Shown in pieces: positions 1-64,000 of a stretch of 64,000 nt of DNA. The notes below the pieces were generated by a model. That model was not told the origin of the DNA and made no database searches. It saw nothing but the letters and a program-made list of their open reading frames with translations. Positions within the stretch are counted from its first letter, which is position 1. Each line of letters begins with the position of its first letter. The stretch lies in the NCBI GenBank assembly GCA_902618205.1, contig CACMZL010000001.1, positions 62,001-126,000 on the forward strand. The letters run 5' to 3'. The translations under genes were made by a program, and so were the position numbers. Source of the DNA: an uncultured Pelagibacteraceae bacterium (GTDB taxonomy: Bacteria; Pseudomonadota; Alphaproteobacteria; Pelagibacterales; Pelagibacteraceae).

Positions 1-1
1 T

Positions 2-478
2 TTAAAATTAAAAGACGGTGTTGTAAAAATTGAAATGTATCCTGATGTTGCACCAAATCACGTTAAAAGAATTCAAGAGTTAGCAGACTCAGGACAATAT
101 GATAATGTTGTTTTCCATAGAGTAATTGATGGGTTTATGGCACAAACAGGTGATGTAAAATTTGGAAATTCATCCTCTAAAGATTTTGATTTAAGAAGAG
201 CAGGTATTGGTGGATCTGATTTACCAGATTTAAATCAAGAATTTAATAATCTACCTCATGAAAGAGGAACTGTATCTATGGCAAGATCTTCAGATCCTAA
301 TAGTGCTAATAGTCAGTTTTTTATTTGTTTTAAACCTGCACCTTTTTTAGATAGGCAATATACTGTTTTTGGAAAAGTAATCGAAGGTATGGAATTTGTT
401 GATATGATTGCAAAAGGTGATGGTGACAACGGAGCAGTTTCAAATCCTGATAAAATTATTAGTTTTAAAACTCAATAA
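2..478 (+). CDS. ppiB: Peptidyl-prolyl cis-trans isomerase, cyclophilin type (5' truncated by window edge)
   Basis: Frame stays open upstream of the listed ATG to the window edge (LKLKDGVVKIEM...); cyclophilin motifs VVFHRVIDGFMAQTGD, SQFFICF, YTVFGKVIEGME. Confidence 0.9.
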   Translation, partial: LKLKDGVVKIEMYPDVAPNHVKRIQELADSGQYDNVVFHRVIDGFMAQTGDVKFGNSSSKDFDLRRAGIGGSDLPDLNQEFNNLPHERGTVSMARSSDPNSANSQFFICFKPAPFLDRQYTVFGKVIEGMEFVDMIAKGDGDNGAVSNPDKIISFKTQ

Positions 479-489
479 TTAAATAATGA

Positions 490-1602
490 ATGTCATTAAA
501 AGATTTCAATTTTAATGTCCATCATACTCAAAATTATGCAAGAGTAGGAGTTATAGAGACCCATAGAGGTAATATTAATACTCCTGCATTTATGCCTGTG
601 GGTACACAAGCAACTGTTAAAGGTGTTTTTTTAGATGATATAAAAAAAACAGGTAGCGAAATCATCTTATCAAATACGTATCATCTAATGATAAGACCTG
701 GTGTTGAAAGAATTGAAAGTGTTGGAGGACTTCATGAATTCATGAATTGTGATCTACCAATTTTGACTGACTCAGGTGGTTTTCAAGTAATGTCTCTGTC
801 GAAATTAAATAAAATCGATAGAGATAAAGGCGCAATTTTTCAATCACATATTGATGGTAAAACTTTTATTTTAAGTCCAGAAGAAAGTATAAGAATTCAA
901 AAAGGTTTGAACTCTGACATAGTCATGGTTATGGATGAATGCCCAAAAAATACAAAAGACTATGATAAAATTAAAAAATCAATGGAATTATCATCCGATT
1001 GGGCAAAAAGATCAAAAGATGCATTTGGAATAAATGAACACAAAGGTTTATTTGGAATAGTACAAGGTGGTTTATTTAACGATCTAAGAAAAAAATCCCT
1101 AAACAACCTCATTGACATTGGTTTTAATGGATATGCTCTTGGAGGATTAGCTGTTGGGGAAACACAAGATGAAATGTTTGACGTTCTTGATGGAATAAAA
1201 GATCATATGCCTAAAGATAAACCAAGATATTTAATGGGTGTTGGCACACCATCTGATATACTTGGAGCCGTAAAGAGGGGTGTTGATATGTTTGACTGTG
1301 TAATGCCCACAAGATCTGGCAGAACTGGTTTAGCTTTTACATGGGATGGTCAAATACAAATTAGAAATTCAAAATATAAAAATGATAATACTCCACTGGA
1401 CAAAAATGTCACAAAATTCAATTTAAACAAATATTCTAAAAATTATCTAAATCACTTGTTTAATACAAATGAAATGCTTGCTTCAATGATTCTAACCCTT
1501 AACAATATCAATTTTTATCAAAATTTAATGAGTAATATTAGAGATAATATAAAACAAGGAACTTTTGATGAATTTCACAACAAGTACATCAATAAATTGT
1601 AA
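490..1602 (+). CDS. tgt: Queuine tRNA-ribosyltransferase
   Basis: PAFMPVGTQATVKG, LTDSGGFQVMSL, GIVQGG, GGLAVGE, YLMGVGTP. Confidence 0.95.
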   Translation: MSLKDFNFNVHHTQNYARVGVIETHRGNINTPAFMPVGTQATVKGVFLDDIKKTGSEIILSNTYHLMIRPGVERIESVGGLHEFMNCDLPILTDSGGFQVMSLSKLNKIDRDKGAIFQSHIDGKTFILSPEESIRIQKGLNSDIVMVMDECPKNTKDYDKIKKSMELSSDWAKRSKDAFGINEHKGLFGIVQGGLFNDLRKKSLNNLIDIGFNGYALGGLAVGETQDEMFDVLDGIKDHMPKDKPRYLMGVGTPSDILGAVKRGVDMFDCVMPTRSGRTGLAFTWDGQIQIRNSKYKNDNTPLDKNVTKFNLNKYSKNYLNHLFNTNEMLASMILTLNNINFYQNLMSNIRDNIKQGTFDEFHNKYINKL

Positions 1603-1652
1603 ATTTTTAACATTGATTAATAAAAAAAAATCAATATAAAAACGCTTCTTGG

Positions 1653-1732
<80 letters not shown>

Positions 1733-1757
1733 TCAATAAAACCGTCCTTAATATTCA

Positions 1758-1819
1758 GTGTGTAAAAACTTTTTTATTAAAAATATTGATTTTATTCGTG
1801 CACATTCTTTGCACATTTA
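1758..1819. repeat. Left-end arm-site-like repeats of tRNA-Lys island
   Basis: GTGTGTAAAAAC at 1758; GTGCACATTCTTTGCACATTTA at 1798-1819 with TGCACA at 1799 and 1810 (11-bp period). Confidence 0.6.
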
Positions 1820-1882
1820 TTGAAATATAATTTGATGTGAAATAGCTAATTTTTATTAAAGTTAATTATAAATAATTTTTGT

Positions 1883-2275
1883 ATGTTTAATATATATTTT
1901 ATGAAAAAGTTATTAAATGTGCTCTTAATTTTTTTTCTTCTCACAAGCAATGTTTATGCTGACATAAAAGGTGTAGGAAGATGTATTGGTTATCTTGTAA
2001 ACAAATTTAAGACTGAGGGCCAAAGTTCACTTACTGAATCTAATTTGAAATGGATGAAGGCAAACAATAGCACTATTCAAGCTGTTAATAAAATTAGCAA
2101 CGAACAAAAAAATTGTATAGTGCCAAATCAACCGATTGATCCCTGTTTGAGTGGTTACTCAAATTATGATGCTCAATTATTCACTTATTACTATGAAGGT
2201 CTTTATATATTTAAAAAAGATAGATATGATAAAGCTGCTAGAGCTTTGAACGAAGTGGCTTGTAGTGAATATTAA
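1883..2275 (+). CDS. Hypothetical secreted protein, cargo of tRNA-Lys mini-island
   Basis: Signal peptide MKKLLNVLLIFFLLTSNVYA; four Cys in the mature part; the ATG encoding MKK at 1901 is the more plausible start. Confidence 0.6.
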   Translation: MFNIYFMKKLLNVLLIFFLLTSNVYADIKGVGRCIGYLVNKFKTEGQSSLTESNLKWMKANNSTIQAVNKISNEQKNCIVPNQPIDPCLSGYSNYDAQLFTYYYEGLYIFKKDRYDKAARALNEVACSEY

Positions 2276-2377
2276 ATCTTTACTAGATTTAATATTCAAA
2301 GACCTGTTTACAATAAATTTCTCAGTAATTAATCGCACACCTTACAATTTTATTAAATTTTTATATGCGTGCATAGA

Positions 2378-2454
2378 GTGTGCAAAAAAGTGTGTAAACT
2401 TTTAAAAAGACTCCATGAAATGAACTTGATTTTTGTGCACATTTTTTACACACC
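2378..2454. repeat. Right-end arm-site-like repeats of tRNA-Lys island
   Basis: GTGTGCAAAAAAGTGTGTAAAC at 2378-2399 and GTGCACATTTTTTACACACC from 2435; TGTGCA/TGTGTA on either strand with 11-12 bp periods. Confidence 0.6.
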
Positions 2455-2497
2455 ATAAAAAATTCCATAAAAAGGGAACTTCACGTCGTAATTACCA

Positions 2498-2546
2498 CTT
2501 TTAAGGAATGGGTCGATGGTTCGAACCCATTAAGGCTCACCATTAA
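2498..2546 (+). repeat. Direct repeat, att-like copy B (remnant tRNA-Lys 3' half)
   Basis: 45/49 match to 1684-1732; lacks a 5' tRNA half. Confidence 0.85.
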
Positions 2547-2598
2547 ATTTCTTTTTACTATTGATTTAAAATAAAAATAGATAAAGAATTATATTTAA

Positions 2599-3366
2599 AT
2601 GAAATCTATCAATGTTCTTGTAATAGGAAAAAATAGTCTACTAGCTAAATGTTTTAAAAAGTATACAAAAATTTCAAATGTAAAATATATAAATTATAAT
2701 GATTATAGCAAAATAAACATTAATAAATTTACTCACATAATTAATTTTAGTATTGATAAAAAAAATTTTACGCATGATTACTCTTTAACAAATAAGATTG
2801 ATAGAAAAATTTGTAAAAAAATTAAGAATAAAAATTCTATATATATTTTTCCATCTTCTAGATTGGTTTATGATAAATCAAAAAAAAATATATATGGAAG
2901 AAATAAAAAAAAAACTGAAAATGATATTAAAAGTTTAAAAGAAAAATATTTAATATTAAGAATAACAACACTCCTTACCTACGACACGTCTAATAGAAAT
3001 TTATTTATATCACGAATTTTAAGATCTTTAAGAAAGAATAATACAATACAGCTAGACATATCAAAAAAAACTTACAAAGATTTTATAACTTCTGAGGACC
3101 TAATTTATATAATTGATAATTTGATAAATCATAAAATAACTGGAATTTACAATATTTCATCAAATATTAAAATTAAAGTTATCGACATACTAAAAAATAT
3201 TATTAATGGCTACGGTAGTGGTAAAGTAATTTATTTAAAAAAAAATAAAAAAAGAAACTCTTTTTTAGTAAATAATGATAAATTAAAAAATATAATTAAA
3301 TTTAAAACTACAAAAAAAAAATTATTAAATTATTGTGTCAAATTGGGAATTAAACTAAATGCATAA
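2599..3366 (+). CDS. NAD-dependent epimerase/dehydratase family, RmlD-like
   Basis: N-terminal VLVIGKNSLLAK nucleotide-binding-like motif; overlaps an RmlB-like gene by 8 bp. Confidence 0.55.
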   Translation: MKSINVLVIGKNSLLAKCFKKYTKISNVKYINYNDYSKININKFTHIINFSIDKKNFTHDYSLTNKIDRKICKKIKNKNSIYIFPSSRLVYDKSKKNIYGRNKKKTENDIKSLKEKYLILRITTLLTYDTSNRNLFISRILRSLRKNNTIQLDISKKTYKDFITSEDLIYIIDNLINHKITGIYNISSNIKIKVIDILKNIINGYGSGKVIYLKKNKKRNSFLVNNDKLKNIIKFKTTKKKLLNYCVKLGIKLNA

Positions 3367-4315
3367 AATTTTTATTACTGGTGGATGTGGATTCATTGGA
3401 TCACATTTGACAGAATATATTTATAGAAAGTATAAGAAATCTCAAATTTTTGTTTATGATAAAATAACTTATGCCGCTAGTGTAAAGAACCTAGATAAAA
3501 TAAGAAAAGATAGAAGAGTCAAAATTATAAAAAAAGATTTAAATAATTATAAGTCATTAGAAAAATTCACAAAAAATACAGATATACTAATTCATGCTGC
3601 TGCTGAAAGTCATGTGGATAATTCATTTAATTTAACCAATGAATTTATTACAACAAATGTTCTTGGAACAAAAAATGTTTTAGATGCATGTAAAGCAAAC
3701 AATATTAAAAAAATTATTCATATTAGTACTGATGAAATTTATGGTGAAATTCATAAATCTAGTTTCAATGAACAATCAAATTTTAATCCATCAAATCCTT
3801 ATTCTAGTTCAAAAGCTGCTGCTGAAATGATTATTAATGGATATATCCACTCATATAAATTACCAGTTATAATAATTAGGGCAAATAATATTTTTGGCAC
3901 TCGTCAACATCCTGAAAAATTATTACCAGGTTCGTGCTGGTCACTTTTAAAAAAAAAACATTTTACATTGCATGGAAATGGTATGCAGAAAAGATCATTT
4001 CTTTATGTTGAAGATTTTTGTAAAGCAATTTATTTAATTTTACAAAAAGGTAAATTAAATGAAATTTATAATATTGGTTCTAAATTTGAGTATAAAAACA
4101 TTGATGTCTTTAAAATTGCTGCCAAAGAAAATAAATTAAATTTCAGAAAATACGTTAAATATGTGAAAGACAGACCATTTAATGATTATAGATATAGTTT
4201 AAATTTTAATAAGATAAAAAAGATAGGTTGGAAACCAACAACTAAAATTGAAGATAAAATATTTGAAATAAATTCTTGGTATAAAAAAAATATAAATAGA
4301 TTTAAAAAAAGATAG
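3359..4315 (+). CDS. dTDP-glucose 4,6-dehydratase-like NAD-dependent epimerase/dehydratase
   Basis: ITGGCGFIGSHL, AAESHVDNS, STDEIYGE, NPYSSSKAAAE. Confidence 0.8.
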   Translation: MHKIFITGGCGFIGSHLTEYIYRKYKKSQIFVYDKITYAASVKNLDKIRKDRRVKIIKKDLNNYKSLEKFTKNTDILIHAAAESHVDNSFNLTNEFITTNVLGTKNVLDACKANNIKKIIHISTDEIYGEIHKSSFNEQSNFNPSNPYSSSKAAAEMIINGYIHSYKLPVIIIRANNIFGTRQHPEKLLPGSCWSLLKKKHFTLHGNGMQKRSFLYVEDFCKAIYLILQKGKLNEIYNIGSKFEYKNIDVFKIAAKENKLNFRKYVKYVKDRPFNDYRYSLNFNKIKKIGWKPTTKIEDKIFEINSWYKKNINRFKKR

Positions 4316-4374
4316 TTTAATTTGTATTTATTTAAAAATTTAATTTTTTTTCAAAATTAATTTTAAATTAAACT
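4314..4374. terminator. Possible bidirectional terminator between convergent genes
   Basis: Perfect 10-bp inverted repeat AGTTTAATTT (4314-4323)/AAATTAAACT (4365-4374) around T/A-rich tracts; AT-only arms make chance more likely. Confidence 0.35.
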
Positions 4375-5189
4375 AGTGGCGGATATTTAATAATAATTTC
4401 GTTTATCCAATTTGTAATATTATTAATTCTATTTGTTGATGATGGGTGAGTAGACATAAATTCTGGTGGTTCTTTCCCTTTTTTTGCCTCTTTCATTCTT
4501 TCCCAAACCTTAATTGTTTCCCTAATGTCATAACCTGATAGTGATGCAAAAATTAGTCCAAGATAATCAGCTTCACTCTCTTGTTTTCTATTAAATGGAT
4601 TCATGATCCCTATCTGTGATAATAAACCAACAGCATTCATCCCTGTAGTTTTGTTAATATTTGAAACTGCACCTTTTGTTGCAATATCTAATATAGCTGT
4701 ACCAGTATTTAATAGAACACCTCTACTTGCTCTTTCTACAGAGTGTTTAGCAACTGCATGAGCTATTTCATGACCCATTACTGCCGCTAAACCATCTTCG
4801 TTTTTAGTTATATCTAATAGACCAGTATAAACGGCAATCTTACCTCCAGGCATACACCAGGCATTTTTAACTTTCTGTTTATCAATAAGTATATATTCCC
4901 AATCAAAATTTACTGTTGGGTCAGGAATATTGTTACGATCAAAGTATTCAGATATAGAATATTCAATTTTAGATCCAATTTCTTTTATTTGATCTAATGT
5001 TTTAGTATCATCACTTAAAGTTTCTTTCTCTTTTACTTTTTCATATAATTGAGCAGCTTTTGCATTAAGGTTAGATTCGGGAATTAATTTTAGTTGTTTT
5101 CGATCCGTTATCGGCGCACTACCACATGCAGATAGGCCAAAAGATAAGCAACTACAACCAAATAAATGTATGAAATTTCTTCTATTCAC
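4368..5189 (-). CDS. M48 family metalloprotease, putative lipoprotein
   Basis: HEIAHAVAKH zinc motif; lipobox-like LSACGS. Confidence 0.85.
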   Translation of the reverse strand: MNRRNFIHLFGCSCLSFGLSACGSAPITDRKQLKLIPESNLNAKAAQLYEKVKEKETLSDDTKTLDQIKEIGSKIEYSISEYFDRNNIPDPTVNFDWEYILIDKQKVKNAWCMPGGKIAVYTGLLDITKNEDGLAAVMGHEIAHAVAKHSVERASRGVLLNTGTAILDIATKGAVSNINKTTGMNAVGLLSQIGIMNPFNRKQESEADYLGLIFASLSGYDIRETIKVWERMKEAKKGKEPPEFMSTHPSSTNRINNITNWINEIIIKYPPLV

Positions 5190-5231
5190 TTTTTTTAGGT
5201 AATATATTACACCTTTTTTATAATAATTTAT

Positions 5232-5309
5232 ATGATACTTAATAACAAAATTTTAATAGTACTTTTTATACTAGCAGTCATGTTTGTTTTATATGCAAGT
5301 TATAATTAA
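5232..5309 (+). CDS. Possible 25-aa single-pass membrane microprotein
   Basis: ATG..TAA encodes MILNNKILIVLFILAVMFVLYASYN; stop is 3 nt before the DUF502-like gene start. Confidence 0.4.
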   Translation: MILNNKILIVLFILAVMFVLYASYN

Positions 5310-5312
5310 TTT

Positions 5313-5936
5313 ATGGCAAAATTAAAAAGGAAAGGAATTTCAATTCTTGGAAGACTTAGAAACTATTTTATAGCAGGAATAGTTGTTCTTGTTCCTATAG
5401 GGATTACATTATATTTAACTAGATTTTTTATATCCATATCCTCAAAATTAATACCTAACGAATTAAATCCAAATAGCTACTTGCCTTTTGCAATTCCAGG
5501 TTTGGAAATATTATTAGCTATAATTTTTATCACAATTATTGGAAGTTTATCTCTTTCATTTATTGGAAAAAAAATACTCAAAATATTTAATGATATATTA
5601 AAAAGAATACCAATTCTTAGAACAATATATTCAGCAATTGGTCAAATGACTGAAACATTAGCGCCAAAAAAAGGATCAAAAAAAAGTGTAGTCTTAGTTG
5701 AGTATCCTAGAAAAGGAAGTTGGGCAGTGGGATTTGCGACAAGAGAAAATGATGGCGAAATATCAAAAAAAACAAACACAAATCTTATTAATGTATTTGT
5801 TCCAACAACACCAAATCCTACAAGTGGTTTTTTATTAATGTTCCCCAAAGAAGAAGTTATTTATTTAGACATGACTTTTGAAGAAGCATCTAAATTCATT
5901 GTTTCAGCTGGTACTTCAGATCCAAAAAAAATTTAA
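5313..5936 (+). CDS. DUF502-like membrane protein
   Basis: Two TM segments; VLVPIGITLYLTRF, PILRTIYSAIGQ, VFVPTTPNPTSGFLLMFP. Confidence 0.8.
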   Translation: MAKLKRKGISILGRLRNYFIAGIVVLVPIGITLYLTRFFISISSKLIPNELNPNSYLPFAIPGLEILLAIIFITIIGSLSLSFIGKKILKIFNDILKRIPILRTIYSAIGQMTETLAPKKGSKKSVVLVEYPRKGSWAVGFATRENDGEISKKTNTNLINVFVPTTPNPTSGFLLMFPKEEVIYLDMTFEEASKFIVSAGTSDPKKI

Positions 5937-7972
5937 GTAATTTCGTTAATTATTGAGGCACGATCGTATAATTTTAATAATTTATTATATTTACTGAAAT
6001 TATCTCCTTTCATTTCTAATTTTTTTACTTCTGCCTCAGCAAGTAAAAATAGATCTTCATTTAATATGGGATCAGCTAATCTAAAATTTTTAATCCCACT
6101 TTGCTTAAAGCCTAGCAAATCTCCATATCCTCGTAATTTCATATCTTCCTCAGAAATTATAAAACCATCATCTGAACTTTTCAGAATATTAATTCTTTTT
6201 TTTGCATTTTCGCTTAGAGAGGATTTAAACATTAATATACAGTAAGATTCTTTACTACCACGCCCGACACGACCTCTTAACTGATGTAATTGAGACAAAC
6301 CATACTTATCAGCATTTTCAATAACAATTACGTTAGCATTAGGAAAATCAATTCCAACTTCAATAACGGTTGTTGAAACCAATATATCTAACTTTCTATC
6401 TAAGAAGTTATTTAAAATATTATTTCTCTCATCCTTGTCAAGAGAACCATGTATTAATCCTATTCTATTTTTAAAATATTTTTCTAAATACTTAAATTTA
6501 TTTACAACAGATTGTTGTTCGACTTTTTTTGACTCTTCTATCAAAGGACAAACCCAGAATATTTGATTTTTATTAGAAATTTCTTTTTTAACAAATCTAA
6601 TTATTTCAGATATTTTATCTTCTAACTTGCTGTATGTTACAATTTTTTTTCTATTTTTTGGTTTTTCTTTAATTAAGGTTAAATCCATATCTCCATAAAC
6701 CGTCATCATCATTGTTCTTGGTATTGGAGTTGCAGACATGACTAGAACATCGCAGTTATTTCCACCTTTTTCTGATAACTCTTTACGTTGACGAACACCA
6801 AATTTATGTTGTTCATCAATTATTATTAATCCTAGTTTATTATATTCAACTTTTTTTTGGAATAACGCATGTGTTCCTATCAGAAAGTCTATTTTACCAA
6901 GTTTAAGATTTTCTAAAATTTTCTTTCTATCAGCATATTTTGACTTACCTGTTAACATTTCAATTTTTACATTTTTGGGTAGATATTTTTTAGCAAATGA
7001 AAAATGTTGCTTTGCTAGAATTTCAGTAGGCACCATATAGCTAGTTTGATATCCAGCATTTATACAATTTACCGCTGCTATCATTGATACAATTGTTTTA
7101 CCCGATCCAACATCTCCTTGTAAAAGTCTAAACATTCTACTTTTTGATTTAAGATCTTCGTTTATAATTTTTATTGCTGCTTCTTGATCATTTGTTAATT
7201 TAAAATTTAAATCTTGTATCAATTTTTCCTTACAATCTTTAAAAATTTTTTGTGATTTCTTTATTTTTTTTATTTTAGTTCTTATTTTTGAGGATAATAA
7301 AAAATGAGCAAACAATTCGTCAAAAACTAACCGTTTATAATACTTAGATTTTAAAATTTCTTTAGTATCAAGACTGTGAATTTTTAAGATTGCGTCTTTC
7401 CACTTAATATTATTAAATTTTTTCTTTATATCGTCATTTAGCCACTCATCTAAATCTGGTAATTCCTTTAAAACTTCATTAATTATAATATTGTATTTAT
7501 TGATAGTAAGACCATCTGTAAGACTATATTTATTTTGAATCTCTAGGATATTTTCATTGCTTTCTTTAACCTGGGTAGGATTAGTGATTTGATATTTATT
7601 TCTAAAAAAATTAATTTTTCCACTTATTATTATTTCAGTATTTAATGGTAAGATTTTTTTTATATATCCTTCATATGAATTAAAAAAAACACAATCAATT
7701 TTTATATCATTACTTTGACATACAACTCGGTTAGGTAATCGTCTTATTCTAGGAAAATTATATTTTAAGGGTGTTAATTTAATTGTTTGTAATTTACCTA
7801 TTTGTATGTCACCAATATTTGTTACTTTTGAATTTTCAATTTTACTGGTAGGTAGATGCCACAATAAATCAAAAATTGTATTTATATTTTTTCTTTTAAA
7901 TAATTGGCCTGTTTTTTTCCCTATACCTTTAATATTCTGAATATTTGACAATAAATATTCGTGATCATTCAT
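5933..7972 (-). CDS. recG: ATP-dependent DNA helicase RecG
   Basis: LLQGDVGSGKT, IIDEQHKFGVRQR, MSATPIPRT, QLHQLRGRVGRG. Confidence 0.95.
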   Translation of the reverse strand: MNDHEYLLSNIQNIKGIGKKTGQLFKRKNINTIFDLLWHLPTSKIENSKVTNIGDIQIGKLQTIKLTPLKYNFPRIRRLPNRVVCQSNDIKIDCVFFNSYEGYIKKILPLNTEIIISGKINFFRNKYQITNPTQVKESNENILEIQNKYSLTDGLTINKYNIIINEVLKELPDLDEWLNDDIKKKFNNIKWKDAILKIHSLDTKEILKSKYYKRLVFDELFAHFLLSSKIRTKIKKIKKSQKIFKDCKEKLIQDLNFKLTNDQEAAIKIINEDLKSKSRMFRLLQGDVGSGKTIVSMIAAVNCINAGYQTSYMVPTEILAKQHFSFAKKYLPKNVKIEMLTGKSKYADRKKILENLKLGKIDFLIGTHALFQKKVEYNKLGLIIIDEQHKFGVRQRKELSEKGGNNCDVLVMSATPIPRTMMMTVYGDMDLTLIKEKPKNRKKIVTYSKLEDKISEIIRFVKKEISNKNQIFWVCPLIEESKKVEQQSVVNKFKYLEKYFKNRIGLIHGSLDKDERNNILNNFLDRKLDILVSTTVIEVGIDFPNANVIVIENADKYGLSQLHQLRGRVGRGSKESYCILMFKSSLSENAKKRINILKSSDDGFIISEEDMKLRGYGDLLGFKQSGIKNFRLADPILNEDLFLLAEAEVKKLEMKGDNFSKYNKLLKLYDRASIINEIT

Positions 7973-7998
7973 AATTTATATATATAAAGATTTAATTA

Positions 7999-8259
7999 AT
8001 GGATTCAAATAAACAAAATTTAATTAATAAAATTTTATACAGAGCTCAATATCGTGGAACTAAAGAAATGGATATCTTTGTCTCTAAATTTGTTAATTCA
8101 ATTATTGACAATCTCGACCATCAGGAATTAGTTTCTTTAGATAAGTTAATTAATTTTGATGACAAAACTTTAGTCAACTTAAGTTTAGGTAAAAATTCAA
8201 AAGATTTTGAAGATAAAATCATCTTAGAAAAACTTATAGAATTTAAAAATAAATATTAG
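7999..8259 (+). CDS. sdhE: Succinate dehydrogenase assembly factor (SdhE/Sdh5 family)
   Basis: RAQYRGTKEMDIFVSKF matches the RGxxE family motif. Confidence 0.8.
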   Translation: MDSNKQNLINKILYRAQYRGTKEMDIFVSKFVNSIIDNLDHQELVSLDKLINFDDKTLVNLSLGKNSKDFEDKIILEKLIEFKNKY

Positions 8260-8349
8260 TGGCGGAGAGACTGGGATTCGAACCCAGGAAAGAGTTGCCC
8301 CTTTGCCGGTTTTCAAGACCGGTGCTTTCAACCGCTCAGCCATCTCTCC
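8260..8349 (-). tRNA. tRNA-Ser (anticodon UGA)
   Basis: Reverse complement GGAGAGATGGCTGAGCGGTTGAAAGCACCGGTCTTGAAAACCGGC...GGTTCGAATCCCAGTCTCTCCGCCA; long variable arm. Confidence 0.95.
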
Positions 8350-8397
8350 TAATTTGTAATAATTAAAATTCTATATTTCATAAACAAAATAGTTTAA

Positions 8398-9294
8398 TTG
8401 ATCAATATAATGTTAAGCAAAAATCAATTTAATAAAGGTATAATTTTAACGGCATTTGGTTCTTTCTGGTGGGGTTTTATCGGAGTTATATATTTTAAGT
8501 ATATTGCTTTCGCTGGCCATATTGAAGTTGTCCTACATCGAAGTGCATGGACAACTGTTATGCTAATTTTAACAACAATCATTTTATCAAAGTGGAAAAA
8601 ATTTAGCTCAGTTTTTAAAGATAAAAAAAAAATTATGATGCTGTTTTTATCTGGATTATTAATTTTTACGAATTGGGCTGTTTGGATTTATGCAATAGGG
8701 AATGATCAAGTTATTGATGCTAGTTTTGGATATTTTATAATGCCTATAATAAGTGTTTTTTTAGGTTATTTTTTTTTAAAAGAGGAATTAAGTTTTAAAA
8801 CTAAAATTTCACTTTTAATCGTAACTATATCAATTTTGTATTTAGTAATATCTAGTTTCCAATCAATACCATGGGTTGGATTAATAGTAGCTTTAAGTTG
8901 GAGTTTTTATAATTTAGTAAGAAAAAAAATTGATGTAGAAACAGATATTGGTTTATTAGTTGAAAGTTTATTTATTTTTCCAGCAGTAATATTTGCTTTT
9001 TATTTAATTGTACAAAATGATTTAAATGATTTTGATATATCGAATGTTAAATTAATGTTAATATTCATGCTGGCAGGCCCTATGACCGTGATTCCTTTAT
9101 ATTTATATGTTAGAGGTGTTGAATTATGTGGTTTAGGTCCGACTGGCATGGTTTTTTATATAACCCCAACATTGCAATTTTTATTGGGTTATTTTTTATA
9201 TAATGAGGAATTAAATATACATAAATTAATCAGCTTTATTTTGATATGGATTGCTGTATCGATATATTTGAAAGATCTATATGAAAAAAATTAA
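8398..9294 (+). CDS. rarD: EamA/RarD-like permease (start may be ATG 8410)
   Basis: Ten hydrophobic segments; HRSAWTT, IYAIGNDQVIDASFGYFI. Confidence 0.8.
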   Translation: MINIMLSKNQFNKGIILTAFGSFWWGFIGVIYFKYIAFAGHIEVVLHRSAWTTVMLILTTIILSKWKKFSSVFKDKKKIMMLFLSGLLIFTNWAVWIYAIGNDQVIDASFGYFIMPIISVFLGYFFLKEELSFKTKISLLIVTISILYLVISSFQSIPWVGLIVALSWSFYNLVRKKIDVETDIGLLVESLFIFPAVIFAFYLIVQNDLNDFDISNVKLMLIFMLAGPMTVIPLYLYVRGVELCGLGPTGMVFYITPTLQFLLGYFLYNEELNIHKLISFILIWIAVSIYLKDLYEKN

Positions 9295-10276
9295 ATTATT
9301 AATTATATCGATATTAATTATATTTAATTCTTCAATTCTAATTGCTGATGATTTCAACAATTGGAAAGCCAAATTTAAAAAAAGAGCAATTAAAGAAGGT
9401 GTTAGTAAATCAACAGTTAATAATTTAATAGATAATTCAAAGTTTTTACCTGATGTAATAAAGTATGACAGATACCAACCTGAATTCTATGAAGACACAA
9501 AGACATATATTTCAAAAAGGACCTCATCCAAAAAAGTAAAATTAGGAAAAATTATATTAAATAAAGAAAACAATACTATTAATAAAGTATCTTCCGAATA
9601 CAAAGTAGATAAAAATTTGCTATTAGCACTTATGGGTATTGAAACTAATTTTGGAAACTATTTAGGTAAAATGGATATTGTTTCTTCACTTGCAACATTA
9701 AGCTACGATCAAAGAAGAAGTGAATTTTTTACTAAAGAATTAATTACTCTTTTAAAATTAGTAGATACAAAAATTATTGATCCGAGCACATTATTTGGAT
9801 CTTGGGCAGGAGCATTTGGAAATTTTCAATTTATGCCATCCACAATTAAAAATCATGCCATTGATTACAACAAAGATGGATCAATTGATCTAAAAAATAT
9901 TGAGGATTCTTTTGCATCTGCAGCTAACTATTTAAGTAATCTTGGATGGAATGATAATACTCCATGTTTTTTTGGAATTAATCTAAATGAAAATATTCCT
10001 GATAAATATTTAAATACATCAGCAAAAAAAATTAAAAATGAGAGAAAAGTAAAATATTTAAAAAATTATATAAATAATTCATCTTTTTTGGATAAATATG
10101 ACAATATGACAGCAGCAATAGTTACTCCTGATGCTGAAATAGTTGAAAATGCAAATAAACTTAAACCAGCATATATTATTTTTAATAATTATAAGCTAAT
10201 CTTAAAGTGGAATAGATCATTAAGATTTAGTTTAGCGGTATGCACATTAAAAAATAGTTTTGAAAATGAAACTTAA
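9281..10276 (+). CDS. Lytic murein transglycosylase, MltB-like
   Basis: ALMGIETNFGNYLG, SWAGAFGNFQFMPST. Confidence 0.85.
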   Translation: MKKIKLLIISILIIFNSSILIADDFNNWKAKFKKRAIKEGVSKSTVNNLIDNSKFLPDVIKYDRYQPEFYEDTKTYISKRTSSKKVKLGKIILNKENNTINKVSSEYKVDKNLLLALMGIETNFGNYLGKMDIVSSLATLSYDQRRSEFFTKELITLLKLVDTKIIDPSTLFGSWAGAFGNFQFMPSTIKNHAIDYNKDGSIDLKNIEDSFASAANYLSNLGWNDNTPCFFGINLNENIPDKYLNTSAKKIKNERKVKYLKNYINNSSFLDKYDNMTAAIVTPDAEIVENANKLKPAYIIFNNYKLILKWNRSLRFSLAVCTLKNSFENET

Positions 10277-11018
10277 GATAATAATTTTTTTAGCAATAAT
10301 TTTAACATCATGTGAAACTACTAATAAAAAGGTAATTACTAATAAAGATTTCAAAAATTATTCAAATGATGGTTTTGCTCTTATATTTAATAATGATATT
10401 TTCAAAAAACGTATAGTTTCAAAGAAAATTGATCAAAGATCATTAATTATTTTCAATAATAAACTTAAAAAAGATACAGATATAAAAATAACTAATTTGT
10501 TAAATGAAAAATATTTGATTGCTAAAGTAGGAAAAAATTCAAAATATCCAATATTTTATAATTCTGTAATTTCTGAAAGAATAGCAACTGAACTTGATAT
10601 AGATCCTGATCAGCCTTATGTGCGTGTAGAAACAATAAATTCTAATAATACATTTGTTGCAAATAAAGCAAAAACTTTTGATGAGGAAAAAAAAGTAGCT
10701 AATAAAGCTCCTGTAGACAGTATATCAATTCAAAATATATCCCTTGAAAAAAATAATAATACAAAAGTTAAAAAAGCAAAAAATACAAAATTTGAATTTA
10801 TAATTAAATTTGCTGATTTATTTTTTGAAGAATCTGCTATTACATTGAAAAAAAGACTTGAAGATGAATACAATTTAAAAGACATAAATATCAAAAAAAT
10901 GTCTAAAAATTTATATAGGGTTTATAAGGGCCCTTTTTATAATTTAGGATCAATTAAAAATGTATATAATGAGATATCTGATATAAATTTTGAAAATATT
11001 GAATTAATAAAATTATGA
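10260..11018 (+). CDS. RlpA-like/SPOR-domain lipoprotein
   Basis: Lipobox LTSCETT; LNEKYLIAKVGKNSKYP...NSVISERIATELDID resembles RlpA-like region; C-terminal SPOR-like domain. Confidence 0.65.
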   Translation: MKMKLKIIIFLAIILTSCETTNKKVITNKDFKNYSNDGFALIFNNDIFKKRIVSKKIDQRSLIIFNNKLKKDTDIKITNLLNEKYLIAKVGKNSKYPIFYNSVISERIATELDIDPDQPYVRVETINSNNTFVANKAKTFDEEKKVANKAPVDSISIQNISLEKNNNTKVKKAKNTKFEFIIKFADLFFEESAITLKKRLEDEYNLKDINIKKMSKNLYRVYKGPFYNLGSIKNVYNEISDINFENIELIKL

Positions 11019-12169
11019 AAATAAATTCACTATTAAGTTTTGTCCTATCTTTTTTAATAGTTACTAATATTTCTTATGCAAAATTTAACATAAATGCACG
11101 AACTGCAATTTTACAAGACTTCTTATCTGGTGAAATTTTATATGAAAAAAATCCTGATGAGCGAATATTTCCTGCTTCTATGACAAAAATAATGACTTCA
11201 ATCGTTGCTTTTGATTTATTGAAAAGTGGTGAAATCACATTAGATGAAAAATTTATTGTTTCTGAAAATGCCTGGAGATTATCCTCATCTGGTTATTCAT
11301 CAATGTTTATAATGGTTGGAGATGAAGTTTCGGTAGAAGATTTATTATTAGGTATAATTGTTGCTTCGGGTAATGATGCTTGTGTAGCTCTTGCTGAAGG
11401 TATTGCAGGAACTGAGGATGAGTTTGCTTTATTAATGACTGAGAAAGCTCAAGAAATTGGGATGGAAAATACTAATTTTTCAAATTCGTCAGGGATTAAT
11501 GATGACAACAATTATTCAACTGTTAGAGATATTTTAATTATGTCTAATTATTTAATCAAAGAACACCCTAAATATTATGAGTATTTTAAAATTAAAGAAT
11601 TTACTTGGAGTAGGACAGGTGGGGATCCAATTACACAAGGAAATAGAAACCCATTATTATATAAAAATATGGGTGTAGATGGAATTAAAACAGGCTACCT
11701 TGGTTCAGAAAAATATTCACTTGCTTCGTCTATATTAAGAAAAAAAAGAAGATTAATTGCTGTTGCAAGTGGTTTTGAAACAAAAAACTCTAGATCAAAG
11801 CAATCACAAAAATTGTTAACATGGGGAATTACAAATTTTGATACAATAAAAATAAGCAATGATAACGAATATCTTTATGAACTAGATGTTTGGCAGGGAA
11901 ATAAAAAAAAAGTAAAGGTTAATACTAAAGATATAATTTATAAGACCATTCCAAAAGCTAAAAAAAAATACATGAAAGTGAAGATAGTTTATGAAGGTCC
12001 TATACAAGCACCTATAAAAAAGGGAGAAAAATTAGCAGAAATAAAAGTATTATATAAAGATGAAGTTATATCTAATCATGACTTATTTTCTACAGAAAAT
12101 ATCAAACAGCAAAATGCAATATCAAGATTGATAACTTCTATCAATTTTTTGATATGGGGCGATGTCTAA
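11015..12169 (+). CDS. D-alanyl-D-alanine carboxypeptidase
   Basis: PASMTKIMT (SxxK), SSGIND (SxN), DGIKTGYL (KTG). Confidence 0.9.
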   Translation: MKINSLLSFVLSFLIVTNISYAKFNINARTAILQDFLSGEILYEKNPDERIFPASMTKIMTSIVAFDLLKSGEITLDEKFIVSENAWRLSSSGYSSMFIMVGDEVSVEDLLLGIIVASGNDACVALAEGIAGTEDEFALLMTEKAQEIGMENTNFSNSSGINDDNNYSTVRDILIMSNYLIKEHPKYYEYFKIKEFTWSRTGGDPITQGNRNPLLYKNMGVDGIKTGYLGSEKYSLASSILRKKRRLIAVASGFETKNSRSKQSQKLLTWGITNFDTIKISNDNEYLYELDVWQGNKKKVKVNTKDIIYKTIPKAKKKYMKVKIVYEGPIQAPIKKGEKLAEIKVLYKDEVISNHDLFSTENIKQQNAISRLITSINFLIWGDV

Positions 12170-12776
12170 ATATCCAATTATTATATTTGAAGGCATTGAG
12201 GCCTCAGGAAAAACTACAAATTTTAAAATTGCAGCAAATTATTTAAAAAAACGAAAAAAAAGTTTTGTAAAATTAAGAGAACCTGGTGGATCAATTTTTT
12301 CAGAAAAAATAAGGAAATTGATTTTAAATAAGAAACTAAGTTTAAATAATAAAACTGATCTATTATTATTTTATGCTGGAAGATCAGAAAATTTTGAGAA
12401 AATTATTAAAAAAAATTATAAAAAAAAAATAATACTAATTGATCGTTTTACAGACTCTACTATTGCGTATCAACATTATGGAATGAAAATTGATTTAAAA
12501 GTAATCAAAATGCTGAATAAGTTTATAATTGGAAATTTTAATCCTAATATAGTTTTTTTAAGCACTGTAAATTCTAAAAATTTACAAAAAAGACTTAGAA
12601 ATAGATCTAAATTAAATAGATATGATAAATTTAAAATTAAATTTTATAATAAAGTTCAAAACGGATATGAAATAATATCAAGAAATAAGAGCAAATATAT
12701 TAAAATTAATTCAAATACCAATACTATTAACGAAGTAAAAAAAATCATAATAAATAAACTTGAGAAATTAATATAA
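12162..12776 (+). CDS. tmk: Thymidylate kinase
   Basis: FEGIEASGKTT P-loop, REPGGS, LIDRFTDSTIAYQ. Confidence 0.9.
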   Translation: MSKYPIIIFEGIEASGKTTNFKIAANYLKKRKKSFVKLREPGGSIFSEKIRKLILNKKLSLNNKTDLLLFYAGRSENFEKIIKKNYKKKIILIDRFTDSTIAYQHYGMKIDLKVIKMLNKFIIGNFNPNIVFLSTVNSKNLQKRLRNRSKLNRYDKFKIKFYNKVQNGYEIISRNKSKYIKINSNTNTINEVKKIIINKLEKLI

Positions 12777-13646
12777 ATGTCTGAACATAAATTAATAGGA
12801 CATGAAACATTTTTAGAAAAATTTATAACACTTTACGAAAATAACAATCTTCCAAATAAAATTTTATTATCTGGTAAGAAGGGAATAGGAAAATTTTTAC
12901 TTACTGAAAAATTTTTATATAAAATTTTTAATTCTAATAACGATTACGAGCTAATAAAAAACAAATCTCATCCTAATGTTTTAAATATTAAAAAAATTAA
13001 TGATAAAAAAAATATAGAAATTGATCAAATTAGAGAAATCGTAAAGTTTACAAATCAATCTTCCTTTAATAATAAATCAAGATTTATAATTCTCGACGAT
13101 GTTGAATTTTTAAATATTAATTCATCAAATGCTTTATTAAAAAATTTAGAAGAACCAAATGAAAATGTTTTTTTTATTTTAATTTTTAATTCAGAGAAGT
13201 TTTTAATAGATACAATAAAATCCCGATGTATAGAATTTAAATTAAGTCTATCTAATGAGAATACTAGATTGATTATCAATAATCACTTTAATGAAAATAT
13301 TTATGAACAAATAAATTCAAATTTAATAAATTATTACTCAACACCTTTTTTTTTAATATCCTTAATAAACTATATGAATGAATTTGAATTATCAGTATCC
13401 GAAACCACAGTTGATGATTTATTAGTTAATTTAATTAATAATAAGCACTATATTAAACAAGAATTTATAAGAGATAATTTAAATATGATTATTGAATTAT
13501 TTTTTTATAAACATATAAACACAACAAAAAAATTGTCATATAAAGTTAAAGAATATTATTATTCAAAATTATCTAATGTAAAAAAATATAATCTTGATTA
13601 TGAAACTTTTTTTTTAGAATTTAAGGATAAATTATTAAGTGAATAA
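12777..13646 (+). CDS. holB: DNA polymerase III delta' subunit
   Basis: SGKKGIGKF, FIILDDVEFLNINSSNALLKNLEEPNENVFFIL, IKSRC. Confidence 0.85.
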   Translation: MSEHKLIGHETFLEKFITLYENNNLPNKILLSGKKGIGKFLLTEKFLYKIFNSNNDYELIKNKSHPNVLNIKKINDKKNIEIDQIREIVKFTNQSSFNNKSRFIILDDVEFLNINSSNALLKNLEEPNENVFFILIFNSEKFLIDTIKSRCIEFKLSLSNENTRLIINNHFNENIYEQINSNLINYYSTPFFLISLINYMNEFELSVSETTVDDLLVNLINNKHYIKQEFIRDNLNMIIELFFYKHINTTKKLSYKVKEYYYSKLSNVKKYNLDYETFFLEFKDKLLSE

Positions 13647-15165
13647 AAATTATTATATAACAACACCAATTTACTATCCTTCCGCAAAACCTCATATGGG
13701 ACATGCATATTCAAGTATAATTGCTGATTTTTTTGCTCGTTTTAAAAAAATTGATGGTTTTAATGTCTATTTTTTAACAGGTACAGATGAGCATGGTTTG
13801 AAAATACAAAGATCTGCTGAAAAGTTAAATAAGGATCCAAAATCTTTTTGTGATGAAATAAGTAAAACATTTGAGGATTTAACTAAAACATTAAACTTAT
13901 CTAATACAGATTTTATTAGAACGACAGAAGATAGACATAAAGTATCTGTACAAAATTTATGGAATATACTTGAAAAAAATAATCAAATTTTTTTGTCTAA
14001 ATATTCTGGTTGGTATTCTGTATCAGATGAGGCTTTTTATAATGAAGATGAGGTCGAAGAAAAAGATGGTTTAAAAGTTGCTAAATCATCCGGTTCAGCT
14101 GTTGAGTGGGTTGAAGAAGAATCTTTTTTTTTTAAACTTTCAGAATGGGAAAAACCGTTATTAGATTTTTATGAAAAAAATAAAAATTTCATATTACCTG
14201 AAAGTAGAAGAAATGAAGTAATAAGCTTTGTCAAAAGTGGATTAAAAGATTTATCTGTTAGTAGAAAAACATTTTCTTGGGGTGTAAAAGTACCAAGTGA
14301 TGAAAATCATGTCGTTTATGTATGGTTAGATGCATTAACAAATTATTTAAGTTCCTTAAAATATCCCGATGAAAATAATGAATTATATAAAAGTTTTTGG
14401 CCAGCAGATTTACATATTATTGGTAAAGACATATTAAGATTTCACGCTATTTATTGGCCAGCATTCTTATTGGCTGCAAAAATAGAACCGCCAAAAAGGG
14501 TATACGGACATGGATGGATACTCTCTGGTGACGAGAAAATGTCAAAATCAAAAGGAAATATTTTAGATCCATTAGAAATAATAAATATTTATGGTTTAGA
14601 TCCATTAAGATATTATTTACTTAAAGAAGTTTCTTTTGGTAATGATGGTAATATTTCTGAGGAAAAATTAGAAAATTGTATTAATAGCGATTTGGCAAAT
14701 AATTTTGGAAATCTCTGTCAAAGAGTACTTTCTTTTGCTGAAAAAAATTGTTCTTCTTTAATACCTGATCACAAATTTACTGATGATGATTTAGAAATTT
14801 TAAAACCATTAAATAATCTAGATAAAATAAGATCATTTATAGATAATCAAGATATAAACCAATATATGAGTTTTATTGTTGATAGATTGTTTTCTGCAAA
14901 TAAATATTTTAATGATCAGGAACCTTGGAAGAAGAAAGACGATAGATTAAGGTTGAATACGATTGTTTATACTGCATTAGAATTAATTAGAAAAATTACT
15001 ATTTTGCTTTATCCAGTAATGCCAGAAACATCAGTAAAAGTCCTAAATGTTTTTAATGAAACAGAAAATTCTATTGATTTTACATCAATTGATAATAATG
15101 AAATTTTAAAAAAAGATTTAAAAATAAATAAATTAGATATTTTGTTTAAAAAAATTGAAAAATGA
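13639..15165 (+). CDS. metG: Methionyl-tRNA synthetase
   Basis: TPIYYPSAKPHMGHAYSS, GTDEHG, KMSKSKGN. Confidence 0.95.
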   Translation: MNKNYYITTPIYYPSAKPHMGHAYSSIIADFFARFKKIDGFNVYFLTGTDEHGLKIQRSAEKLNKDPKSFCDEISKTFEDLTKTLNLSNTDFIRTTEDRHKVSVQNLWNILEKNNQIFLSKYSGWYSVSDEAFYNEDEVEEKDGLKVAKSSGSAVEWVEEESFFFKLSEWEKPLLDFYEKNKNFILPESRRNEVISFVKSGLKDLSVSRKTFSWGVKVPSDENHVVYVWLDALTNYLSSLKYPDENNELYKSFWPADLHIIGKDILRFHAIYWPAFLLAAKIEPPKRVYGHGWILSGDEKMSKSKGNILDPLEIINIYGLDPLRYYLLKEVSFGNDGNISEEKLENCINSDLANNFGNLCQRVLSFAEKNCSSLIPDHKFTDDDLEILKPLNNLDKIRSFIDNQDINQYMSFIVDRLFSANKYFNDQEPWKKKDDRLRLNTIVYTALELIRKITILLYPVMPETSVKVLNVFNETENSIDFTSIDNNEILKKDLKINKLDILFKKIEK

Positions 15166-15926
15166 TAGACTCTCATTGTCATCTTGATCACGAACCTCTT
15201 TATTCAAATATCTATGATGTTATAAAACGTTCCAAGGAAAATGGATTAAAGAAAATTTTAACTATTTCAACCAATTCAAAAAGCTTTGAAAATATTAAAG
15301 AGATTATAAATCTTGATGAAATAATTTATGGAAGTATAGGTATTCACCCCCACGAGTCTAGCAATGATAAGATGGATAAAAAATTCATTGTTGAAAATGC
15401 TAATAAATTTAAAAAGATAATTGGGGTAGGGGAGACAGGATTAGATTTCTATTATGAAAATAGTCATAAAGATGATCAAATTAAAAGTTTTGAGACACAT
15501 ATAGAAGCCTCTATTGAACTTAAATATCCTTTGATAGTTCATTCTAGAAGTGCTGAAAGAGAAACATTTGATATTTTAAATAAATATAAAAATAGCGATA
15601 TTAAAATACTCATGCACTGTTTTACAGGTTCAAAAGAGTTTGCTAAAAAAATGATGACATTAAATTCGTATTTTTCTGCAAGTGGAATAATAACATTTAA
15701 AAATAGTATTGATCTTCAAGAAACATTTAAAATGATTGAAAATGATAAAATTTTAATTGAAACAGATAGTCCTTTTTTAGCACCTATACCAATGAGAGGT
15801 AAAAAAAACGAACCCTCTTTTATTAAATATACATTGGAAAAACTTTCAGAATTAAAATCAAAAACTTTTGATGAATTAGAAACTATTACAAATGATAATT
15901 TTGAACGATTATTTTTTCAAAAATGA
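15162..15926 (+). CDS. tatD: TatD family hydrolase
   Basis: DSHCHLD, GIHPHE, GETGLDFYY, MHCFTGS, ETDSPFLAP. Confidence 0.95.
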   Translation: MIDSHCHLDHEPLYSNIYDVIKRSKENGLKKILTISTNSKSFENIKEIINLDEIIYGSIGIHPHESSNDKMDKKFIVENANKFKKIIGVGETGLDFYYENSHKDDQIKSFETHIEASIELKYPLIVHSRSAERETFDILNKYKNSDIKILMHCFTGSKEFAKKMMTLNSYFSASGIITFKNSIDLQETFKMIENDKILIETDSPFLAPIPMRGKKNEPSFIKYTLEKLSELKSKTFDELETITNDNFERLFFQK

Positions 15927-16699
15927 CTATAAAATTTATAATATTAGGTTGTGGAAGCTCAATGGGTGTGCCAAGACCTGATGGTTTTTTTGGAAATTGC
16001 GATCCCAAAAATAAGAAAAACTATAGAACAAGATGTTCTGCACTTATTAAAACAACTGATGAAAATATTTTAATTGATACATCTCCTGACTTAAGACAAC
16101 AGTTACTGCGTCATAAAATTAAGAAAATTGATAAAGTATTCTACTCACATATGCATGCTGATCAAACACATGGAATAAATGATTTAAGATCTTTTTTTAT
16201 TAATAGTAGAAAACAAGTTAATGTTTATGCTGATAATGAAACATCCAAATATTTAAAACAAAGTTTTTCATATTGTTTTGAAAGTTTCTCAAAAGAATAT
16301 CCAGCTACTTTAAAATTAAATAAACTAAAAAAAAATTCGTTTATTAAACATAAAAATAAAAATTTAAAATTTAAATCGATTGTTGTTCAACATGGTTCAG
16401 TCAAATCTAATTGTTTTATAATTGACAAAAAACTTGCATACATTACTGATGTAAGTGATATTCACAAAAAAGATTATTTTTATTTTAAAAATCTTAAGTA
16501 TTTAATAATTGATTGTCTTTGGTACAATTTTCATCCATCACACTTCAATTTAGATAAATCTTTACACTTCATCAAAAAATTTAAACCGAAAAATGCTATT
16601 CTTTCAAATTTATCACCAGTGTTAGATTATAATCAGTTAAAGAAAGTTATACCTAAAAATGTTATACCAGCACATGATGGTTTAACTGTAGAACTATAG
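15923..16699 (+). CDS. MBL-fold metallohydrolase, PhnP-like
   Basis: LGCGSSMGVPR, YSHMHADQTHGINDLR. Confidence 0.85.
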   Translation: MTIKFIILGCGSSMGVPRPDGFFGNCDPKNKKNYRTRCSALIKTTDENILIDTSPDLRQQLLRHKIKKIDKVFYSHMHADQTHGINDLRSFFINSRKQVNVYADNETSKYLKQSFSYCFESFSKEYPATLKLNKLKKNSFIKHKNKNLKFKSIVVQHGSVKSNCFIIDKKLAYITDVSDIHKKDYFYFKNLKYLIIDCLWYNFHPSHFNLDKSLHFIKKFKPKNAILSNLSPVLDYNQLKKVIPKNVIPAHDGLTVEL

Positions 16700-17239
16700 T
16701 ATTTCTTCAATTTTATTTATGATTTTATTTGATGTAGGTTTTGTAAAAGAAGCATATGTTTCCTCTACATTTCCCTGTTTATTGATTAATATTTTATGAA
16801 AATTCCACTTAGGAATTGCAGATTTGCCAAAATTATTTTGTGCCCACACAAAAATCTCATGAGCATCCCTTCCTTTTACTTCAGTAATAGTTGTTAATGG
16901 AAAATTTATTTCAAAATTGACCTCACAAAATTCTTTTACTTCACTATTGGTTTTTTTTTCTTGATTGAAAGAGTCTGAGGGCACTCCAAGAACAATAAGA
17001 CCCTTAGATTTGTATTCATCCCATAAATCTTGCAAATCTTGGTATTGTTTTGTGAAACCACAATAGCTGGCAGTGTTTACTATAAGTATAACTTTATCTC
17101 GATAATCTTTTAGTTTAATGATTTCTCCACTAATGCTCTCAATTTCTAGATCGTATAAACTTTTCTGATCGTTGCTGTTTGCTGAATTTTTAAAAAAAAA
17201 CATTATTATTGTTAAACTTATTATTATTAATCTTTTCAT
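16694..17239 (-). CDS. Glutathione peroxidase family
   Basis: VNTASYCGFTKQYQDLQ; WNFHKILI. Confidence 0.9.
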   Translation of the reverse strand: MKRLIIISLTIIMFFFKNSANSNDQKSLYDLEIESISGEIIKLKDYRDKVILIVNTASYCGFTKQYQDLQDLWDEYKSKGLIVLGVPSDSFNQEKKTNSEVKEFCEVNFEINFPLTTITEVKGRDAHEIFVWAQNNFGKSAIPKWNFHKILINKQGNVEETYASFTKPTSNKIINKIEEIL

Positions 17240-17246
17240 AAACTAC

Positions 17247-18419
17247 TTACTTATTTGGTGTAAGTAGTATTAAGAAGTAACCAAATAAAGTGGATAATAA
17301 TGACCCAGTCAAAACTCCAATTTTAACTCCATCCATGTATTGCATATTTTCAACAAATGCTAAATTTCCAACAAATAGACTCATTGTAAACCCAATACCT
17401 GTTAATACTCCAACACCGTAAAAATTAAACCAGTTAGAGTTATTGGGCATTTGGGCTATTTTCATTTTTATTGAAACATAAGAAAACACAAATACACCTA
17501 ATTGTTTTCCAACAAACAATCCTAACAATATTCCCAATGGAACTTTATCAAGTAATGATGCAAAAGATAAACCTTCTAATGAAACACCTGCATTTGCAAA
17601 AGCAAATAATGGCATAATACCAAATGCAACATATGGACTAATCGCATGTTCAATTTTTATTAGTAGCGAAAAGTCTTTGTCTTTTTTTCTATGAGGTATA
17701 GTCATTGCTAGCAAAACACCAGCAATCGTTGCATGAATGCCAGAATTGTGAGTGAAGTCCCAAAGAAATATTCCAACAATTAAATAAGGTAAAAATTTCT
17801 TTATATTAAACTTATTTATTACTAGAAGAACAATAAAGGCTAAAAGCATTAAGCTTAGATATTTAATACTCAGATCACCTGAATAGAATAATGCAATAAT
17901 TACTATAGCTCCTAAATCATCTATAATAGCTAAAGCAGTTAAAAAAACTTTTAAAGATAATGGAACTCTTTTACCTAATAATGAGAGCACTCCTAAAGAA
18001 AAAGCGATATCAGTTGCAGATGGAATTGCCCAACCATTCATTGTTTCACCATCTCCAAAATTAATAAAAACATAAAATAATGCTGGTACTAACATTCCTC
18101 CAACTGCAGCGATAATCGGAAGAAGGGCTTGTTTTATATTTGAAAGTTCACCTTGTAAGAATTCTCTTTTAATTTCCAATGTTACAAAGAAAAAAAATAT
18201 TGCCATTAAGGCATCATTTATCCAGTGTAAAACAGATAATTTTAAACCAAAATTATTTATGCCTAAAAATAAATATTTATTCAATGTAGAAAAATATAAT
18301 TCTGATAAATTAGAATTACTTACAATCAAAGCTATTATGGCTGCAAAAAGTAAAACGAGACCACTAGCGGCTTCTAATTTAAAAAACCATCTAAATGGTT
18401 TTGTAATTATTTGAATCAT
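17247..18419 (-). CDS. nhaA: Na+/H+ antiporter NhaA
   Basis: INDALMAIFFFFVTLEIKREF, ATDIAFSLGVL, LAIIDDLGAI. Confidence 0.95.
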   Translation of the reverse strand: MIQIITKPFRWFFKLEAASGLVLLFAAIIALIVSNSNLSELYFSTLNKYLFLGINNFGLKLSVLHWINDALMAIFFFFVTLEIKREFLQGELSNIKQALLPIIAAVGGMLVPALFYVFINFGDGETMNGWAIPSATDIAFSLGVLSLLGKRVPLSLKVFLTALAIIDDLGAIVIIALFYSGDLSIKYLSLMLLAFIVLLVINKFNIKKFLPYLIVGIFLWDFTHNSGIHATIAGVLLAMTIPHRKKDKDFSLLIKIEHAISPYVAFGIMPLFAFANAGVSLEGLSFASLLDKVPLGILLGLFVGKQLGVFVFSYVSIKMKIAQMPNNSNWFNFYGVGVLTGIGFTMSLFVGNLAFVENMQYMDGVKIGVLTGSLLSTLFGYFLILLTPNK

Positions 18420-18421
18420 TT

Positions 18422-18937
18422 TTATCTGACTAAATCTTTAATAAATAATTTCAAGTCATTTATTACTAGATACAAACTATCTGACATTTGCACTATGCCA
18501 GGAAATATAACTGATATCTGATTTTTAAATGTGTCTATAAGCAAAATAAAGGCAATAATTGAAATAAGTATTAGAAATATTTTTTTAATAATTTTGTTTT
18601 CAGTAAATTCTGGTTCCTTTTTAACAGATATTAACTCTTTAGACTTGCTTTCAGTTTTTTTATTATATTTTCTGGTTTTTTTTGTCTTAGTTTCTTCTTT
18701 AATAAGATCAATATCTTTATTTTTTATTGGCAAATAATCATTATTTTTATCTGGAGTAAAATTTGGTTCATTAGTTTCTAAATTATTTATTTCATTTATT
18801 ATTTTTTGCTCTGAACTAGGAACTTTATAGTGCCATACCTCACTACAACTGCCACACTTCAATAAACGACCGTCTGCAGGTATTAAGTTAATATCAAGAT
18901 TAAATTTTTTTTTTCCACATGGACAATCTACGATCAT
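18422..18937 (-). CDS. Zinc-ribbon (MJ0042-type) domain protein with one TM helix
   Basis: MIVDCPCGKKKFNLDINLIPADGRLLKCGSCSEVW. Confidence 0.8.
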   Translation of the reverse strand: MIVDCPCGKKKFNLDINLIPADGRLLKCGSCSEVWHYKVPSSEQKIINEINNLETNEPNFTPDKNNDYLPIKNKDIDLIKEETKTKKTRKYNKKTESKSKELISVKKEPEFTENKIIKKIFLILISIIAFILLIDTFKNQISVIFPGIVQMSDSLYLVINDLKLFIKDLVR

Positions 18938-19029
18938 AACTTTTTATATAGCATAAATGCTAAAATTTACCTCTAAAATTGGTTTTTTATACTTTAATTT
19001 TTTTTTATCTACTGTATTAGTACTGCTTT

Positions 19030-19106
19030 CGGGGTGTAGCGCAGCCTGGTAGCGCACTTGGTTTGGGACCAAGGGGCCGTAGGTTCGAATCCTACCACCC
19101 CGACCA
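19030..19106 (+). tRNA. tRNA-Pro (anticodon UGG), CCA encoded
   Basis: CGGGGTG/CACCCCG acceptor, anticodon loop TTTGGGA, T-loop GGTTCGAATCC. Confidence 0.95.
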
Positions 19107-19110
19107 TTTT

Positions 19111-19392
19111 ATGAAAAAAGCTAAAATTTATAAACCGTCTAAGACCGCAATGCAGTCAGGGCTAAAGAAATTTGATAAATGGATAATTGAATTCATTACA
19201 GATGATCCTGGCACCAATCCTTTGATGGGGTGGGAGAGTTCCACAGATACTTATGGTGAATTAAAATTAGAATTTTCCACAAAAGAATTAGCAATTGAGT
19301 ACGCAAAAAAAAATAATATTGATTTTGAAATAATTGAACCTAACAAAAGAAAAATTACTTTAAAGTCTTACGCTGATAATTTTACAAAATAA
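19111..19392 (+). CDS. NADH-ubiquinone oxidoreductase accessory subunit, NDUFS4/ETC complex I family
   Basis: MKKAKIYKPSKTAMQSGLKKFDKWIIEF...NPLMGWESSTD; the listed upstream start (19063) lies inside tRNA-Pro. Confidence 0.85.
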   Translation: MKKAKIYKPSKTAMQSGLKKFDKWIIEFITDDPGTNPLMGWESSTDTYGELKLEFSTKELAIEYAKKNNIDFEIIEPNKRKITLKSYADNFTK

Positions 19393-20390
19393 TGTTTAAA
19401 TTTTTTACAGAAAGAAGATGGTACGGTTGGAGTATATTTGGATCAATCTTCATTTTAGTTTCAACTTGGTATCAAGTTCAATTAGATGTAAAAATTAACG
19501 AATGGTTTGGTGAATTTTACGATACTCTTCAAAAAGCTTTAACAGAACCTGGTTCAGTCACAGAAACTGAATTTATTGGATATTTGTTTACATTTGCAAA
19601 AGTTGCAGGTCTTTGGATTATAATTGCAATTATAACAGGATTTTTTGTATCTCATTGGGTTTTTAGGTGGAGAACTTCAATGGCTGAATATTATCACTCT
19701 CAATGGCTAAAAGCTCGTTTAACAGAAGGAGCTTCGCAGAGAGTTCAAGAAGACACTTTAAAATTTGCAAGAATAATGGAAGGTCTCGGTGTTGGGCTTT
19801 TAGATAGCATAATGACTCTAGTAGCCTTCCTGCCAATTTTATGGGGACTATCTAAACAAGTCGATGTACTTCCATGGATTGGTGAAGTTGATCATGCTTT
19901 AGTTTGGGTTGCAATAATATCTGCGCTTGGTGGAACAGTTTTACTAGCAGCTGTAGGTATAAAATTGCCTGGTATTGAATATGATATTCAAAAAGAAGAA
20001 GCTGGTTATAGAAAAGAATTAGTTCATGGAGAAGATGATCCTATAAGGGCAGCTCCACCAACTATAGGTCAATTGTATGATAGAGTAAGAGGTATTCACT
20101 ATAAATCATATTTTCACTACTTATATTTTAATGCTGTAAAATGGAGTTATTTCCAAGGTATGGTTATAGTTCCATATTTAGCACTTGCACCAACTATAGT
20201 ATCAGGTGCAATTACATTAGGTTTCGTTCAACAAATAACTAGAGCATTTGGAAGAGTTGAAAATTCATTACAGTATTTAGTTAGAAGCTGGTCTACAATA
20301 GTAGAATTGATTTCAGTTTGGAAAAGATTAAGTGAATTTGAAGCAAGATTGAAATATAATTCAGAAGAATCCACTGTTGAAAATATTTAA
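19392..20390 (+). CDS. SbmA/BacA-like inner-membrane transporter
   Basis: FTERRWYGWSIFGS, DVKINEWFGEFYD, QEDTLKFARIMEGLG, FGRVENSLQYLVRSW. Confidence 0.8.
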   Translation: MFKFFTERRWYGWSIFGSIFILVSTWYQVQLDVKINEWFGEFYDTLQKALTEPGSVTETEFIGYLFTFAKVAGLWIIIAIITGFFVSHWVFRWRTSMAEYYHSQWLKARLTEGASQRVQEDTLKFARIMEGLGVGLLDSIMTLVAFLPILWGLSKQVDVLPWIGEVDHALVWVAIISALGGTVLLAAVGIKLPGIEYDIQKEEAGYRKELVHGEDDPIRAAPPTIGQLYDRVRGIHYKSYFHYLYFNAVKWSYFQGMVIVPYLALAPTIVSGAITLGFVQQITRAFGRVENSLQYLVRSWSTIVELISVWKRLSEFEARLKYNSEESTVENI

Positions 20391-21334
20391 TGTCTTTAGA
20401 TAAAGATCTGATTAATAAACTTGTAAAAGTTACCTCCAGAGCTGCAATTAATTGTTATCAATTTCTAGGCAAAGGAAATAAAAAAATAGCTGACAAGGCG
20501 GCAACAGACTCAATGAGAAATGATTTAAATAATCTAGAAATAAACGGAAAAGTAGTGATAGGTGAAGGTGAACTTGATGAAGCACCAATGTTATATATAG
20601 GAGAAAGACTAGGAAACGGTAATGGACCGAGTATTGATATAGCTGTTGATCCTCTTGAAGGAACAAATTTTGCTGCAAAAAATATTCCAGGTGCCATATC
20701 GGTTTTAGCAATTTCAGAAAAAGGAAATTTATTTAATGCTCCAGAAACGTATATGAATAAAATTGCTGTTGGTAAAGATGTTCCATTTGATGCTACTGAT
20801 TTAGATTATCCTCTAAAAAAAAATATTTCTAATATAGCAGAAGCCAAAAATAAAAATATCAAAGAACTAACAGTGTGCATTCTTGATAGGCCAAGACATA
20901 AAGAGATTATTGAAGAATTAGAATCGTTAAAAGTAAATTTAAAATTAATTTCAGATGGAGATATTTTCGGGGCTCTCTTAGTTACTGATAACAAGTATAA
21001 TATTGACCTATTTTTAGGTATTGGAGGAGGTCCTGAGGGAGTTATTTCTGCAGCAGCTTTGGATGCTTATGGATGTAAATTTCAGGGTAGATTTATATTT
21101 GCAACCGATAAAGACAAAACTAGGGCTAAAAAAATGGGAATATCTGATCTAAATAAGAAATATGAATTAAATGAAATAGTTAAAGGGGATAGTATTTTTT
21201 GTGCGACAGGAATTACCAGCACTGAAATAGTTGGAGCTGTAAAAAAAGAAAATAAAAAATTTATTACAGAAACTCTTGTCACACACAAAGAATCTACAAT
21301 AGAAATTATAAAAAGTGAGGAACCTATAGCTTGA
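20390..21334 (+). CDS. glpX: Class II fructose-1,6-bisphosphatase
   Basis: VIGEGELDEAPMLYIGE, DPLEGTN, GIGGGPEGVI. Confidence 0.95.
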   Translation: MSLDKDLINKLVKVTSRAAINCYQFLGKGNKKIADKAATDSMRNDLNNLEINGKVVIGEGELDEAPMLYIGERLGNGNGPSIDIAVDPLEGTNFAAKNIPGAISVLAISEKGNLFNAPETYMNKIAVGKDVPFDATDLDYPLKKNISNIAEAKNKNIKELTVCILDRPRHKEIIEELESLKVNLKLISDGDIFGALLVTDNKYNIDLFLGIGGGPEGVISAAALDAYGCKFQGRFIFATDKDKTRAKKMGISDLNKKYELNEIVKGDSIFCATGITSTEIVGAVKKENKKFITETLVTHKESTIEIIKSEEPIA

Positions 21335-21369
21335 TTATTTTTAATAATTGCAATAGAAACTCCATCTCT

Positions 21370-21444
21370 GGTCCCTTCGTCTATCGGTTAGGACACATGG
21401 TTTTCATCCATGAAAGAGGGGTTCGATTCCCCTAGGGACCGCCA
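21370..21444 (+). tRNA. tRNA-Glu (anticodon UUC), CCA encoded
   Basis: GGTCCCT/AGGGACC acceptor, anticodon loop TTTTCAT, T-arm GGGGTTCGATTCCCC, GCCA end. Confidence 0.95.
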
Positions 21445-21487
21445 TATTAAGGATGCATATTCAACCTTAATTTAATCACCATTATCT

Positions 21488-21509
21488 CTGGGCACCTTCT
21501 GGGCACCCT
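21488..21509 (+). repeat. Left arm-site-like block CTGGGCACCTTCTGGGCACCCT
   Basis: Two TGGGCACC units 11 bp apart (21489, 21500); identical block at 22923-22944. Confidence 0.85.
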
Positions 21510-21523
21510 GATATAATTAAATT

Positions 21524-22918
21524 ATGAAAAAATTCTTCATGATCATAGTTCTGAGTTTGTTAATAAAAGGAAGTGTTTACGCAGAACAATATAGAGTTGC
21601 AGTATCAGGTTATTATGATCAAACTAAATCTACATTAAATGGTAAGAGCAAAATTTCTTTAGAGGATGCAAAAAATCAAGCACTAAGGCTATGCAAAGAC
21701 TCAAAGCTAATGAATAAAGTAAAGCCAGAGTCTTGTTTAGTTTATAGAATAGTTATTCATGAAGATGGATTTTTTGGTAAATTAATCAAAGATGAAATTG
21801 TATGGAGTAAAGAGGTTGCTAAATTTGAAAAAAAATTAAAACAAAAAAAAATTGCTGAAAAGCCAAAGAAGCAAGAACCAAAAAATAATCAAAAAGAAAA
21901 AGGCTTAGAATTAAAACAAACTTTGCTTCAATCAACTTTGGTTATGAAATCTAAAAAGAACACTCATACTATTGAATTTAATAGAAATGGAACAGGTACT
22001 TGGTCAATGGGTAATTATTCCGCAAAAATTGTTTGGGAAGTAATAGACAATAATACTTTTAAAGCACATCAACCAAAATACAATTATTCATTAGCAAAAA
22101 TTAATTGGAAAAATTTAACACTAAAATATGAAGATAGTAGAGGAGAAATTTGGGACTATAAAATAATTAGTCCTAAAAAATTAGTAACACTAATTGCAGA
22201 AAAACCGAAAAAGAAGGAACCAAAGGTGAGTATAGATGACGATAAAATTGTTCCTGCTGGTTCTGGATCAGGCTTTTTTGTATTAAAAGATGGAACTGTA
22301 ATTACAAATTATCACGTTATAGAAGGTTGTGAGCTTAATAAAGTTTCTTATAAAGGATCTCAATCAGAAGCTAAAGTCCTATCAATTGATAAAGTTAACG
22401 ATATTGCAATTTTAAAAACTAATATTAAACCACTAACTGCTTTTGCTGTATCTAATGAGGATGTTTCTTTATTAGAAGATGTGGTTGTTGCTGGGTATCC
22501 TTTAGGTAAACAAATAAGCTCAGCAATCAAAACCCATAAAGGTGTTGTAACTGCTCTTGCAGGTGCTGGTGATAATTATTCATATTTTCAAACCGATGCA
22601 GCAATTAATCAGGGTAATAGTGGTGGACCAATTATAAATCAAAAAGGGAACGTAGTTGGTATTGCAGTTCAAACATGGGTAGAGGAGGGTGTTCAAGGAG
22701 TTCATTTTGGAATTAAATCATCAACACTTAAGACTTTTGCAAATGCGAATGGTTTGAAATTCTTAACGCCAAATAATAGAGATTTATCTAATAAGGAACT
22801 TGGTAAATTAATTACTGAAAGTACAGTTTATGTTGAGTGTCATATGACTATAGCTCAAATAAAAAAAATGATCGCACAAAGTGAAAACAAGAAAGCTTTA
22901 TATGAGAAATATCGCTGA
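21524..22918 (+). CDS. Secreted trypsin-like (S1) serine protease with an extra N-terminal module, cargo of the tRNA-Glu island
   Basis: Signal peptide; catalytic His in NYHVIEG, Asp in NDIAIL, Ser in QGNSGGP. Confidence 0.85.
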   Translation: MKKFFMIIVLSLLIKGSVYAEQYRVAVSGYYDQTKSTLNGKSKISLEDAKNQALRLCKDSKLMNKVKPESCLVYRIVIHEDGFFGKLIKDEIVWSKEVAKFEKKLKQKKIAEKPKKQEPKNNQKEKGLELKQTLLQSTLVMKSKKNTHTIEFNRNGTGTWSMGNYSAKIVWEVIDNNTFKAHQPKYNYSLAKINWKNLTLKYEDSRGEIWDYKIISPKKLVTLIAEKPKKKEPKVSIDDDKIVPAGSGSGFFVLKDGTVITNYHVIEGCELNKVSYKGSQSEAKVLSIDKVNDIAILKTNIKPLTAFAVSNEDVSLLEDVVVAGYPLGKQISSAIKTHKGVVTALAGAGDNYSYFQTDAAINQGNSGGPIINQKGNVVGIAVQTWVEEGVQGVHFGIKSSTLKTFANANGLKFLTPNNRDLSNKELGKLITESTVYVECHMTIAQIKKMIAQSENKKALYEKYR

Positions 22919-22922
22919 TTAT

Positions 22923-22944
22923 CTGGGCACCTTCTGGGCACCCT
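22923..22944 (+). repeat. Right arm-site-like block CTGGGCACCTTCTGGGCACCCT
   Basis: 22/22 identical to 21488-21509, starting 4 nt after the protease stop codon. Confidence 0.85.
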
Positions 22945-23011
22945 TGAATTAAATTTTTGAATTTTAATGATAAAAATAGCTAATAAACACAACGTTCATG
23001 ATCACAGAAAT

Positions 23012-23038
23012 GGGGTTCGATTCCCCTAGGGACCGCCA
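23012..23038 (+). repeat. att-like copy of tRNA-Glu 3' end
   Basis: 27/27 identical to 21418-21444. Confidence 0.9.
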
Positions 23039-23040
23039 CA

Positions 23041-23292
23041 ATGAAATATATTGTTTATTTAATCATATCTAAAAATAAGCAAAAACACCTTAGCTACGTT
23101 GGATATACTAATAATTTGAAGAATAGATTGGCTAAACATAATGCTTCGAAAGGAGCAAAATTTACCAGAGGTAGAAAATGGATATTAGCCTATAGTATGA
23201 GTTATGATACAAAATCTAAGGCCATGAGTGAGGAATACAAACTTAAAAAAAACTATAAACTTAGAAATAAGATAAAATCTAATTTTTTATAA
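23041..23292 (+). CDS. GIY-YIG nuclease family protein (UPF0213-like)
   Basis: MKYIVYLIISKNKQKHLSYVGYTNNLKNRLAKHN. Confidence 0.85.
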   Translation: MKYIVYLIISKNKQKHLSYVGYTNNLKNRLAKHNASKGAKFTRGRKWILAYSMSYDTKSKAMSEEYKLKKNYKLRNKIKSNFL

Positions 23293-24330
23293 ATGAAAAT
23301 CTCAATTCTACTTCCTTATAAAGAAAATTTTACCCCAAATTATGCAGGTGCAGTTTCCCTTTTTCTAAATGATACAATCAAATTAAGTAAATACAAAAAA
23401 AATATTGAAGTGTATGGAAATACTTCTTTTAAAAATAAATTATTACCCAATTATACTAATTTAAATTTTTCAAAAATATTCTTCAGAAGTAGTAGTAAAG
23501 AATATGTAAAAAAATTTCTGGATATTGAAAAAATAAAAAAATCAAATTTAATAGAAATCCATAACAGACCAGATTATATAAATTCTATTTATGGAGTAAA
23601 TAATAATATTGTTCTATATTTTCATAATAATCCACTAGAAATGAAATCATCAAAAACTGTGAAGGAAAGAATTGATATATTTAACAAAACAAAAAAAATA
23701 ATATTTAATAGTAATTGGACTCTAAGAAAATTTACGAAAGGTTTAAATAAAAAATACAATACAGATAAACTTCAAGTTATTAATCAGTCAACAAGTAAAA
23801 AAATAATTAATTTTAAAAATAAAAAAAAAATAATTTTATTTGTTGGTAGATTAAATGCTTCTAAAGGTTATGATCTATTTGGAAAGGCTATTATAAATGT
23901 ATTAAACAATAATCCTGATTGGAAAGCTATAGTTATTGGTGATGAACCTAGAGAAAACCATGTTTTTGAACATAAAAATATGAAAATTTTGGGTTTTCAA
24001 AAATATAACGTTGTAACAAAATGGTTTATAAAGTCTGATATTTCAGTTGTTTGCTCTCGATGGGATGAACCTTTTGGTAGAACTGCTTTAGAAGCTTCAA
24101 GTGCAGGATGTGCTGTAATTATTACAGATAAAGGTGGACTTAGTGAGGCATCTCCAAAAGCTATGATAATAAAGTCTTTAACTGTTAAAAATATTGAAAA
24201 TTCAATCGAAAAACTAATTAAAAACGAGTCTTTAAAGAAATCATTACAAAAAAGGATTTATAAACATTTTTACTTAACTAATAATTATATTTCAAAAAAA
24301 ATTGATAGATACAGAGATAAACTAATTTAA
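23293..24330 (+). CDS. Glycosyltransferase, GT4-like
   Basis: LFVGRLNASKGYDLFGKAI, SRWDEPFGRTALEASSAGCAVIITDKGGLSE. Confidence 0.85.
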   Translation: MKISILLPYKENFTPNYAGAVSLFLNDTIKLSKYKKNIEVYGNTSFKNKLLPNYTNLNFSKIFFRSSSKEYVKKFLDIEKIKKSNLIEIHNRPDYINSIYGVNNNIVLYFHNNPLEMKSSKTVKERIDIFNKTKKIIFNSNWTLRKFTKGLNKKYNTDKLQVINQSTSKKIINFKNKKKIILFVGRLNASKGYDLFGKAIINVLNNNPDWKAIVIGDEPRENHVFEHKNMKILGFQKYNVVTKWFIKSDISVVCSRWDEPFGRTALEASSAGCAVIITDKGGLSEASPKAMIIKSLTVKNIENSIEKLIKNESLKKSLQKRIYKHFYLTNNYISKKIDRYRDKLI

Positions 24331-24335
24331 GATTA

Positions 24336-25289
24336 TTATATTTTGATTTTATTTAATGCATTGTTTTTAAATATATTTGCCTCTCTAATATATCTTCTAA
24401 CCATTTGTGTTGTTTTGTGACCTGTCATAGCCATTATGCTCCGCTCATCAGCGCCTGAATCAGCAGCTACTGTTGCAAAACCCGACCTTAAACTATGACC
24501 TGCAAAATTTTTGTTTTCGATACCTGCTAATTTTAAATATTCTTTCATTAATAAAACTACAGATTGATCAGTTAATCTTTTATCTGTTAATGATAAACCT
24601 TTAGAAAATCTTCTAAAAATAGGTCCAGACTTAATTTTAGAAATTTCTAACCATTTTTTTAGATTTGTAACAGGACAGTAAATTTCATTATCGAAGTAGG
24701 GTATTCCTTTAGTCATTCCTTCGCCAAATTGGTCAGTTTTTGATCTTTTAATAGTGATTTTTATACCCTCTGGAACAAACTCTAAATCCTCATGATCAAT
24801 TGAAATGAGCTCCGTTCTTCTAAAGCCTCCTCCAAAGCCAACTAAAATTATTGATTTATCTCTATGTTTTTTTACTTTCTCAGTTTTTTGTTCATCTATT
24901 ACATTAATAATTGATTTTAAATGATTGATTAATATTGGTTTTTTACCTTTCTGAATACTTCCTTTGACTCTTCTTATTCCCATTAAATTTTCAACGATGA
25001 TTGGATGTTTTGTATCTAGATAATGCCCTTTCAATTTGTGAACCATGCCTATTGATACTAATCTTCGTCTTAAAGTACTTATTTTTGAATTTTTAGAGAG
25101 ATGGGTTAGGTATAAAGAGACTATTTTTGGCTCTGTCGGCAAACAGTCTAATCCATGCTTAGCGCAAAAAGCACCAAAGTCTTTAAAGTCGGATTTATAG
25201 GCTCTTAAAGTATTATTTGCTTTTGAGCTTTTAAGGTTATTTAAAGTTGCCTCATGAAGCGATTTTAGGTCTGTTGTCAGCTCATTCAT
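24336..25289 (-). CDS. Tyrosine recombinase, Cre-like in size and N-terminal pattern
   Basis: GFRRTEL (Arg), AGHSLRSGFA (HxxR), GHKTT, RRYIRE (Tyr); N-terminal Y..DF..F..FC....L..LP..P..V..YL..L. Confidence 0.9.
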   Translation of the reverse strand: MNELTTDLKSLHEATLNNLKSSKANNTLRAYKSDFKDFGAFCAKHGLDCLPTEPKIVSLYLTHLSKNSKISTLRRRLVSIGMVHKLKGHYLDTKHPIIVENLMGIRRVKGSIQKGKKPILINHLKSIINVIDEQKTEKVKKHRDKSIILVGFGGGFRRTELISIDHEDLEFVPEGIKITIKRSKTDQFGEGMTKGIPYFDNEIYCPVTNLKKWLEISKIKSGPIFRRFSKGLSLTDKRLTDQSVVLLMKEYLKLAGIENKNFAGHSLRSGFATVAADSGADERSIMAMTGHKTTQMVRRYIREANIFKNNALNKIKI

Positions 25290-25293
25290 ATAA

Positions 25294-25326
25294 TTACTAT
25301 TGATAACAATTAATTATCGATAGTAA
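25294..25326. promoter_or_regulatory. 33-bp imperfect palindrome, candidate recombinase core site or operator
   Basis: TTACTATTGATAA-CAATTAA-TTATCGATAGTAA: 13-bp arms matching at 12/13, 7-bp spacer, ends 4 bp from the recombinase ATG. Confidence 0.7.
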
Positions 25327-25369
25327 TATAACATTAGCAAATTAATGTCAAATAAAATAAATTAAAAAA

Positions 25370-25861
25370 ATGACAATCGGAACATGGCAGCTTATTGCAC
25401 TTTTAGTAATTTTAAGTCCAACAATCATTGCATTTTTTTGCTGTTTATTTTTAATTAATAAGAAAAGTTATACGAAATTACCAAAAGGATTGGCATTTGC
25501 AGGTTTTTGGTACAGATTAATTGCGGGTGTTATAGATACTGTAATAGTTGCTATTATCACTTTCATTTTAGCTTTTATACCGGTAATTGGCTGGATATTC
25601 GGAATATTCGTAAGTTGGTTATATTATGCTTTACTACAATCATCAAAAAAACAATCTACTTTTGGAATGAGAGCGGTTGATATGAGAATTTCAGACGAAA
25701 ATTACAAAAAAATTAGTTTTTGGAGAGCTTCAGGCAATTATTTTGTATTACCTATATCTATTATGATTATTTTCATTGGTTTATTAATGATTGCTTTTAC
25801 TGAGAGAAAACAAGGACTACATAACTTTATATCAAGAACTTTATGTGTAAGAGATAAATAG
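25370..25861 (+). CDS. RDD family membrane protein
   Basis: AGFWYRLIAGVIDTVIVAII...GMRAVDMRI...RKQGLHNFISRT. Confidence 0.85.
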   Translation: MTIGTWQLIALLVILSPTIIAFFCCLFLINKKSYTKLPKGLAFAGFWYRLIAGVIDTVIVAIITFILAFIPVIGWIFGIFVSWLYYALLQSSKKQSTFGMRAVDMRISDENYKKISFWRASGNYFVLPISIMIIFIGLLMIAFTERKQGLHNFISRTLCVRDK

Positions 25862-25930
25862 TTTGTTAACGCTATTCACAGCTGTTAAAAACTCATAATT
25901 ATCAACTATAAAGTGATACTAATATAATTT

Positions 25931-26142
25931 GCACTGTGATAATCTCTTAAATGAATTAAGAGGCAACTCTTAACTGACCATCTGGGGAAAAATCGAGAGA
26001 TTCAAGCCCAGAGGGCAGAAAACCACGCAGAGTAGCGCTAAAATTGCGGGGTGGAAGGCATGGCGGTAGCGCATACAACGACGTGCCAAAAAACTACTGA
26101 TCTTTGTACCTGAAAAGGTACAGAGATACAGGGTTTTTTTCT
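25931..26142 (+). ncRNA. Candidate structured ncRNA of unknown family
   Basis: GC-elevated non-coding stretch with several hairpins, including one capped by GAGA; final GAAA-capped hairpin 26097-26131 followed by GGTTTTTTT. Boundaries approximate. Confidence 0.55.
26097..26141 (+). terminator. Rho-independent terminator
   Basis: CTGATCTTTGTACCT-GAAA-AGGTACAGAGATACAG (one bulge) then T tract. Confidence 0.8.
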
Positions 26143-26146
26143 TTAT

Positions 26147-26422
26147 ATGATTCTTAAAGGTACAAAATTTCAAATTAAAGTCTGGAAATACTTAAAAACA
26201 ATTAAAAAAGGTAGTGTTTTAACCTATTCTGACGTTGCAAAGGGTATTAAAAAGCCTAGAGCTGTTAGGGCTGTAGCTAATGCAATTGGAAAAAACCCAT
26301 ATGCTCCTAAAATACCTTGCCATAGAGTAATCAGGTCTGATGGATCTTTAGGAGGATATTCTGGAAAAGGTGGTATAAAAACCAAGAAAAAACTGCTCAA
26401 ATCCGAAGGAATTTTGCTCTAA
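26147..26422 (+). CDS. MGMT/Ogt-family methylated-DNA-cysteine methyltransferase
   Basis: PCHRVIRSDGSLGGYSGG-type active-site region (IPCHRVIRSDGSLGGYSGKGGIKTKKKLL). Confidence 0.9.
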   Translation: MILKGTKFQIKVWKYLKTIKKGSVLTYSDVAKGIKKPRAVRAVANAIGKNPYAPKIPCHRVIRSDGSLGGYSGKGGIKTKKKLLKSEGILL

Positions 26423-26952
26423 AAGCTAGAAATACCAACGTTTTTTTTAAATTTAACAACATTTAGTACTACAATTTTAAATTCCCCTATTGGTTGCAGC
26501 TTATAAATTGAAATCTCTAAATTAGCCCTATATTTGGGGCATTAAACGCTATATTCATAAATTGCATTACTTAGGCAATTATTAAGAAAAAAATTATTTT
26601 TTTTTATATTTATAGCAATTAATATTAAGAATTTTCCATATCAAATTAAAACTAATTTTTATTATCAATAGATTTATTTTAAAATTTCTTCAAAATAGAT
26701 GATTTTATTGAATTATTGTCCCCTATCTTATAATCCAATTTTATTGTCTATTTTTTAATTTAAATAACTGCATATTTATTGATAATTTTTAATTTACTGC
26801 TTTTATTTAATTTAAAATTTTATGATTTTACTCCATTCTTTCTGTATTTTATATAAATATATTTGTGGTTAAGATATTTAATAAAATAATGTAATTACAG
26901 TAGTTTACACATGTTAATTAAAGTATTATATTAATATATAGTACATATATAT

Positions 26953-27801
26953 TTACTTGTATTTATGATAATATTCCCTTTTAAAAACATATAAACCTGA
27001 CGAAACAATTATGAAAAGTCCAATAAAAGTATATTTATCAGGAAAGTCCGAAAACACATAGTACCCTAAAATAAGGTTAGTAATTATCTCGAAATAACCA
27101 AATGGTGCTAGTTTTGAAGCATCAGCGTAACGAAGAGATAAAATGATTAATATATGGCCTAAACAGGCAAATATACCCATCAGAGCCATCCAAGACCATT
27201 GAATTGGAGTAGGATTAATCCAAACAATTGGAACAAAAAAAGATGCGATAATGGCCCCTACTACGCCCGTAATCAGCAATGTGAGCAAAGGACTATCTGT
27301 TAAATGTAATTTTCGAGTTATTATTAGATAAAAACCGTAAAAACAGCCTGTTCCAACTGCTGCTAAACTAGCAAGATTAATCTCTATAATTCCAGGTCTT
27401 ATGACAACTAAAATACCAAAAAAACCGACTAATACAGCAGTCCACCGTCTATATCCGACTTTTTCTTTGAGTAAAAATGGAGAAAGAGCAGTTGTAACCA
27501 ATGGAGCAACGAATGCCAATGTTAACGCTTTTGCCATTGAGATTACAGAAATGGAGTAAAAAAAACATATATTTGCAAAAAATAAAGACAAACCTCTAAT
27601 TATTTGTAATTTTATATTTTGAGAAAACTTCAATTGTTTCCTAAAAAATAAAAACATAAAAAAAATTGTGAATACAACTGTAAAAAAATATCTAGCCCAC
27701 GTTATTTGAAAGAAAGATAAATCGGATGACAAATATTTTGCAATGGCATCCATAAAGGGCAAAACCATCCATGCGGATAAATTTAAAAATATTGCTTTCA
27801 T
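26953..27801 (-). CDS. EamA/DMT family transporter
   Basis: Ten hydrophobic segments; ALTLAFVAPLVTTALSPFLLKEKVG. Confidence 0.85.
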   Translation of the reverse strand: MKAIFLNLSAWMVLPFMDAIAKYLSSDLSFFQITWARYFFTVVFTIFFMFLFFRKQLKFSQNIKLQIIRGLSLFFANICFFYSISVISMAKALTLAFVAPLVTTALSPFLLKEKVGYRRWTAVLVGFFGILVVIRPGIIEINLASLAAVGTGCFYGFYLIITRKLHLTDSPLLTLLITGVVGAIIASFFVPIVWINPTPIQWSWMALMGIFACLGHILIILSLRYADASKLAPFGYFEIITNLILGYYVFSDFPDKYTFIGLFIIVSSGLYVFKREYYHKYK

Positions 27802-28701
27802 TTAAGCAAAATATTTAAGGGCGATAAATACTGTAATTGGCACTGTAACCAACGACATTAAAGTAGAAACAACAATTGTGCTGGAAATATTATCTACATT
27901 TTTTTTTGGTGAATACATTGAAGCAACCAAATAACATAATATTGCACTAGGCATAGAGGATTGAATTAGCAAAACTCCAGCTGCAAAACCAGATAAATTA
28001 AAAAATATTATAATAAAAAAACCTACAATTGGACCAAGAATTACTCTACCAATTGATGTTATAATTGAGTCTCTCAAAGAAAATACTTTCATTTGGGTTA
28101 AAGCAATGCCTAAAGACATTAAAATCATTACAATCATTGCATAAGATAAAAGCATTGTTGTATTAATCACAAAAACTGGCATTTCTTTGCCATAGTATAA
28201 AAAGATAACGGTCAAAATAATTGTATAGAAGGAAGGACTTTTTGCGATTATTGAAAAATCAAATTTTCTTTTTGCAAGAAATATATTAGCAGTAAAATGT
28301 AAGAGTATTACCAAAGATGATATAGCTGCAGCTACACCCATACCCAATTTACCATAAGCAAAAAGACATATTGGTATACCCATATTACCTGTATTAGGTA
28401 AAAAAAAAGTAGGTAATTCTCTAATATAATCTTTTTTCATAAGAATTAAAAAAACAAGACCAATTAAAGCAAATGATGAAAGCAATATTAATGCGTAGAT
28501 AAAATATTCAGCAAATATATCAAATGTAACACCTGTAGAAGTAAGAGAAAAAATTACTAAAGCTGGAGTTCCAAAATTTCCAGCATAAGATGTTATAAAC
28601 GAAGTATCGAAATTTGGATTTTTTTTCCCTAATAAAAAACCAATTCCAACAATAAAAAATACAGGAAATAGAACTTCAAAGAGCTTTAAATAAAGTTCCA
28701 T
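27802..28701 (-). CDS. AEC family (auxin efflux carrier-like) transporter
   Basis: FFVGIGFLLGK-like N-terminus, NTGNMGIPI, GVLLIQSSMPSA. Confidence 0.85.
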   Translation of the reverse strand: MELYLKLFEVLFPVFFIVGIGFLLGKKNPNFDTSFITSYAGNFGTPALVIFSLTSTGVTFDIFAEYFIYALILLSSFALIGLVFLILMKKDYIRELPTFFLPNTGNMGIPICLFAYGKLGMGVAAAISSLVILLHFTANIFLAKRKFDFSIIAKSPSFYTIILTVIFLYYGKEMPVFVINTTMLLSYAMIVMILMSLGIALTQMKVFSLRDSIITSIGRVILGPIVGFFIIIFFNLSGFAAGVLLIQSSMPSAILCYLVASMYSPKKNVDNISSTIVVSTLMSLVTVPITVFIALKYFA

Positions 28702-29991
28702 TTAAAAAAGTCTTAATAATGTAGGGTTTTTAATGATATTTTTATTTGATTTAAAAGATTTAATACATTTCTGATAATCCTTTTCTAAGGATTTGTGAGT
28801 TATAATCACAATAGAAGCGGTTTTATTTTTATTATTTGGTATTTGTATTAATCTTTGAACAGAAATTTTATGTTTTGCAAATTTTTTAGTGATTTCAGAT
28901 AGTACACCCGGTTTATCTTTAACTTCAAGCCTAATATATAAAGCATTGGAATAATTATCCGAATTATAAATTGATGGAGATTTTCTTTTATTATCAGAAA
29001 TCCCAAAAGGGTATTTGATATTTCCACGTAAAATTGACAAAAGATCAGACATTAAAGCAGATGATGTTGGACCTGGTCCAGCACCTTCTCCTTGTAAAAC
29101 ACTCTCCCCTACTGGATTGCCTTCAATTATAACAGCATTCATAACACCATTTACATTTGCGATGTAAGTATTTTTTTTAATTAAACACGTATGAACTCTT
29201 TCAAATAATTTATTATTAACAATTTCTGTTATTCCCAATAATTTAATTTTATAATTTAATTGATTTGCAATTTCTAAATCTTTGTATTCTATATTTTCAA
29301 TGCCCTCCATTAAACATTTTGAATTTGAAACTTTATTATTAAATGCTAAAGCAGAAAGAATTTTAACTTTAGCTAAAGCATCGTAACCATTTAAATCTAA
29401 TTTTGGATTACCTGGTTCAGCATAACCTAATAGTTGAGCTTTTTTTAATACAGTTGAAAAGCCAGACTTAGTTTCTTCCATTTCAGATAATATATAATTA
29501 CAAGTGCCATTTAATATTCCATATACTTTGCTTATCTTATTAGTTGCTAACCCTTCTTTAATAGTTCTTAATACAGGGATTCCACCACCAACTGACGCTT
29601 CAAATTCTAAATTAACTTTATTTTTTTCAGCAAGTTTAGAAAGATTATTACCGTGTTTAGAAATTAATGCCTTATTAGGAGTTACAACATGAATTTTATT
29701 CTTAAGTGCAAATTCAACAATTTTTTTTGATATACCATCAGATTGACCAATGGCTTCAATTAAAATATCAATTTTATTATTTTTAAAAATTTTAAAGGGA
29801 TCTTTATAAAATATTTTCTTATTAATTCTAAATTTTCTTTTTTTATTAATGTTTTTAGCTGAAATTGCAGAAACAGAGATAATTTTTCCAGTTTTTTTTA
29901 GAATATCTTTTTTTTTTGTATTTAATTCATTATAGAGATAATTACCAATCTGCCCTAATCCAACAATTGCTATATTAAGCTTTTTAGTCAT
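28702..29991 (-). CDS. hom: Homoserine dehydrogenase (start likely the MTKK Met)
   Basis: GLGQIGNYL, TPNKALISKHG, EASVGGGIPVLR, GILNGTCNYIL, C-terminal ACT-like domain. Confidence 0.95.
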   Translation of the reverse strand: MTKKLNIAIVGLGQIGNYLYNELNTKKKDILKKTGKIISVSAISAKNINKKRKFRINKKIFYKDPFKIFKNNKIDILIEAIGQSDGISKKIVEFALKNKIHVVTPNKALISKHGNNLSKLAEKNKVNLEFEASVGGGIPVLRTIKEGLATNKISKVYGILNGTCNYILSEMEETKSGFSTVLKKAQLLGYAEPGNPKLDLNGYDALAKVKILSALAFNNKVSNSKCLMEGIENIEYKDLEIANQLNYKIKLLGITEIVNNKLFERVHTCLIKKNTYIANVNGVMNAVIIEGNPVGESVLQGEGAGPGPTSSALMSDLLSILRGNIKYPFGISDNKRKSPSIYNSDNYSNALYIRLEVKDKPGVLSEITKKFAKHKISVQRLIQIPNNKNKTASIVIITHKSLEKDYQKCIKSFKSNKNIIKNPTLLRLF

Positions 29992-29992
29992 A

Positions 29993-30199
29993 TCAATCAT
30001 CTAAACTTGGAAAACTACTATTTTTTCCATAATTAATAATTTTATTTTTAAAATCCTCGAAAGAAATATTTTTATCAATATCTAAATTTGGTTTTTCAAC
30101 CATATCTTCATTTTTTTTCTTTAAAAAAGAACCAAATTTTTGGTTAGAACAATTATTTAAAAATAAAAAAATTAATAAAATTATCAGTATTTTCATCAA
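29993..30199 (-). CDS. Small putative lipoprotein
   Basis: Signal sequence with lipobox-like LNNCSN; abuts argC and hom. Confidence 0.6.
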   Translation of the reverse strand: MMKILIILLIFLFLNNCSNQKFGSFLKKKNEDMVEKPNLDIDKNISFEDFKNKIINYGKNSSFPSLDD

Positions 30200-31218
30200 T
30201 TTAATCCTTCGTCAGACTTATATCCAAATAAAATATTCATATTTTGAACAGCTTGTCCACTACCACCCTTAATCAAATTATCTATTGCTGACAATATAAT
30301 AATTTTATTCTTATATTTACTCTCACACACAGAAATATGACAGTTATTTGTGTTTATTACTTCATTAGTTCCTAAAAAAGTATTTGGTTTCAAAATTTTA
30401 ATGAATTTATTATTTTTGTAATATTTTTTTAGAAAAGAATAAATTTTTTCAAGAGAATCATTTCTTTTTAGATCTAAATACATAGTAGTTAATATTCCTC
30501 TAAACATTGGTGAAAGATGAGGTGTAAATTGAAATTTTACTTTTTTGCCAGTTTTTATTTTTAGTTCCTGATCAATTTCTGAATTGTGCCTGTGAAAGGC
30601 TAAACCATAAGCACTCAATGTCTCATTTAAAAATTTGTTGTTATATTTTTTATGAATATTTCTGCCTGCACCTGAGTAACCAGATTTTGAATCAATTATG
30701 ATATTGTTTGATTTAACAATATTTTTATTAATTAATGGTACTAAGGGTAATAAAATTGATGTTGGATAACAGCCTGGACAAGAAATTATTTTATATTTCT
30801 TAATACTTTTATTATTTAACTCAGGTAAAGAATAAATACTTTTTTTGATTAATTTAGGAGCATTGTGTTTGATTTTATACCATTTCAAATAATCACTGGC
30901 TGATTTAAGTCTAAAATCTGCCGCTAAGTCAATTAAAATATTTTTATTTTGTAAATTTTTTGAAATTTTTTGAGCCTCTCCATTAGGTAATGCGGTAAAT
31001 ATAACATCAACATTTTTTAACAACTCTTTATTAAATTTAACAATATTTGGTAGTTTATATTTATTAAAGTATTTATCATAAAAGCTAATTTTCTTACCTA
31101 CAGAGGTATCACCACAAAGATATTTAATTTTAACTCTTTTATGTTTAGTTAATAATTTGACCAATTGAATACCTATGTATCCAGTAGCTCCAGCAACTAA
31201 TGCATTAATCTTAGACAT
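30196..31218 (-). CDS. argC: N-acetyl-gamma-glutamyl-phosphate reductase
   Basis: VAGATGYIGIQLVKLL, SCPGCYPTS, SGYSGAGR, AFHRHNSEI. Confidence 0.95.
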   Translation of the reverse strand: MSKINALVAGATGYIGIQLVKLLTKHKRVKIKYLCGDTSVGKKISFYDKYFNKYKLPNIVKFNKELLKNVDVIFTALPNGEAQKISKNLQNKNILIDLAADFRLKSASDYLKWYKIKHNAPKLIKKSIYSLPELNNKSIKKYKIISCPGCYPTSILLPLVPLINKNIVKSNNIIIDSKSGYSGAGRNIHKKYNNKFLNETLSAYGLAFHRHNSEIDQELKIKTGKKVKFQFTPHLSPMFRGILTTMYLDLKRNDSLEKIYSFLKKYYKNNKFIKILKPNTFLGTNEVINTNNCHISVCESKYKNKIIILSAIDNLIKGGSGQAVQNMNILFGYKSDEGLN

Positions 31219-31251
31219 ATTGTAATATAACAGTTGTTTAATAAAATGATA

Positions 31252-31683
31252 TTATCTTTTAGAGAATTGATAACTTCTTCTAGCTTTTGCACGACCAGGT
31301 TTTTTTCTCTCAACTGATCTAGAATCTCTCGTGGTAAGTTTTTCTTTTCTAAGTGTTGGTTTCAGATTTTCATCAAATTGTAATAGTGCTCTTGATATAC
31401 CATGTACTAATGCTCCTGCTTGACCTGTGTGTCCACCACCAACAACTTGGGATCTAACATCGTATTCTGTAGATTGATTGATAATTTCAAAAGGTCTTAG
31501 TATTTGCATTTTATGTGTAGCTCTAGTGAAATAATCATCTAGATTTTTACCGTTAACGTAAATTTTACCAGTCCCCTTTTTTAACCAAACTTTTGCAATT
31601 GAAGTTTTTCTTCTACCTGTTGCATATTTTGCATCTTTAAAATCTAATTTTAATTTTGAAGATGTTGATTGATTTATTTCCAT
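31252..31683 (-). CDS. rpsI: 30S ribosomal protein S9
   Basis: ATGRRKTSIAKVWLKKGTG...C-terminal KKPGRAKARRSYQFSKR. Confidence 0.97.
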   Translation of the reverse strand: MEINQSTSSKLKLDFKDAKYATGRRKTSIAKVWLKKGTGKIYVNGKNLDDYFTRATHKMQILRPFEIINQSTEYDVRSQVVGGGHTGQAGALVHGISRALLQFDENLKPTLRKEKLTTRDSRSVERKKPGRAKARRSYQFSKR

Positions 31684-31684
31684 T

Positions 31685-32143
31685 TTAATTTCTTGCTATA
31701 TTTTTTGAATTAAGTTTTCCAATCTCAATTACTTCAGGGTTTTGTGCTGAGTGAGGATGATCCGATCCTGAATAAACTTTAAGTTTAGTTAATTGTTTTT
31801 TAGCTAAAGGACCGCCAGGTAACATTCTTTTTACTGCCATTTTTAAAACTTCACCTGGTTTTGCAGATTGTAATATTTCAGGTGTTGTTTCTTTAATTCC
31901 ACCAGGGTGACCTGTGTGTCTGTAATATTTTTTGTTTGAAAACTTATTTCCTGTAAATTTTAATTGATCTACGTTTTTAACAACAACAAAATCTCCACTA
32001 TCCATATGAGGAGTAAATGTTGCTTTATTTTTTCCTCTAAGAATTTTTGATACAACAGTTGCTAGTCTTCCAACTACAGCTCCAGTTGCGTCAATTTCAA
32101 ACCATTTGCTATTTAGGTCGTCTTTTTTAAGAAATTTAGTCAT
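31685..32143 (-). CDS. rplM: 50S ribosomal protein L13 (start likely internal MTKF)
   Basis: WFEIDATGAVVGRLAT, YYRHTGHPGG, MLPGGPLAKKQL. Confidence 0.95.
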   Translation of the reverse strand: MTKFLKKDDLNSKWFEIDATGAVVGRLATVVSKILRGKNKATFTPHMDSGDFVVVKNVDQLKFTGNKFSNKKYYRHTGHPGGIKETTPEILQSAKPGEVLKMAVKRMLPGGPLAKKQLTKLKVYSGSDHPHSAQNPEVIEIGKLNSKNIARN

Positions 32144-32299
32144 AATTGCGGGATTAATACTTATAAATCGATATATTGTCAAACGATATACAGTGAGAAC
32201 TTAAGTCATTTTTAATAGTTTTAACTAATAAATAAGCTATAAATAAGCGATAATATTTGTTTATAATAAAATCTTAAAAATTTAAACAGGAGAAACTAA

Positions 32300-33628
32300 A
32301 TGTCAGACAAAAAAGGAATGGATCCTAAAACATATAAATTCGATACCCTTAGTTTACACGCAGGCTATCAGCCTCATAAAAATGCTGGTTCAAGACAAGT
32401 ACCAATATACCAAACAACTTCATATCTATTTGATGATGTAGATCATGCGGCAGCATTATTTAATTTAGAAAGAGGTGGACACATTTATAGTAGGATATCA
32501 AATCCAACAGTTGCAGTTTTAGAAGAAAGAGTTGCTTCATTAGAGGGAGGAACAGCTGCACTTGCTACTTCGTCTGGCATGAGTGCGATATTTCTTGCAG
32601 TAATGACACTTTGCGAAGCAGGAGATCATTTAGTTGTATCATCCCAGCTTTATGGTGGAACTGTAAATCTATTTAGACTAACGCTTCCAAAATTTGGTAT
32701 CAAAACAACTTTTGTAAAACCAAGAGATACAGAAGGATTTAAAAAAGCAATTCAAAAAAACACAAAAGGTATTTTTGGAGAACTTGTTGGTAATCCAGGT
32801 AACGAAATAATGAATATGCCTGAGATCGCTAAAATAGCTCACGACGCGGGTATTCCTTTAATGGTAGATGCAACTTATCAAACACCTTATTTATGTAAAC
32901 CTATAGAGCACGGTGCTGATATTGTCGTTCATTCACTCACTAAATGGATGGCTGGTCATGGATCTTCAATGGCTGGTATAATTGTTGAGGGTGGTAAGTT
33001 TGATTGGATGCAAAATGATAAATTCCCAACAATGACACAACCATATGAAGGTTATCATGGATTATCTTTTGCAGAAGAATTTGGACCAACAGCATTTACG
33101 ATGAAAGCAAGAGCAGAAGGAATGAGAGATTTTGGACCTTGTCTAAGTCCTCAGAATGCATGGAATGTATTACAAGGTATCGAGACACTTTCTGTCAGAA
33201 TGAAAAAGCATTGTGAGAATGCTGAAAAAATGGTCGAGTATTTATTAGGTCACGAAAGTGTTGCTTGGGTTTCTCACCCTAGTGTACCAGATCATCCAGA
33301 TCATGATTTAGCAAGCAAATTATTACCAAATGGCAAAGGATCAATGATAGCATTTGGTATTAAAGGAGGAAAGGCTGCAGGTGAAGCATTTATTAATAAC
33401 GTTAAACTTGCATCTCATTTAGCAAATGTTGGAGATACACGTACATTGGTAATTCATCCAGCATCAGCTACACATTCTCAAATGGACGAAGCTACACTAA
33501 AATTTGCGGGATTATCCCATGATATGATCAGATTATCAGTTGGTATAGAAGATATAGATGATATTAAAAACGACTTTGAAAATGGATTTAGAGCTGCTAG
33601 GAAACCTAGGCTCGTATCCAATCAATGA
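32300..33628 (+). CDS. metY: O-acetylhomoserine sulfhydrylase
   Basis: TLSLHAGYQP, YSRISNPTVAVLEERVASLEGG, VHSLTKWMAGHG. Confidence 0.93.
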   Translation: MSDKKGMDPKTYKFDTLSLHAGYQPHKNAGSRQVPIYQTTSYLFDDVDHAAALFNLERGGHIYSRISNPTVAVLEERVASLEGGTAALATSSGMSAIFLAVMTLCEAGDHLVVSSQLYGGTVNLFRLTLPKFGIKTTFVKPRDTEGFKKAIQKNTKGIFGELVGNPGNEIMNMPEIAKIAHDAGIPLMVDATYQTPYLCKPIEHGADIVVHSLTKWMAGHGSSMAGIIVEGGKFDWMQNDKFPTMTQPYEGYHGLSFAEEFGPTAFTMKARAEGMRDFGPCLSPQNAWNVLQGIETLSVRMKKHCENAEKMVEYLLGHESVAWVSHPSVPDHPDHDLASKLLPNGKGSMIAFGIKGGKAAGEAFINNVKLASHLANVGDTRTLVIHPASATHSQMDEATLKFAGLSHDMIRLSVGIEDIDDIKNDFENGFRAARKPRLVSNQ

Positions 33629-34437
33629 AGTTTCAAGTAAATAATAACGAAGTTTATGCTTCTACGGGAGGCAGACCTTTTGATAAAGATAAGCCATTAA
33701 TAATATTTGTCCATGGTAGTGGACTAACTCATATGACATGGGTTTTGCAAACAAGATATTTTGCATTCCATGGATATAGTGTTTTAGCTTTAGATATGCC
33801 AGGTCATGGATTATCAGGTGGCGAAAGTTTAAAATCAATTGAGGATATGGCTGATTGGGTCAGCGATGTTATTGATGCAGTTGGATATAAAGAAGCTTCG
33901 TTAGTTGGTCATTCTCAGGGTTGTTTGGTTACTGTAGAGTGTACAGCGAGAAATCCTGATAAAATAAAAACTTTAAGTTTAATGGGTGGAGCTGGTGCAA
34001 TTCCGATGAATCCTGAATTATTATCTTTAGCTGAAAATAATGATCCTAAGGCCGTTGAACTAATGATGGACTGGGCACATGGGCCAGCTGGCCATTTTGG
34101 CGGTCATCCTGTACCGGGATTATATCATATTAATACTGGTTCAATGTTAGCTAAAACTAGAACAATAAAAAATACCCTCGGTGTAGATTTTAGAGCATGT
34201 GATAATTATAAAAATGGTTTTGAAGCTGCAAAACAAATTAAGATACCTACCCTTTCTATACTTGCCACTGACGATAAAATGTGTCCAGTAAAAGAAGGTA
34301 AAAAACTAGCTAATTTAATCGAAGGAAGTCAAATAGATATAATAGATAATTGCGGACATATGATGTTATTAGAGGAAGCAGATCGAGTATTAAATGTTTT
34401 GAAAAAATTCATAACAACAAATTATCCAGCAAATTAG
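33625..34437 (+). CDS. Alpha/beta hydrolase
   Basis: FVHGSGLTH, LVGHSQGCL nucleophile elbow, NCGHMMLLE. Confidence 0.9.
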   Translation: MKFQVNNNEVYASTGGRPFDKDKPLIIFVHGSGLTHMTWVLQTRYFAFHGYSVLALDMPGHGLSGGESLKSIEDMADWVSDVIDAVGYKEASLVGHSQGCLVTVECTARNPDKIKTLSLMGGAGAIPMNPELLSLAENNDPKAVELMMDWAHGPAGHFGGHPVPGLYHINTGSMLAKTRTIKNTLGVDFRACDNYKNGFEAAKQIKIPTLSILATDDKMCPVKEGKKLANLIEGSQIDIIDNCGHMMLLEEADRVLNVLKKFITTNYPAN

Positions 34438-34456
34438 TAATTGCAAATTTGTATTT

Positions 34457-35566
34457 ATGAAAAAAAATTTTAGATTTTTTGATAATAGACAAAAATATTT
34501 ACTTTTCGTTACAACAACTAACGAAAAGAACAAAATTGCAGATGCGTTAAAACCTATTGTTCAAAAATTAAAACCAAAATTTCCAGCATTAAAAATATTT
34601 GATGCAGGTATGGGTGATGGATCATTATTGATGAATGTGATGAGACAATGTCATCAGAAAATGCCTCAAATTCCACTACTAGTAAGCACAAAGGAAATAA
34701 GCATGGAAGATGTTAGATTAGGACTTGAAAAACTTCCAGATCGATTTGTCGAACATAAAAATACAGTATTTGTTATCTCAAATCTAAATTATATTGAATC
34801 AACATCACTCAAATCAAATGACAAAAATAAACAAAAAAAAATGAATTGGAAAATAGTTAAACTTAAAGGAGATTCATCACTAGATTTTTCAAATCAATTA
34901 AGGAGACTAAATCAGGAATTTCTTAGTAAAAAATGGCAAATCGAGAGAAACCCTAAAAATGGAAATCCCACATACAAAGAGCCATCAGTAATTGTAATTT
35001 ATAGAAAAGATCAGGAATTTTCATTGAAAAATGTTATTCCAAAAAAAAATAATGGAAAAAATAGTTATGACTTGATCATTGCATCTCAACCTTATAGATC
35101 AAGAATACCTGCAGAGAAAAAAGTAAAGTATGTTATCGATCCAATGATAAAATCATTAGATAATAGAGGTAAATTAGTGGTAGTTCATGCATGTGGAAAT
35201 GATCCAGGAAGCAAAATTATTAAGAAAATCTGGCCAAAAGAAAAACCATTTCCATCTCTATACGGATCAATAATTAAATATATAAAAAATAATACTGAAA
35301 AAGAAATTTTAAAAAAATTAAAATTTAATAAAAAACAAACGATTAAATATGTTTTGAGAGCATTACCAAATGAAATTAGTGGAGGTATTGCTACTTCATT
35401 AATATTTTCAGCATGGAATGCTGCAGTATATGTTAATCAGATATCAGATGAGCAAATAATGAGCGCAGAAAGAAAAAAATATTACCAAAAAGTTGTTAAA
35501 GACATAGTTAATAAGAATAAAGGACTATATTTTAACAATGAGTTATTTGTAATTGAAAAAAAATAA
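34457..35566 (+). CDS. Conserved protein with a SAM-methyltransferase-like N-terminus
   Basis: KIFDAGMGDGSLLMNVM resembles motif I; no closer family recognised. Confidence 0.5.
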   Translation: MKKNFRFFDNRQKYLLFVTTTNEKNKIADALKPIVQKLKPKFPALKIFDAGMGDGSLLMNVMRQCHQKMPQIPLLVSTKEISMEDVRLGLEKLPDRFVEHKNTVFVISNLNYIESTSLKSNDKNKQKKMNWKIVKLKGDSSLDFSNQLRRLNQEFLSKKWQIERNPKNGNPTYKEPSVIVIYRKDQEFSLKNVIPKKNNGKNSYDLIIASQPYRSRIPAEKKVKYVIDPMIKSLDNRGKLVVVHACGNDPGSKIIKKIWPKEKPFPSLYGSIIKYIKNNTEKEILKKLKFNKKQTIKYVLRALPNEISGGIATSLIFSAWNAAVYVNQISDEQIMSAERKKYYQKVVKDIVNKNKGLYFNNELFVIEKK

Positions 35567-36583
35567 TCAACTAAACCTATTTTTGTATAAAAAATACAAT
35601 GATGATGTTATTAGTAATATTGAACTAAACTGATGCAAAGAAGCTGTTAAAATACTGGCACCAGATAAAACAGTAAGAATTCCCAATATAATTTGTAATA
35701 AAATAATAAAACCCAAAATAGATACAGCTTTAAATAAATAAAAAATTTTATACCGATAAGTTATGTATGAAATTAATATGAAAATAATAAATATTAAATA
35801 AGCTAAATTTCGATGTAAATATTGAACTAGTGATGGATCGCTAAAAGCAGATAATTTAAATAAACTTATAAATTTATTGTCGTCTGGAAAATAAGAATTA
35901 CCCATTAGTGGCCAAGTGTTATATATTTTTCCTGCATCCATGCCTGAAACGAATGCTCCAATAATAATTTGTAAAAAAATTAATAATAAAAAGAATTCAG
36001 GTATATAATTGTTAATTTTTCTATCCTTTATATTTAAATTTACTAAACTTAAATAATTCCAATAAATTAACGATAAAATAATAAATGCAAATAAAAGGTG
36101 AACTGATAACCTAAAATGACTTACATCTATATTATTAACTAGACCACTCTGGACCATGTACCATCCTAAAAGTCCCTGAAAACAAATCAAAAGAAAGATA
36201 AAATAAAAATTATAAAGTTTTTTAACGCCTAATTTGATAGAAAAGAAAATTAGAGGTATCAAAAAAGCCAAGCCAATAATGCGTCCAAAAAATCTGTGTG
36301 CCCACTCCCACCAAAATATTACCTTGAATTCACTTAAAGTCATTGAATAATTTTGAAGTTTAAATTCAGGTATTTGCTTATAAGCATCAAAATAAGCTAT
36401 CCAAGAATCATTGTTAATAGGTGGAAACAAGCCTTTAAAAAATTCCCATTCGGTAATTGATAGTCCAGAATCTGTAAGTCGTGTTAGACCTCCAACAACT
36501 ATCATTATTGAGATCAAAATAAACATAATTAGTAACCAATTAGATATGTATATTCTGTATTTTGTATTTATTTCGGTATACAT
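35567..36583 (-). CDS. ctaA: Heme A synthase (COX15/CtaA family)
   Basis: VGGLTRLTDSGLSITEW, WWEWAHRFFGRIIGL, FVSGMDAGKIYNTWPLM, QYLHRNLAYL. Confidence 0.93.
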   Translation of the reverse strand: MYTEINTKYRIYISNWLLIMFILISIMIVVGGLTRLTDSGLSITEWEFFKGLFPPINNDSWIAYFDAYKQIPEFKLQNYSMTLSEFKVIFWWEWAHRFFGRIIGLAFLIPLIFFSIKLGVKKLYNFYFIFLLICFQGLLGWYMVQSGLVNNIDVSHFRLSVHLLFAFIILSLIYWNYLSLVNLNIKDRKINNYIPEFFLLLIFLQIIIGAFVSGMDAGKIYNTWPLMGNSYFPDDNKFISLFKLSAFSDPSLVQYLHRNLAYLIFIIFILISYITYRYKIFYLFKAVSILGFIILLQIILGILTVLSGASILTASLHQFSSILLITSSLYFLYKNRFS

Positions 36584-36626
36584 AATTGTCTAAATATAAT
36601 ATTTATTTATAATTCCAATTGATCAA

Positions 36627-36917
36627 ATGTCGCCTGATAAAAGAAAAAAATTAAACATACTAAGGAAGAAATTAGATCTACTTGATAATAGGCTTATTAA
36701 ATTGATAAAAATTAGGACTAATATAGTTAAAGAGGTTCTTAAACTTAAAACCTACAAGCATGAAATTATTGACAAGAAAAGAATTTCAGTAATTCTTAAA
36801 AATATAAAAAAAAAATCAATTAAAAATAAGATTGACCCAAAGATAACTAATCGAATATGGAAAAATATGATTATGTCTTATATTGATTTTGAGAAAAGAA
36901 ATTTCAAAAAAAAATAA
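36627..36917 (+). CDS. Chorismate mutase, AroQ type
   Basis: LNILRKKLDLLDNRLIKLIKIRTNIVKEVLKLK; helical AroQ pattern. Confidence 0.75.
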   Translation: MSPDKRKKLNILRKKLDLLDNRLIKLIKIRTNIVKEVLKLKTYKHEIIDKKRISVILKNIKKKSIKNKIDPKITNRIWKNMIMSYIDFEKRNFKKK

Positions 36918-37109
36918 TTATTTACTGTGAGGTGGAAGTTTTTTTTCTACAAAAACCTCGTGTTTTCTTGTTGAGGGATTATATTTTTTTGCTTTTAATT
37001 TAACTTTTGCTTTCTCACCACCAGCTGGTTTTTTTACGTAATAAAAAAAAGGACTATCAGGTTTTGCCTCTGGCACAAGTCTTACTTTAATATGAGTTTT
37101 TTTTGCCAT
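36918..37109 (-). CDS. rpmG: 50S ribosomal protein L33
   Basis: KVRLVPEAKPDSPFFYYVKKP...KKYNPSTRKHEVFVEKKLP. Confidence 0.85.
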   Translation of the reverse strand: MAKKTHIKVRLVPEAKPDSPFFYYVKKPAGGEKAKVKLKAKKYNPSTRKHEVFVEKKLPPHSK

Positions 37110-37470
37110 TATTTTTTATACTTTTTAATAAATTTGATATTTTGTTAATTTTTATTTTAATAATCTTTTTGTTTATAGTTTTATTATCATTTAGGTCAAG
37201 TTTAGAATTTTTATCATTAAGATATTTTTTTACACCATTAATTGTCATTCCTTTGTTTTTTAATAAAAATTGAATTTTTTTAAGTATTTCAATTGATTTA
37301 TCATCATAATATCTTCTTCTACCAGCAAATATTTTAGGCTTAACCTGTTTAAATTGTTTTTCCCAAAATCTTATAGTGTGCGTAGATAATTTGCCAGTTT
37401 TTTTATCAATTAAATTTAGTATTTTTGCAACTTCACCAATTGTTTTATAAAATTTGTTATTTTCATTCAT
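37087..37470 (-). CDS. MerR family transcriptional regulator
   Basis: IGEVAKILNL...THTIRFWEKQFKQVKPK...RRRYYDDKSIEILKKI. Confidence 0.85.
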   Translation of the reverse strand: MNENNKFYKTIGEVAKILNLIDKKTGKLSTHTIRFWEKQFKQVKPKIFAGRRRYYDDKSIEILKKIQFLLKNKGMTINGVKKYLNDKNSKLDLNDNKTINKKIIKIKINKISNLLKSIKNNGKKNSY

Positions 37471-37750
37471 TTATAAAGTTTTTGAATTCTTTGGATGGTT
37501 TAAATAAAATGACATTTCTTTCAGATATAATACTTTGTTTCAAAGTTTTGGGATTTCTTCCTAATCTACTTTTTTTAAATCTGAGAATAAAAGTTCCAAA
37601 ATTTGATATTTTAACTTTTTTATTTTGGATCAATTCCTCAATAACTATTGAAAAAAAATCTTCCAGCAAATTTTCACAAACTTTTTTTGAAAAACCTAAT
37701 TGCATATAAATAGAATTAACAATTTCTTTTTTAGTTAAATTTACTCTCAT
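37463..37750 (-). CDS. ihfA: HU/IHF family DNA-binding protein, IHF-alpha-like
   Basis: LTKKEIVNSIYMQLGFSKK...VKISNFGTFILRFKKSRLGRNPKT. Confidence 0.85.
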   Translation of the reverse strand: MRVNLTKKEIVNSIYMQLGFSKKVCENLLEDFFSIVIEELIQNKKVKISNFGTFILRFKKSRLGRNPKTLKQSIISERNVILFKPSKEFKNFINE

Positions 37751-38757
37751 TATATTATATTTTTTTTTATTTTATCAATCAGATTACCTTTTATAATTTT
37801 TTCAGAGACTTTTAAAGAATTAGCAAATCCTACTTCATCAGTAGATCCATGACTTTTTATTACCGGTTTATCTAAACCAAGTAGAATTGCACCATTGTAA
37901 AGTCTTGGATCAAGTTTATTTTTAAATTTTTTTAAGTTTTTCATATTTAATAAAGCTGAAATTTTTCCCATTAAGGTTGAATTAAGAGCATTTCTAAGTT
38001 CAGATGTAATAAAATTAGCTGTACCCTCTGCAGTTTTTAAAGCTACATTTCCTGTAAAACCATCAGTCACAATTACATTTATTTTACCATCCATAATATG
38101 ATTACCCTCTATATAACCTTCGAATTTAAAAAGTGGATTTTTTTTATCATTTAAAATTTGGTATGTATTCTTTATTACGTTATTACCTTTTAATTCTTCT
38201 GATCCGATATTTAATAAAGCTACTTTTGATTCCTCATTTTCAAACAACGATTTATGTAATGCTGAACCCATCAAACTAAAATCTACTAAGTTTTTTTCAC
38301 TACATTCAATATTTGCTCCTAAATCTAAAACTATATTCATACCATTTTTGTTTGGCCATAACGCTGAAAGAGCTGGTTTATCTATTTTCTCTATCATTTT
38401 TAGATTTAGTTTAGCTATAACAAATAAAGCCCCTGTATTACCTGCAGATACTATTGCATCTGACTCATTTTTTTTTAAACTTTCAATAGAAAGCCACATG
38501 CTGGTATCTTTACCTTTCTTGGCTGCAGATAATGGACTATCAGAGTCTTCTATAATATTTTTTGTATGTATAATTTTATATGAGTTATTTGATATTTTTG
38601 TTTTTTTAATTATTGGTTCAATTTGTTTTTGATCTCCAAATATATTATAAAATACATCCTTTGTGCTTAAACTATGTATTTCAATACCTTTGATTATTTT
38701 TGTAGGAGAGTTTTCACCACCCATTGCATCAATTGCAATAATAATTGGGTTAGTCAT
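37750..38757 (-). CDS. plsX: Phosphate acyltransferase PlsX
   Basis: IAIDAMGGENSP, SAGNTGAL, VTDGFTGNVALK. Confidence 0.95.
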   Translation of the reverse strand: MTNPIIIAIDAMGGENSPTKIIKGIEIHSLSTKDVFYNIFGDQKQIEPIIKKTKISNNSYKIIHTKNIIEDSDSPLSAAKKGKDTSMWLSIESLKKNESDAIVSAGNTGALFVIAKLNLKMIEKIDKPALSALWPNKNGMNIVLDLGANIECSEKNLVDFSLMGSALHKSLFENEESKVALLNIGSEELKGNNVIKNTYQILNDKKNPLFKFEGYIEGNHIMDGKINVIVTDGFTGNVALKTAEGTANFITSELRNALNSTLMGKISALLNMKNLKKFKNKLDPRLYNGAILLGLDKPVIKSHGSTDEVGFANSLKVSEKIIKGNLIDKIKKNII

Positions 38758-38764
38758 AATTTGA

Positions 38765-38944
38765 TTACTCTTTAGGATCTAGTACTTGTCTTCCCTTGTA
38801 AAATCCTGTTTTTAAATCCATGTGATGAGATAATCGGTATTCACCAGATTTTTTATCTTCAATTATATTTTTTGAACTCATTTTTATATGAGATCTTCTT
38901 TTTCCAGCTCTAGATTTAGTTGTTTTTCGTTTTGGTACAGCCAT
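38765..38944 (-). CDS. rpmF: 50S ribosomal protein L32 (absent from supplied ORF track)
   Basis: Reading 38944 to 38765 gives [59 protein letters not shown]; adjacent to plsX. Confidence 0.95.
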
Positions 38945-38951
38945 AATTATT

Positions 38952-39416
38952 TTAAGGGCTTATTATATCTTTTGTAAGATTATTGAAAGTATTATTTCTC
39001 AAAAAAAGTACATATTTTTCGAAATAATCAACAATATTTTGAAAATTAGAGTTTTCATCAATATAATATTTAATAATTTTGATTTTTTGCTCTTCATTTT
39101 TTGAATCCCAGCTATCTATATTGTCGATTATTGAAAAAAGTAAATTTACATAATCTTTCATTTTTTTATTAATTGTAGCATCGCCATAACCAATTTCTCT
39201 AATTGAAAGTTCGATTTGTCTTACACAAAAATCAAAAAATTTTTGTAAATTTTCTTTATCCTCTGATTTTTTAAATTCTTTTAATAGAAATCCCAAATGA
39301 AAGAAAAAAATTATTATTCGATCATAAAAAGTATCACCTTTATCGGTATTATATAATATTTTATTTCTGGTTAGTTTAATCAAATTGTTATAAATATTTA
39401 AATATAAGTTATTCAT
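38952..39416 (-). CDS. Ubiquinol-cytochrome c chaperone (CBP3-like)
   Basis: [45 protein letters not shown]. Confidence 0.75.
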
Positions 39417-39873
39417 GAAATATATTTTTATTATATTATTTATTTTTATTATTAACTGCTCAGGAAATAAAGTATCAAATTACCATGGTATAAAATCTCT
39501 TGAGGCAAAATATGAGAAAATTGAAATAAAAAAAACCAATAAAAACGATTTAATTAAAATGATAGGGCCACCCTCTACAATAAGTGATTTTGATAAAAAT
39601 AAATGGTTTTATTTTGAAAGGTTAAAAACTAATCAATCTTTACTTAAATTTGGTAAACAAAAAATAAAAAGAAATAATATATTAGTTGTAGAACTTGATC
39701 AAAAAGGGATTGTAAAAAGTAAAAATATTTTAGATTTAAATAATATGAACGATATAAAATATGTTAAACAAATTACAGTTAAAGATTTCAAAAGAGATAG
39801 TACAATGTATAATGTATTATCAAGTCTAAGAGAAAAAATTAACTCTCCAGTAAGAAATAGATCAAAAAATTAA
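39415..39873 (+). CDS. bamE: Outer membrane assembly factor BamE-like lipoprotein
   Basis: Lipobox [32 protein letters not shown]. Confidence 0.8.
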
Positions 39874-41969
39874 CCAGCTATAACTGCCAATAATAACAAA
39901 GCAACTATATTTGTAATTTTTATCATTGGGTTAACTGCAGGTCCAGCAGTGTCTTTGTAGGGATCTCCGACAGTGTCTCCAGTTACAGCAGCTTTGTGAG
40001 CTTCTGATCCTTTTCCACCAAACTTACCATCCTCAATATATTTTTTTGCATTATCCCAAGCTCCACCACCTGCTGTCATTGAAACTGCAACAAATAATCC
40101 AGTAATTATTACTCCTAACAGCATTGCTCCAACAGATGATAATGCTGCGACTTGACCTCCAATTGGCAAAATAATTAAATATAAAACAATTGGTGATAAA
40201 ACTGGCAATAATGATGGGATTACCATTTCTTTAATTGCTGCTTTTGTAAGTAAATCTACAAGCTTACCATAATCAGGCTTTGCTTTACGTTTCATAATAC
40301 CAGGAATTTTTTTAAATTGCCTTCTAACTTCAATAACAACTGCACCGCCTGCTCTACCTACAGCTTGCATTCCCATAGATCCAAAAAGATATGGTAACAT
40401 TCCACCAATTAATAAACCAACTACTACAAATGGATTTGATAAATCAAAAGTAACAACAATACCTTCCAATTTAGATCCTGCTTCTTTTGAGAAATGTTTA
40501 ATATCCTCAGTATATGCAGCAAACAAAACTAATGCTCCTAATCCTGCTGAACCTATTGCATAACCTTTTGTAACTGCTTTTGTTGTATTTCCAACAGCAT
40601 CCAAGGCATCCGTAGTTTTTCTTACATTTTTTGGAAGATTTGACATTTCGGCAATTCCACCAGCATTATCTGTTACAGGACCATATGCATCAAGTGCTAC
40701 AACCATTCCAGCCAATGCAAGCATAGTAGTCACTGCAATAGCAATACCAAATAATCCAGCAATAGAATTAGTTAATAAAATTCCTGCTACAATTATTATC
40801 GCAGGTATTGCTGTTGCTTCCATTGATATAGCTAAACCTTGAATTACATTAGTACCATGCCCAGTAGTAGACGACGCTGCAACACTTTTAACAGGTCTAT
40901 AATCTGTACCAGTGTAATATTCAGTAATCCAAATTAACAATCCAGTGATAATTAAACCTATAACACCACAATAATATAAACTCATACCATTAAAAGAAAC
41001 TCCATTTACAGAATAATTAGTACCTAATCCAATAACGTAATCTGTTATAGGATATAAAATAATTAAAGACAAAATAGCTGTAGCAACAAAACCTTTATAT
41101 AATGCATTCATTATATTTTTTGATTGTCCAAGTTTTACAAAAAAAGTACCCACTATAGATGTTAAGATACAAGCCGCACCAATACTTAAAGGGTAAACCA
41201 TCATATTTAAATCTGATACAAAGAAAATTGATGAAAGAACCATAGTTGCAACAATCGTAACAGCATATGTTTCAAAAAGATCCGCTGCCATACCTGCACA
41301 ATCGCCAACATTATCACCAACATTATCTGCTATAACAGCAGGATTTCTAGGATCGTCCTCTGGAATTCCAGCTTCAACTTTACCAACTAAATCTGCACCA
41401 ACATCAGCACCTTTTGTGAAAATTCCACCACCTAATCTTGCGAAAATAGATATTAAAGAAGCACCAAAGCCTAATGCAACTAGTGCATTTACAATTTCTC
41501 TTTCATCAACACCAGCTGATAATAATATATAGTAATAAACTGCAATTGCTAACAAAGCTAAACCTGCAACCAACATTCCTGTAATTGCTCCAGATTTAAA
41601 CGCTATTGAAAGACCTTGAGATAAACCTTTTCTTGATGCCTCAGCAGTACGAACATTGGCTTGAACAGAAACTAACATTCCAACATAGCCAGCTATACCG
41701 GATAAAGCTGCTCCAATTAAATATCCAATTCCAACCAATAATGAAAATGCAAAACTAATTATAACTAAAACAACAACACCAACAATAGCTATTGTTTTAT
41801 ATTGCCTGTTTAAATATGCTTTTGCCCCTATTTGAATAGCAGAAGCAATTTCTTGCATCTTTGCATTTCCTGCGCTTGCATTCAAAATTGAAGATCCTGT
41901 TACAAATCCATATACAATGGATAATATTCCAGCGAAAATTGTGTATAATAAAATGGTATCAACAGACAT
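39870..41969 (-). CDS. hppA: Membrane-bound proton-translocating pyrophosphatase
   Basis: [83 protein letters not shown]. Confidence 0.97.
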
Positions 41970-42051
41970 ATAATTCCTTAAATAAGTGTTTTAGTTATTT
42001 TTTAAAATGCGGACATTACAAAAAAGATTATAAAAGGCAATATTTAACTTA

Positions 42052-43011
42052 TTAGAATATATGAGAATAACCTTGGTATTTGAGGTTTTTTATTGGAATT
42101 TTCCTATTATCTAATAGGTAATTTTTTGATTTAGTATTAATTTGCCCAATAATTGAAATTTTTTGATTCATTTTAGAGGATAAAGTTTTTATATATTTTC
42201 TTTTTGACTTAGAAGCTGTAAATAAAATTTGATAATCATCACCATTAAATAAATAGTCTAATGTCTTCAATTTTTTCTGTTTAATTAATTGCTTTAAATG
42301 ATTAGATATCGGGATCTTATCTATATCTATTAGATAACCAAGATTTTGTTTATTTATTAATTTATTCAGATCAATTACCAATCCATCTGATACATCCATA
42401 GAGCAGTTTGCAATTTTAAAAAGATGTGAACTGAATTTTATAGGTAGATTAGGTGAATAATATTTATCAATAAAATATTTTTTTTGATTTGAGTTTAAAT
42501 TAATTTTCTTTTTAAGAACTTTTAAACCAATGTGACTATCACCTAAATTGCCAGTTAAATAAATGTCATCTCCAATTTTTGCTTTATTTCTATAAACGAT
42601 TTTATTTGAATATCCTAAAGATATAACTGTAAAACTTAGATTTTTTGATGATGTGGTATCGCCACCTGATAATTTTATATTAAATCTATTTTGTTCATTA
42701 GACAAAGATTTTTTAATTAATAACAAATTTTTTTTTGTAAAATATTTTTTGTTTCCTGAGCCGGCTAAAAAGAAATAATTTGGTTTTACCCCTTTAGCAT
42801 AAATGTCTGATATAGATGATCTTATTATTTTTCTTACAACAAGATCTGGTTTATTAAAATTTAAAAAGTGTACACCCTCATTGTAAGTATCAACAGAAAT
42901 AACTAATTTTTTAGTTTTATCAAAAAAAACATCATCATTTAAATTAAGCGAAGATGGATTATTTTTTGCTAATTTTTTTAAATAACTATTTATTAATAAT
43001 TCTTCATTCAT
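42052..43011 (-). CDS. thiL: Thiamine-monophosphate kinase
   Basis: LNDDVFF, SISDIYAKGVKPNYFF, SGGDTT, MDVSDGLVIDL, GDDYQIL. Confidence 0.9.
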   Translation of the reverse strand: MNEELLINSYLKKLAKNNPSSLNLNDDVFFDKTKKLVISVDTYNEGVHFLNFNKPDLVVRKIIRSSISDIYAKGVKPNYFFLAGSGNKKYFTKKNLLLIKKSLSNEQNRFNIKLSGGDTTSSKNLSFTVISLGYSNKIVYRNKAKIGDDIYLTGNLGDSHIGLKVLKKKINLNSNQKKYFIDKYYSPNLPIKFSSHLFKIANCSMDVSDGLVIDLNKLINKQNLGYLIDIDKIPISNHLKQLIKQKKLKTLDYLFNGDDYQILFTASKSKRKYIKTLSSKMNQKISIIGQINTKSKNYLLDNRKIPIKNLKYQGYSHIF

Positions 43012-43406
43012 TAGTTTCTTAATTTCTTTGAAATTTTATCAAGCAAAGCATTCAAATATTTTGTTTGTGATAAATCAATAAAGAAATTAGAAGCATTAAG
43101 GTATTCTTTAATAATTATTTTTGAAGATATTTTTGGTTTATACATTAATTCAAAAATTGCGCTTTTAATTATTACTTGAAAAACTTTATCTAGGTTTGAT
43201 ATTTTTAAATCATCATTTAAATGATTTGTTATTTCTTCAAGAATTACATCATCTCTTTCAATTGTGCCATTAACTACATCTTTTATAAATTTTTTGAAAC
43301 GATGTTTTGGAAAATTTAATTCTACTTCATTATTATAATATTTACTGTAAAGCTTCTGTATTATAATAACTCTTGGGTTATTTTTTTTACTAAAATGAAG
43401 TGGCAT
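43011..43406 (-). CDS. nusB: Transcription antitermination factor NusB-like
   Basis: Size and position between thiL and ribH; ILRSAIFELMY-type motif (VIIKSAIFELMYKPKISSKIIIKEYLNASNFF). Confidence 0.8.
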   Translation of the reverse strand: MPLHFSKKNNPRVIIIQKLYSKYYNNEVELNFPKHRFKKFIKDVVNGTIERDDVILEEITNHLNDDLKISNLDKVFQVIIKSAIFELMYKPKISSKIIIKEYLNASNFFIDLSQTKYLNALLDKISKKLRN

Positions 43407-43407
43407 T

Positions 43408-43794
43408 CTATAAAGATAATATTGTTTTTACTGCATTAGCTGCTTCTCTGCCCTTTTTTCCTCGTGCCACTGCTTGCTTTTTATTTAAACAAGTAATTAT
43501 TCCATTGCCAACAGGTTTCTTTGATTCTACAGATATATTCATAATTGCATCAGTTGTTGATTTAGATATAAAGTCGAAATGAGGAGTTTGACCTTTAATT
43601 ACACATCCAAGTGCTACAAAACCATCATATTTTTTTAAATTTTTAGAAATAACTACAGGTATCTCAAATACACCTGGAACAGAGACTATATTGATCTTTG
43701 CAAAATTCTTTAATTCATTCTTAGCACTTTTAAGAAGAGCAGTTGAAATATCTTTATAGTAGTTTGCTTGTATAATTAATACTTTATTTTTCAT
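43408..43794 (-). CDS. ribH: 6,7-dimethyl-8-ribityllumazine synthase
   Basis: VPGVFEIPVVI, GCVIKGQTPHFDFIS, PVGNGIIT. Confidence 0.93.
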   Translation of the reverse strand: MKNKVLIIQANYYKDISTALLKSAKNELKNFAKINIVSVPGVFEIPVVISKNLKKYDGFVALGCVIKGQTPHFDFISKSTTDAIMNISVESKKPVGNGIITCLNKKQAVARGKKGREAANAVKTILSL

Positions 43795-44897
43795 TTTATT
43801 ATTTCTTGTTTAATAATCTTGATACCATAACCATCTAACCCAACAACCTTTTTCAGAGTTCTAGTTACTAATATCATTTTCTTTATTTTTAAAGATTTAA
43901 TTATTTGAGCTCCAATACCATAACTTTTTATTAATTGATCCTTTTCCTTGGTTTTAGGCTTTTTATCTTTAAATTCTTTAAGTGTTTGAGTAACAGATTT
44001 TAAATTTGGATCTCTTATAAAAATCATAACGCAATTACTGTATTTTTTAAAATATTTTAAAGTTTTTTCAAATGAGTTAGGAAGTTTTTGATTAATTAGA
44101 TAATTTTGAACCACATTAGATGAAATAACTCTAACTCTCGGTGATTTACTTTTATTAAATTTACCCTTAACTAATGCAAAATGTTCAGAACCATCAATTG
44201 AGTTCTCAAAAACATAAATTTTGAATTTTTGATTATTTAAATTAATTGTGGATGTTTTTTTTAATTTAATAAGATTTTCTTTTCTTAATCTGTATGAAAT
44301 TAAGTCTTCAATTTTTGCAATATGAAGTTTATGTTTACTCGCAAATTTTAATAAATCATCTCCTTTTGCCATTGATCCATCTTCATTCATAATCTCACAT
44401 ATTACAGCAGCTGGAATTTTGTTGCCTAGTCTAGCTATGTCAACAGATGCTTCTGTATGACCGGCTCTGACTAACACTCCTCCTTCTCGTGAAATAATTG
44501 GAAATACGTGACCAGGAGAAACTATTTCTTTTTTTAATACATTTTTTTTTGTAGCAACTTTAATAGTTCGTGATCGGTCTTTAGCTGAAATACCTGTGGT
44601 TATACCCTTCTTTGCCTCTATTGAAATGGTAAAAGCTGTTTGATTTCTCGATTGATTAACAGGAGCCATAAATGTTAGCCCAAGCTTATTTGCCTGATTC
44701 TTATTTAGTGTTAGACAAATTAAACCTCTACCATTTTTTGCCATAAAGTTAATTTTTTTAGAATTAACATCACTGGCATTAAATACTAAATCACCCTCAT
44801 TTTCTCGATTTTCATCGTCAACAAGAATATACATTCCCCCCTTTTTTGAGATAGAAATAATCTTTTCTATTGGGCTAAATTTATTTTTTATCATCAA
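43791..44897 (-). CDS. ribBA: Bifunctional DHBP synthase / GTP cyclohydrolase II-like
   Basis: ILVDDENRENEGDLVFNA, RAGHTEASVDI, C-terminal RibA-like region. Confidence 0.88.
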   Translation of the reverse strand: MMIKNKFSPIEKIISISKKGGMYILVDDENRENEGDLVFNASDVNSKKINFMAKNGRGLICLTLNKNQANKLGLTFMAPVNQSRNQTAFTISIEAKKGITTGISAKDRSRTIKVATKKNVLKKEIVSPGHVFPIISREGGVLVRAGHTEASVDIARLGNKIPAAVICEIMNEDGSMAKGDDLLKFASKHKLHIAKIEDLISYRLRKENLIKLKKTSTINLNNQKFKIYVFENSIDGSEHFALVKGKFNKSKSPRVRVISSNVVQNYLINQKLPNSFEKTLKYFKKYSNCVMIFIRDPNLKSVTQTLKEFKDKKPKTKEKDQLIKSYGIGAQIIKSLKIKKMILVTRTLKKVVGLDGYGIKIIKQEIIK

Positions 44898-45474
44898 TAA
44901 ATTTTTTTACATATTTAGATAGAATATCTATTTCAATATTAACTAATTCATTTTTTTTTATGTTTGCTAAATTTGTAAGTTTTAAAGTATGTGGAATAAC
45001 CCAAATTTCAAATTTATTCTTCTTTATCTTGGCTATAGTTAAGGACACACCATTTATCAAGATCGATGCTTTCTCAACTAAATATTTGTAAAATTTTTTT
45101 TCGATACTGAATTCGTAAATTGTAGATTTGTCTACGTTTGTTAAATTTGTGACTTTACTTACTGTATCTACATGACCTTGACAAATATGACCTGAAATAT
45201 TTTGTCCATACTTTAAAGGTAATTCTAAATTAACATAGTCACCAAGATTAGATTTCTTAAATTTTGACTTTCTAATAGTTTCATTTGATAAATAAAATTC
45301 AGATATACCCTTTTTATATGATATTAATGTTAAGCAGACACCATCACAGGAAATAGATATACCTAATTGCTTATTAGTTAATTTTAATTTTGACTTGATA
45401 AAGATATTTATTCCTTTAGCTCTTTTGATAATATTTGTAATTTTACCTTTATTAAAAATTATTCCATTAAACAT
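44881..45474 (-). CDS. ribE: Riboflavin synthase alpha chain
   Basis: MFNGII, SCDGVCLTL, GHICQGHVDTV, LINGVSLTI, two lumazine-binding repeats. Confidence 0.92.
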   Translation of the reverse strand: MFNGIIFNKGKITNIIKRAKGINIFIKSKLKLTNKQLGISISCDGVCLTLISYKKGISEFYLSNETIRKSKFKKSNLGDYVNLELPLKYGQNISGHICQGHVDTVSKVTNLTNVDKSTIYEFSIEKKFYKYLVEKASILINGVSLTIAKIKKNKFEIWVIPHTLKLTNLANIKKNELVNIEIDILSKYVKKFIDDKK

Positions 45475-46569
45475 TTACTGATACCTAAAAAGTTTTTCTT
45501 TATCTAAAAAAGTATTAATTTGTGACCTTTTTTTAAATTTTTTAGATAATAAATCAATAAAAGAATTCAGAGCAACTGAATTTTTTAAATTAATTTTATT
45601 ATCAGCTTTGAATAAATAGAAATCATTTATTAAATTATTGTTTAAAAAAGATTTTAAAAGATTTGGACCCGACTCAACTAATAAATTTGCATAACCTAAT
45701 GAGTATATTTTTTTTAAAATGGTATTTAAATCAAAAATATTATTTTCTATTTTCATAAAAATAAGTTTTGCATTTTTATTTTTAAATTTATTAATAATAT
45801 TTTTATCTTTTTTATTATGAAAAATATAAGTTTTATTTGAGTTAGGTTTTAACACTTTGGAATTTATTTTAGTCTTCAAATCTTTATCAATAATAAATTT
45901 TACTGGTGAAAACTTTTCTAAACCTTGAATTCTACAATTTAAATTAGGATTGTCAGAGTTAATAGTTTTATAAGAAGTTAAGATTGCTTGATTTCTATAT
46001 CTTAATAAATGAGATACTTTATGAGAATGTTCATTTGTAATTTTTTTTTTAAATAAATAAATTTTATTATTTTTAGAAACAGCTAATTTTCCAGTAACGT
46101 ATGGAATATCATTGAATTTTGAGAATTTATAATCTTTGTAAAAATGATTTGCCTCATTTTTAATTAAACCAATTTTAGCCAAAATATTATTTTTTTTTAA
46201 AACATTTTTTGTTTTTTTTGCTGTTCGTTTATCAAAATCTTCAATCGAATAATTAACTAATTTAATCTTTTTTTTTATAATAATGTTTGTGCAAGGTGGC
46301 GTTTTTCCATAATGGATACAGGGTTCTAAAGTTACATACATATTTGAATTTTTGAAATTTATTTTATTATTTTTTAAAGCTACTACTTCAGCATGAGGTC
46401 TACCTTTAATATCTGTCTTTCCGTAAGAAATGATTTCATCTTTGTGTGTTACTACACATCCGACCGATGGATTTAGTCCTGTTAGTCCTTTATTTTGACG
46501 GGCAAGATCTAGTGCCAATCTCATGAATGCTTTATTTTTTTCTGATAATTTATCTTTTCTTAAAGACAT
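45475..46569 (-). CDS. ribD: Bifunctional riboflavin deaminase/reductase (likely start MSLRKD)
   Basis: [36 protein letters not shown]. Confidence 0.93.
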
Positions 46570-47008
46570 CGATTTTATCAACAAATTGAACGAAGTCTTT
46601 TTCTTCTCTAAAATTTCTATATACTGATGCAAATCTTACATATGCTACAGGGTCTAATTCTTTTAATCCGTCCATTACCATTGTGCCTATTGTGTTTGAA
46701 GAAATTTCACTTTGACCAAATTCTTCTAGTGATCTAGAAATTTTAGAAATAAATTTTTCTACTGTTTCAGTGTCAAGAGGTCTTTTTTTTAGAGCTACAT
46801 AAATGGATTTAGATAATTTATCCCTATCAAATGGTGATTTTCTTCCATTTTTTTTTACAATTGTTAGCTCACGAAATTGAACTCTTTCAAATGTAGTAAA
46901 TCTTTGTCCACAGCTACAAAGCCTCCTTCTTCTTATAGCTGTTCCATCTTCAGTTGGTCTGGAATCTACAACTGAAGTTTCACCTTTTTTATCACAGGGA
47001 CAAATCAT
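46550..47008 (-). CDS. nrdR: Transcriptional repressor NrdR
   Basis: [42 protein letters not shown]. Confidence 0.95.
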
Positions 47009-47014
47009 AATTCA

Positions 47015-48325
47015 TTATCCCAAATTTTTATAAATTGGGAAATTTGAACATAAATCAACAACTTCTTTTCTTACTTCGTCTTCTATTTTTGTATTATCGT
47101 CAGGGTTTGATGACAAACCTTTAATTACTTTAGTAATTAGTTCACCAACAATTTTAAATTCATTTAAACCAAAACCTCTAGTAGTTGCGGCCTGAGATCC
47201 TAGTCTTATGCCAGAAGTTACCATTGGACTTTCTGTATCGAAAGGAATTCCATTTTTATTACATGTTATGTTGGCTCTTGATAAACTTTCAGCTGCAGCA
47301 TTACCTTTTACACCAAAAGGTCTTAAATCTACCAACATTAAATGAGTGTCAGTTCCTCCAGAATAAATCTTAAAACCATTTGTTTTTAAAGTTTCTGCAA
47401 GAATTTTTGCATTAGCTAAAACATTAGATATATATTCTTTAAAGCTAGGTTCTAATGCTTCTTTAAATCCAACAGCTTTTGCTGCTATTATATGCATCAG
47501 AGGGCCACCCTGATAACCAGGAAATACTGCTGTATTAATTTTTTTATAAATATCTTCGTGATTTGTTAAAATAATTCCACCTCTGGCGCTTCTAAAAACT
47601 TTATGAGTTGTAGATGTAACAACATGAGCATGATCAACAGGATTTGGATATCCTTTACCAGCAACAAGACCTGAAAAGTGAGCCATATCTACCATAAAGA
47701 ATGCTCCTACCTTTTCAGCAATTTCTCTAAACCTTTTAAAATCAATTATCCTAGAATATGCACTACCTCCAGCAATTATAAGTTTGGGTTTATTTTCAAT
47801 TGCTAATCTTTCAACTTCGTCATAGTCGATTAATTCAGAGGTCTTATCTACATCATAACTTATTGCATTAAACCATTTACCCGACATTGCAATTTTAAGT
47901 CCATGAGTAATGTGACCACCAGAATTTAAACTCATTCCCATAAATGTATCACCTGGCTTTAATAACGCTAAAAAAACTGCTCCGTTAGCTTGCGCACCAG
48001 AATGAGGTTGAGAATTAGCAAATTTACAATTGAAGAGTTTTTTCAATCTATCATTAGCTAGAGACTCAGCAACGTCAACGTGTTCACAGCCGTTGTAATA
48101 TCTTTTACCTGGGTAACCTTCGGCATACTTATTTGTTAGAACGGAACCTTGTGCTTCTAAAACAGCTTGTGAAACTATGTTTTCTGATGCAATTAATTCG
48201 ATATGATTTTGTTGTCTAATTAATTCTTTATTTACTGCATCAAATATTTCCGGATCAGCTTCAAACAATTTCTTTTCAAAAAAATTTTCATATTGTGTAT
48301 TAATATATTTTTTTTCACTCGACAT
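47015..48325 (-). CDS. glyA: Serine hydroxymethyltransferase
   Basis: [44 protein letters not shown]. Confidence 0.97.
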
Positions 48326-48333
48326 TTGTTTTC

Positions 48334-48759
48334 CTATATTTTTTTAATTCTTTTTAAGTGTCTTCCACCTTCAAATTCGGTTTTCAAAAAGTTTTCAACA
48401 CATTTTAAAGCTACAGTTTTTTTAATTAACCTTGCACCTAATGTTATAACATTTGCATCATTATGCAATCGCGATAATTTGGCATTTCTTACTGAATAGC
48501 ATAAAGCAGCACGTATTCCCTTATTTTTGTTTGCTGCAATAGACATCCCTACACCTGAACCACATACCAGTATTCCAACATGATTCTTATTTTTTGCTAC
48601 TTGTTTACAAAGTTTATGAGCAAAATCAGGATAATCAACTGGCTTATTATTTTGTTTTGGTCCTAAATCTTTAATAGGATAATTTTTATTAAGATATTTA
48701 AAAATATTCTTTTTTAAATTAAAACCACCATGATCTGAAGCAATAAAAATTTTTTTCAA
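48334..48759 (-). CDS. rpiB: Ribose 5-phosphate isomerase B
   Basis: [38 protein letters not shown]. Confidence 0.95.
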
Positions 48760-48760
48760 T

Positions 48761-49351
48761 TTAATTAAATTTATAATTTAAAACACAAGCAACAAGATGA
48801 ACTCTATTTTCTTCGCCCCCATTAAATGCATTGTGGTATTTAGTATTATTAGTAATCCAAACAGAACCATCTGCAGGCATATGCTTTGCAACACTATCAA
48901 CAACCATTATCGCACCTGGATTTGTATATATAGGTATATGTAGTCTTGGTTCAGGATCTCTATGCCAACTCAATGTTGATCTTGGTTCTTTAAGAAGAAG
49001 TCTCATTCTACCTAATTTATATTTCTTTGTTAACCTATCATAAACTTCTTTGAAATAAGTATTTTTAAAGTCGTCAACAAATTCTGTATATTTATGTTCA
49101 TCAATTTTACTTTCCCTTTGTACCTCAACACCTGTGCTATCAGGTTTGGTCCAATAAATGCCTCTTACATTATTTCCTTTAACAGAATCTGGATCACCTG
49201 GAATTTGATTAAGAGGTATACCGGCGAAGTGAGGTATGCCAAGACTTGTATCAAAACCTTTTATTTTTAATACTTCATCACAAGCTTGTTTTAATTTTAA
49301 GATATCAAATTTTACATCTTGTTTTTGGAAATCATTGAATAATTGTGACAT
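48761..49351 (-). CDS. Aspartyl/asparaginyl beta-hydroxylase-like 2OG-Fe(II) oxygenase
   Basis: SWHRDPEPRLHIPIYTNPGA...YHNAFNGGEENRVHLV. Confidence 0.75.
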   Translation of the reverse strand: MSQLFNDFQKQDVKFDILKLKQACDEVLKIKGFDTSLGIPHFAGIPLNQIPGDPDSVKGNNVRGIYWTKPDSTGVEVQRESKIDEHKYTEFVDDFKNTYFKEVYDRLTKKYKLGRMRLLLKEPRSTLSWHRDPEPRLHIPIYTNPGAIMVVDSVAKHMPADGSVWITNNTKYHNAFNGGEENRVHLVACVLNYKFN

Positions 49352-49415
49352 CGGTGCTCTACTATCTTATAGACTATTATATTAAATATTACTATTGTCG
49401 CATCAAAAAAACTAA

Positions 49416-50408
49416 TTGATAATGATTATCACAGGTAGCTATCCTAATTTGAGATTGAGAAGATCAAGAAAATTCAGTTGGTCTAGAAGATTGGTTCAAG
49501 ATAATGATCTATCTTACAATGATTTTATTTTACCTATCTTTCTTACTGAAGGAAAAGCAAAAAAAGTTCCGATTAATTCAATGCCAAATGTTTTTAGGTA
49601 CTCTATTGATAAATTAAAAAGTGTAGTTGATAAAGCATTAAAATTGGGAATACCAATGGTAGCTTTATTCCCTTATACAAATCCAAGAAAAAGAGATGAA
49701 TATGGAAATGAAGCATTAAATGAAAATAATTTAGTTTGCCAAGCAATAAAATTCATCAAAAAAAATTATAAGAACGAAATTGGAATAATGTGTGATGTTG
49801 CATTAGATCCATATACATCACATGGTCATGATGGAATAATTAAAAAAAATGAAATTTTAAATGATGAAACATTAGAAATATTGATTAAACAATCAATATT
49901 GCAGGCAAAAATGGGTTGCGATGTGATTGCCCCATCAGATATGATGGATGGTAGAGTTTTAAAAATTCGTAAAGCTTTAGATAAAAATAATCTTAAAGAT
50001 GTTCAAATTTTATCTTATGCTGTTAAGTATGCATCAAGTTTTTATGGCCCATTCAGAAATGCTGTTGGATCAAGAAGTCTCTTAAAAGGAGACAAAAAAA
50101 CTTATCAAATGGATTTTAAAAACAATTATGAATCATTAAGAGAAGTTGCATTGGATATAAAAGAAGGAGCAGACATGATTATAGTAAAACCAGGGATGCC
50201 TTATCTTGATATAATTAGGGAAGTTAAGAATAATTTTAAAATTCCAGTTATCGCATACCAAGTATCGGGAGAATATAGTCTCATACAAAATGCAATTTCA
50301 AAGAATATATTAGATAAAAAATCGATATATGAAAGTCTAGTTTCCTTTAAAAGAGCTGGAGCAAGTGCAATTATAACCTATTTTGCTGATCAAATAAAAC
50401 TAGATTAA
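49416..50408 (+). CDS. hemB: Delta-aminolevulinic acid dehydratase
   Basis: PIFLTEG, CDVALDPYTSHGHDG, VIAPSDMMDGR, MIIVKPGMPYLDIIRE. Confidence 0.97.
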   Translation: MIMIITGSYPNLRLRRSRKFSWSRRLVQDNDLSYNDFILPIFLTEGKAKKVPINSMPNVFRYSIDKLKSVVDKALKLGIPMVALFPYTNPRKRDEYGNEALNENNLVCQAIKFIKKNYKNEIGIMCDVALDPYTSHGHDGIIKKNEILNDETLEILIKQSILQAKMGCDVIAPSDMMDGRVLKIRKALDKNNLKDVQILSYAVKYASSFYGPFRNAVGSRSLLKGDKKTYQMDFKNNYESLREVALDIKEGADMIIVKPGMPYLDIIREVKNNFKIPVIAYQVSGEYSLIQNAISKNILDKKSIYESLVSFKRAGASAIITYFADQIKLD

Positions 50409-51080
50409 TTTTAAAGAATTTTGAAAACTAAATCTTGTTTTGGGAAAATTAAGATTGTTCGGTTTAACTATTGTTTTATCTAAAAAATCTCCTACAATTT
50501 TTAAAGCATCAAAAGTATCTTCAAAGCTTATATCTTCTTCATCTTTATTTATTAAAAAATTTGGAATGATTTTGTCAGAATTTTTTAATTTATAATTAAT
50601 TTTATTACCTTCAGAAACTTCTTCTACATAATCATTAAAGTCAATGTCATATCCAATTAATTTATAAAAGTTTAACTCCCAATTTACAAACTTTGAAAGC
50701 CACTCTTCATCTTTTAATATCTCAAAATAATTATCAATTAAGTAATAAATCTCTCTATTTTTTTCGTTCTCTACTGTTAAAATTTTAATCAAATTCATTG
50801 TATAAATTATACAAAGGAGTTTTTGCTTATCCTCTAAAAAATAAGGAGTTTTAAATTCATCAATTTCAACTTTTAAAGAACCAATTTTTGATTGAGATTT
50901 TGAATTATAATTTATATGCAATTTATTACCCTTAAGTAGGTAGTTTTTTATTTTTTTTGAGGTTCCTCCAAAAATAATTCCTGAGATTTTTCCATGATTT
51001 TCGGTATAAAATTCAGATATTACAGAATTTTCATTATATTTATTTTTTGAAAGTAAGTAACCTTTATCTTGCCAATTCAT
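50400..51080 (-). CDS. recO: DNA repair protein RecO-like
   Basis: DKGYLLSKNKYNENSVISEFYTENHGKISGIIFGG. Confidence 0.85.
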   Translation of the reverse strand: MNWQDKGYLLSKNKYNENSVISEFYTENHGKISGIIFGGTSKKIKNYLLKGNKLHINYNSKSQSKIGSLKVEIDEFKTPYFLEDKQKLLCIIYTMNLIKILTVENEKNREIYYLIDNYFEILKDEEWLSKFVNWELNFYKLIGYDIDFNDYVEEVSEGNKINYKLKNSDKIIPNFLINKDEEDISFEDTFDALKIVGDFLDKTIVKPNNLNFPKTRFSFQNSLKLI

Positions 51081-51742
51081 TATATTTTAATAATTTCTAA
51101 AAGTTTCATGGCTGCAGCTTGCTCTGCATTTTTTTTTGAACTACCATCAGCGATAACTGTTTTGCTATCCTTAATCTTTACACTAATTTTAAAATTTGGT
51201 TTATGTCTTGGTCCTGTATTAGAAATAAGTTTATATATTGGCAATGCTTTAAATTTCTTTAATGAATATTCTTGTAATCTTGTTTTGGAGTCAATTACAG
51301 TAATATCTGATAAATTTAAATAATTTTTCCAGTAATTTAATATAAATTTTGACGAAACCTCAAAACCTTTATCTATATAAATTGCTCCTATCAAAGACTC
51401 ACAACAATCAGATATAATTTTTTTTTCAATATTTACTTTTTTTTTCTTTTCTGTGTTTCCTGTCAAAATATAATTATCCAATTCTAATTCCTTGCCAATT
51501 TCAAAACACTTATTTTTATTGACTAAATTTGCAAGTTTTTTGTCAATCATACCTACTTTTTCATTTGGATATAACTCTAAAAGTTTCTTTGATATAACAA
51601 ATCCTAAAACTCTATCACCTAAAAATTCCAATTTTTCATAATTATTTTTTGTATCAAAACTTTTATGCGTTAAGGCTTGTATCAATAGTTTATCATCTTT
51701 AAAGCTAATACCTATTTTCTTTTGTAGTTTGTTTAACTTCAT
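51080..51742 (-). CDS. rnc: Ribonuclease III
   Basis: NYEKLEFLGDRVLGFVI, ESLIGAIYIDKGFE, C-terminal dsRBD. Confidence 0.95.
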   Translation of the reverse strand: MKLNKLQKKIGISFKDDKLLIQALTHKSFDTKNNYEKLEFLGDRVLGFVISKKLLELYPNEKVGMIDKKLANLVNKNKCFEIGKELELDNYILTGNTEKKKKVNIEKKIISDCCESLIGAIYIDKGFEVSSKFILNYWKNYLNLSDITVIDSKTRLQEYSLKKFKALPIYKLISNTGPRHKPNFKISVKIKDSKTVIADGSSKKNAEQAAAMKLLEIIKI

Positions 51743-51746
51743 TTAT

Positions 51747-52475
51747 TTAAATTATTTTATTAAAAAATCTTTCAAATCGAACTATTTCATTCCATTTGAA
51801 AATATTAAAGATACTCCCTTTCCTAGGATTAGATGAAAAAAATAAAATTTGTGCTTTTCCAACTAAATTATTTTGATTAACATAACCAACTTCAGATAGA
51901 AATCTGCTGTCTTTAGAACAATCCCTATTGTCACCTAAGAAAAAAAAGTGATTTTCAGGAACAATGTATTTATCTGAATTAGAAAAAGTTATATCGGTTC
52001 TATATGCAGCTAAATAACTTTTTCCATTTGGAAGTTTTTCTTCAAATATATTGACATCAATTTGGGATGATCCACAATATAACTTATCATTTTTGCTTTT
52101 AATTGTTTTTAATACTTGATTAGAATTTATATATAAATCACCATCAATAAATTGTATTGTATCACCTGGTAAACCAATCAATCTTTTAATATAATCTGTA
52201 CGATTATCAGCAGGTGTTTTAAAAACTATAACATCTCCTCTTTTAGGGTTTTTATTTAATATACGTCCTTTAAAAATAGGAGGACTAAAAGGAAACGAAT
52301 GTTTACTATATCCGTAAGAAAATTTTGTAACAAATAATCTGTCACCCACAAGCAAGTTAGTTTCCATTGATGATGATGGTATATAAAATGGCTGGATTAA
52401 TATTGATCTTATAAATACTGCAATTATTAATGCATAAAATAATGTTTTAGTATTATCAATTATGAAATTTTTCAT
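51747..52475 (-). CDS. lepB: Signal peptidase I
   Basis: PSSSMETNLLVGDRLFVTKF, KRLIGLPGDTI, FFLGDNRDCSKDSR. Confidence 0.95.
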   Translation of the reverse strand: MKNFIIDNTKTLFYALIIAVFIRSILIQPFYIPSSSMETNLLVGDRLFVTKFSYGYSKHSFPFSPPIFKGRILNKNPKRGDVIVFKTPADNRTDYIKRLIGLPGDTIQFIDGDLYINSNQVLKTIKSKNDKLYCGSSQIDVNIFEEKLPNGKSYLAAYRTDITFSNSDKYIVPENHFFFLGDNRDCSKDSRFLSEVGYVNQNNLVGKAQILFFSSNPRKGSIFNIFKWNEIVRFERFFNKII

Positions 52476-52858
52476 TTTTTTCTATTCAAAATAACAAATG
52501 CAATTGAGTGGTTTTTTTCATCTGATAGCGAAAGATGTATATCGTAATTCTTTAATTTAAATTTTTTTTTTAATATATCTTGTATTTTCTGTGAAATTTT
52601 AATTTTAGGTGATCCTTTCTTATTATTGTATATTTCAATATCATTAAAATTAATATTATCTCTAAAGCCTGTGCCTATTGATTTAACGAAAGCTTCTTTA
52701 GCAGCAAATCTTTTTGCAAAGTAATTCGTTTTATTTCTGTATTTTTTTGATTGTTTTATTTCATTAAATGTAAAGAGTCTTTTTTTAAAACCTTTAATTT
52801 TTAGAGATTTTTCTATTCTTTTATTATCAATAATATCAACACCGTTACCAATTATCAT
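52472..52858 (-). CDS. acpS: Holo-acyl-carrier-protein synthase
   Basis: IIGNGVDIIDNKRIEKS, FAKRFAAKEAFVKSIGTG, HLSLSDE. Confidence 0.93.
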   Translation of the reverse strand: MIIGNGVDIIDNKRIEKSLKIKGFKKRLFTFNEIKQSKKYRNKTNYFAKRFAAKEAFVKSIGTGFRDNINFNDIEIYNNKKGSPKIKISQKIQDILKKKFKLKNYDIHLSLSDEKNHSIAFVILNRKK

Positions 52859-53577
52859 TAGTTTAATATTTTTCTAAAATAAGTGATTACTTTTTTCATA
52901 CCAAACATGATGGCCTCTCCAATTATAAAATGTCCAATATTGAATTCCTCTATAGATTTAATCTTTCTTAAAATTTTAGTTGATTTATAATCTAGACCAT
53001 GTCCTGCATGAACTTCCATTCCTAGTTTTTTTGCTAACGTTGCACAATTTTTTATTTTTTTGAACTCGACTAAATAATTTTTGTTATTTTTAACTTGTAA
53101 AGCAAATTTTCCTGTATGAAGTTCCACACATTTCGCATTTAATTCTTTTGATGCAAAAACATCTTTAATATTTGGATTGATGAAAAGACTTGTTCTAATT
53201 TTTTTTGAATTTAATTTACTAATTACTTTTTTAATTATTTTTTTATTTTTTGTGATATTTAAACCTCCTTCGGTGGTTATTTCATTCCTTTTTTCAGGAA
53301 CTATACAAACAAAATTAGGTTTATATTTTAATGCAATTTTAAGCATTTCATTGTTAGCAGCCATTTCTAAATTTATTGGTACTCTTTTAATTTTTGAAAA
53401 TATGGCTACGTCTTCATCTCGTATATGTCTACGATCTTCTCTTAAATGAATAGTAATAGAATTTGCACCAAAATTCATAACTTGTCTTGCATATGAAATA
53501 GGATCGGGATGCCCCTCTCCTCTGGCGTTTCTTAATGTTGCAATATGGTCTACGTTAACACCTAGTCTAGATTTCAT
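52858..53577 (-). CDS. pdxJ: Pyridoxine 5'-phosphate synthase
   Basis: LGVNVDHIATLRNARG, ITIHLREDRRHI, VHAGHGLDY, EFNIGHFIIGEA. Confidence 0.96.
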   Translation of the reverse strand: MKSRLGVNVDHIATLRNARGEGHPDPISYARQVMNFGANSITIHLREDRRHIRDEDVAIFSKIKRVPINLEMAANNEMLKIALKYKPNFVCIVPEKRNEITTEGGLNITKNKKIIKKVISKLNSKKIRTSLFINPNIKDVFASKELNAKCVELHTGKFALQVKNNKNYLVEFKKIKNCATLAKKLGMEVHAGHGLDYKSTKILRKIKSIEEFNIGHFIIGEAIMFGMKKVITYFRKILN

Positions 53578-54164
53578 TTTAAATATCTACTTCCAGGTTT
53601 TGTAATTGGAATTTTTTTTAACTCAATTGGTAAATCATTTTTTTTATAAGTTGGTATTTCTAATTTAATTTGCGAAACAATATTTTTATCTTTAATTTTT
53701 AAACTTGGTTTACTAGATCTATTAATCAAACACGCATATCCAACTACTTTTGATTTATATTTTTTTACAAGTCGAGCACATTCTAAACTTGACTTACCTG
53801 TAGTAATTACGTCTTCTACTATCAAAACTTTAGAATTTTTTTTAATTGAAAAACCTCTTCTTAAAATAAATTTCCCATTAACTCTCTCACAAAATATTGT
53901 CTCCTTGTTCAATAAATTTCCAACAATATAACCTATTACAATACCGCCCATAGCTGGTGACAAAATTATATCAATTTTTTTGAATTTTTTTTTTATTTTA
54001 GTGCTTAAGGATTTACAAAATTCTTCTGATTTTTTTGGATAACTTAATAATTTAGCACACTGGACATACTGAGGTGAATGTAAACCTGAGGATAAAACAA
54101 AATGTCCTTCTAAAAGTGCCTTAGTTTTTTTTAAAACCGCTAAAGAATCTTTTAAAGAAAGCAT
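53574..54164 (-). CDS. pyrE: Orotate phosphoribosyltransferase
   Basis: SGLHSPQYVQCAK, LIVEDVITTGKSS. Confidence 0.93.
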   Translation of the reverse strand: MLSLKDSLAVLKKTKALLEGHFVLSSGLHSPQYVQCAKLLSYPKKSEEFCKSLSTKIKKKFKKIDIILSPAMGGIVIGYIVGNLLNKETIFCERVNGKFILRRGFSIKKNSKVLIVEDVITTGKSSLECARLVKKYKSKVVGYACLINRSSKPSLKIKDKNIVSQIKLEIPTYKKNDLPIELKKIPITKPGSRYLK

Positions 54165-55863
54165 ATTTTTTGTTTTTATGTCTAATTATTTTGAAGTTAT
54201 ATTCTTTCTGTTTTAGCTCACTAATAAGTTTTGTAAAGTTTTTCAAATCTTGAATAATCAGGTTGAATCTAAAATTAATGGTTCTTTTAGTCTTTTCCAC
54301 CATTTCAACACTTGAAATATTTACATTATTCGTTCCAATCATTGTTGTAACGTCACCTAATATTCCAGGTCTGTCAGGTAAAGACATCCAAAGTGTAGTG
54401 TTATATTTTTTTTCAGTAGGCTTGCTGTCTTCTTTGTATTGCCAGTATCTTCTTATAGCAGCTCTAGCTTTACCGGTTTTAGCACTTGTTATCCAATGCA
54501 AAGAAGGTGAATCTTTTTTTGATGTTAATATTTTAACTACATCTCCATTTCGCAATATTGATTGTAGAGGGCTTTCCTTTCCATTTATTTCACATCCAAT
54601 CGCAGTATCACCTACTTTAGTGTGAACAGCATAAGCAAAATCAATTGGACTTGCTTCTTTGGGTAATTTTATAACTGAGCCTTTTGGTGTAAAACAAAAA
54701 ACATTTTCTTGAAACATTTGCAGTTTTGTATACTCAAAATAATGTTCAGGATTTTCATTTTTATCAATAATTTCTACTAGATCTGCTAACCAATCATATT
54801 CCTTCCAAGTTAAAGAGTTAAACTTTTCTGAGGATTTATATTTCCAATGAGAAGCTATACCTCTTTGCGCAAATTCATGCATTTGTTGTGTTCTTAGTTG
54901 TATTTCAATAGGTCTTTTATTTGGACCGATCACTGCTGTATGAAGAGATTTATAATTATTTATTTTTGGAGATGAAATGTAATCTTTAAATCTACCAGGT
55001 ATGCAATTCCATTTATTATGAATTACGCCTAAGGTTTTGTAACAATTTTCAACATTATTTAAAATTATTCTAAAACCAATTATGTCTGTAATTTGCTCTA
55101 GTGAGGTTCTTTTTTTTTGTATTTTTCTCCAAATTGAAAAAGGTGTTTTTTCTCTAGAATAAATTTTAAAATCAATATTATTTTCATTTAATAGATTTTC
55201 AAATTCACTAAGAACTGAATTATAATTAATCAAATTATTATCTTTTATTGTGTCTAATCTATCTTTGATCATTTTTCTTGCTTCAGGATTTAAAATATCG
55301 AAAGAAAGATCTTCAAGTTCATCTCTTATTCTATTCATTCCCATTCTATCAGCTAGAGGAGCATAAATTTCCATAGTTTCTTTAGCAATTCTTTTTCTTT
55401 TTTCCTCTTTATCAATAGCCTTCAAAGTTCGCATATTATGCAAACGATCTGCAAGTTTCACAAGAAGGACTCTAATATCTTTAGAAGTTGCCAGGATGAG
55501 TTTTCTAAAATTTTCAGCTTTTGAATTAGAAATAGCTTGGTTTTCAAAAACTGAAATTTTTGTAACTCCATCAACCAAATCAGCAACTTCTTTTCCAAAT
55601 TGTTCTTCTATAGTTTTATAAGTTGCATAAGTATCTTCTATGGTATCGTGAAGTAAACCAGTTGCTATCGTTGCACTATCCAACTTAAGTTCGGTTAAAA
55701 TATTTGCAACAGCAACAGGATGAATGACGTAGGGATCTCCTGATTTTCGTTTTTGATCTTTGTGAACTTTCACTGCAAAATCATATGCTTTGCTTAGAGT
55801 TTCTGGATTAAGAAACTTATTGTATGATTTAACCTTATTTATTAATTCGTCAGAATTTAGCAT
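54121..55863 (-). CDS. spoT: RelA/SpoT-family (p)ppGpp synthetase/hydrolase
   Basis: HDTIEDT, LADRLHNMRTL, YKSLHTAVIGP, TGS/ACT C-terminal domains. Confidence 0.95.
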   Translation of the reverse strand: MLNSDELINKVKSYNKFLNPETLSKAYDFAVKVHKDQKRKSGDPYVIHPVAVANILTELKLDSATIATGLLHDTIEDTYATYKTIEEQFGKEVADLVDGVTKISVFENQAISNSKAENFRKLILATSKDIRVLLVKLADRLHNMRTLKAIDKEEKRKRIAKETMEIYAPLADRMGMNRIRDELEDLSFDILNPEARKMIKDRLDTIKDNNLINYNSVLSEFENLLNENNIDFKIYSREKTPFSIWRKIQKKRTSLEQITDIIGFRIILNNVENCYKTLGVIHNKWNCIPGRFKDYISSPKINNYKSLHTAVIGPNKRPIEIQLRTQQMHEFAQRGIASHWKYKSSEKFNSLTWKEYDWLADLVEIIDKNENPEHYFEYTKLQMFQENVFCFTPKGSVIKLPKEASPIDFAYAVHTKVGDTAIGCEINGKESPLQSILRNGDVVKILTSKKDSPSLHWITSAKTGKARAAIRRYWQYKEDSKPTEKKYNTTLWMSLPDRPGILGDVTTMIGTNNVNISSVEMVEKTKRTINFRFNLIIQDLKNFTKLISELKQKEYNFKIIRHKNKKYAFFKRFFSGFKKN

Positions 55864-55883
55864 AATTTTATTATATCACTTAT

Positions 55884-56411
55884 TTAGATAACTTTAATAC
55901 TTCTTAAATTAATTTTTTTTAAAGAAGTTAAGAGTTTTACTATATTTTTTTTTAATTTTGGGTGAGACCAATTTTTGCATATTTCAAACAGTGGCATAAG
56001 TACAAAGTTTCTATTATGCATTCTTGGATGCGGAATCTCTAGATTGATCAATTTTTTATTTAATTTAAAAATCTTTCCATTAAAATCTAATATATCAATA
56101 TCACAATTTCTTGGATGATTCTTAGGAGCTATTTTTCTGCCTAATTTTTTTTCTATAGACTTAATTATTTTAAACAGCTCAAATTGATTTAATTTTGTTT
56201 TTATCAGTAATACAGCATTAATAAATTTTGGAAAACTAGGATCAGGCCATGACTCAGTTTCATAATAACTAGATGTTTTGATAATTTTAATATCATGGGT
56301 TTCCAATAGATATTTAGATTTTTCTAAAAAATGTATTCTATTTCCTAAATTAGAACCTATTGATAGATATACTTTTTTAACTTGAGCGTCTGAAATATCT
56401 CGCTTTTTCAC
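55884..56411 (-). CDS. folK: HPPK, likely GTG start overlapping smpB
   Basis: [31 protein letters not shown]-type motif ([13 protein letters not shown]), [14 protein letters not shown]. Confidence 0.9.
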
Positions 56412-56850
56412 GGTTCCAATCTTTAGTTTTTTTGGTTTGTCGCTTATCGTATTGTTTTTTGCCCTTTGCAATTGCTATTTCAACTTTAGCTTTACCTTTT
56501 TTAAAATACATTTTAGTTGGAACTAAAGTTAGACCATCTTCATTTATTTTGCCTATTAGTTTATTAATTTCCCTTTTGTTAAATAGTAATTTTCTTTCTG
56601 AGTAAGGATTGTGATTTGAATAACTGGCTTGTTTATATATGGGTATATGTGAATTAATTAAAAATATTTCTCCTTCTTTTTCTATTGCATATGACTCTGC
56701 AATATTTATTTTTCCATCTCTTACAGATTTTATTTCAGAACCTTTTAGTACAATTCCTGCTTCTAAGATTTCCTTGAAGAAAAAATTAAAAGATGCTTTT
56801 CGATTTATTGTAATTATCTTGATGCCAGATGTAGATTTATCACTCATCAA
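56377..56850 (-). CDS. smpB: SsrA-binding protein
   Basis: [28 protein letters not shown]-like C-terminus ([15 protein letters not shown]). Confidence 0.95.
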
Positions 56851-57727
56851 TAAGTTTTGCTACTTTCAATGCTTTCTCGACTTCCTTTTTTGTATTTTCA
56901 GTTATTTTTACCAAAGGTAATCTTACAGTATCATCGCATAGACCAAGTAATTTAGCGGCATACTTAACTGGTGAAGGATTGCTTTCTATAAATAAATTTT
57001 TATGCAACGGTTGCAACATATCATCAAGTTTTTGAGCTTTTTTTAAATCATCCTCATTTGAAGATTTTGATAATTTTTGAAATTCAGAACATAATTTAGG
57101 TGCTATGTTTGCTGTAACACTAATTGTTCCGACACCTCCTCTTTTATTAAATTCAAAAGCATTATCATCGTTTCCTGTAAGTTGAATGAAATCATTACCC
57201 ATTTTTTCTTTTTGTTGATCAACACGGTTAAGATCACCAGTTGCATCTTTAACTCCAACTATATTTTTTAATTCATATAATCTAGCCATTGTTTCAACGG
57301 TCATATCAATCACTGAACGGCTTGGAATATTATAAATTATAATTGGAATTCCACAGTTATCATTGATTGATTTATAATGTTGATATAATCCTTCTTGAGT
57401 AGGTTTATTATAATATGGTGTAACAACTAAAGCACCATCTGCACCAGCTTTTTCAGCGTGTTTAGTTAATGATACAGCTTCTTCTGTAGAATTAGATCCA
57501 GTACCAGCTATTATAGGGAGTTTACCAGTAGCTTCTTTTATACATAATTCAATTGTTCTCTCATGTTCATCATGTGATAATGTTGGTGACTCACCTGTTG
57601 TTCCAACTGGAACTAACCCATTTGTTCCATTTTCCAGATGATGATTTATTATTTTTATGTAACTTTCTTCGTCAAGCTTGTTGTCTTTAAACGGTGTAAT
57701 TAATGCTACATTTGATCCTTTAAACAT
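56840..57727 (-). CDS. dapA: 4-hydroxy-tetrahydrodipicolinate synthase
   Basis: [49 protein letters not shown]. Confidence 0.96.
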
Positions 57728-57762
57728 AATTATTTATAACATAAGTTGTTTGATTTAATAAA

Positions 57763-59964
57763 ATGTATTTAAAATTATTAACAACAATTATCCTTTTTTT
57801 CTTATCGTTTCAATCTGCTTTTTCAAATGAAACTATACTTCCTATTAAAAAACCAGATTTAAATGAAAAAAATACAACAAAAAAAATAGCTGAAATCATT
57901 CCTCTACCAAAACCATCTGAAAAAGAAGATGAAATTCAAAAGGAAATAAAAATTACTACCACGGAAATATTTAAGAAAATTGATGGTGTAATAATTCCAA
58001 AAAATAAGCCTCTAATAGTTAAAGAAAAATTAAGAAAGATAAAAAAACAAAAATTTTATAGCGATAGAGATTTGAGATATGCAAAACAAGCTATTTCATT
58101 TATGGAGAAAAGTAATTGGAAGGATGCAAAAAAAGCTGCAAGTAAAGCAAGAGCAAAATCTATTTATGATTTTATTCAATGGAGACATCTACTTACAACC
58201 GGTAACAGGGCTACTTTTACAGAATATAAACAGTTTATCGAAAGAGTAAAAGATTATCCAAGAATAGATAGAGTTCGTTACTTAGCAGAGCATAAAATAA
58301 ATTCTAAAAATCATACTAAAAATGAAATTATACAGTGGTTCGATAAACACCCACCTTTAAGTGGATTTGGAAAAATGATGCTAGGCGATGCTTTGTTATC
58401 AAAAAATAAAGAGACAGCTATAAATTTAATAAAGGAAGGATTTATAACGGCTGATTTAAATAAAAATGATCTTATTTTTTTTAGAAAAAAATTTAAAAAA
58501 TATTTGAACAGTAGTGATTATATTAAAAGAGCTGATTATTTAGCTTGGGAGAATAAATATTGGGACCTTAAAAGAATGTTAAGATATCTACCAAAAGATT
58601 ATCAACTTTTATATACAGCAAGGCAATTGTTAATGAGTAGATCTTATGGAGTTGATAGCGCTATCTCAAATGTGCCTACAAGTTTAAAAAAAGATGCAGG
58701 TTTAAATTATGATAGACTCAAATGGAGAAGAAAAAGAGGAAGAGTTGATAGTTCTCTAGAAATTTTATTAAGTATCAAAAATAATAAAGACTATATGGTT
58801 CGCCCAGATAAATGGTGGGTTGAAAGATCAATAATTGCGAGATCACTTATTTATAAGAAAAGATATGAGCAAGCTTATAAAATTACAAGTAAACATGGTC
58901 TATCAGAGGGTGCTGAATTAGCTGAAGCTGAATGGATGAGTGGATGGATTGCTTTAAGTTTCTTAAAAGATCCAATTTTAGCAAAAAGTCATTTTAATAA
59001 ATTTTATAATAATGTTGGATATCCAATTAGTTTATCAAGAGGTGCTTATTGGCTTGGAAAAGCAAATTTGGCACTAAATAATAAAGAAGAAGCAGATAAA
59101 TGGTTTAAAGAAGGTTCAAAATATCTAACAACCTATTACGGTCAATTATCTCATATGAAAATATATCCAAATAAAACTTTTGAACTTAAAGAAAGTACAC
59201 AGGTTGATAAAAATTATGCTGCAAGTTTTTACAAAAAAAAATTAGTTGCTATAGTACACTTATTAGATGAAGTAAAAAAAGATAAATATACTAAACATAT
59301 TTTAAGATTTCTAGCAAATGACAATGTTTCAGCAGGGAGTGAAATATTGGCAGCAAAACTAGCAACTGACATCTCTAGATTTGATTTTGCTATTCAGGTT
59401 TCTAAAATAGCATCTTATAAAAAAAGATTTCATAACAAATATAATTATCCAGTAATAAGCACACCAAATAAAGTTGGATCAAGAAAAATCCCAGAACAAG
59501 CTTTAATATTATCTATTATAAGACAAGAAAGTGAGTTTGATATATCTGCAAGAAGTAGAGTTGGAGCACAAGGCTTAATGCAGTTGATGCCTTACACTGC
59601 AAAGACAGTTGCTAAGCAGGCAAAAGTTTCTTATTCAAAATCTCGTTTAACAACAAGTCCTGAGTATAATATAAATTTAGGATCTTTTTATATCGCAGGT
59701 TTAATTCTTGATTATGATGGATCCTACCCTTTCGCTGTAGCAGCATATAATGCAGGACCAAAAAGAGTGAAGTATTGGAAAAAAATAAATAAAGATCCTC
59801 AAAAGAAACAAATCGATTATGTTGATTGGGTAGAACTTATTAAGTTTAAAGAGACCAGAAACTATGTTCAGAGGGTTATGGAGAATTACAATGTCTATAG
59901 ATACATTTTGTCTCAAAAACCAATATTTTTAAAAGATTTTTTTAGAAATAATCCGCTCTATTAG
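57763..59964 (+). CDS. slt: Soluble lytic murein transglycosylase
   Basis: SIIRQESEFDISARSRVGAQGLMQLMPYTAK; FAVAAYNAGPKRV. Confidence 0.92.
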   Translation: MYLKLLTTIILFFLSFQSAFSNETILPIKKPDLNEKNTTKKIAEIIPLPKPSEKEDEIQKEIKITTTEIFKKIDGVIIPKNKPLIVKEKLRKIKKQKFYSDRDLRYAKQAISFMEKSNWKDAKKAASKARAKSIYDFIQWRHLLTTGNRATFTEYKQFIERVKDYPRIDRVRYLAEHKINSKNHTKNEIIQWFDKHPPLSGFGKMMLGDALLSKNKETAINLIKEGFITADLNKNDLIFFRKKFKKYLNSSDYIKRADYLAWENKYWDLKRMLRYLPKDYQLLYTARQLLMSRSYGVDSAISNVPTSLKKDAGLNYDRLKWRRKRGRVDSSLEILLSIKNNKDYMVRPDKWWVERSIIARSLIYKKRYEQAYKITSKHGLSEGAELAEAEWMSGWIALSFLKDPILAKSHFNKFYNNVGYPISLSRGAYWLGKANLALNNKEEADKWFKEGSKYLTTYYGQLSHMKIYPNKTFELKESTQVDKNYAASFYKKKLVAIVHLLDEVKKDKYTKHILRFLANDNVSAGSEILAAKLATDISRFDFAIQVSKIASYKKRFHNKYNYPVISTPNKVGSRKIPEQALILSIIRQESEFDISARSRVGAQGLMQLMPYTAKTVAKQAKVSYSKSRLTTSPEYNINLGSFYIAGLILDYDGSYPFAVAAYNAGPKRVKYWKKINKDPQKKQIDYVDWVELIKFKETRNYVQRVMENYNVYRYILSQKPIFLKDFFRNNPLY

Positions 59965-60059
59965 TGGCGGAAGGAGAGGGATTCGAACCCTCGGTACACC
60001 TTTTCAAGCGTACGGCGGTTTAGCAAACCGCTGGTTTAAACCAGCTCACCCATCCTTCC
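59965..60059 (-). tRNA. tRNA-Ser (anticodon GCU)
   Basis: Reverse complement GGAAGGATGGGTGAGCTGGTTTAAACCAGCGGTTTGCTAAACCGC...GGTTCGAATCCCTCTCCTTCCGCCA; long variable arm. Confidence 0.95.
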
Positions 60060-60123
60060 ACGATAATATGTGTAACTTGAAATCATTGAATATTCAATCA
60101 TATTCAAGTAATTTCTCCAAAAT

Positions 60124-61377
60124 ATGAAAAACAAATATTCAGTATTCTCTCTTATAAAAAATGCTTTATCACAGCATGAGAATTGGCAACAAGCTTGGGG
60201 AAATCCAGAGCCAAAAAAAGAATACGATGCTATTATTGTGGGTGGTGGCGGACACGGTTTAGCTACTGCTTATTATTTGGCAAAGAAACATAATTTAAAA
60301 AATATTGCAGTTTTAGAAAAAGGTTGGATTGGTGGTGGAAATACAGGGCGTAACACTACAATCATTAGATCAAATTATTTATGGGATGCTAGTGCTGGTT
60401 TATACGATCATGCGCTTAAACTATGGGAAAATTTATCTCAAGAGCTAAACTACAATGTGATGTTCAGTCAAAGAGGTGTAATGAATTTAGCTCACAATCT
60501 TCAAGATGTAAGAGATTTAAAAAGAAGAACACATGCTAATAGACTAAACGGAATTGACGCTGTTTGGTTAAATACTGAGGAAGTTAAAAAATTTTGCCCA
60601 ATTATAAATACATCACCTGATATCAGATACCCAGTTTTGGGCGGAACATTACAAAGAAGAGCAGGAACAGCAAGACATGATGCTGTTGCCTGGGGTTATG
60701 CAAGAGGCGCAAGCGATATGGGTGTTGATATAATTCAAAACTGTGAAGTTAAAGGAATAAAAAGAAATGGTGATAAAGTTGAAGGATTAGAAACAACTAA
60801 AGGATTTATAAAAACTAATAAAATTGGAGTTGCTGCTGCAGGTCACTCAAGTGTAATTGCAAATATGGCTGGATTAAAACTGCCTCTTGAAAGCAAACCA
60901 TTACAAGCGTTAGTTTCAGAACCAGTAAAACCAATTATTGATACTGTTGTAATGTCAAATGCAGTTCATGCTTATGTAAGTCAATCGGATAAAGGCGAAT
61001 TAGTTATAGGTGCGGGAACAGATTCATATGTTTCATACACTCAAAGAGGTAGTCATAATATTGTTGAAGAAACTCTAAAGGCTATTTTAGAACTCTACCC
61101 TATTTTTAGTAGAATGAAGATGTTAAGACAATGGGGAGGAATTGTTGATATATGTCCAGATGCAAGCCCTATTATAAGTAAAACTAATATAAAAGGTTTA
61201 TATTTTAATTGTGGTTGGGGTACCGGTGGTTTTAAAGCTACTCCAGGATCGGGAGATTTATTTGCTCACACAATCGCAAATGATGAGCCACATAAATTAA
61301 ATGCAGCATTTAATTTAAATAGATTTGTAAGCGGTGATCTTGTTGATGAACATGGTGCTGCAGCAGTTGCACATTAA
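60124..61377 (+). CDS. soxB: Sarcosine oxidase beta subunit
   Basis: [39 protein letters not shown]; followed by soxD and soxA. Confidence 0.93.
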
Positions 61378-61379
61378 TA

Positions 61380-61661
61380 ATGTTTTTAATTAATTGTCCA
61401 TTTTGTGGAGAGAGAGATCAAAGTGAATTTTCTTCAGGTGGCGAAGCTCATATAGTTAGACCAAAACAACCAACTGAACTTAGCGATGATGAATGGGCAG
61501 AATATCTATTTATGAGGAAAAATATTAAAGGTATTCAATTTGAAAGATGGAATCATGTTCACGGATGTAGGAAATGGTTCAACGTTGTTAGAGATACATC
61601 TAATGATAAAATATTATCTGTTTATAAAATGGGTGAAAAACCTCCTGTAAATTATAAGTAA
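61380..61661 (+). CDS. soxD: Sarcosine oxidase delta subunit
   Basis: INCPFCGERDQSEFSSGGEAHI; NHVHGCRKWFNVVRD. Confidence 0.93.
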   Translation: MFLINCPFCGERDQSEFSSGGEAHIVRPKQPTELSDDEWAEYLFMRKNIKGIQFERWNHVHGCRKWFNVVRDTSNDKILSVYKMGEKPPVNYK

Positions 61662-64000
61662 TGCCCAATTATAGAATACATAAAACTGAATATATTGATG
61701 AAACTAAAAGAGTTTCATTTAAATATGATGGTAAGACTTATTTTGGATATGAAGGTGATACCTTAGCGTCAGCACTTTTAGCAAATGGTATCCATTTAGT
61801 CGGTAGAAGTTTTAAATATCACAGACCAAGAGGCATAGTTTCTTGTGGAGCAGAAGAACCTAATGCAATTTGTCAAATTGGTAGTAAAAAAGACTTAACT
61901 GAACCAAATGTAAGAGCAACTGAGTTAGAATTGTATGAAGGATTAGAAGCAAGTTCTCAAAATTGCTGGCCTAACGTAAAATTTGATATTGGGGGAATTA
62001 ATAACTTTATATCACCGTTAATTCCTGCTGGCTTTTATTATAAAACATTTATGTGGCCAAAGAGTTTTTGGAAAAAAGTATATGAACCATTAATACGATT
62101 ATCTGCAGGTTTAGGAAAATCTCCTACAGAACCAGATCCTGATATATATGATCACAAACATGTTCACTACGATGTATTGGTAATCGGTGGTGGAGTTTCA
62201 GGTATTATTGCTGCAAAAATGGCTGCAAAAAATAATTTAAAAACTTTATTAGTAGATGATAAAAAAATACTAGGTGGTTCTACAATTTATCAAAATAATG
62301 AAAATATTAAGATTGATGATAAATTATCAAGTGAATGGTTAAAAAATGAAATTCAAGAAATTAAAAAACTAAGTAATTTAACAATTAAGACAAGAACAAG
62401 TATTGCAGCTTATCATGGATACAATTTTCTTTTAGCTAAAGAAAATTTAACAGATCATTTACCAGAGGAAAAAAAGAAAAATAAGATTAGACAACGATTA
62501 TGGAAAATAAGAGCAAAGAAAGTTGTAATTGCAACTGGATCAATTGAAAGACCACTTGTATTCAACAATAATGATAGACCAGGAATATTATTATCTAATT
62601 CTATAAACAAATATTTGGATTATTACGGCGTTACCTGTGGAGAAAATATAATATTATTTACAAATAATGATAGTGCATACGAAACTTCAATTTCACTTCA
62701 TAAAAAAGGTATAAAGAATATAATTGTTGATTTAAGGAAATCTGCTAGCTCTGAATTAATCAAACAAGCAGAAAGTCTAGGAATAAAAATCTACTTTAAT
62801 CATGTAGTAACAAATACTTTTGGATACAGAAAAATAAATTCATTAGAAATCATGAAACTATCAGAAGATGGAAATACTACTGTAGGCAATAAAATTAGAT
62901 TAAGTTGTGACTGTTTAGGAATGAGTGGTGGATGGACACCTATGGTGCATATGCACACTCAATCTGGAGGTAAATTAGATTTTAGAGATGAAGACCAAGT
63001 ATTCTTACCAAAAGAAAAAAGTGAGGATCAAATTTCTGTTGGTTCATGCAATGGAGATTTTGATTTAGAAAATATTATAGATAAAACAGTCAATAAAATT
63101 AATAAATTCTTAGATATAGATAATCAAGATTACCAAGAAACAAATATAATTTGCTCTAAAGAAAATGATAAAAGAAATATATGGCTTTTACCAAATAAAA
63201 TACCTTTAGGTAAAACAAAATGCTTTATAGATTTTCAAAACGACTCAACTGCAAAAGATATTAAATTAGCCTTAAAAGAAGGCTTTAGATCAATTGAACA
63301 TGTAAAAAGATATACAACGACTGGTATGGCAACAGATCAGGGAAAGTTATCTAATATGCACGCACTTGGGATTATAGCTGATACAGCTGGTGTAAAAATG
63401 GGTACATTGGGAACAACTACATTTAGGCCTCCATTCACACCATTAACTTTCGGAACACTAGTTGGGAGAAATGTTGGAAAATTTTTTGAAGTAGTAAGAA
63501 AAACATCCATGCATGAATGGCATGTAGAAAATAATGCAGAATTTGAAAATGTTGGTCAGTGGAAAAGACCCTGGTACTATGCAAAAAATGGAGAAAATAT
63601 GCATGATGCTGTTCAAAGAGAAAGTAAAGCGGCACGTGACAGTGCAGGTATCTTAGACGCATCAACTCTAGGAAAAATTGATATCCAAGGAACAGATGCA
63701 TCAGAATTTTTAAATCGAGTTTACACAAATGCTTGGTCAAAACTTGCAATCGGAAAATGTAGATACGGACTTATGTTAAACGAGGATGGTATGGTTTATG
63801 ACGACGGTGTTACTACAAGAATATCTGAAAATCATTATCTTATGACAACTACTACTGGGGGAGCCGCAAATGTATTAAGCAAACTTGAGGATTATTTACA
63901 AACGGAGTGGCCAGAGTTAGATGTTTATTTAACATCAGTGACAGATCATTATTCTACAGCAAGTATTTGTGGTCCAAATTCAAAAAAAATTCTTAACAAA
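61661..64000 (+). CDS. soxA: Sarcosine oxidase alpha subunit (3' truncated by window edge; absent from ORF track)
   Basis: ATG overlaps the soxD stop (TAATG); MPNYRIHKTEYIDETKRVSFKYDGKTYFGYEGDTLASALLANGIHLVGRSFKYHRPRGIVSCGAEEPNA; FAD motif VLVIGGGVSGI. Confidence 0.92.
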   Translation, partial: MPNYRIHKTEYIDETKRVSFKYDGKTYFGYEGDTLASALLANGIHLVGRSFKYHRPRGIVSCGAEEPNAICQIGSKKDLTEPNVRATELELYEGLEASSQNCWPNVKFDIGGINNFISPLIPAGFYYKTFMWPKSFWKKVYEPLIRLSAGLGKSPTEPDPDIYDHKHVHYDVLVIGGGVSGIIAAKMAAKNNLKTLLVDDKKILGGSTIYQNNENIKIDDKLSSEWLKNEIQEIKKLSNLTIKTRTSIAAYHGYNFLLAKENLTDHLPEEKKKNKIRQRLWKIRAKKVVIATGSIERPLVFNNNDRPGILLSNSINKYLDYYGVTCGENIILFTNNDSAYETSISLHKKGIKNIIVDLRKSASSELIKQAESLGIKIYFNHVVTNTFGYRKINSLEIMKLSEDGNTTVGNKIRLSCDCLGMSGGWTPMVHMHTQSGGKLDFRDEDQVFLPKEKSEDQISVGSCNGDFDLENIIDKTVNKINKFLDIDNQDYQETNIICSKENDKRNIWLLPNKIPLGKTKCFIDFQNDSTAKDIKLALKEGFRSIEHVKRYTTTGMATDQGKLSNMHALGIIADTAGVKMGTLGTTTFRPPFTPLTFGTLVGRNVGKFFEVVRKTSMHEWHVENNAEFENVGQWKRPWYYAKNGENMHDAVQRESKAARDSAGILDASTLGKIDIQGTDASEFLNRVYTNAWSKLAIGKCRYGLMLNEDGMVYDDGVTTRISENHYLMTTTTGGAANVLSKLEDYLQTEWPELDVYLTSVTDHYSTASICGPNSKKILNK

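Follow-up and report, generated by a model that had tools for sequence, protein, structure and literature searches.

A proposed single-recombinase dif/Xer-type chromosome dimer resolution system in Pelagibacteraceae (SAR11)

What does a Cre-like tyrosine recombinase do on a SAR11 chromosome when a lox-like palindrome lies directly in front of its gene? The preliminary description of this locus, which is part of the 64-kb stretch of DNA analyzed as a whole (the window), took the two for a stand-alone Cre/lox-like module. We propose, with a probability of roughly 90%, that gene and palindrome together serve to resolve chromosome dimers in SAR11, as a dif/Xer-type system with a single recombinase. 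Pelagibacter ubique was stated to have no dif/Xer system in the survey of Carnoy and Roten, 2009 (PMC2731167), and the present data argue otherwise. Beyond that survey, we found no link between SAR11, dif, and Xer in the literature searched.

The recombinase is encoded by a complete ORF and combines the catalytic domain PF00589 with an N-terminal SAM-like domain, PF02899 (Pfam). Its catalytic set, R157-K184-H265-R268-H291-Y300, is complete and unchanged across an alignment with five distant homologs, which confirms the R...HxxR...Y set first read from the sequence. Of 297 family genomes, 230 carry an ortholog, with rare exceptions as a single copy; among good-quality family genomes, 112 of 128 have the gene and 16 are without it. 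In 8 of 11 closed Pelagibacteraceae genomes it is the sole PF00589 protein, and the other three hold one more. The family hence has a conserved chromosomal tyrosine recombinase with a complete catalytic set, as a dif/Xer system requires.

TABLE 1 Features of the recombinase locus and the basis of their assignment (window coordinates)
Feature	Position	Strand	Basis
Tyrosine recombinase of 317 aa, Cre-like, proposed as the only Xer-type (dif) recombinase in Pelagibacteraceae	24336-25289	-	Domains, catalytic residues, distribution, fold
Palindromic core site of 33 bp (13-7-13), proposed as dif of SAR11	25294-25326		Conservation, copy number, terminus position
Gene-proximal arm TTACTATTGATAA (gene strand TTATCAATAGTAA), putative recombinase binding	25294-25306		Sequence, arm conservation
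Asymmetric 7-bp center CAATTAA (gene strand TTAATTG), putative strand exchange	25307-25313		Conservation
Distal arm TTATCGATAGTAA, putative recombinase binding	25314-25326		Sequence, arm conservation
Candidate -10 region (TATATT/TATTAC), shares up to 4 bp with the distal arm	25323-25330	-	Sequence reading
TTGACA -35 box of recombinase promoter, starts 25 bp upstream of site	25346-25351	-	TTGAC kept in 63/63

We rejected the palindrome by itself as evidence, since such repeats are too common in this DNA: a 1.2-Mb relative contains 21 inverted repeats of the 13-7-13 type that have no more than one mismatch, compared with 5 to 9 in Markov-1 random sequence. It is the conservation of the site that is decisive. 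The core site pattern (at most one mismatch) has a match in 290 of 397 family genomes, in nearly all of them a single one, and a reversed-pattern control in these genomes gave only a handful of matches. The preliminary description had reported a palindrome 4 bp upstream of the start codon with arms differing once, which is correct, and had staked its claim on the conservation of this palindrome upstream of orthologous recombinases. The claim survived: the palindrome accompanies the homologs across the family and, in 71 of 72 locus records (a few of them from the same genome), lies at the recombinase start, 0 to 8 bp upstream and usually 4 or 5. In two loci, the site overlaps the called start by 2 bp. 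Among 63 distinct sites, the GATAA/TTATC core is invariant, and the outer pairs covary through compensatory changes in the arms, with, for example, an A-T pair in 48 sites and T-A in 15. The center, with the family consensus TTAATKG on the gene strand, is strongly conserved as well (1.81 bits per column). A decayed or unrelated phage integrase next to a coincidental palindrome would account for the best PHROG matches of the recombinase, which are generic integrases, and for the abundance of 13-7-13 palindromes in this DNA. It would leave unexplained why the catalytic residues are intact, why gene and site are conserved together family-wide, and why the arms change in compensation, and we consider it hardly credible. 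A second, perfect 13-7-13 inverted repeat is present at positions 2266 to 2298 of the window; its sequence is unrelated to the dif-like site.

The search for a second copy, suggested in the preliminary description, found no further 33-bp site in the window's own genome (a 1.38-Mb assembly in 28 contigs) and essentially one site per genome in the family. Extra 18-mer matches in three genomes have no palindromic arms and were rejected as second sites. Because there is no second genomic site, the inversion or excision of the gene's own promoter that had been envisaged is not supported. All ten good-quality genomes of the same genus that were listed as lacking the gene also lack the site. A single assembly gap spanning both would produce this pattern, and such gaps are the probable cause. 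Like a dif-type site, the SAR11 site is about 30 bp long and non-coding, has inverted arms around a center of 6 to 8 bp, and is present once per chromosome.

The position of the site on the chromosome agrees with this comparison. In a closed genome that was read fully (G003), the detrended cumulative GC skew reaches its maximum in the 674-kb bin, the same 1-kb bin that contains the site (at 674,671); in three others sampled every 60 to 73 kb (G009, G035, and G040), the maximum is within the interval holding the site. The site is hence at the replication terminus in all four closed genomes examined by skew, as in a dif/Xer system. It also lies nearly opposite parB in 11 of 11 closed genomes, at a separation of 0.46 to 0.498 of the genome. 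Inside the 64-kb window, the raw skew has its maximum at 36 to 37 kb, not at the site's 25.3 kb. FtsK-gamma, which a dif/Xer system is expected to have as its partner, is present in 17 of 18 genomes. The KOPS-like bias of GGGNAGGG (10 versus 2) is only suggestive. We propose the dif-like role because the gene encodes the sole Xer-type recombinase of SAR11 and its site is at the replication terminus.

The recombinase is not an ordinary XerC or XerD. It scores 63.2 and 71.7 bits with the XerC and XerD equivalog models TIGR02224 and TIGR02225, below the cut-offs of 335.15 and 329.6, and 44 bits with the XerS equivalog (NF003462, PRK05084), for which 267 are needed. None of the Pelagibacteraceae genomes tested has a match of XerC/XerD grade, and the recombinase reaches about 65 to 87 bits there. 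In a sister family of the same order (f159), a XerD/XerC pair scores about 320 and 250 bits, and 50 of 53 genomes match the XerD model, most of them with two strong matches. In the tree, the SAR11 recombinase group is split from XerC/XerD at 100/100, and plasmid-borne recombinases are placed beside it. The system thus seems to have replaced XerC/XerD-dif in Pelagibacteraceae. A fold search with a structure model of moderate quality (pLDDT 80, pTM 0.60) returned Cre or Cre-derived structures as its 32 top matches (best E-value 1.3e-12, TM about 0.6), followed by XerH and XerA. The resemblance to Cre noted from the sequence therefore extends to the predicted fold, as expected of a Cre/lox-type recombinase, and the simple lox-like core site beside the gene is borne out by the 13-7-13 geometry; the label "Cre/lox-like" fits the mechanism.

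Most of the nearest relatives outside SAR11 are plasmid-borne recombinases. Among the closest are the integrase of the Alicyclobacillus plasmid pAACI01 (44% identity) and plasmid site-specific integrases of Paenibacillus, Sporosarcina, Hymenobacter, and Protochlamydia. A sizable share of the distant homologs, including several plasmid-type relatives, have the palindrome GATAA-N6/7-TTATC upstream, as in SAR11, whereas several homologs, that of pAACI01 among them, show none in the scanned stretch. The SAR11 system was likely recruited from a plasmid-type module. Is it still a mobile Cre/lox-type module, left by a plasmid or phage, that inverts or excises the DNA flanked by copies of its site? 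Largely plasmid-borne relatives, some of them with a similar upstream palindrome, and the Cre-like fold would suit such an element. However, the gene is fixed and single-copy, the family genomes have essentially one site each, and every closed genome tested has it at the terminus. A mobile module is therefore very unlikely, and the stand-alone view of the locus is disfavored with it. On a separate note, nine viral contigs, mostly of high GC content, carry a relative of the recombinase and a nearby TTCCGATAA-N6/7-TTATCGGAA, which is upstream of that relative where checked.

The site lies in the promoter region of the gene. All 63 distinct host sites have a TTGAC -35 box 25 to 26 bp upstream, and therefore the promoter overlaps the site. 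This overlap, seen in all loci, is what one would expect if the palindrome were only an operator through which the recombinase, or another dimeric protein, represses the gene, with the true recombination site elsewhere. An operator is not expected to have a center as strongly conserved as this one, to be located at the terminus, or to occur in phage DNA without the recombinase gene on the contig, and no other candidate recombination site is known. We regard the operator explanation as improbable. Autoregulation as such, which the preliminary description had allowed for, is a different matter: the promoter overlap stands, and judged from the sequence it is plausible that the recombinase of the proposed dimer resolution system represses its own gene through the site.

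The SAR11 site is also present on viral contigs that lack the recombinase gene. The phage sites come in two forms, A (TTACTAACGATAA-N-TTATCAATAGTAA) and B (TTCCGATAA-N-TTATCGGAA), often in tandem, and the form A pattern had 35 matches versus 0 for the reversed pattern. Such dif-like sites lie near terL, often as tandems, in the viral loci L169 (at about 34320), L170 (about 35830), L171 (about 35380), and L444 (Greip), and also occur in related IMG/VR viral loci, for example, L085, L095, L096, L106, L107, and L190. Near terL, form A scores 25 of 26 in HTVC100P, 24 in HTVC035P and Greip, and 21 in HTVC106P and HTVC024P; in 611 background windows, a score of at least 21 was reached once and one of at least 24 never. 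The phage site is not universal, with scores of 18 to 20 in HTVC034P, HTVC203P, HTVC204P, Lederberg, Skadi-4, and HTVC010P. HTVC028P, which has its own annotated integrase, scores 17 of 26, as does a phage of another host.

Several SAR11 phages thus combine dif-like sites near terL with the lack of an annotated integrase. Integrase status here is that of the deposited annotation and refers to the phages for which the whole feature table was covered, HTVC100P, HTVC035P, HTVC106P, HTVC010P, HTVC024P, Lederberg, HTVC203P, HTVC204P, HTVC028P, and Venkman. For Greip, HTVC034P, and Skadi-4, the analysis covered the region near terL, and for the IMG/VR contigs, similarity to phage and host proteins. 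Freshwater phages related to HTVC010P have been called lytic since no integrase was found (PMC6811365). The dif-like sites suggest that some phages may integrate in a Xer-dependent manner. We go no further than this hypothesis because no prophage was seen at the host site and most phage-site centers differ from the host center. The tandem phage pattern matched only three genome contigs, none of them from SAR11, and no host-grade site was found around the phage terminases in 6 of 7 terminase-bearing family genomes. When viral contigs were scanned by pattern for close relatives of the recombinase, only one locus was confirmed, with a partial match, and the searched literature did not bring pelagiphage, integrase, and dif together. 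The window's genome contains a probable prophage elsewhere, with an HTVC010P-like terminase (contig C1, 267490 to 268710) and, about 9 kb from it, a weak PF00589 match (277635 to 278021).

Single-recombinase systems have been described in other bacteria. XerH/difH of Helicobacter and Campylobacter and XerS/difSL of streptococci and lactococci likewise pair one recombinase with a dif-like site that is close to its gene or adjoins it (PMC5357621). XerS and XerH have about 354 to 362 aa and imperfect arms, and difSL has a center of 11 bp (PMC5357621), whereas the SAR11 system has a 317-aa protein, nearly perfect arms, and a 7-bp center. XerH ranks after Cre as a match for the SAR11 recombinase in a comparison of folds alone. 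The dif/XerL system of the Legionellales also has a single recombinase that earlier homology surveys overlooked, long uninterrupted inverted arms, and a mobile element carrying a dif mimic (PMC9765430). Compared by description, the two systems differ in the nucleophile, Y387 in XerL and Y300 in the SAR11 recombinase, and in their layout, since dif and xerL of L. pneumophila are over 400 kb apart and the SAR11 site abuts the gene. A Coxiella plasmid carries xerL. P1 Cre/loxP, the source of the best fold matches, shares with the SAR11 pair the 13-bp arms, a short asymmetric center, and the arrangement of the locus, with lox adjoining the cre region as the SAR11 site adjoins the recombinase gene. 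The loxP center is 8 bp rather than 7, identity to Cre is about 16 to 19% in structural alignments, and P1 is a plasmid prophage, whereas the SAR11 pair is chromosomal and at the terminus. With XerCD/dif, the SAR11 system has in common the proposed role, the terminus position, and FtsK-gamma; it differs in using one recombinase instead of two, and in the tree this recombinase branches apart from XerC/XerD.

In the mechanism we envisage, one recombinase protomer would sit on each of the two 13-bp arms. If a chromosome dimer arises through homologous recombination, its two site copies would pair in a synapse at the division septum, presumably aided by FtsK translocation, and the dimer would be split by strand exchange within the asymmetric 7-bp center. 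The same protomers would cover the -10 region of the promoter and probably repress their own gene. That a Cre-like pair performs natural dimer resolution is plausible because engineered Cre-loxP at dif replaces XerCD-dif in E. coli, where it resolves dimers and needs FtsK translocation (PMC2680272).

SAR11 bacteria are a dominant group in the surface ocean and among the most abundant in the sea. If our proposal is correct, the gap of the missing SAR11 dif/Xer system would close, and a Cre/lox-type pair would have taken over a core job of chromosome maintenance from XerC/XerD, a swap already engineered in E. coli. Genetic tools for SAR11 could then also use a native site, and there would be a concrete, testable attachment-site hypothesis for abundant pelagiphages.
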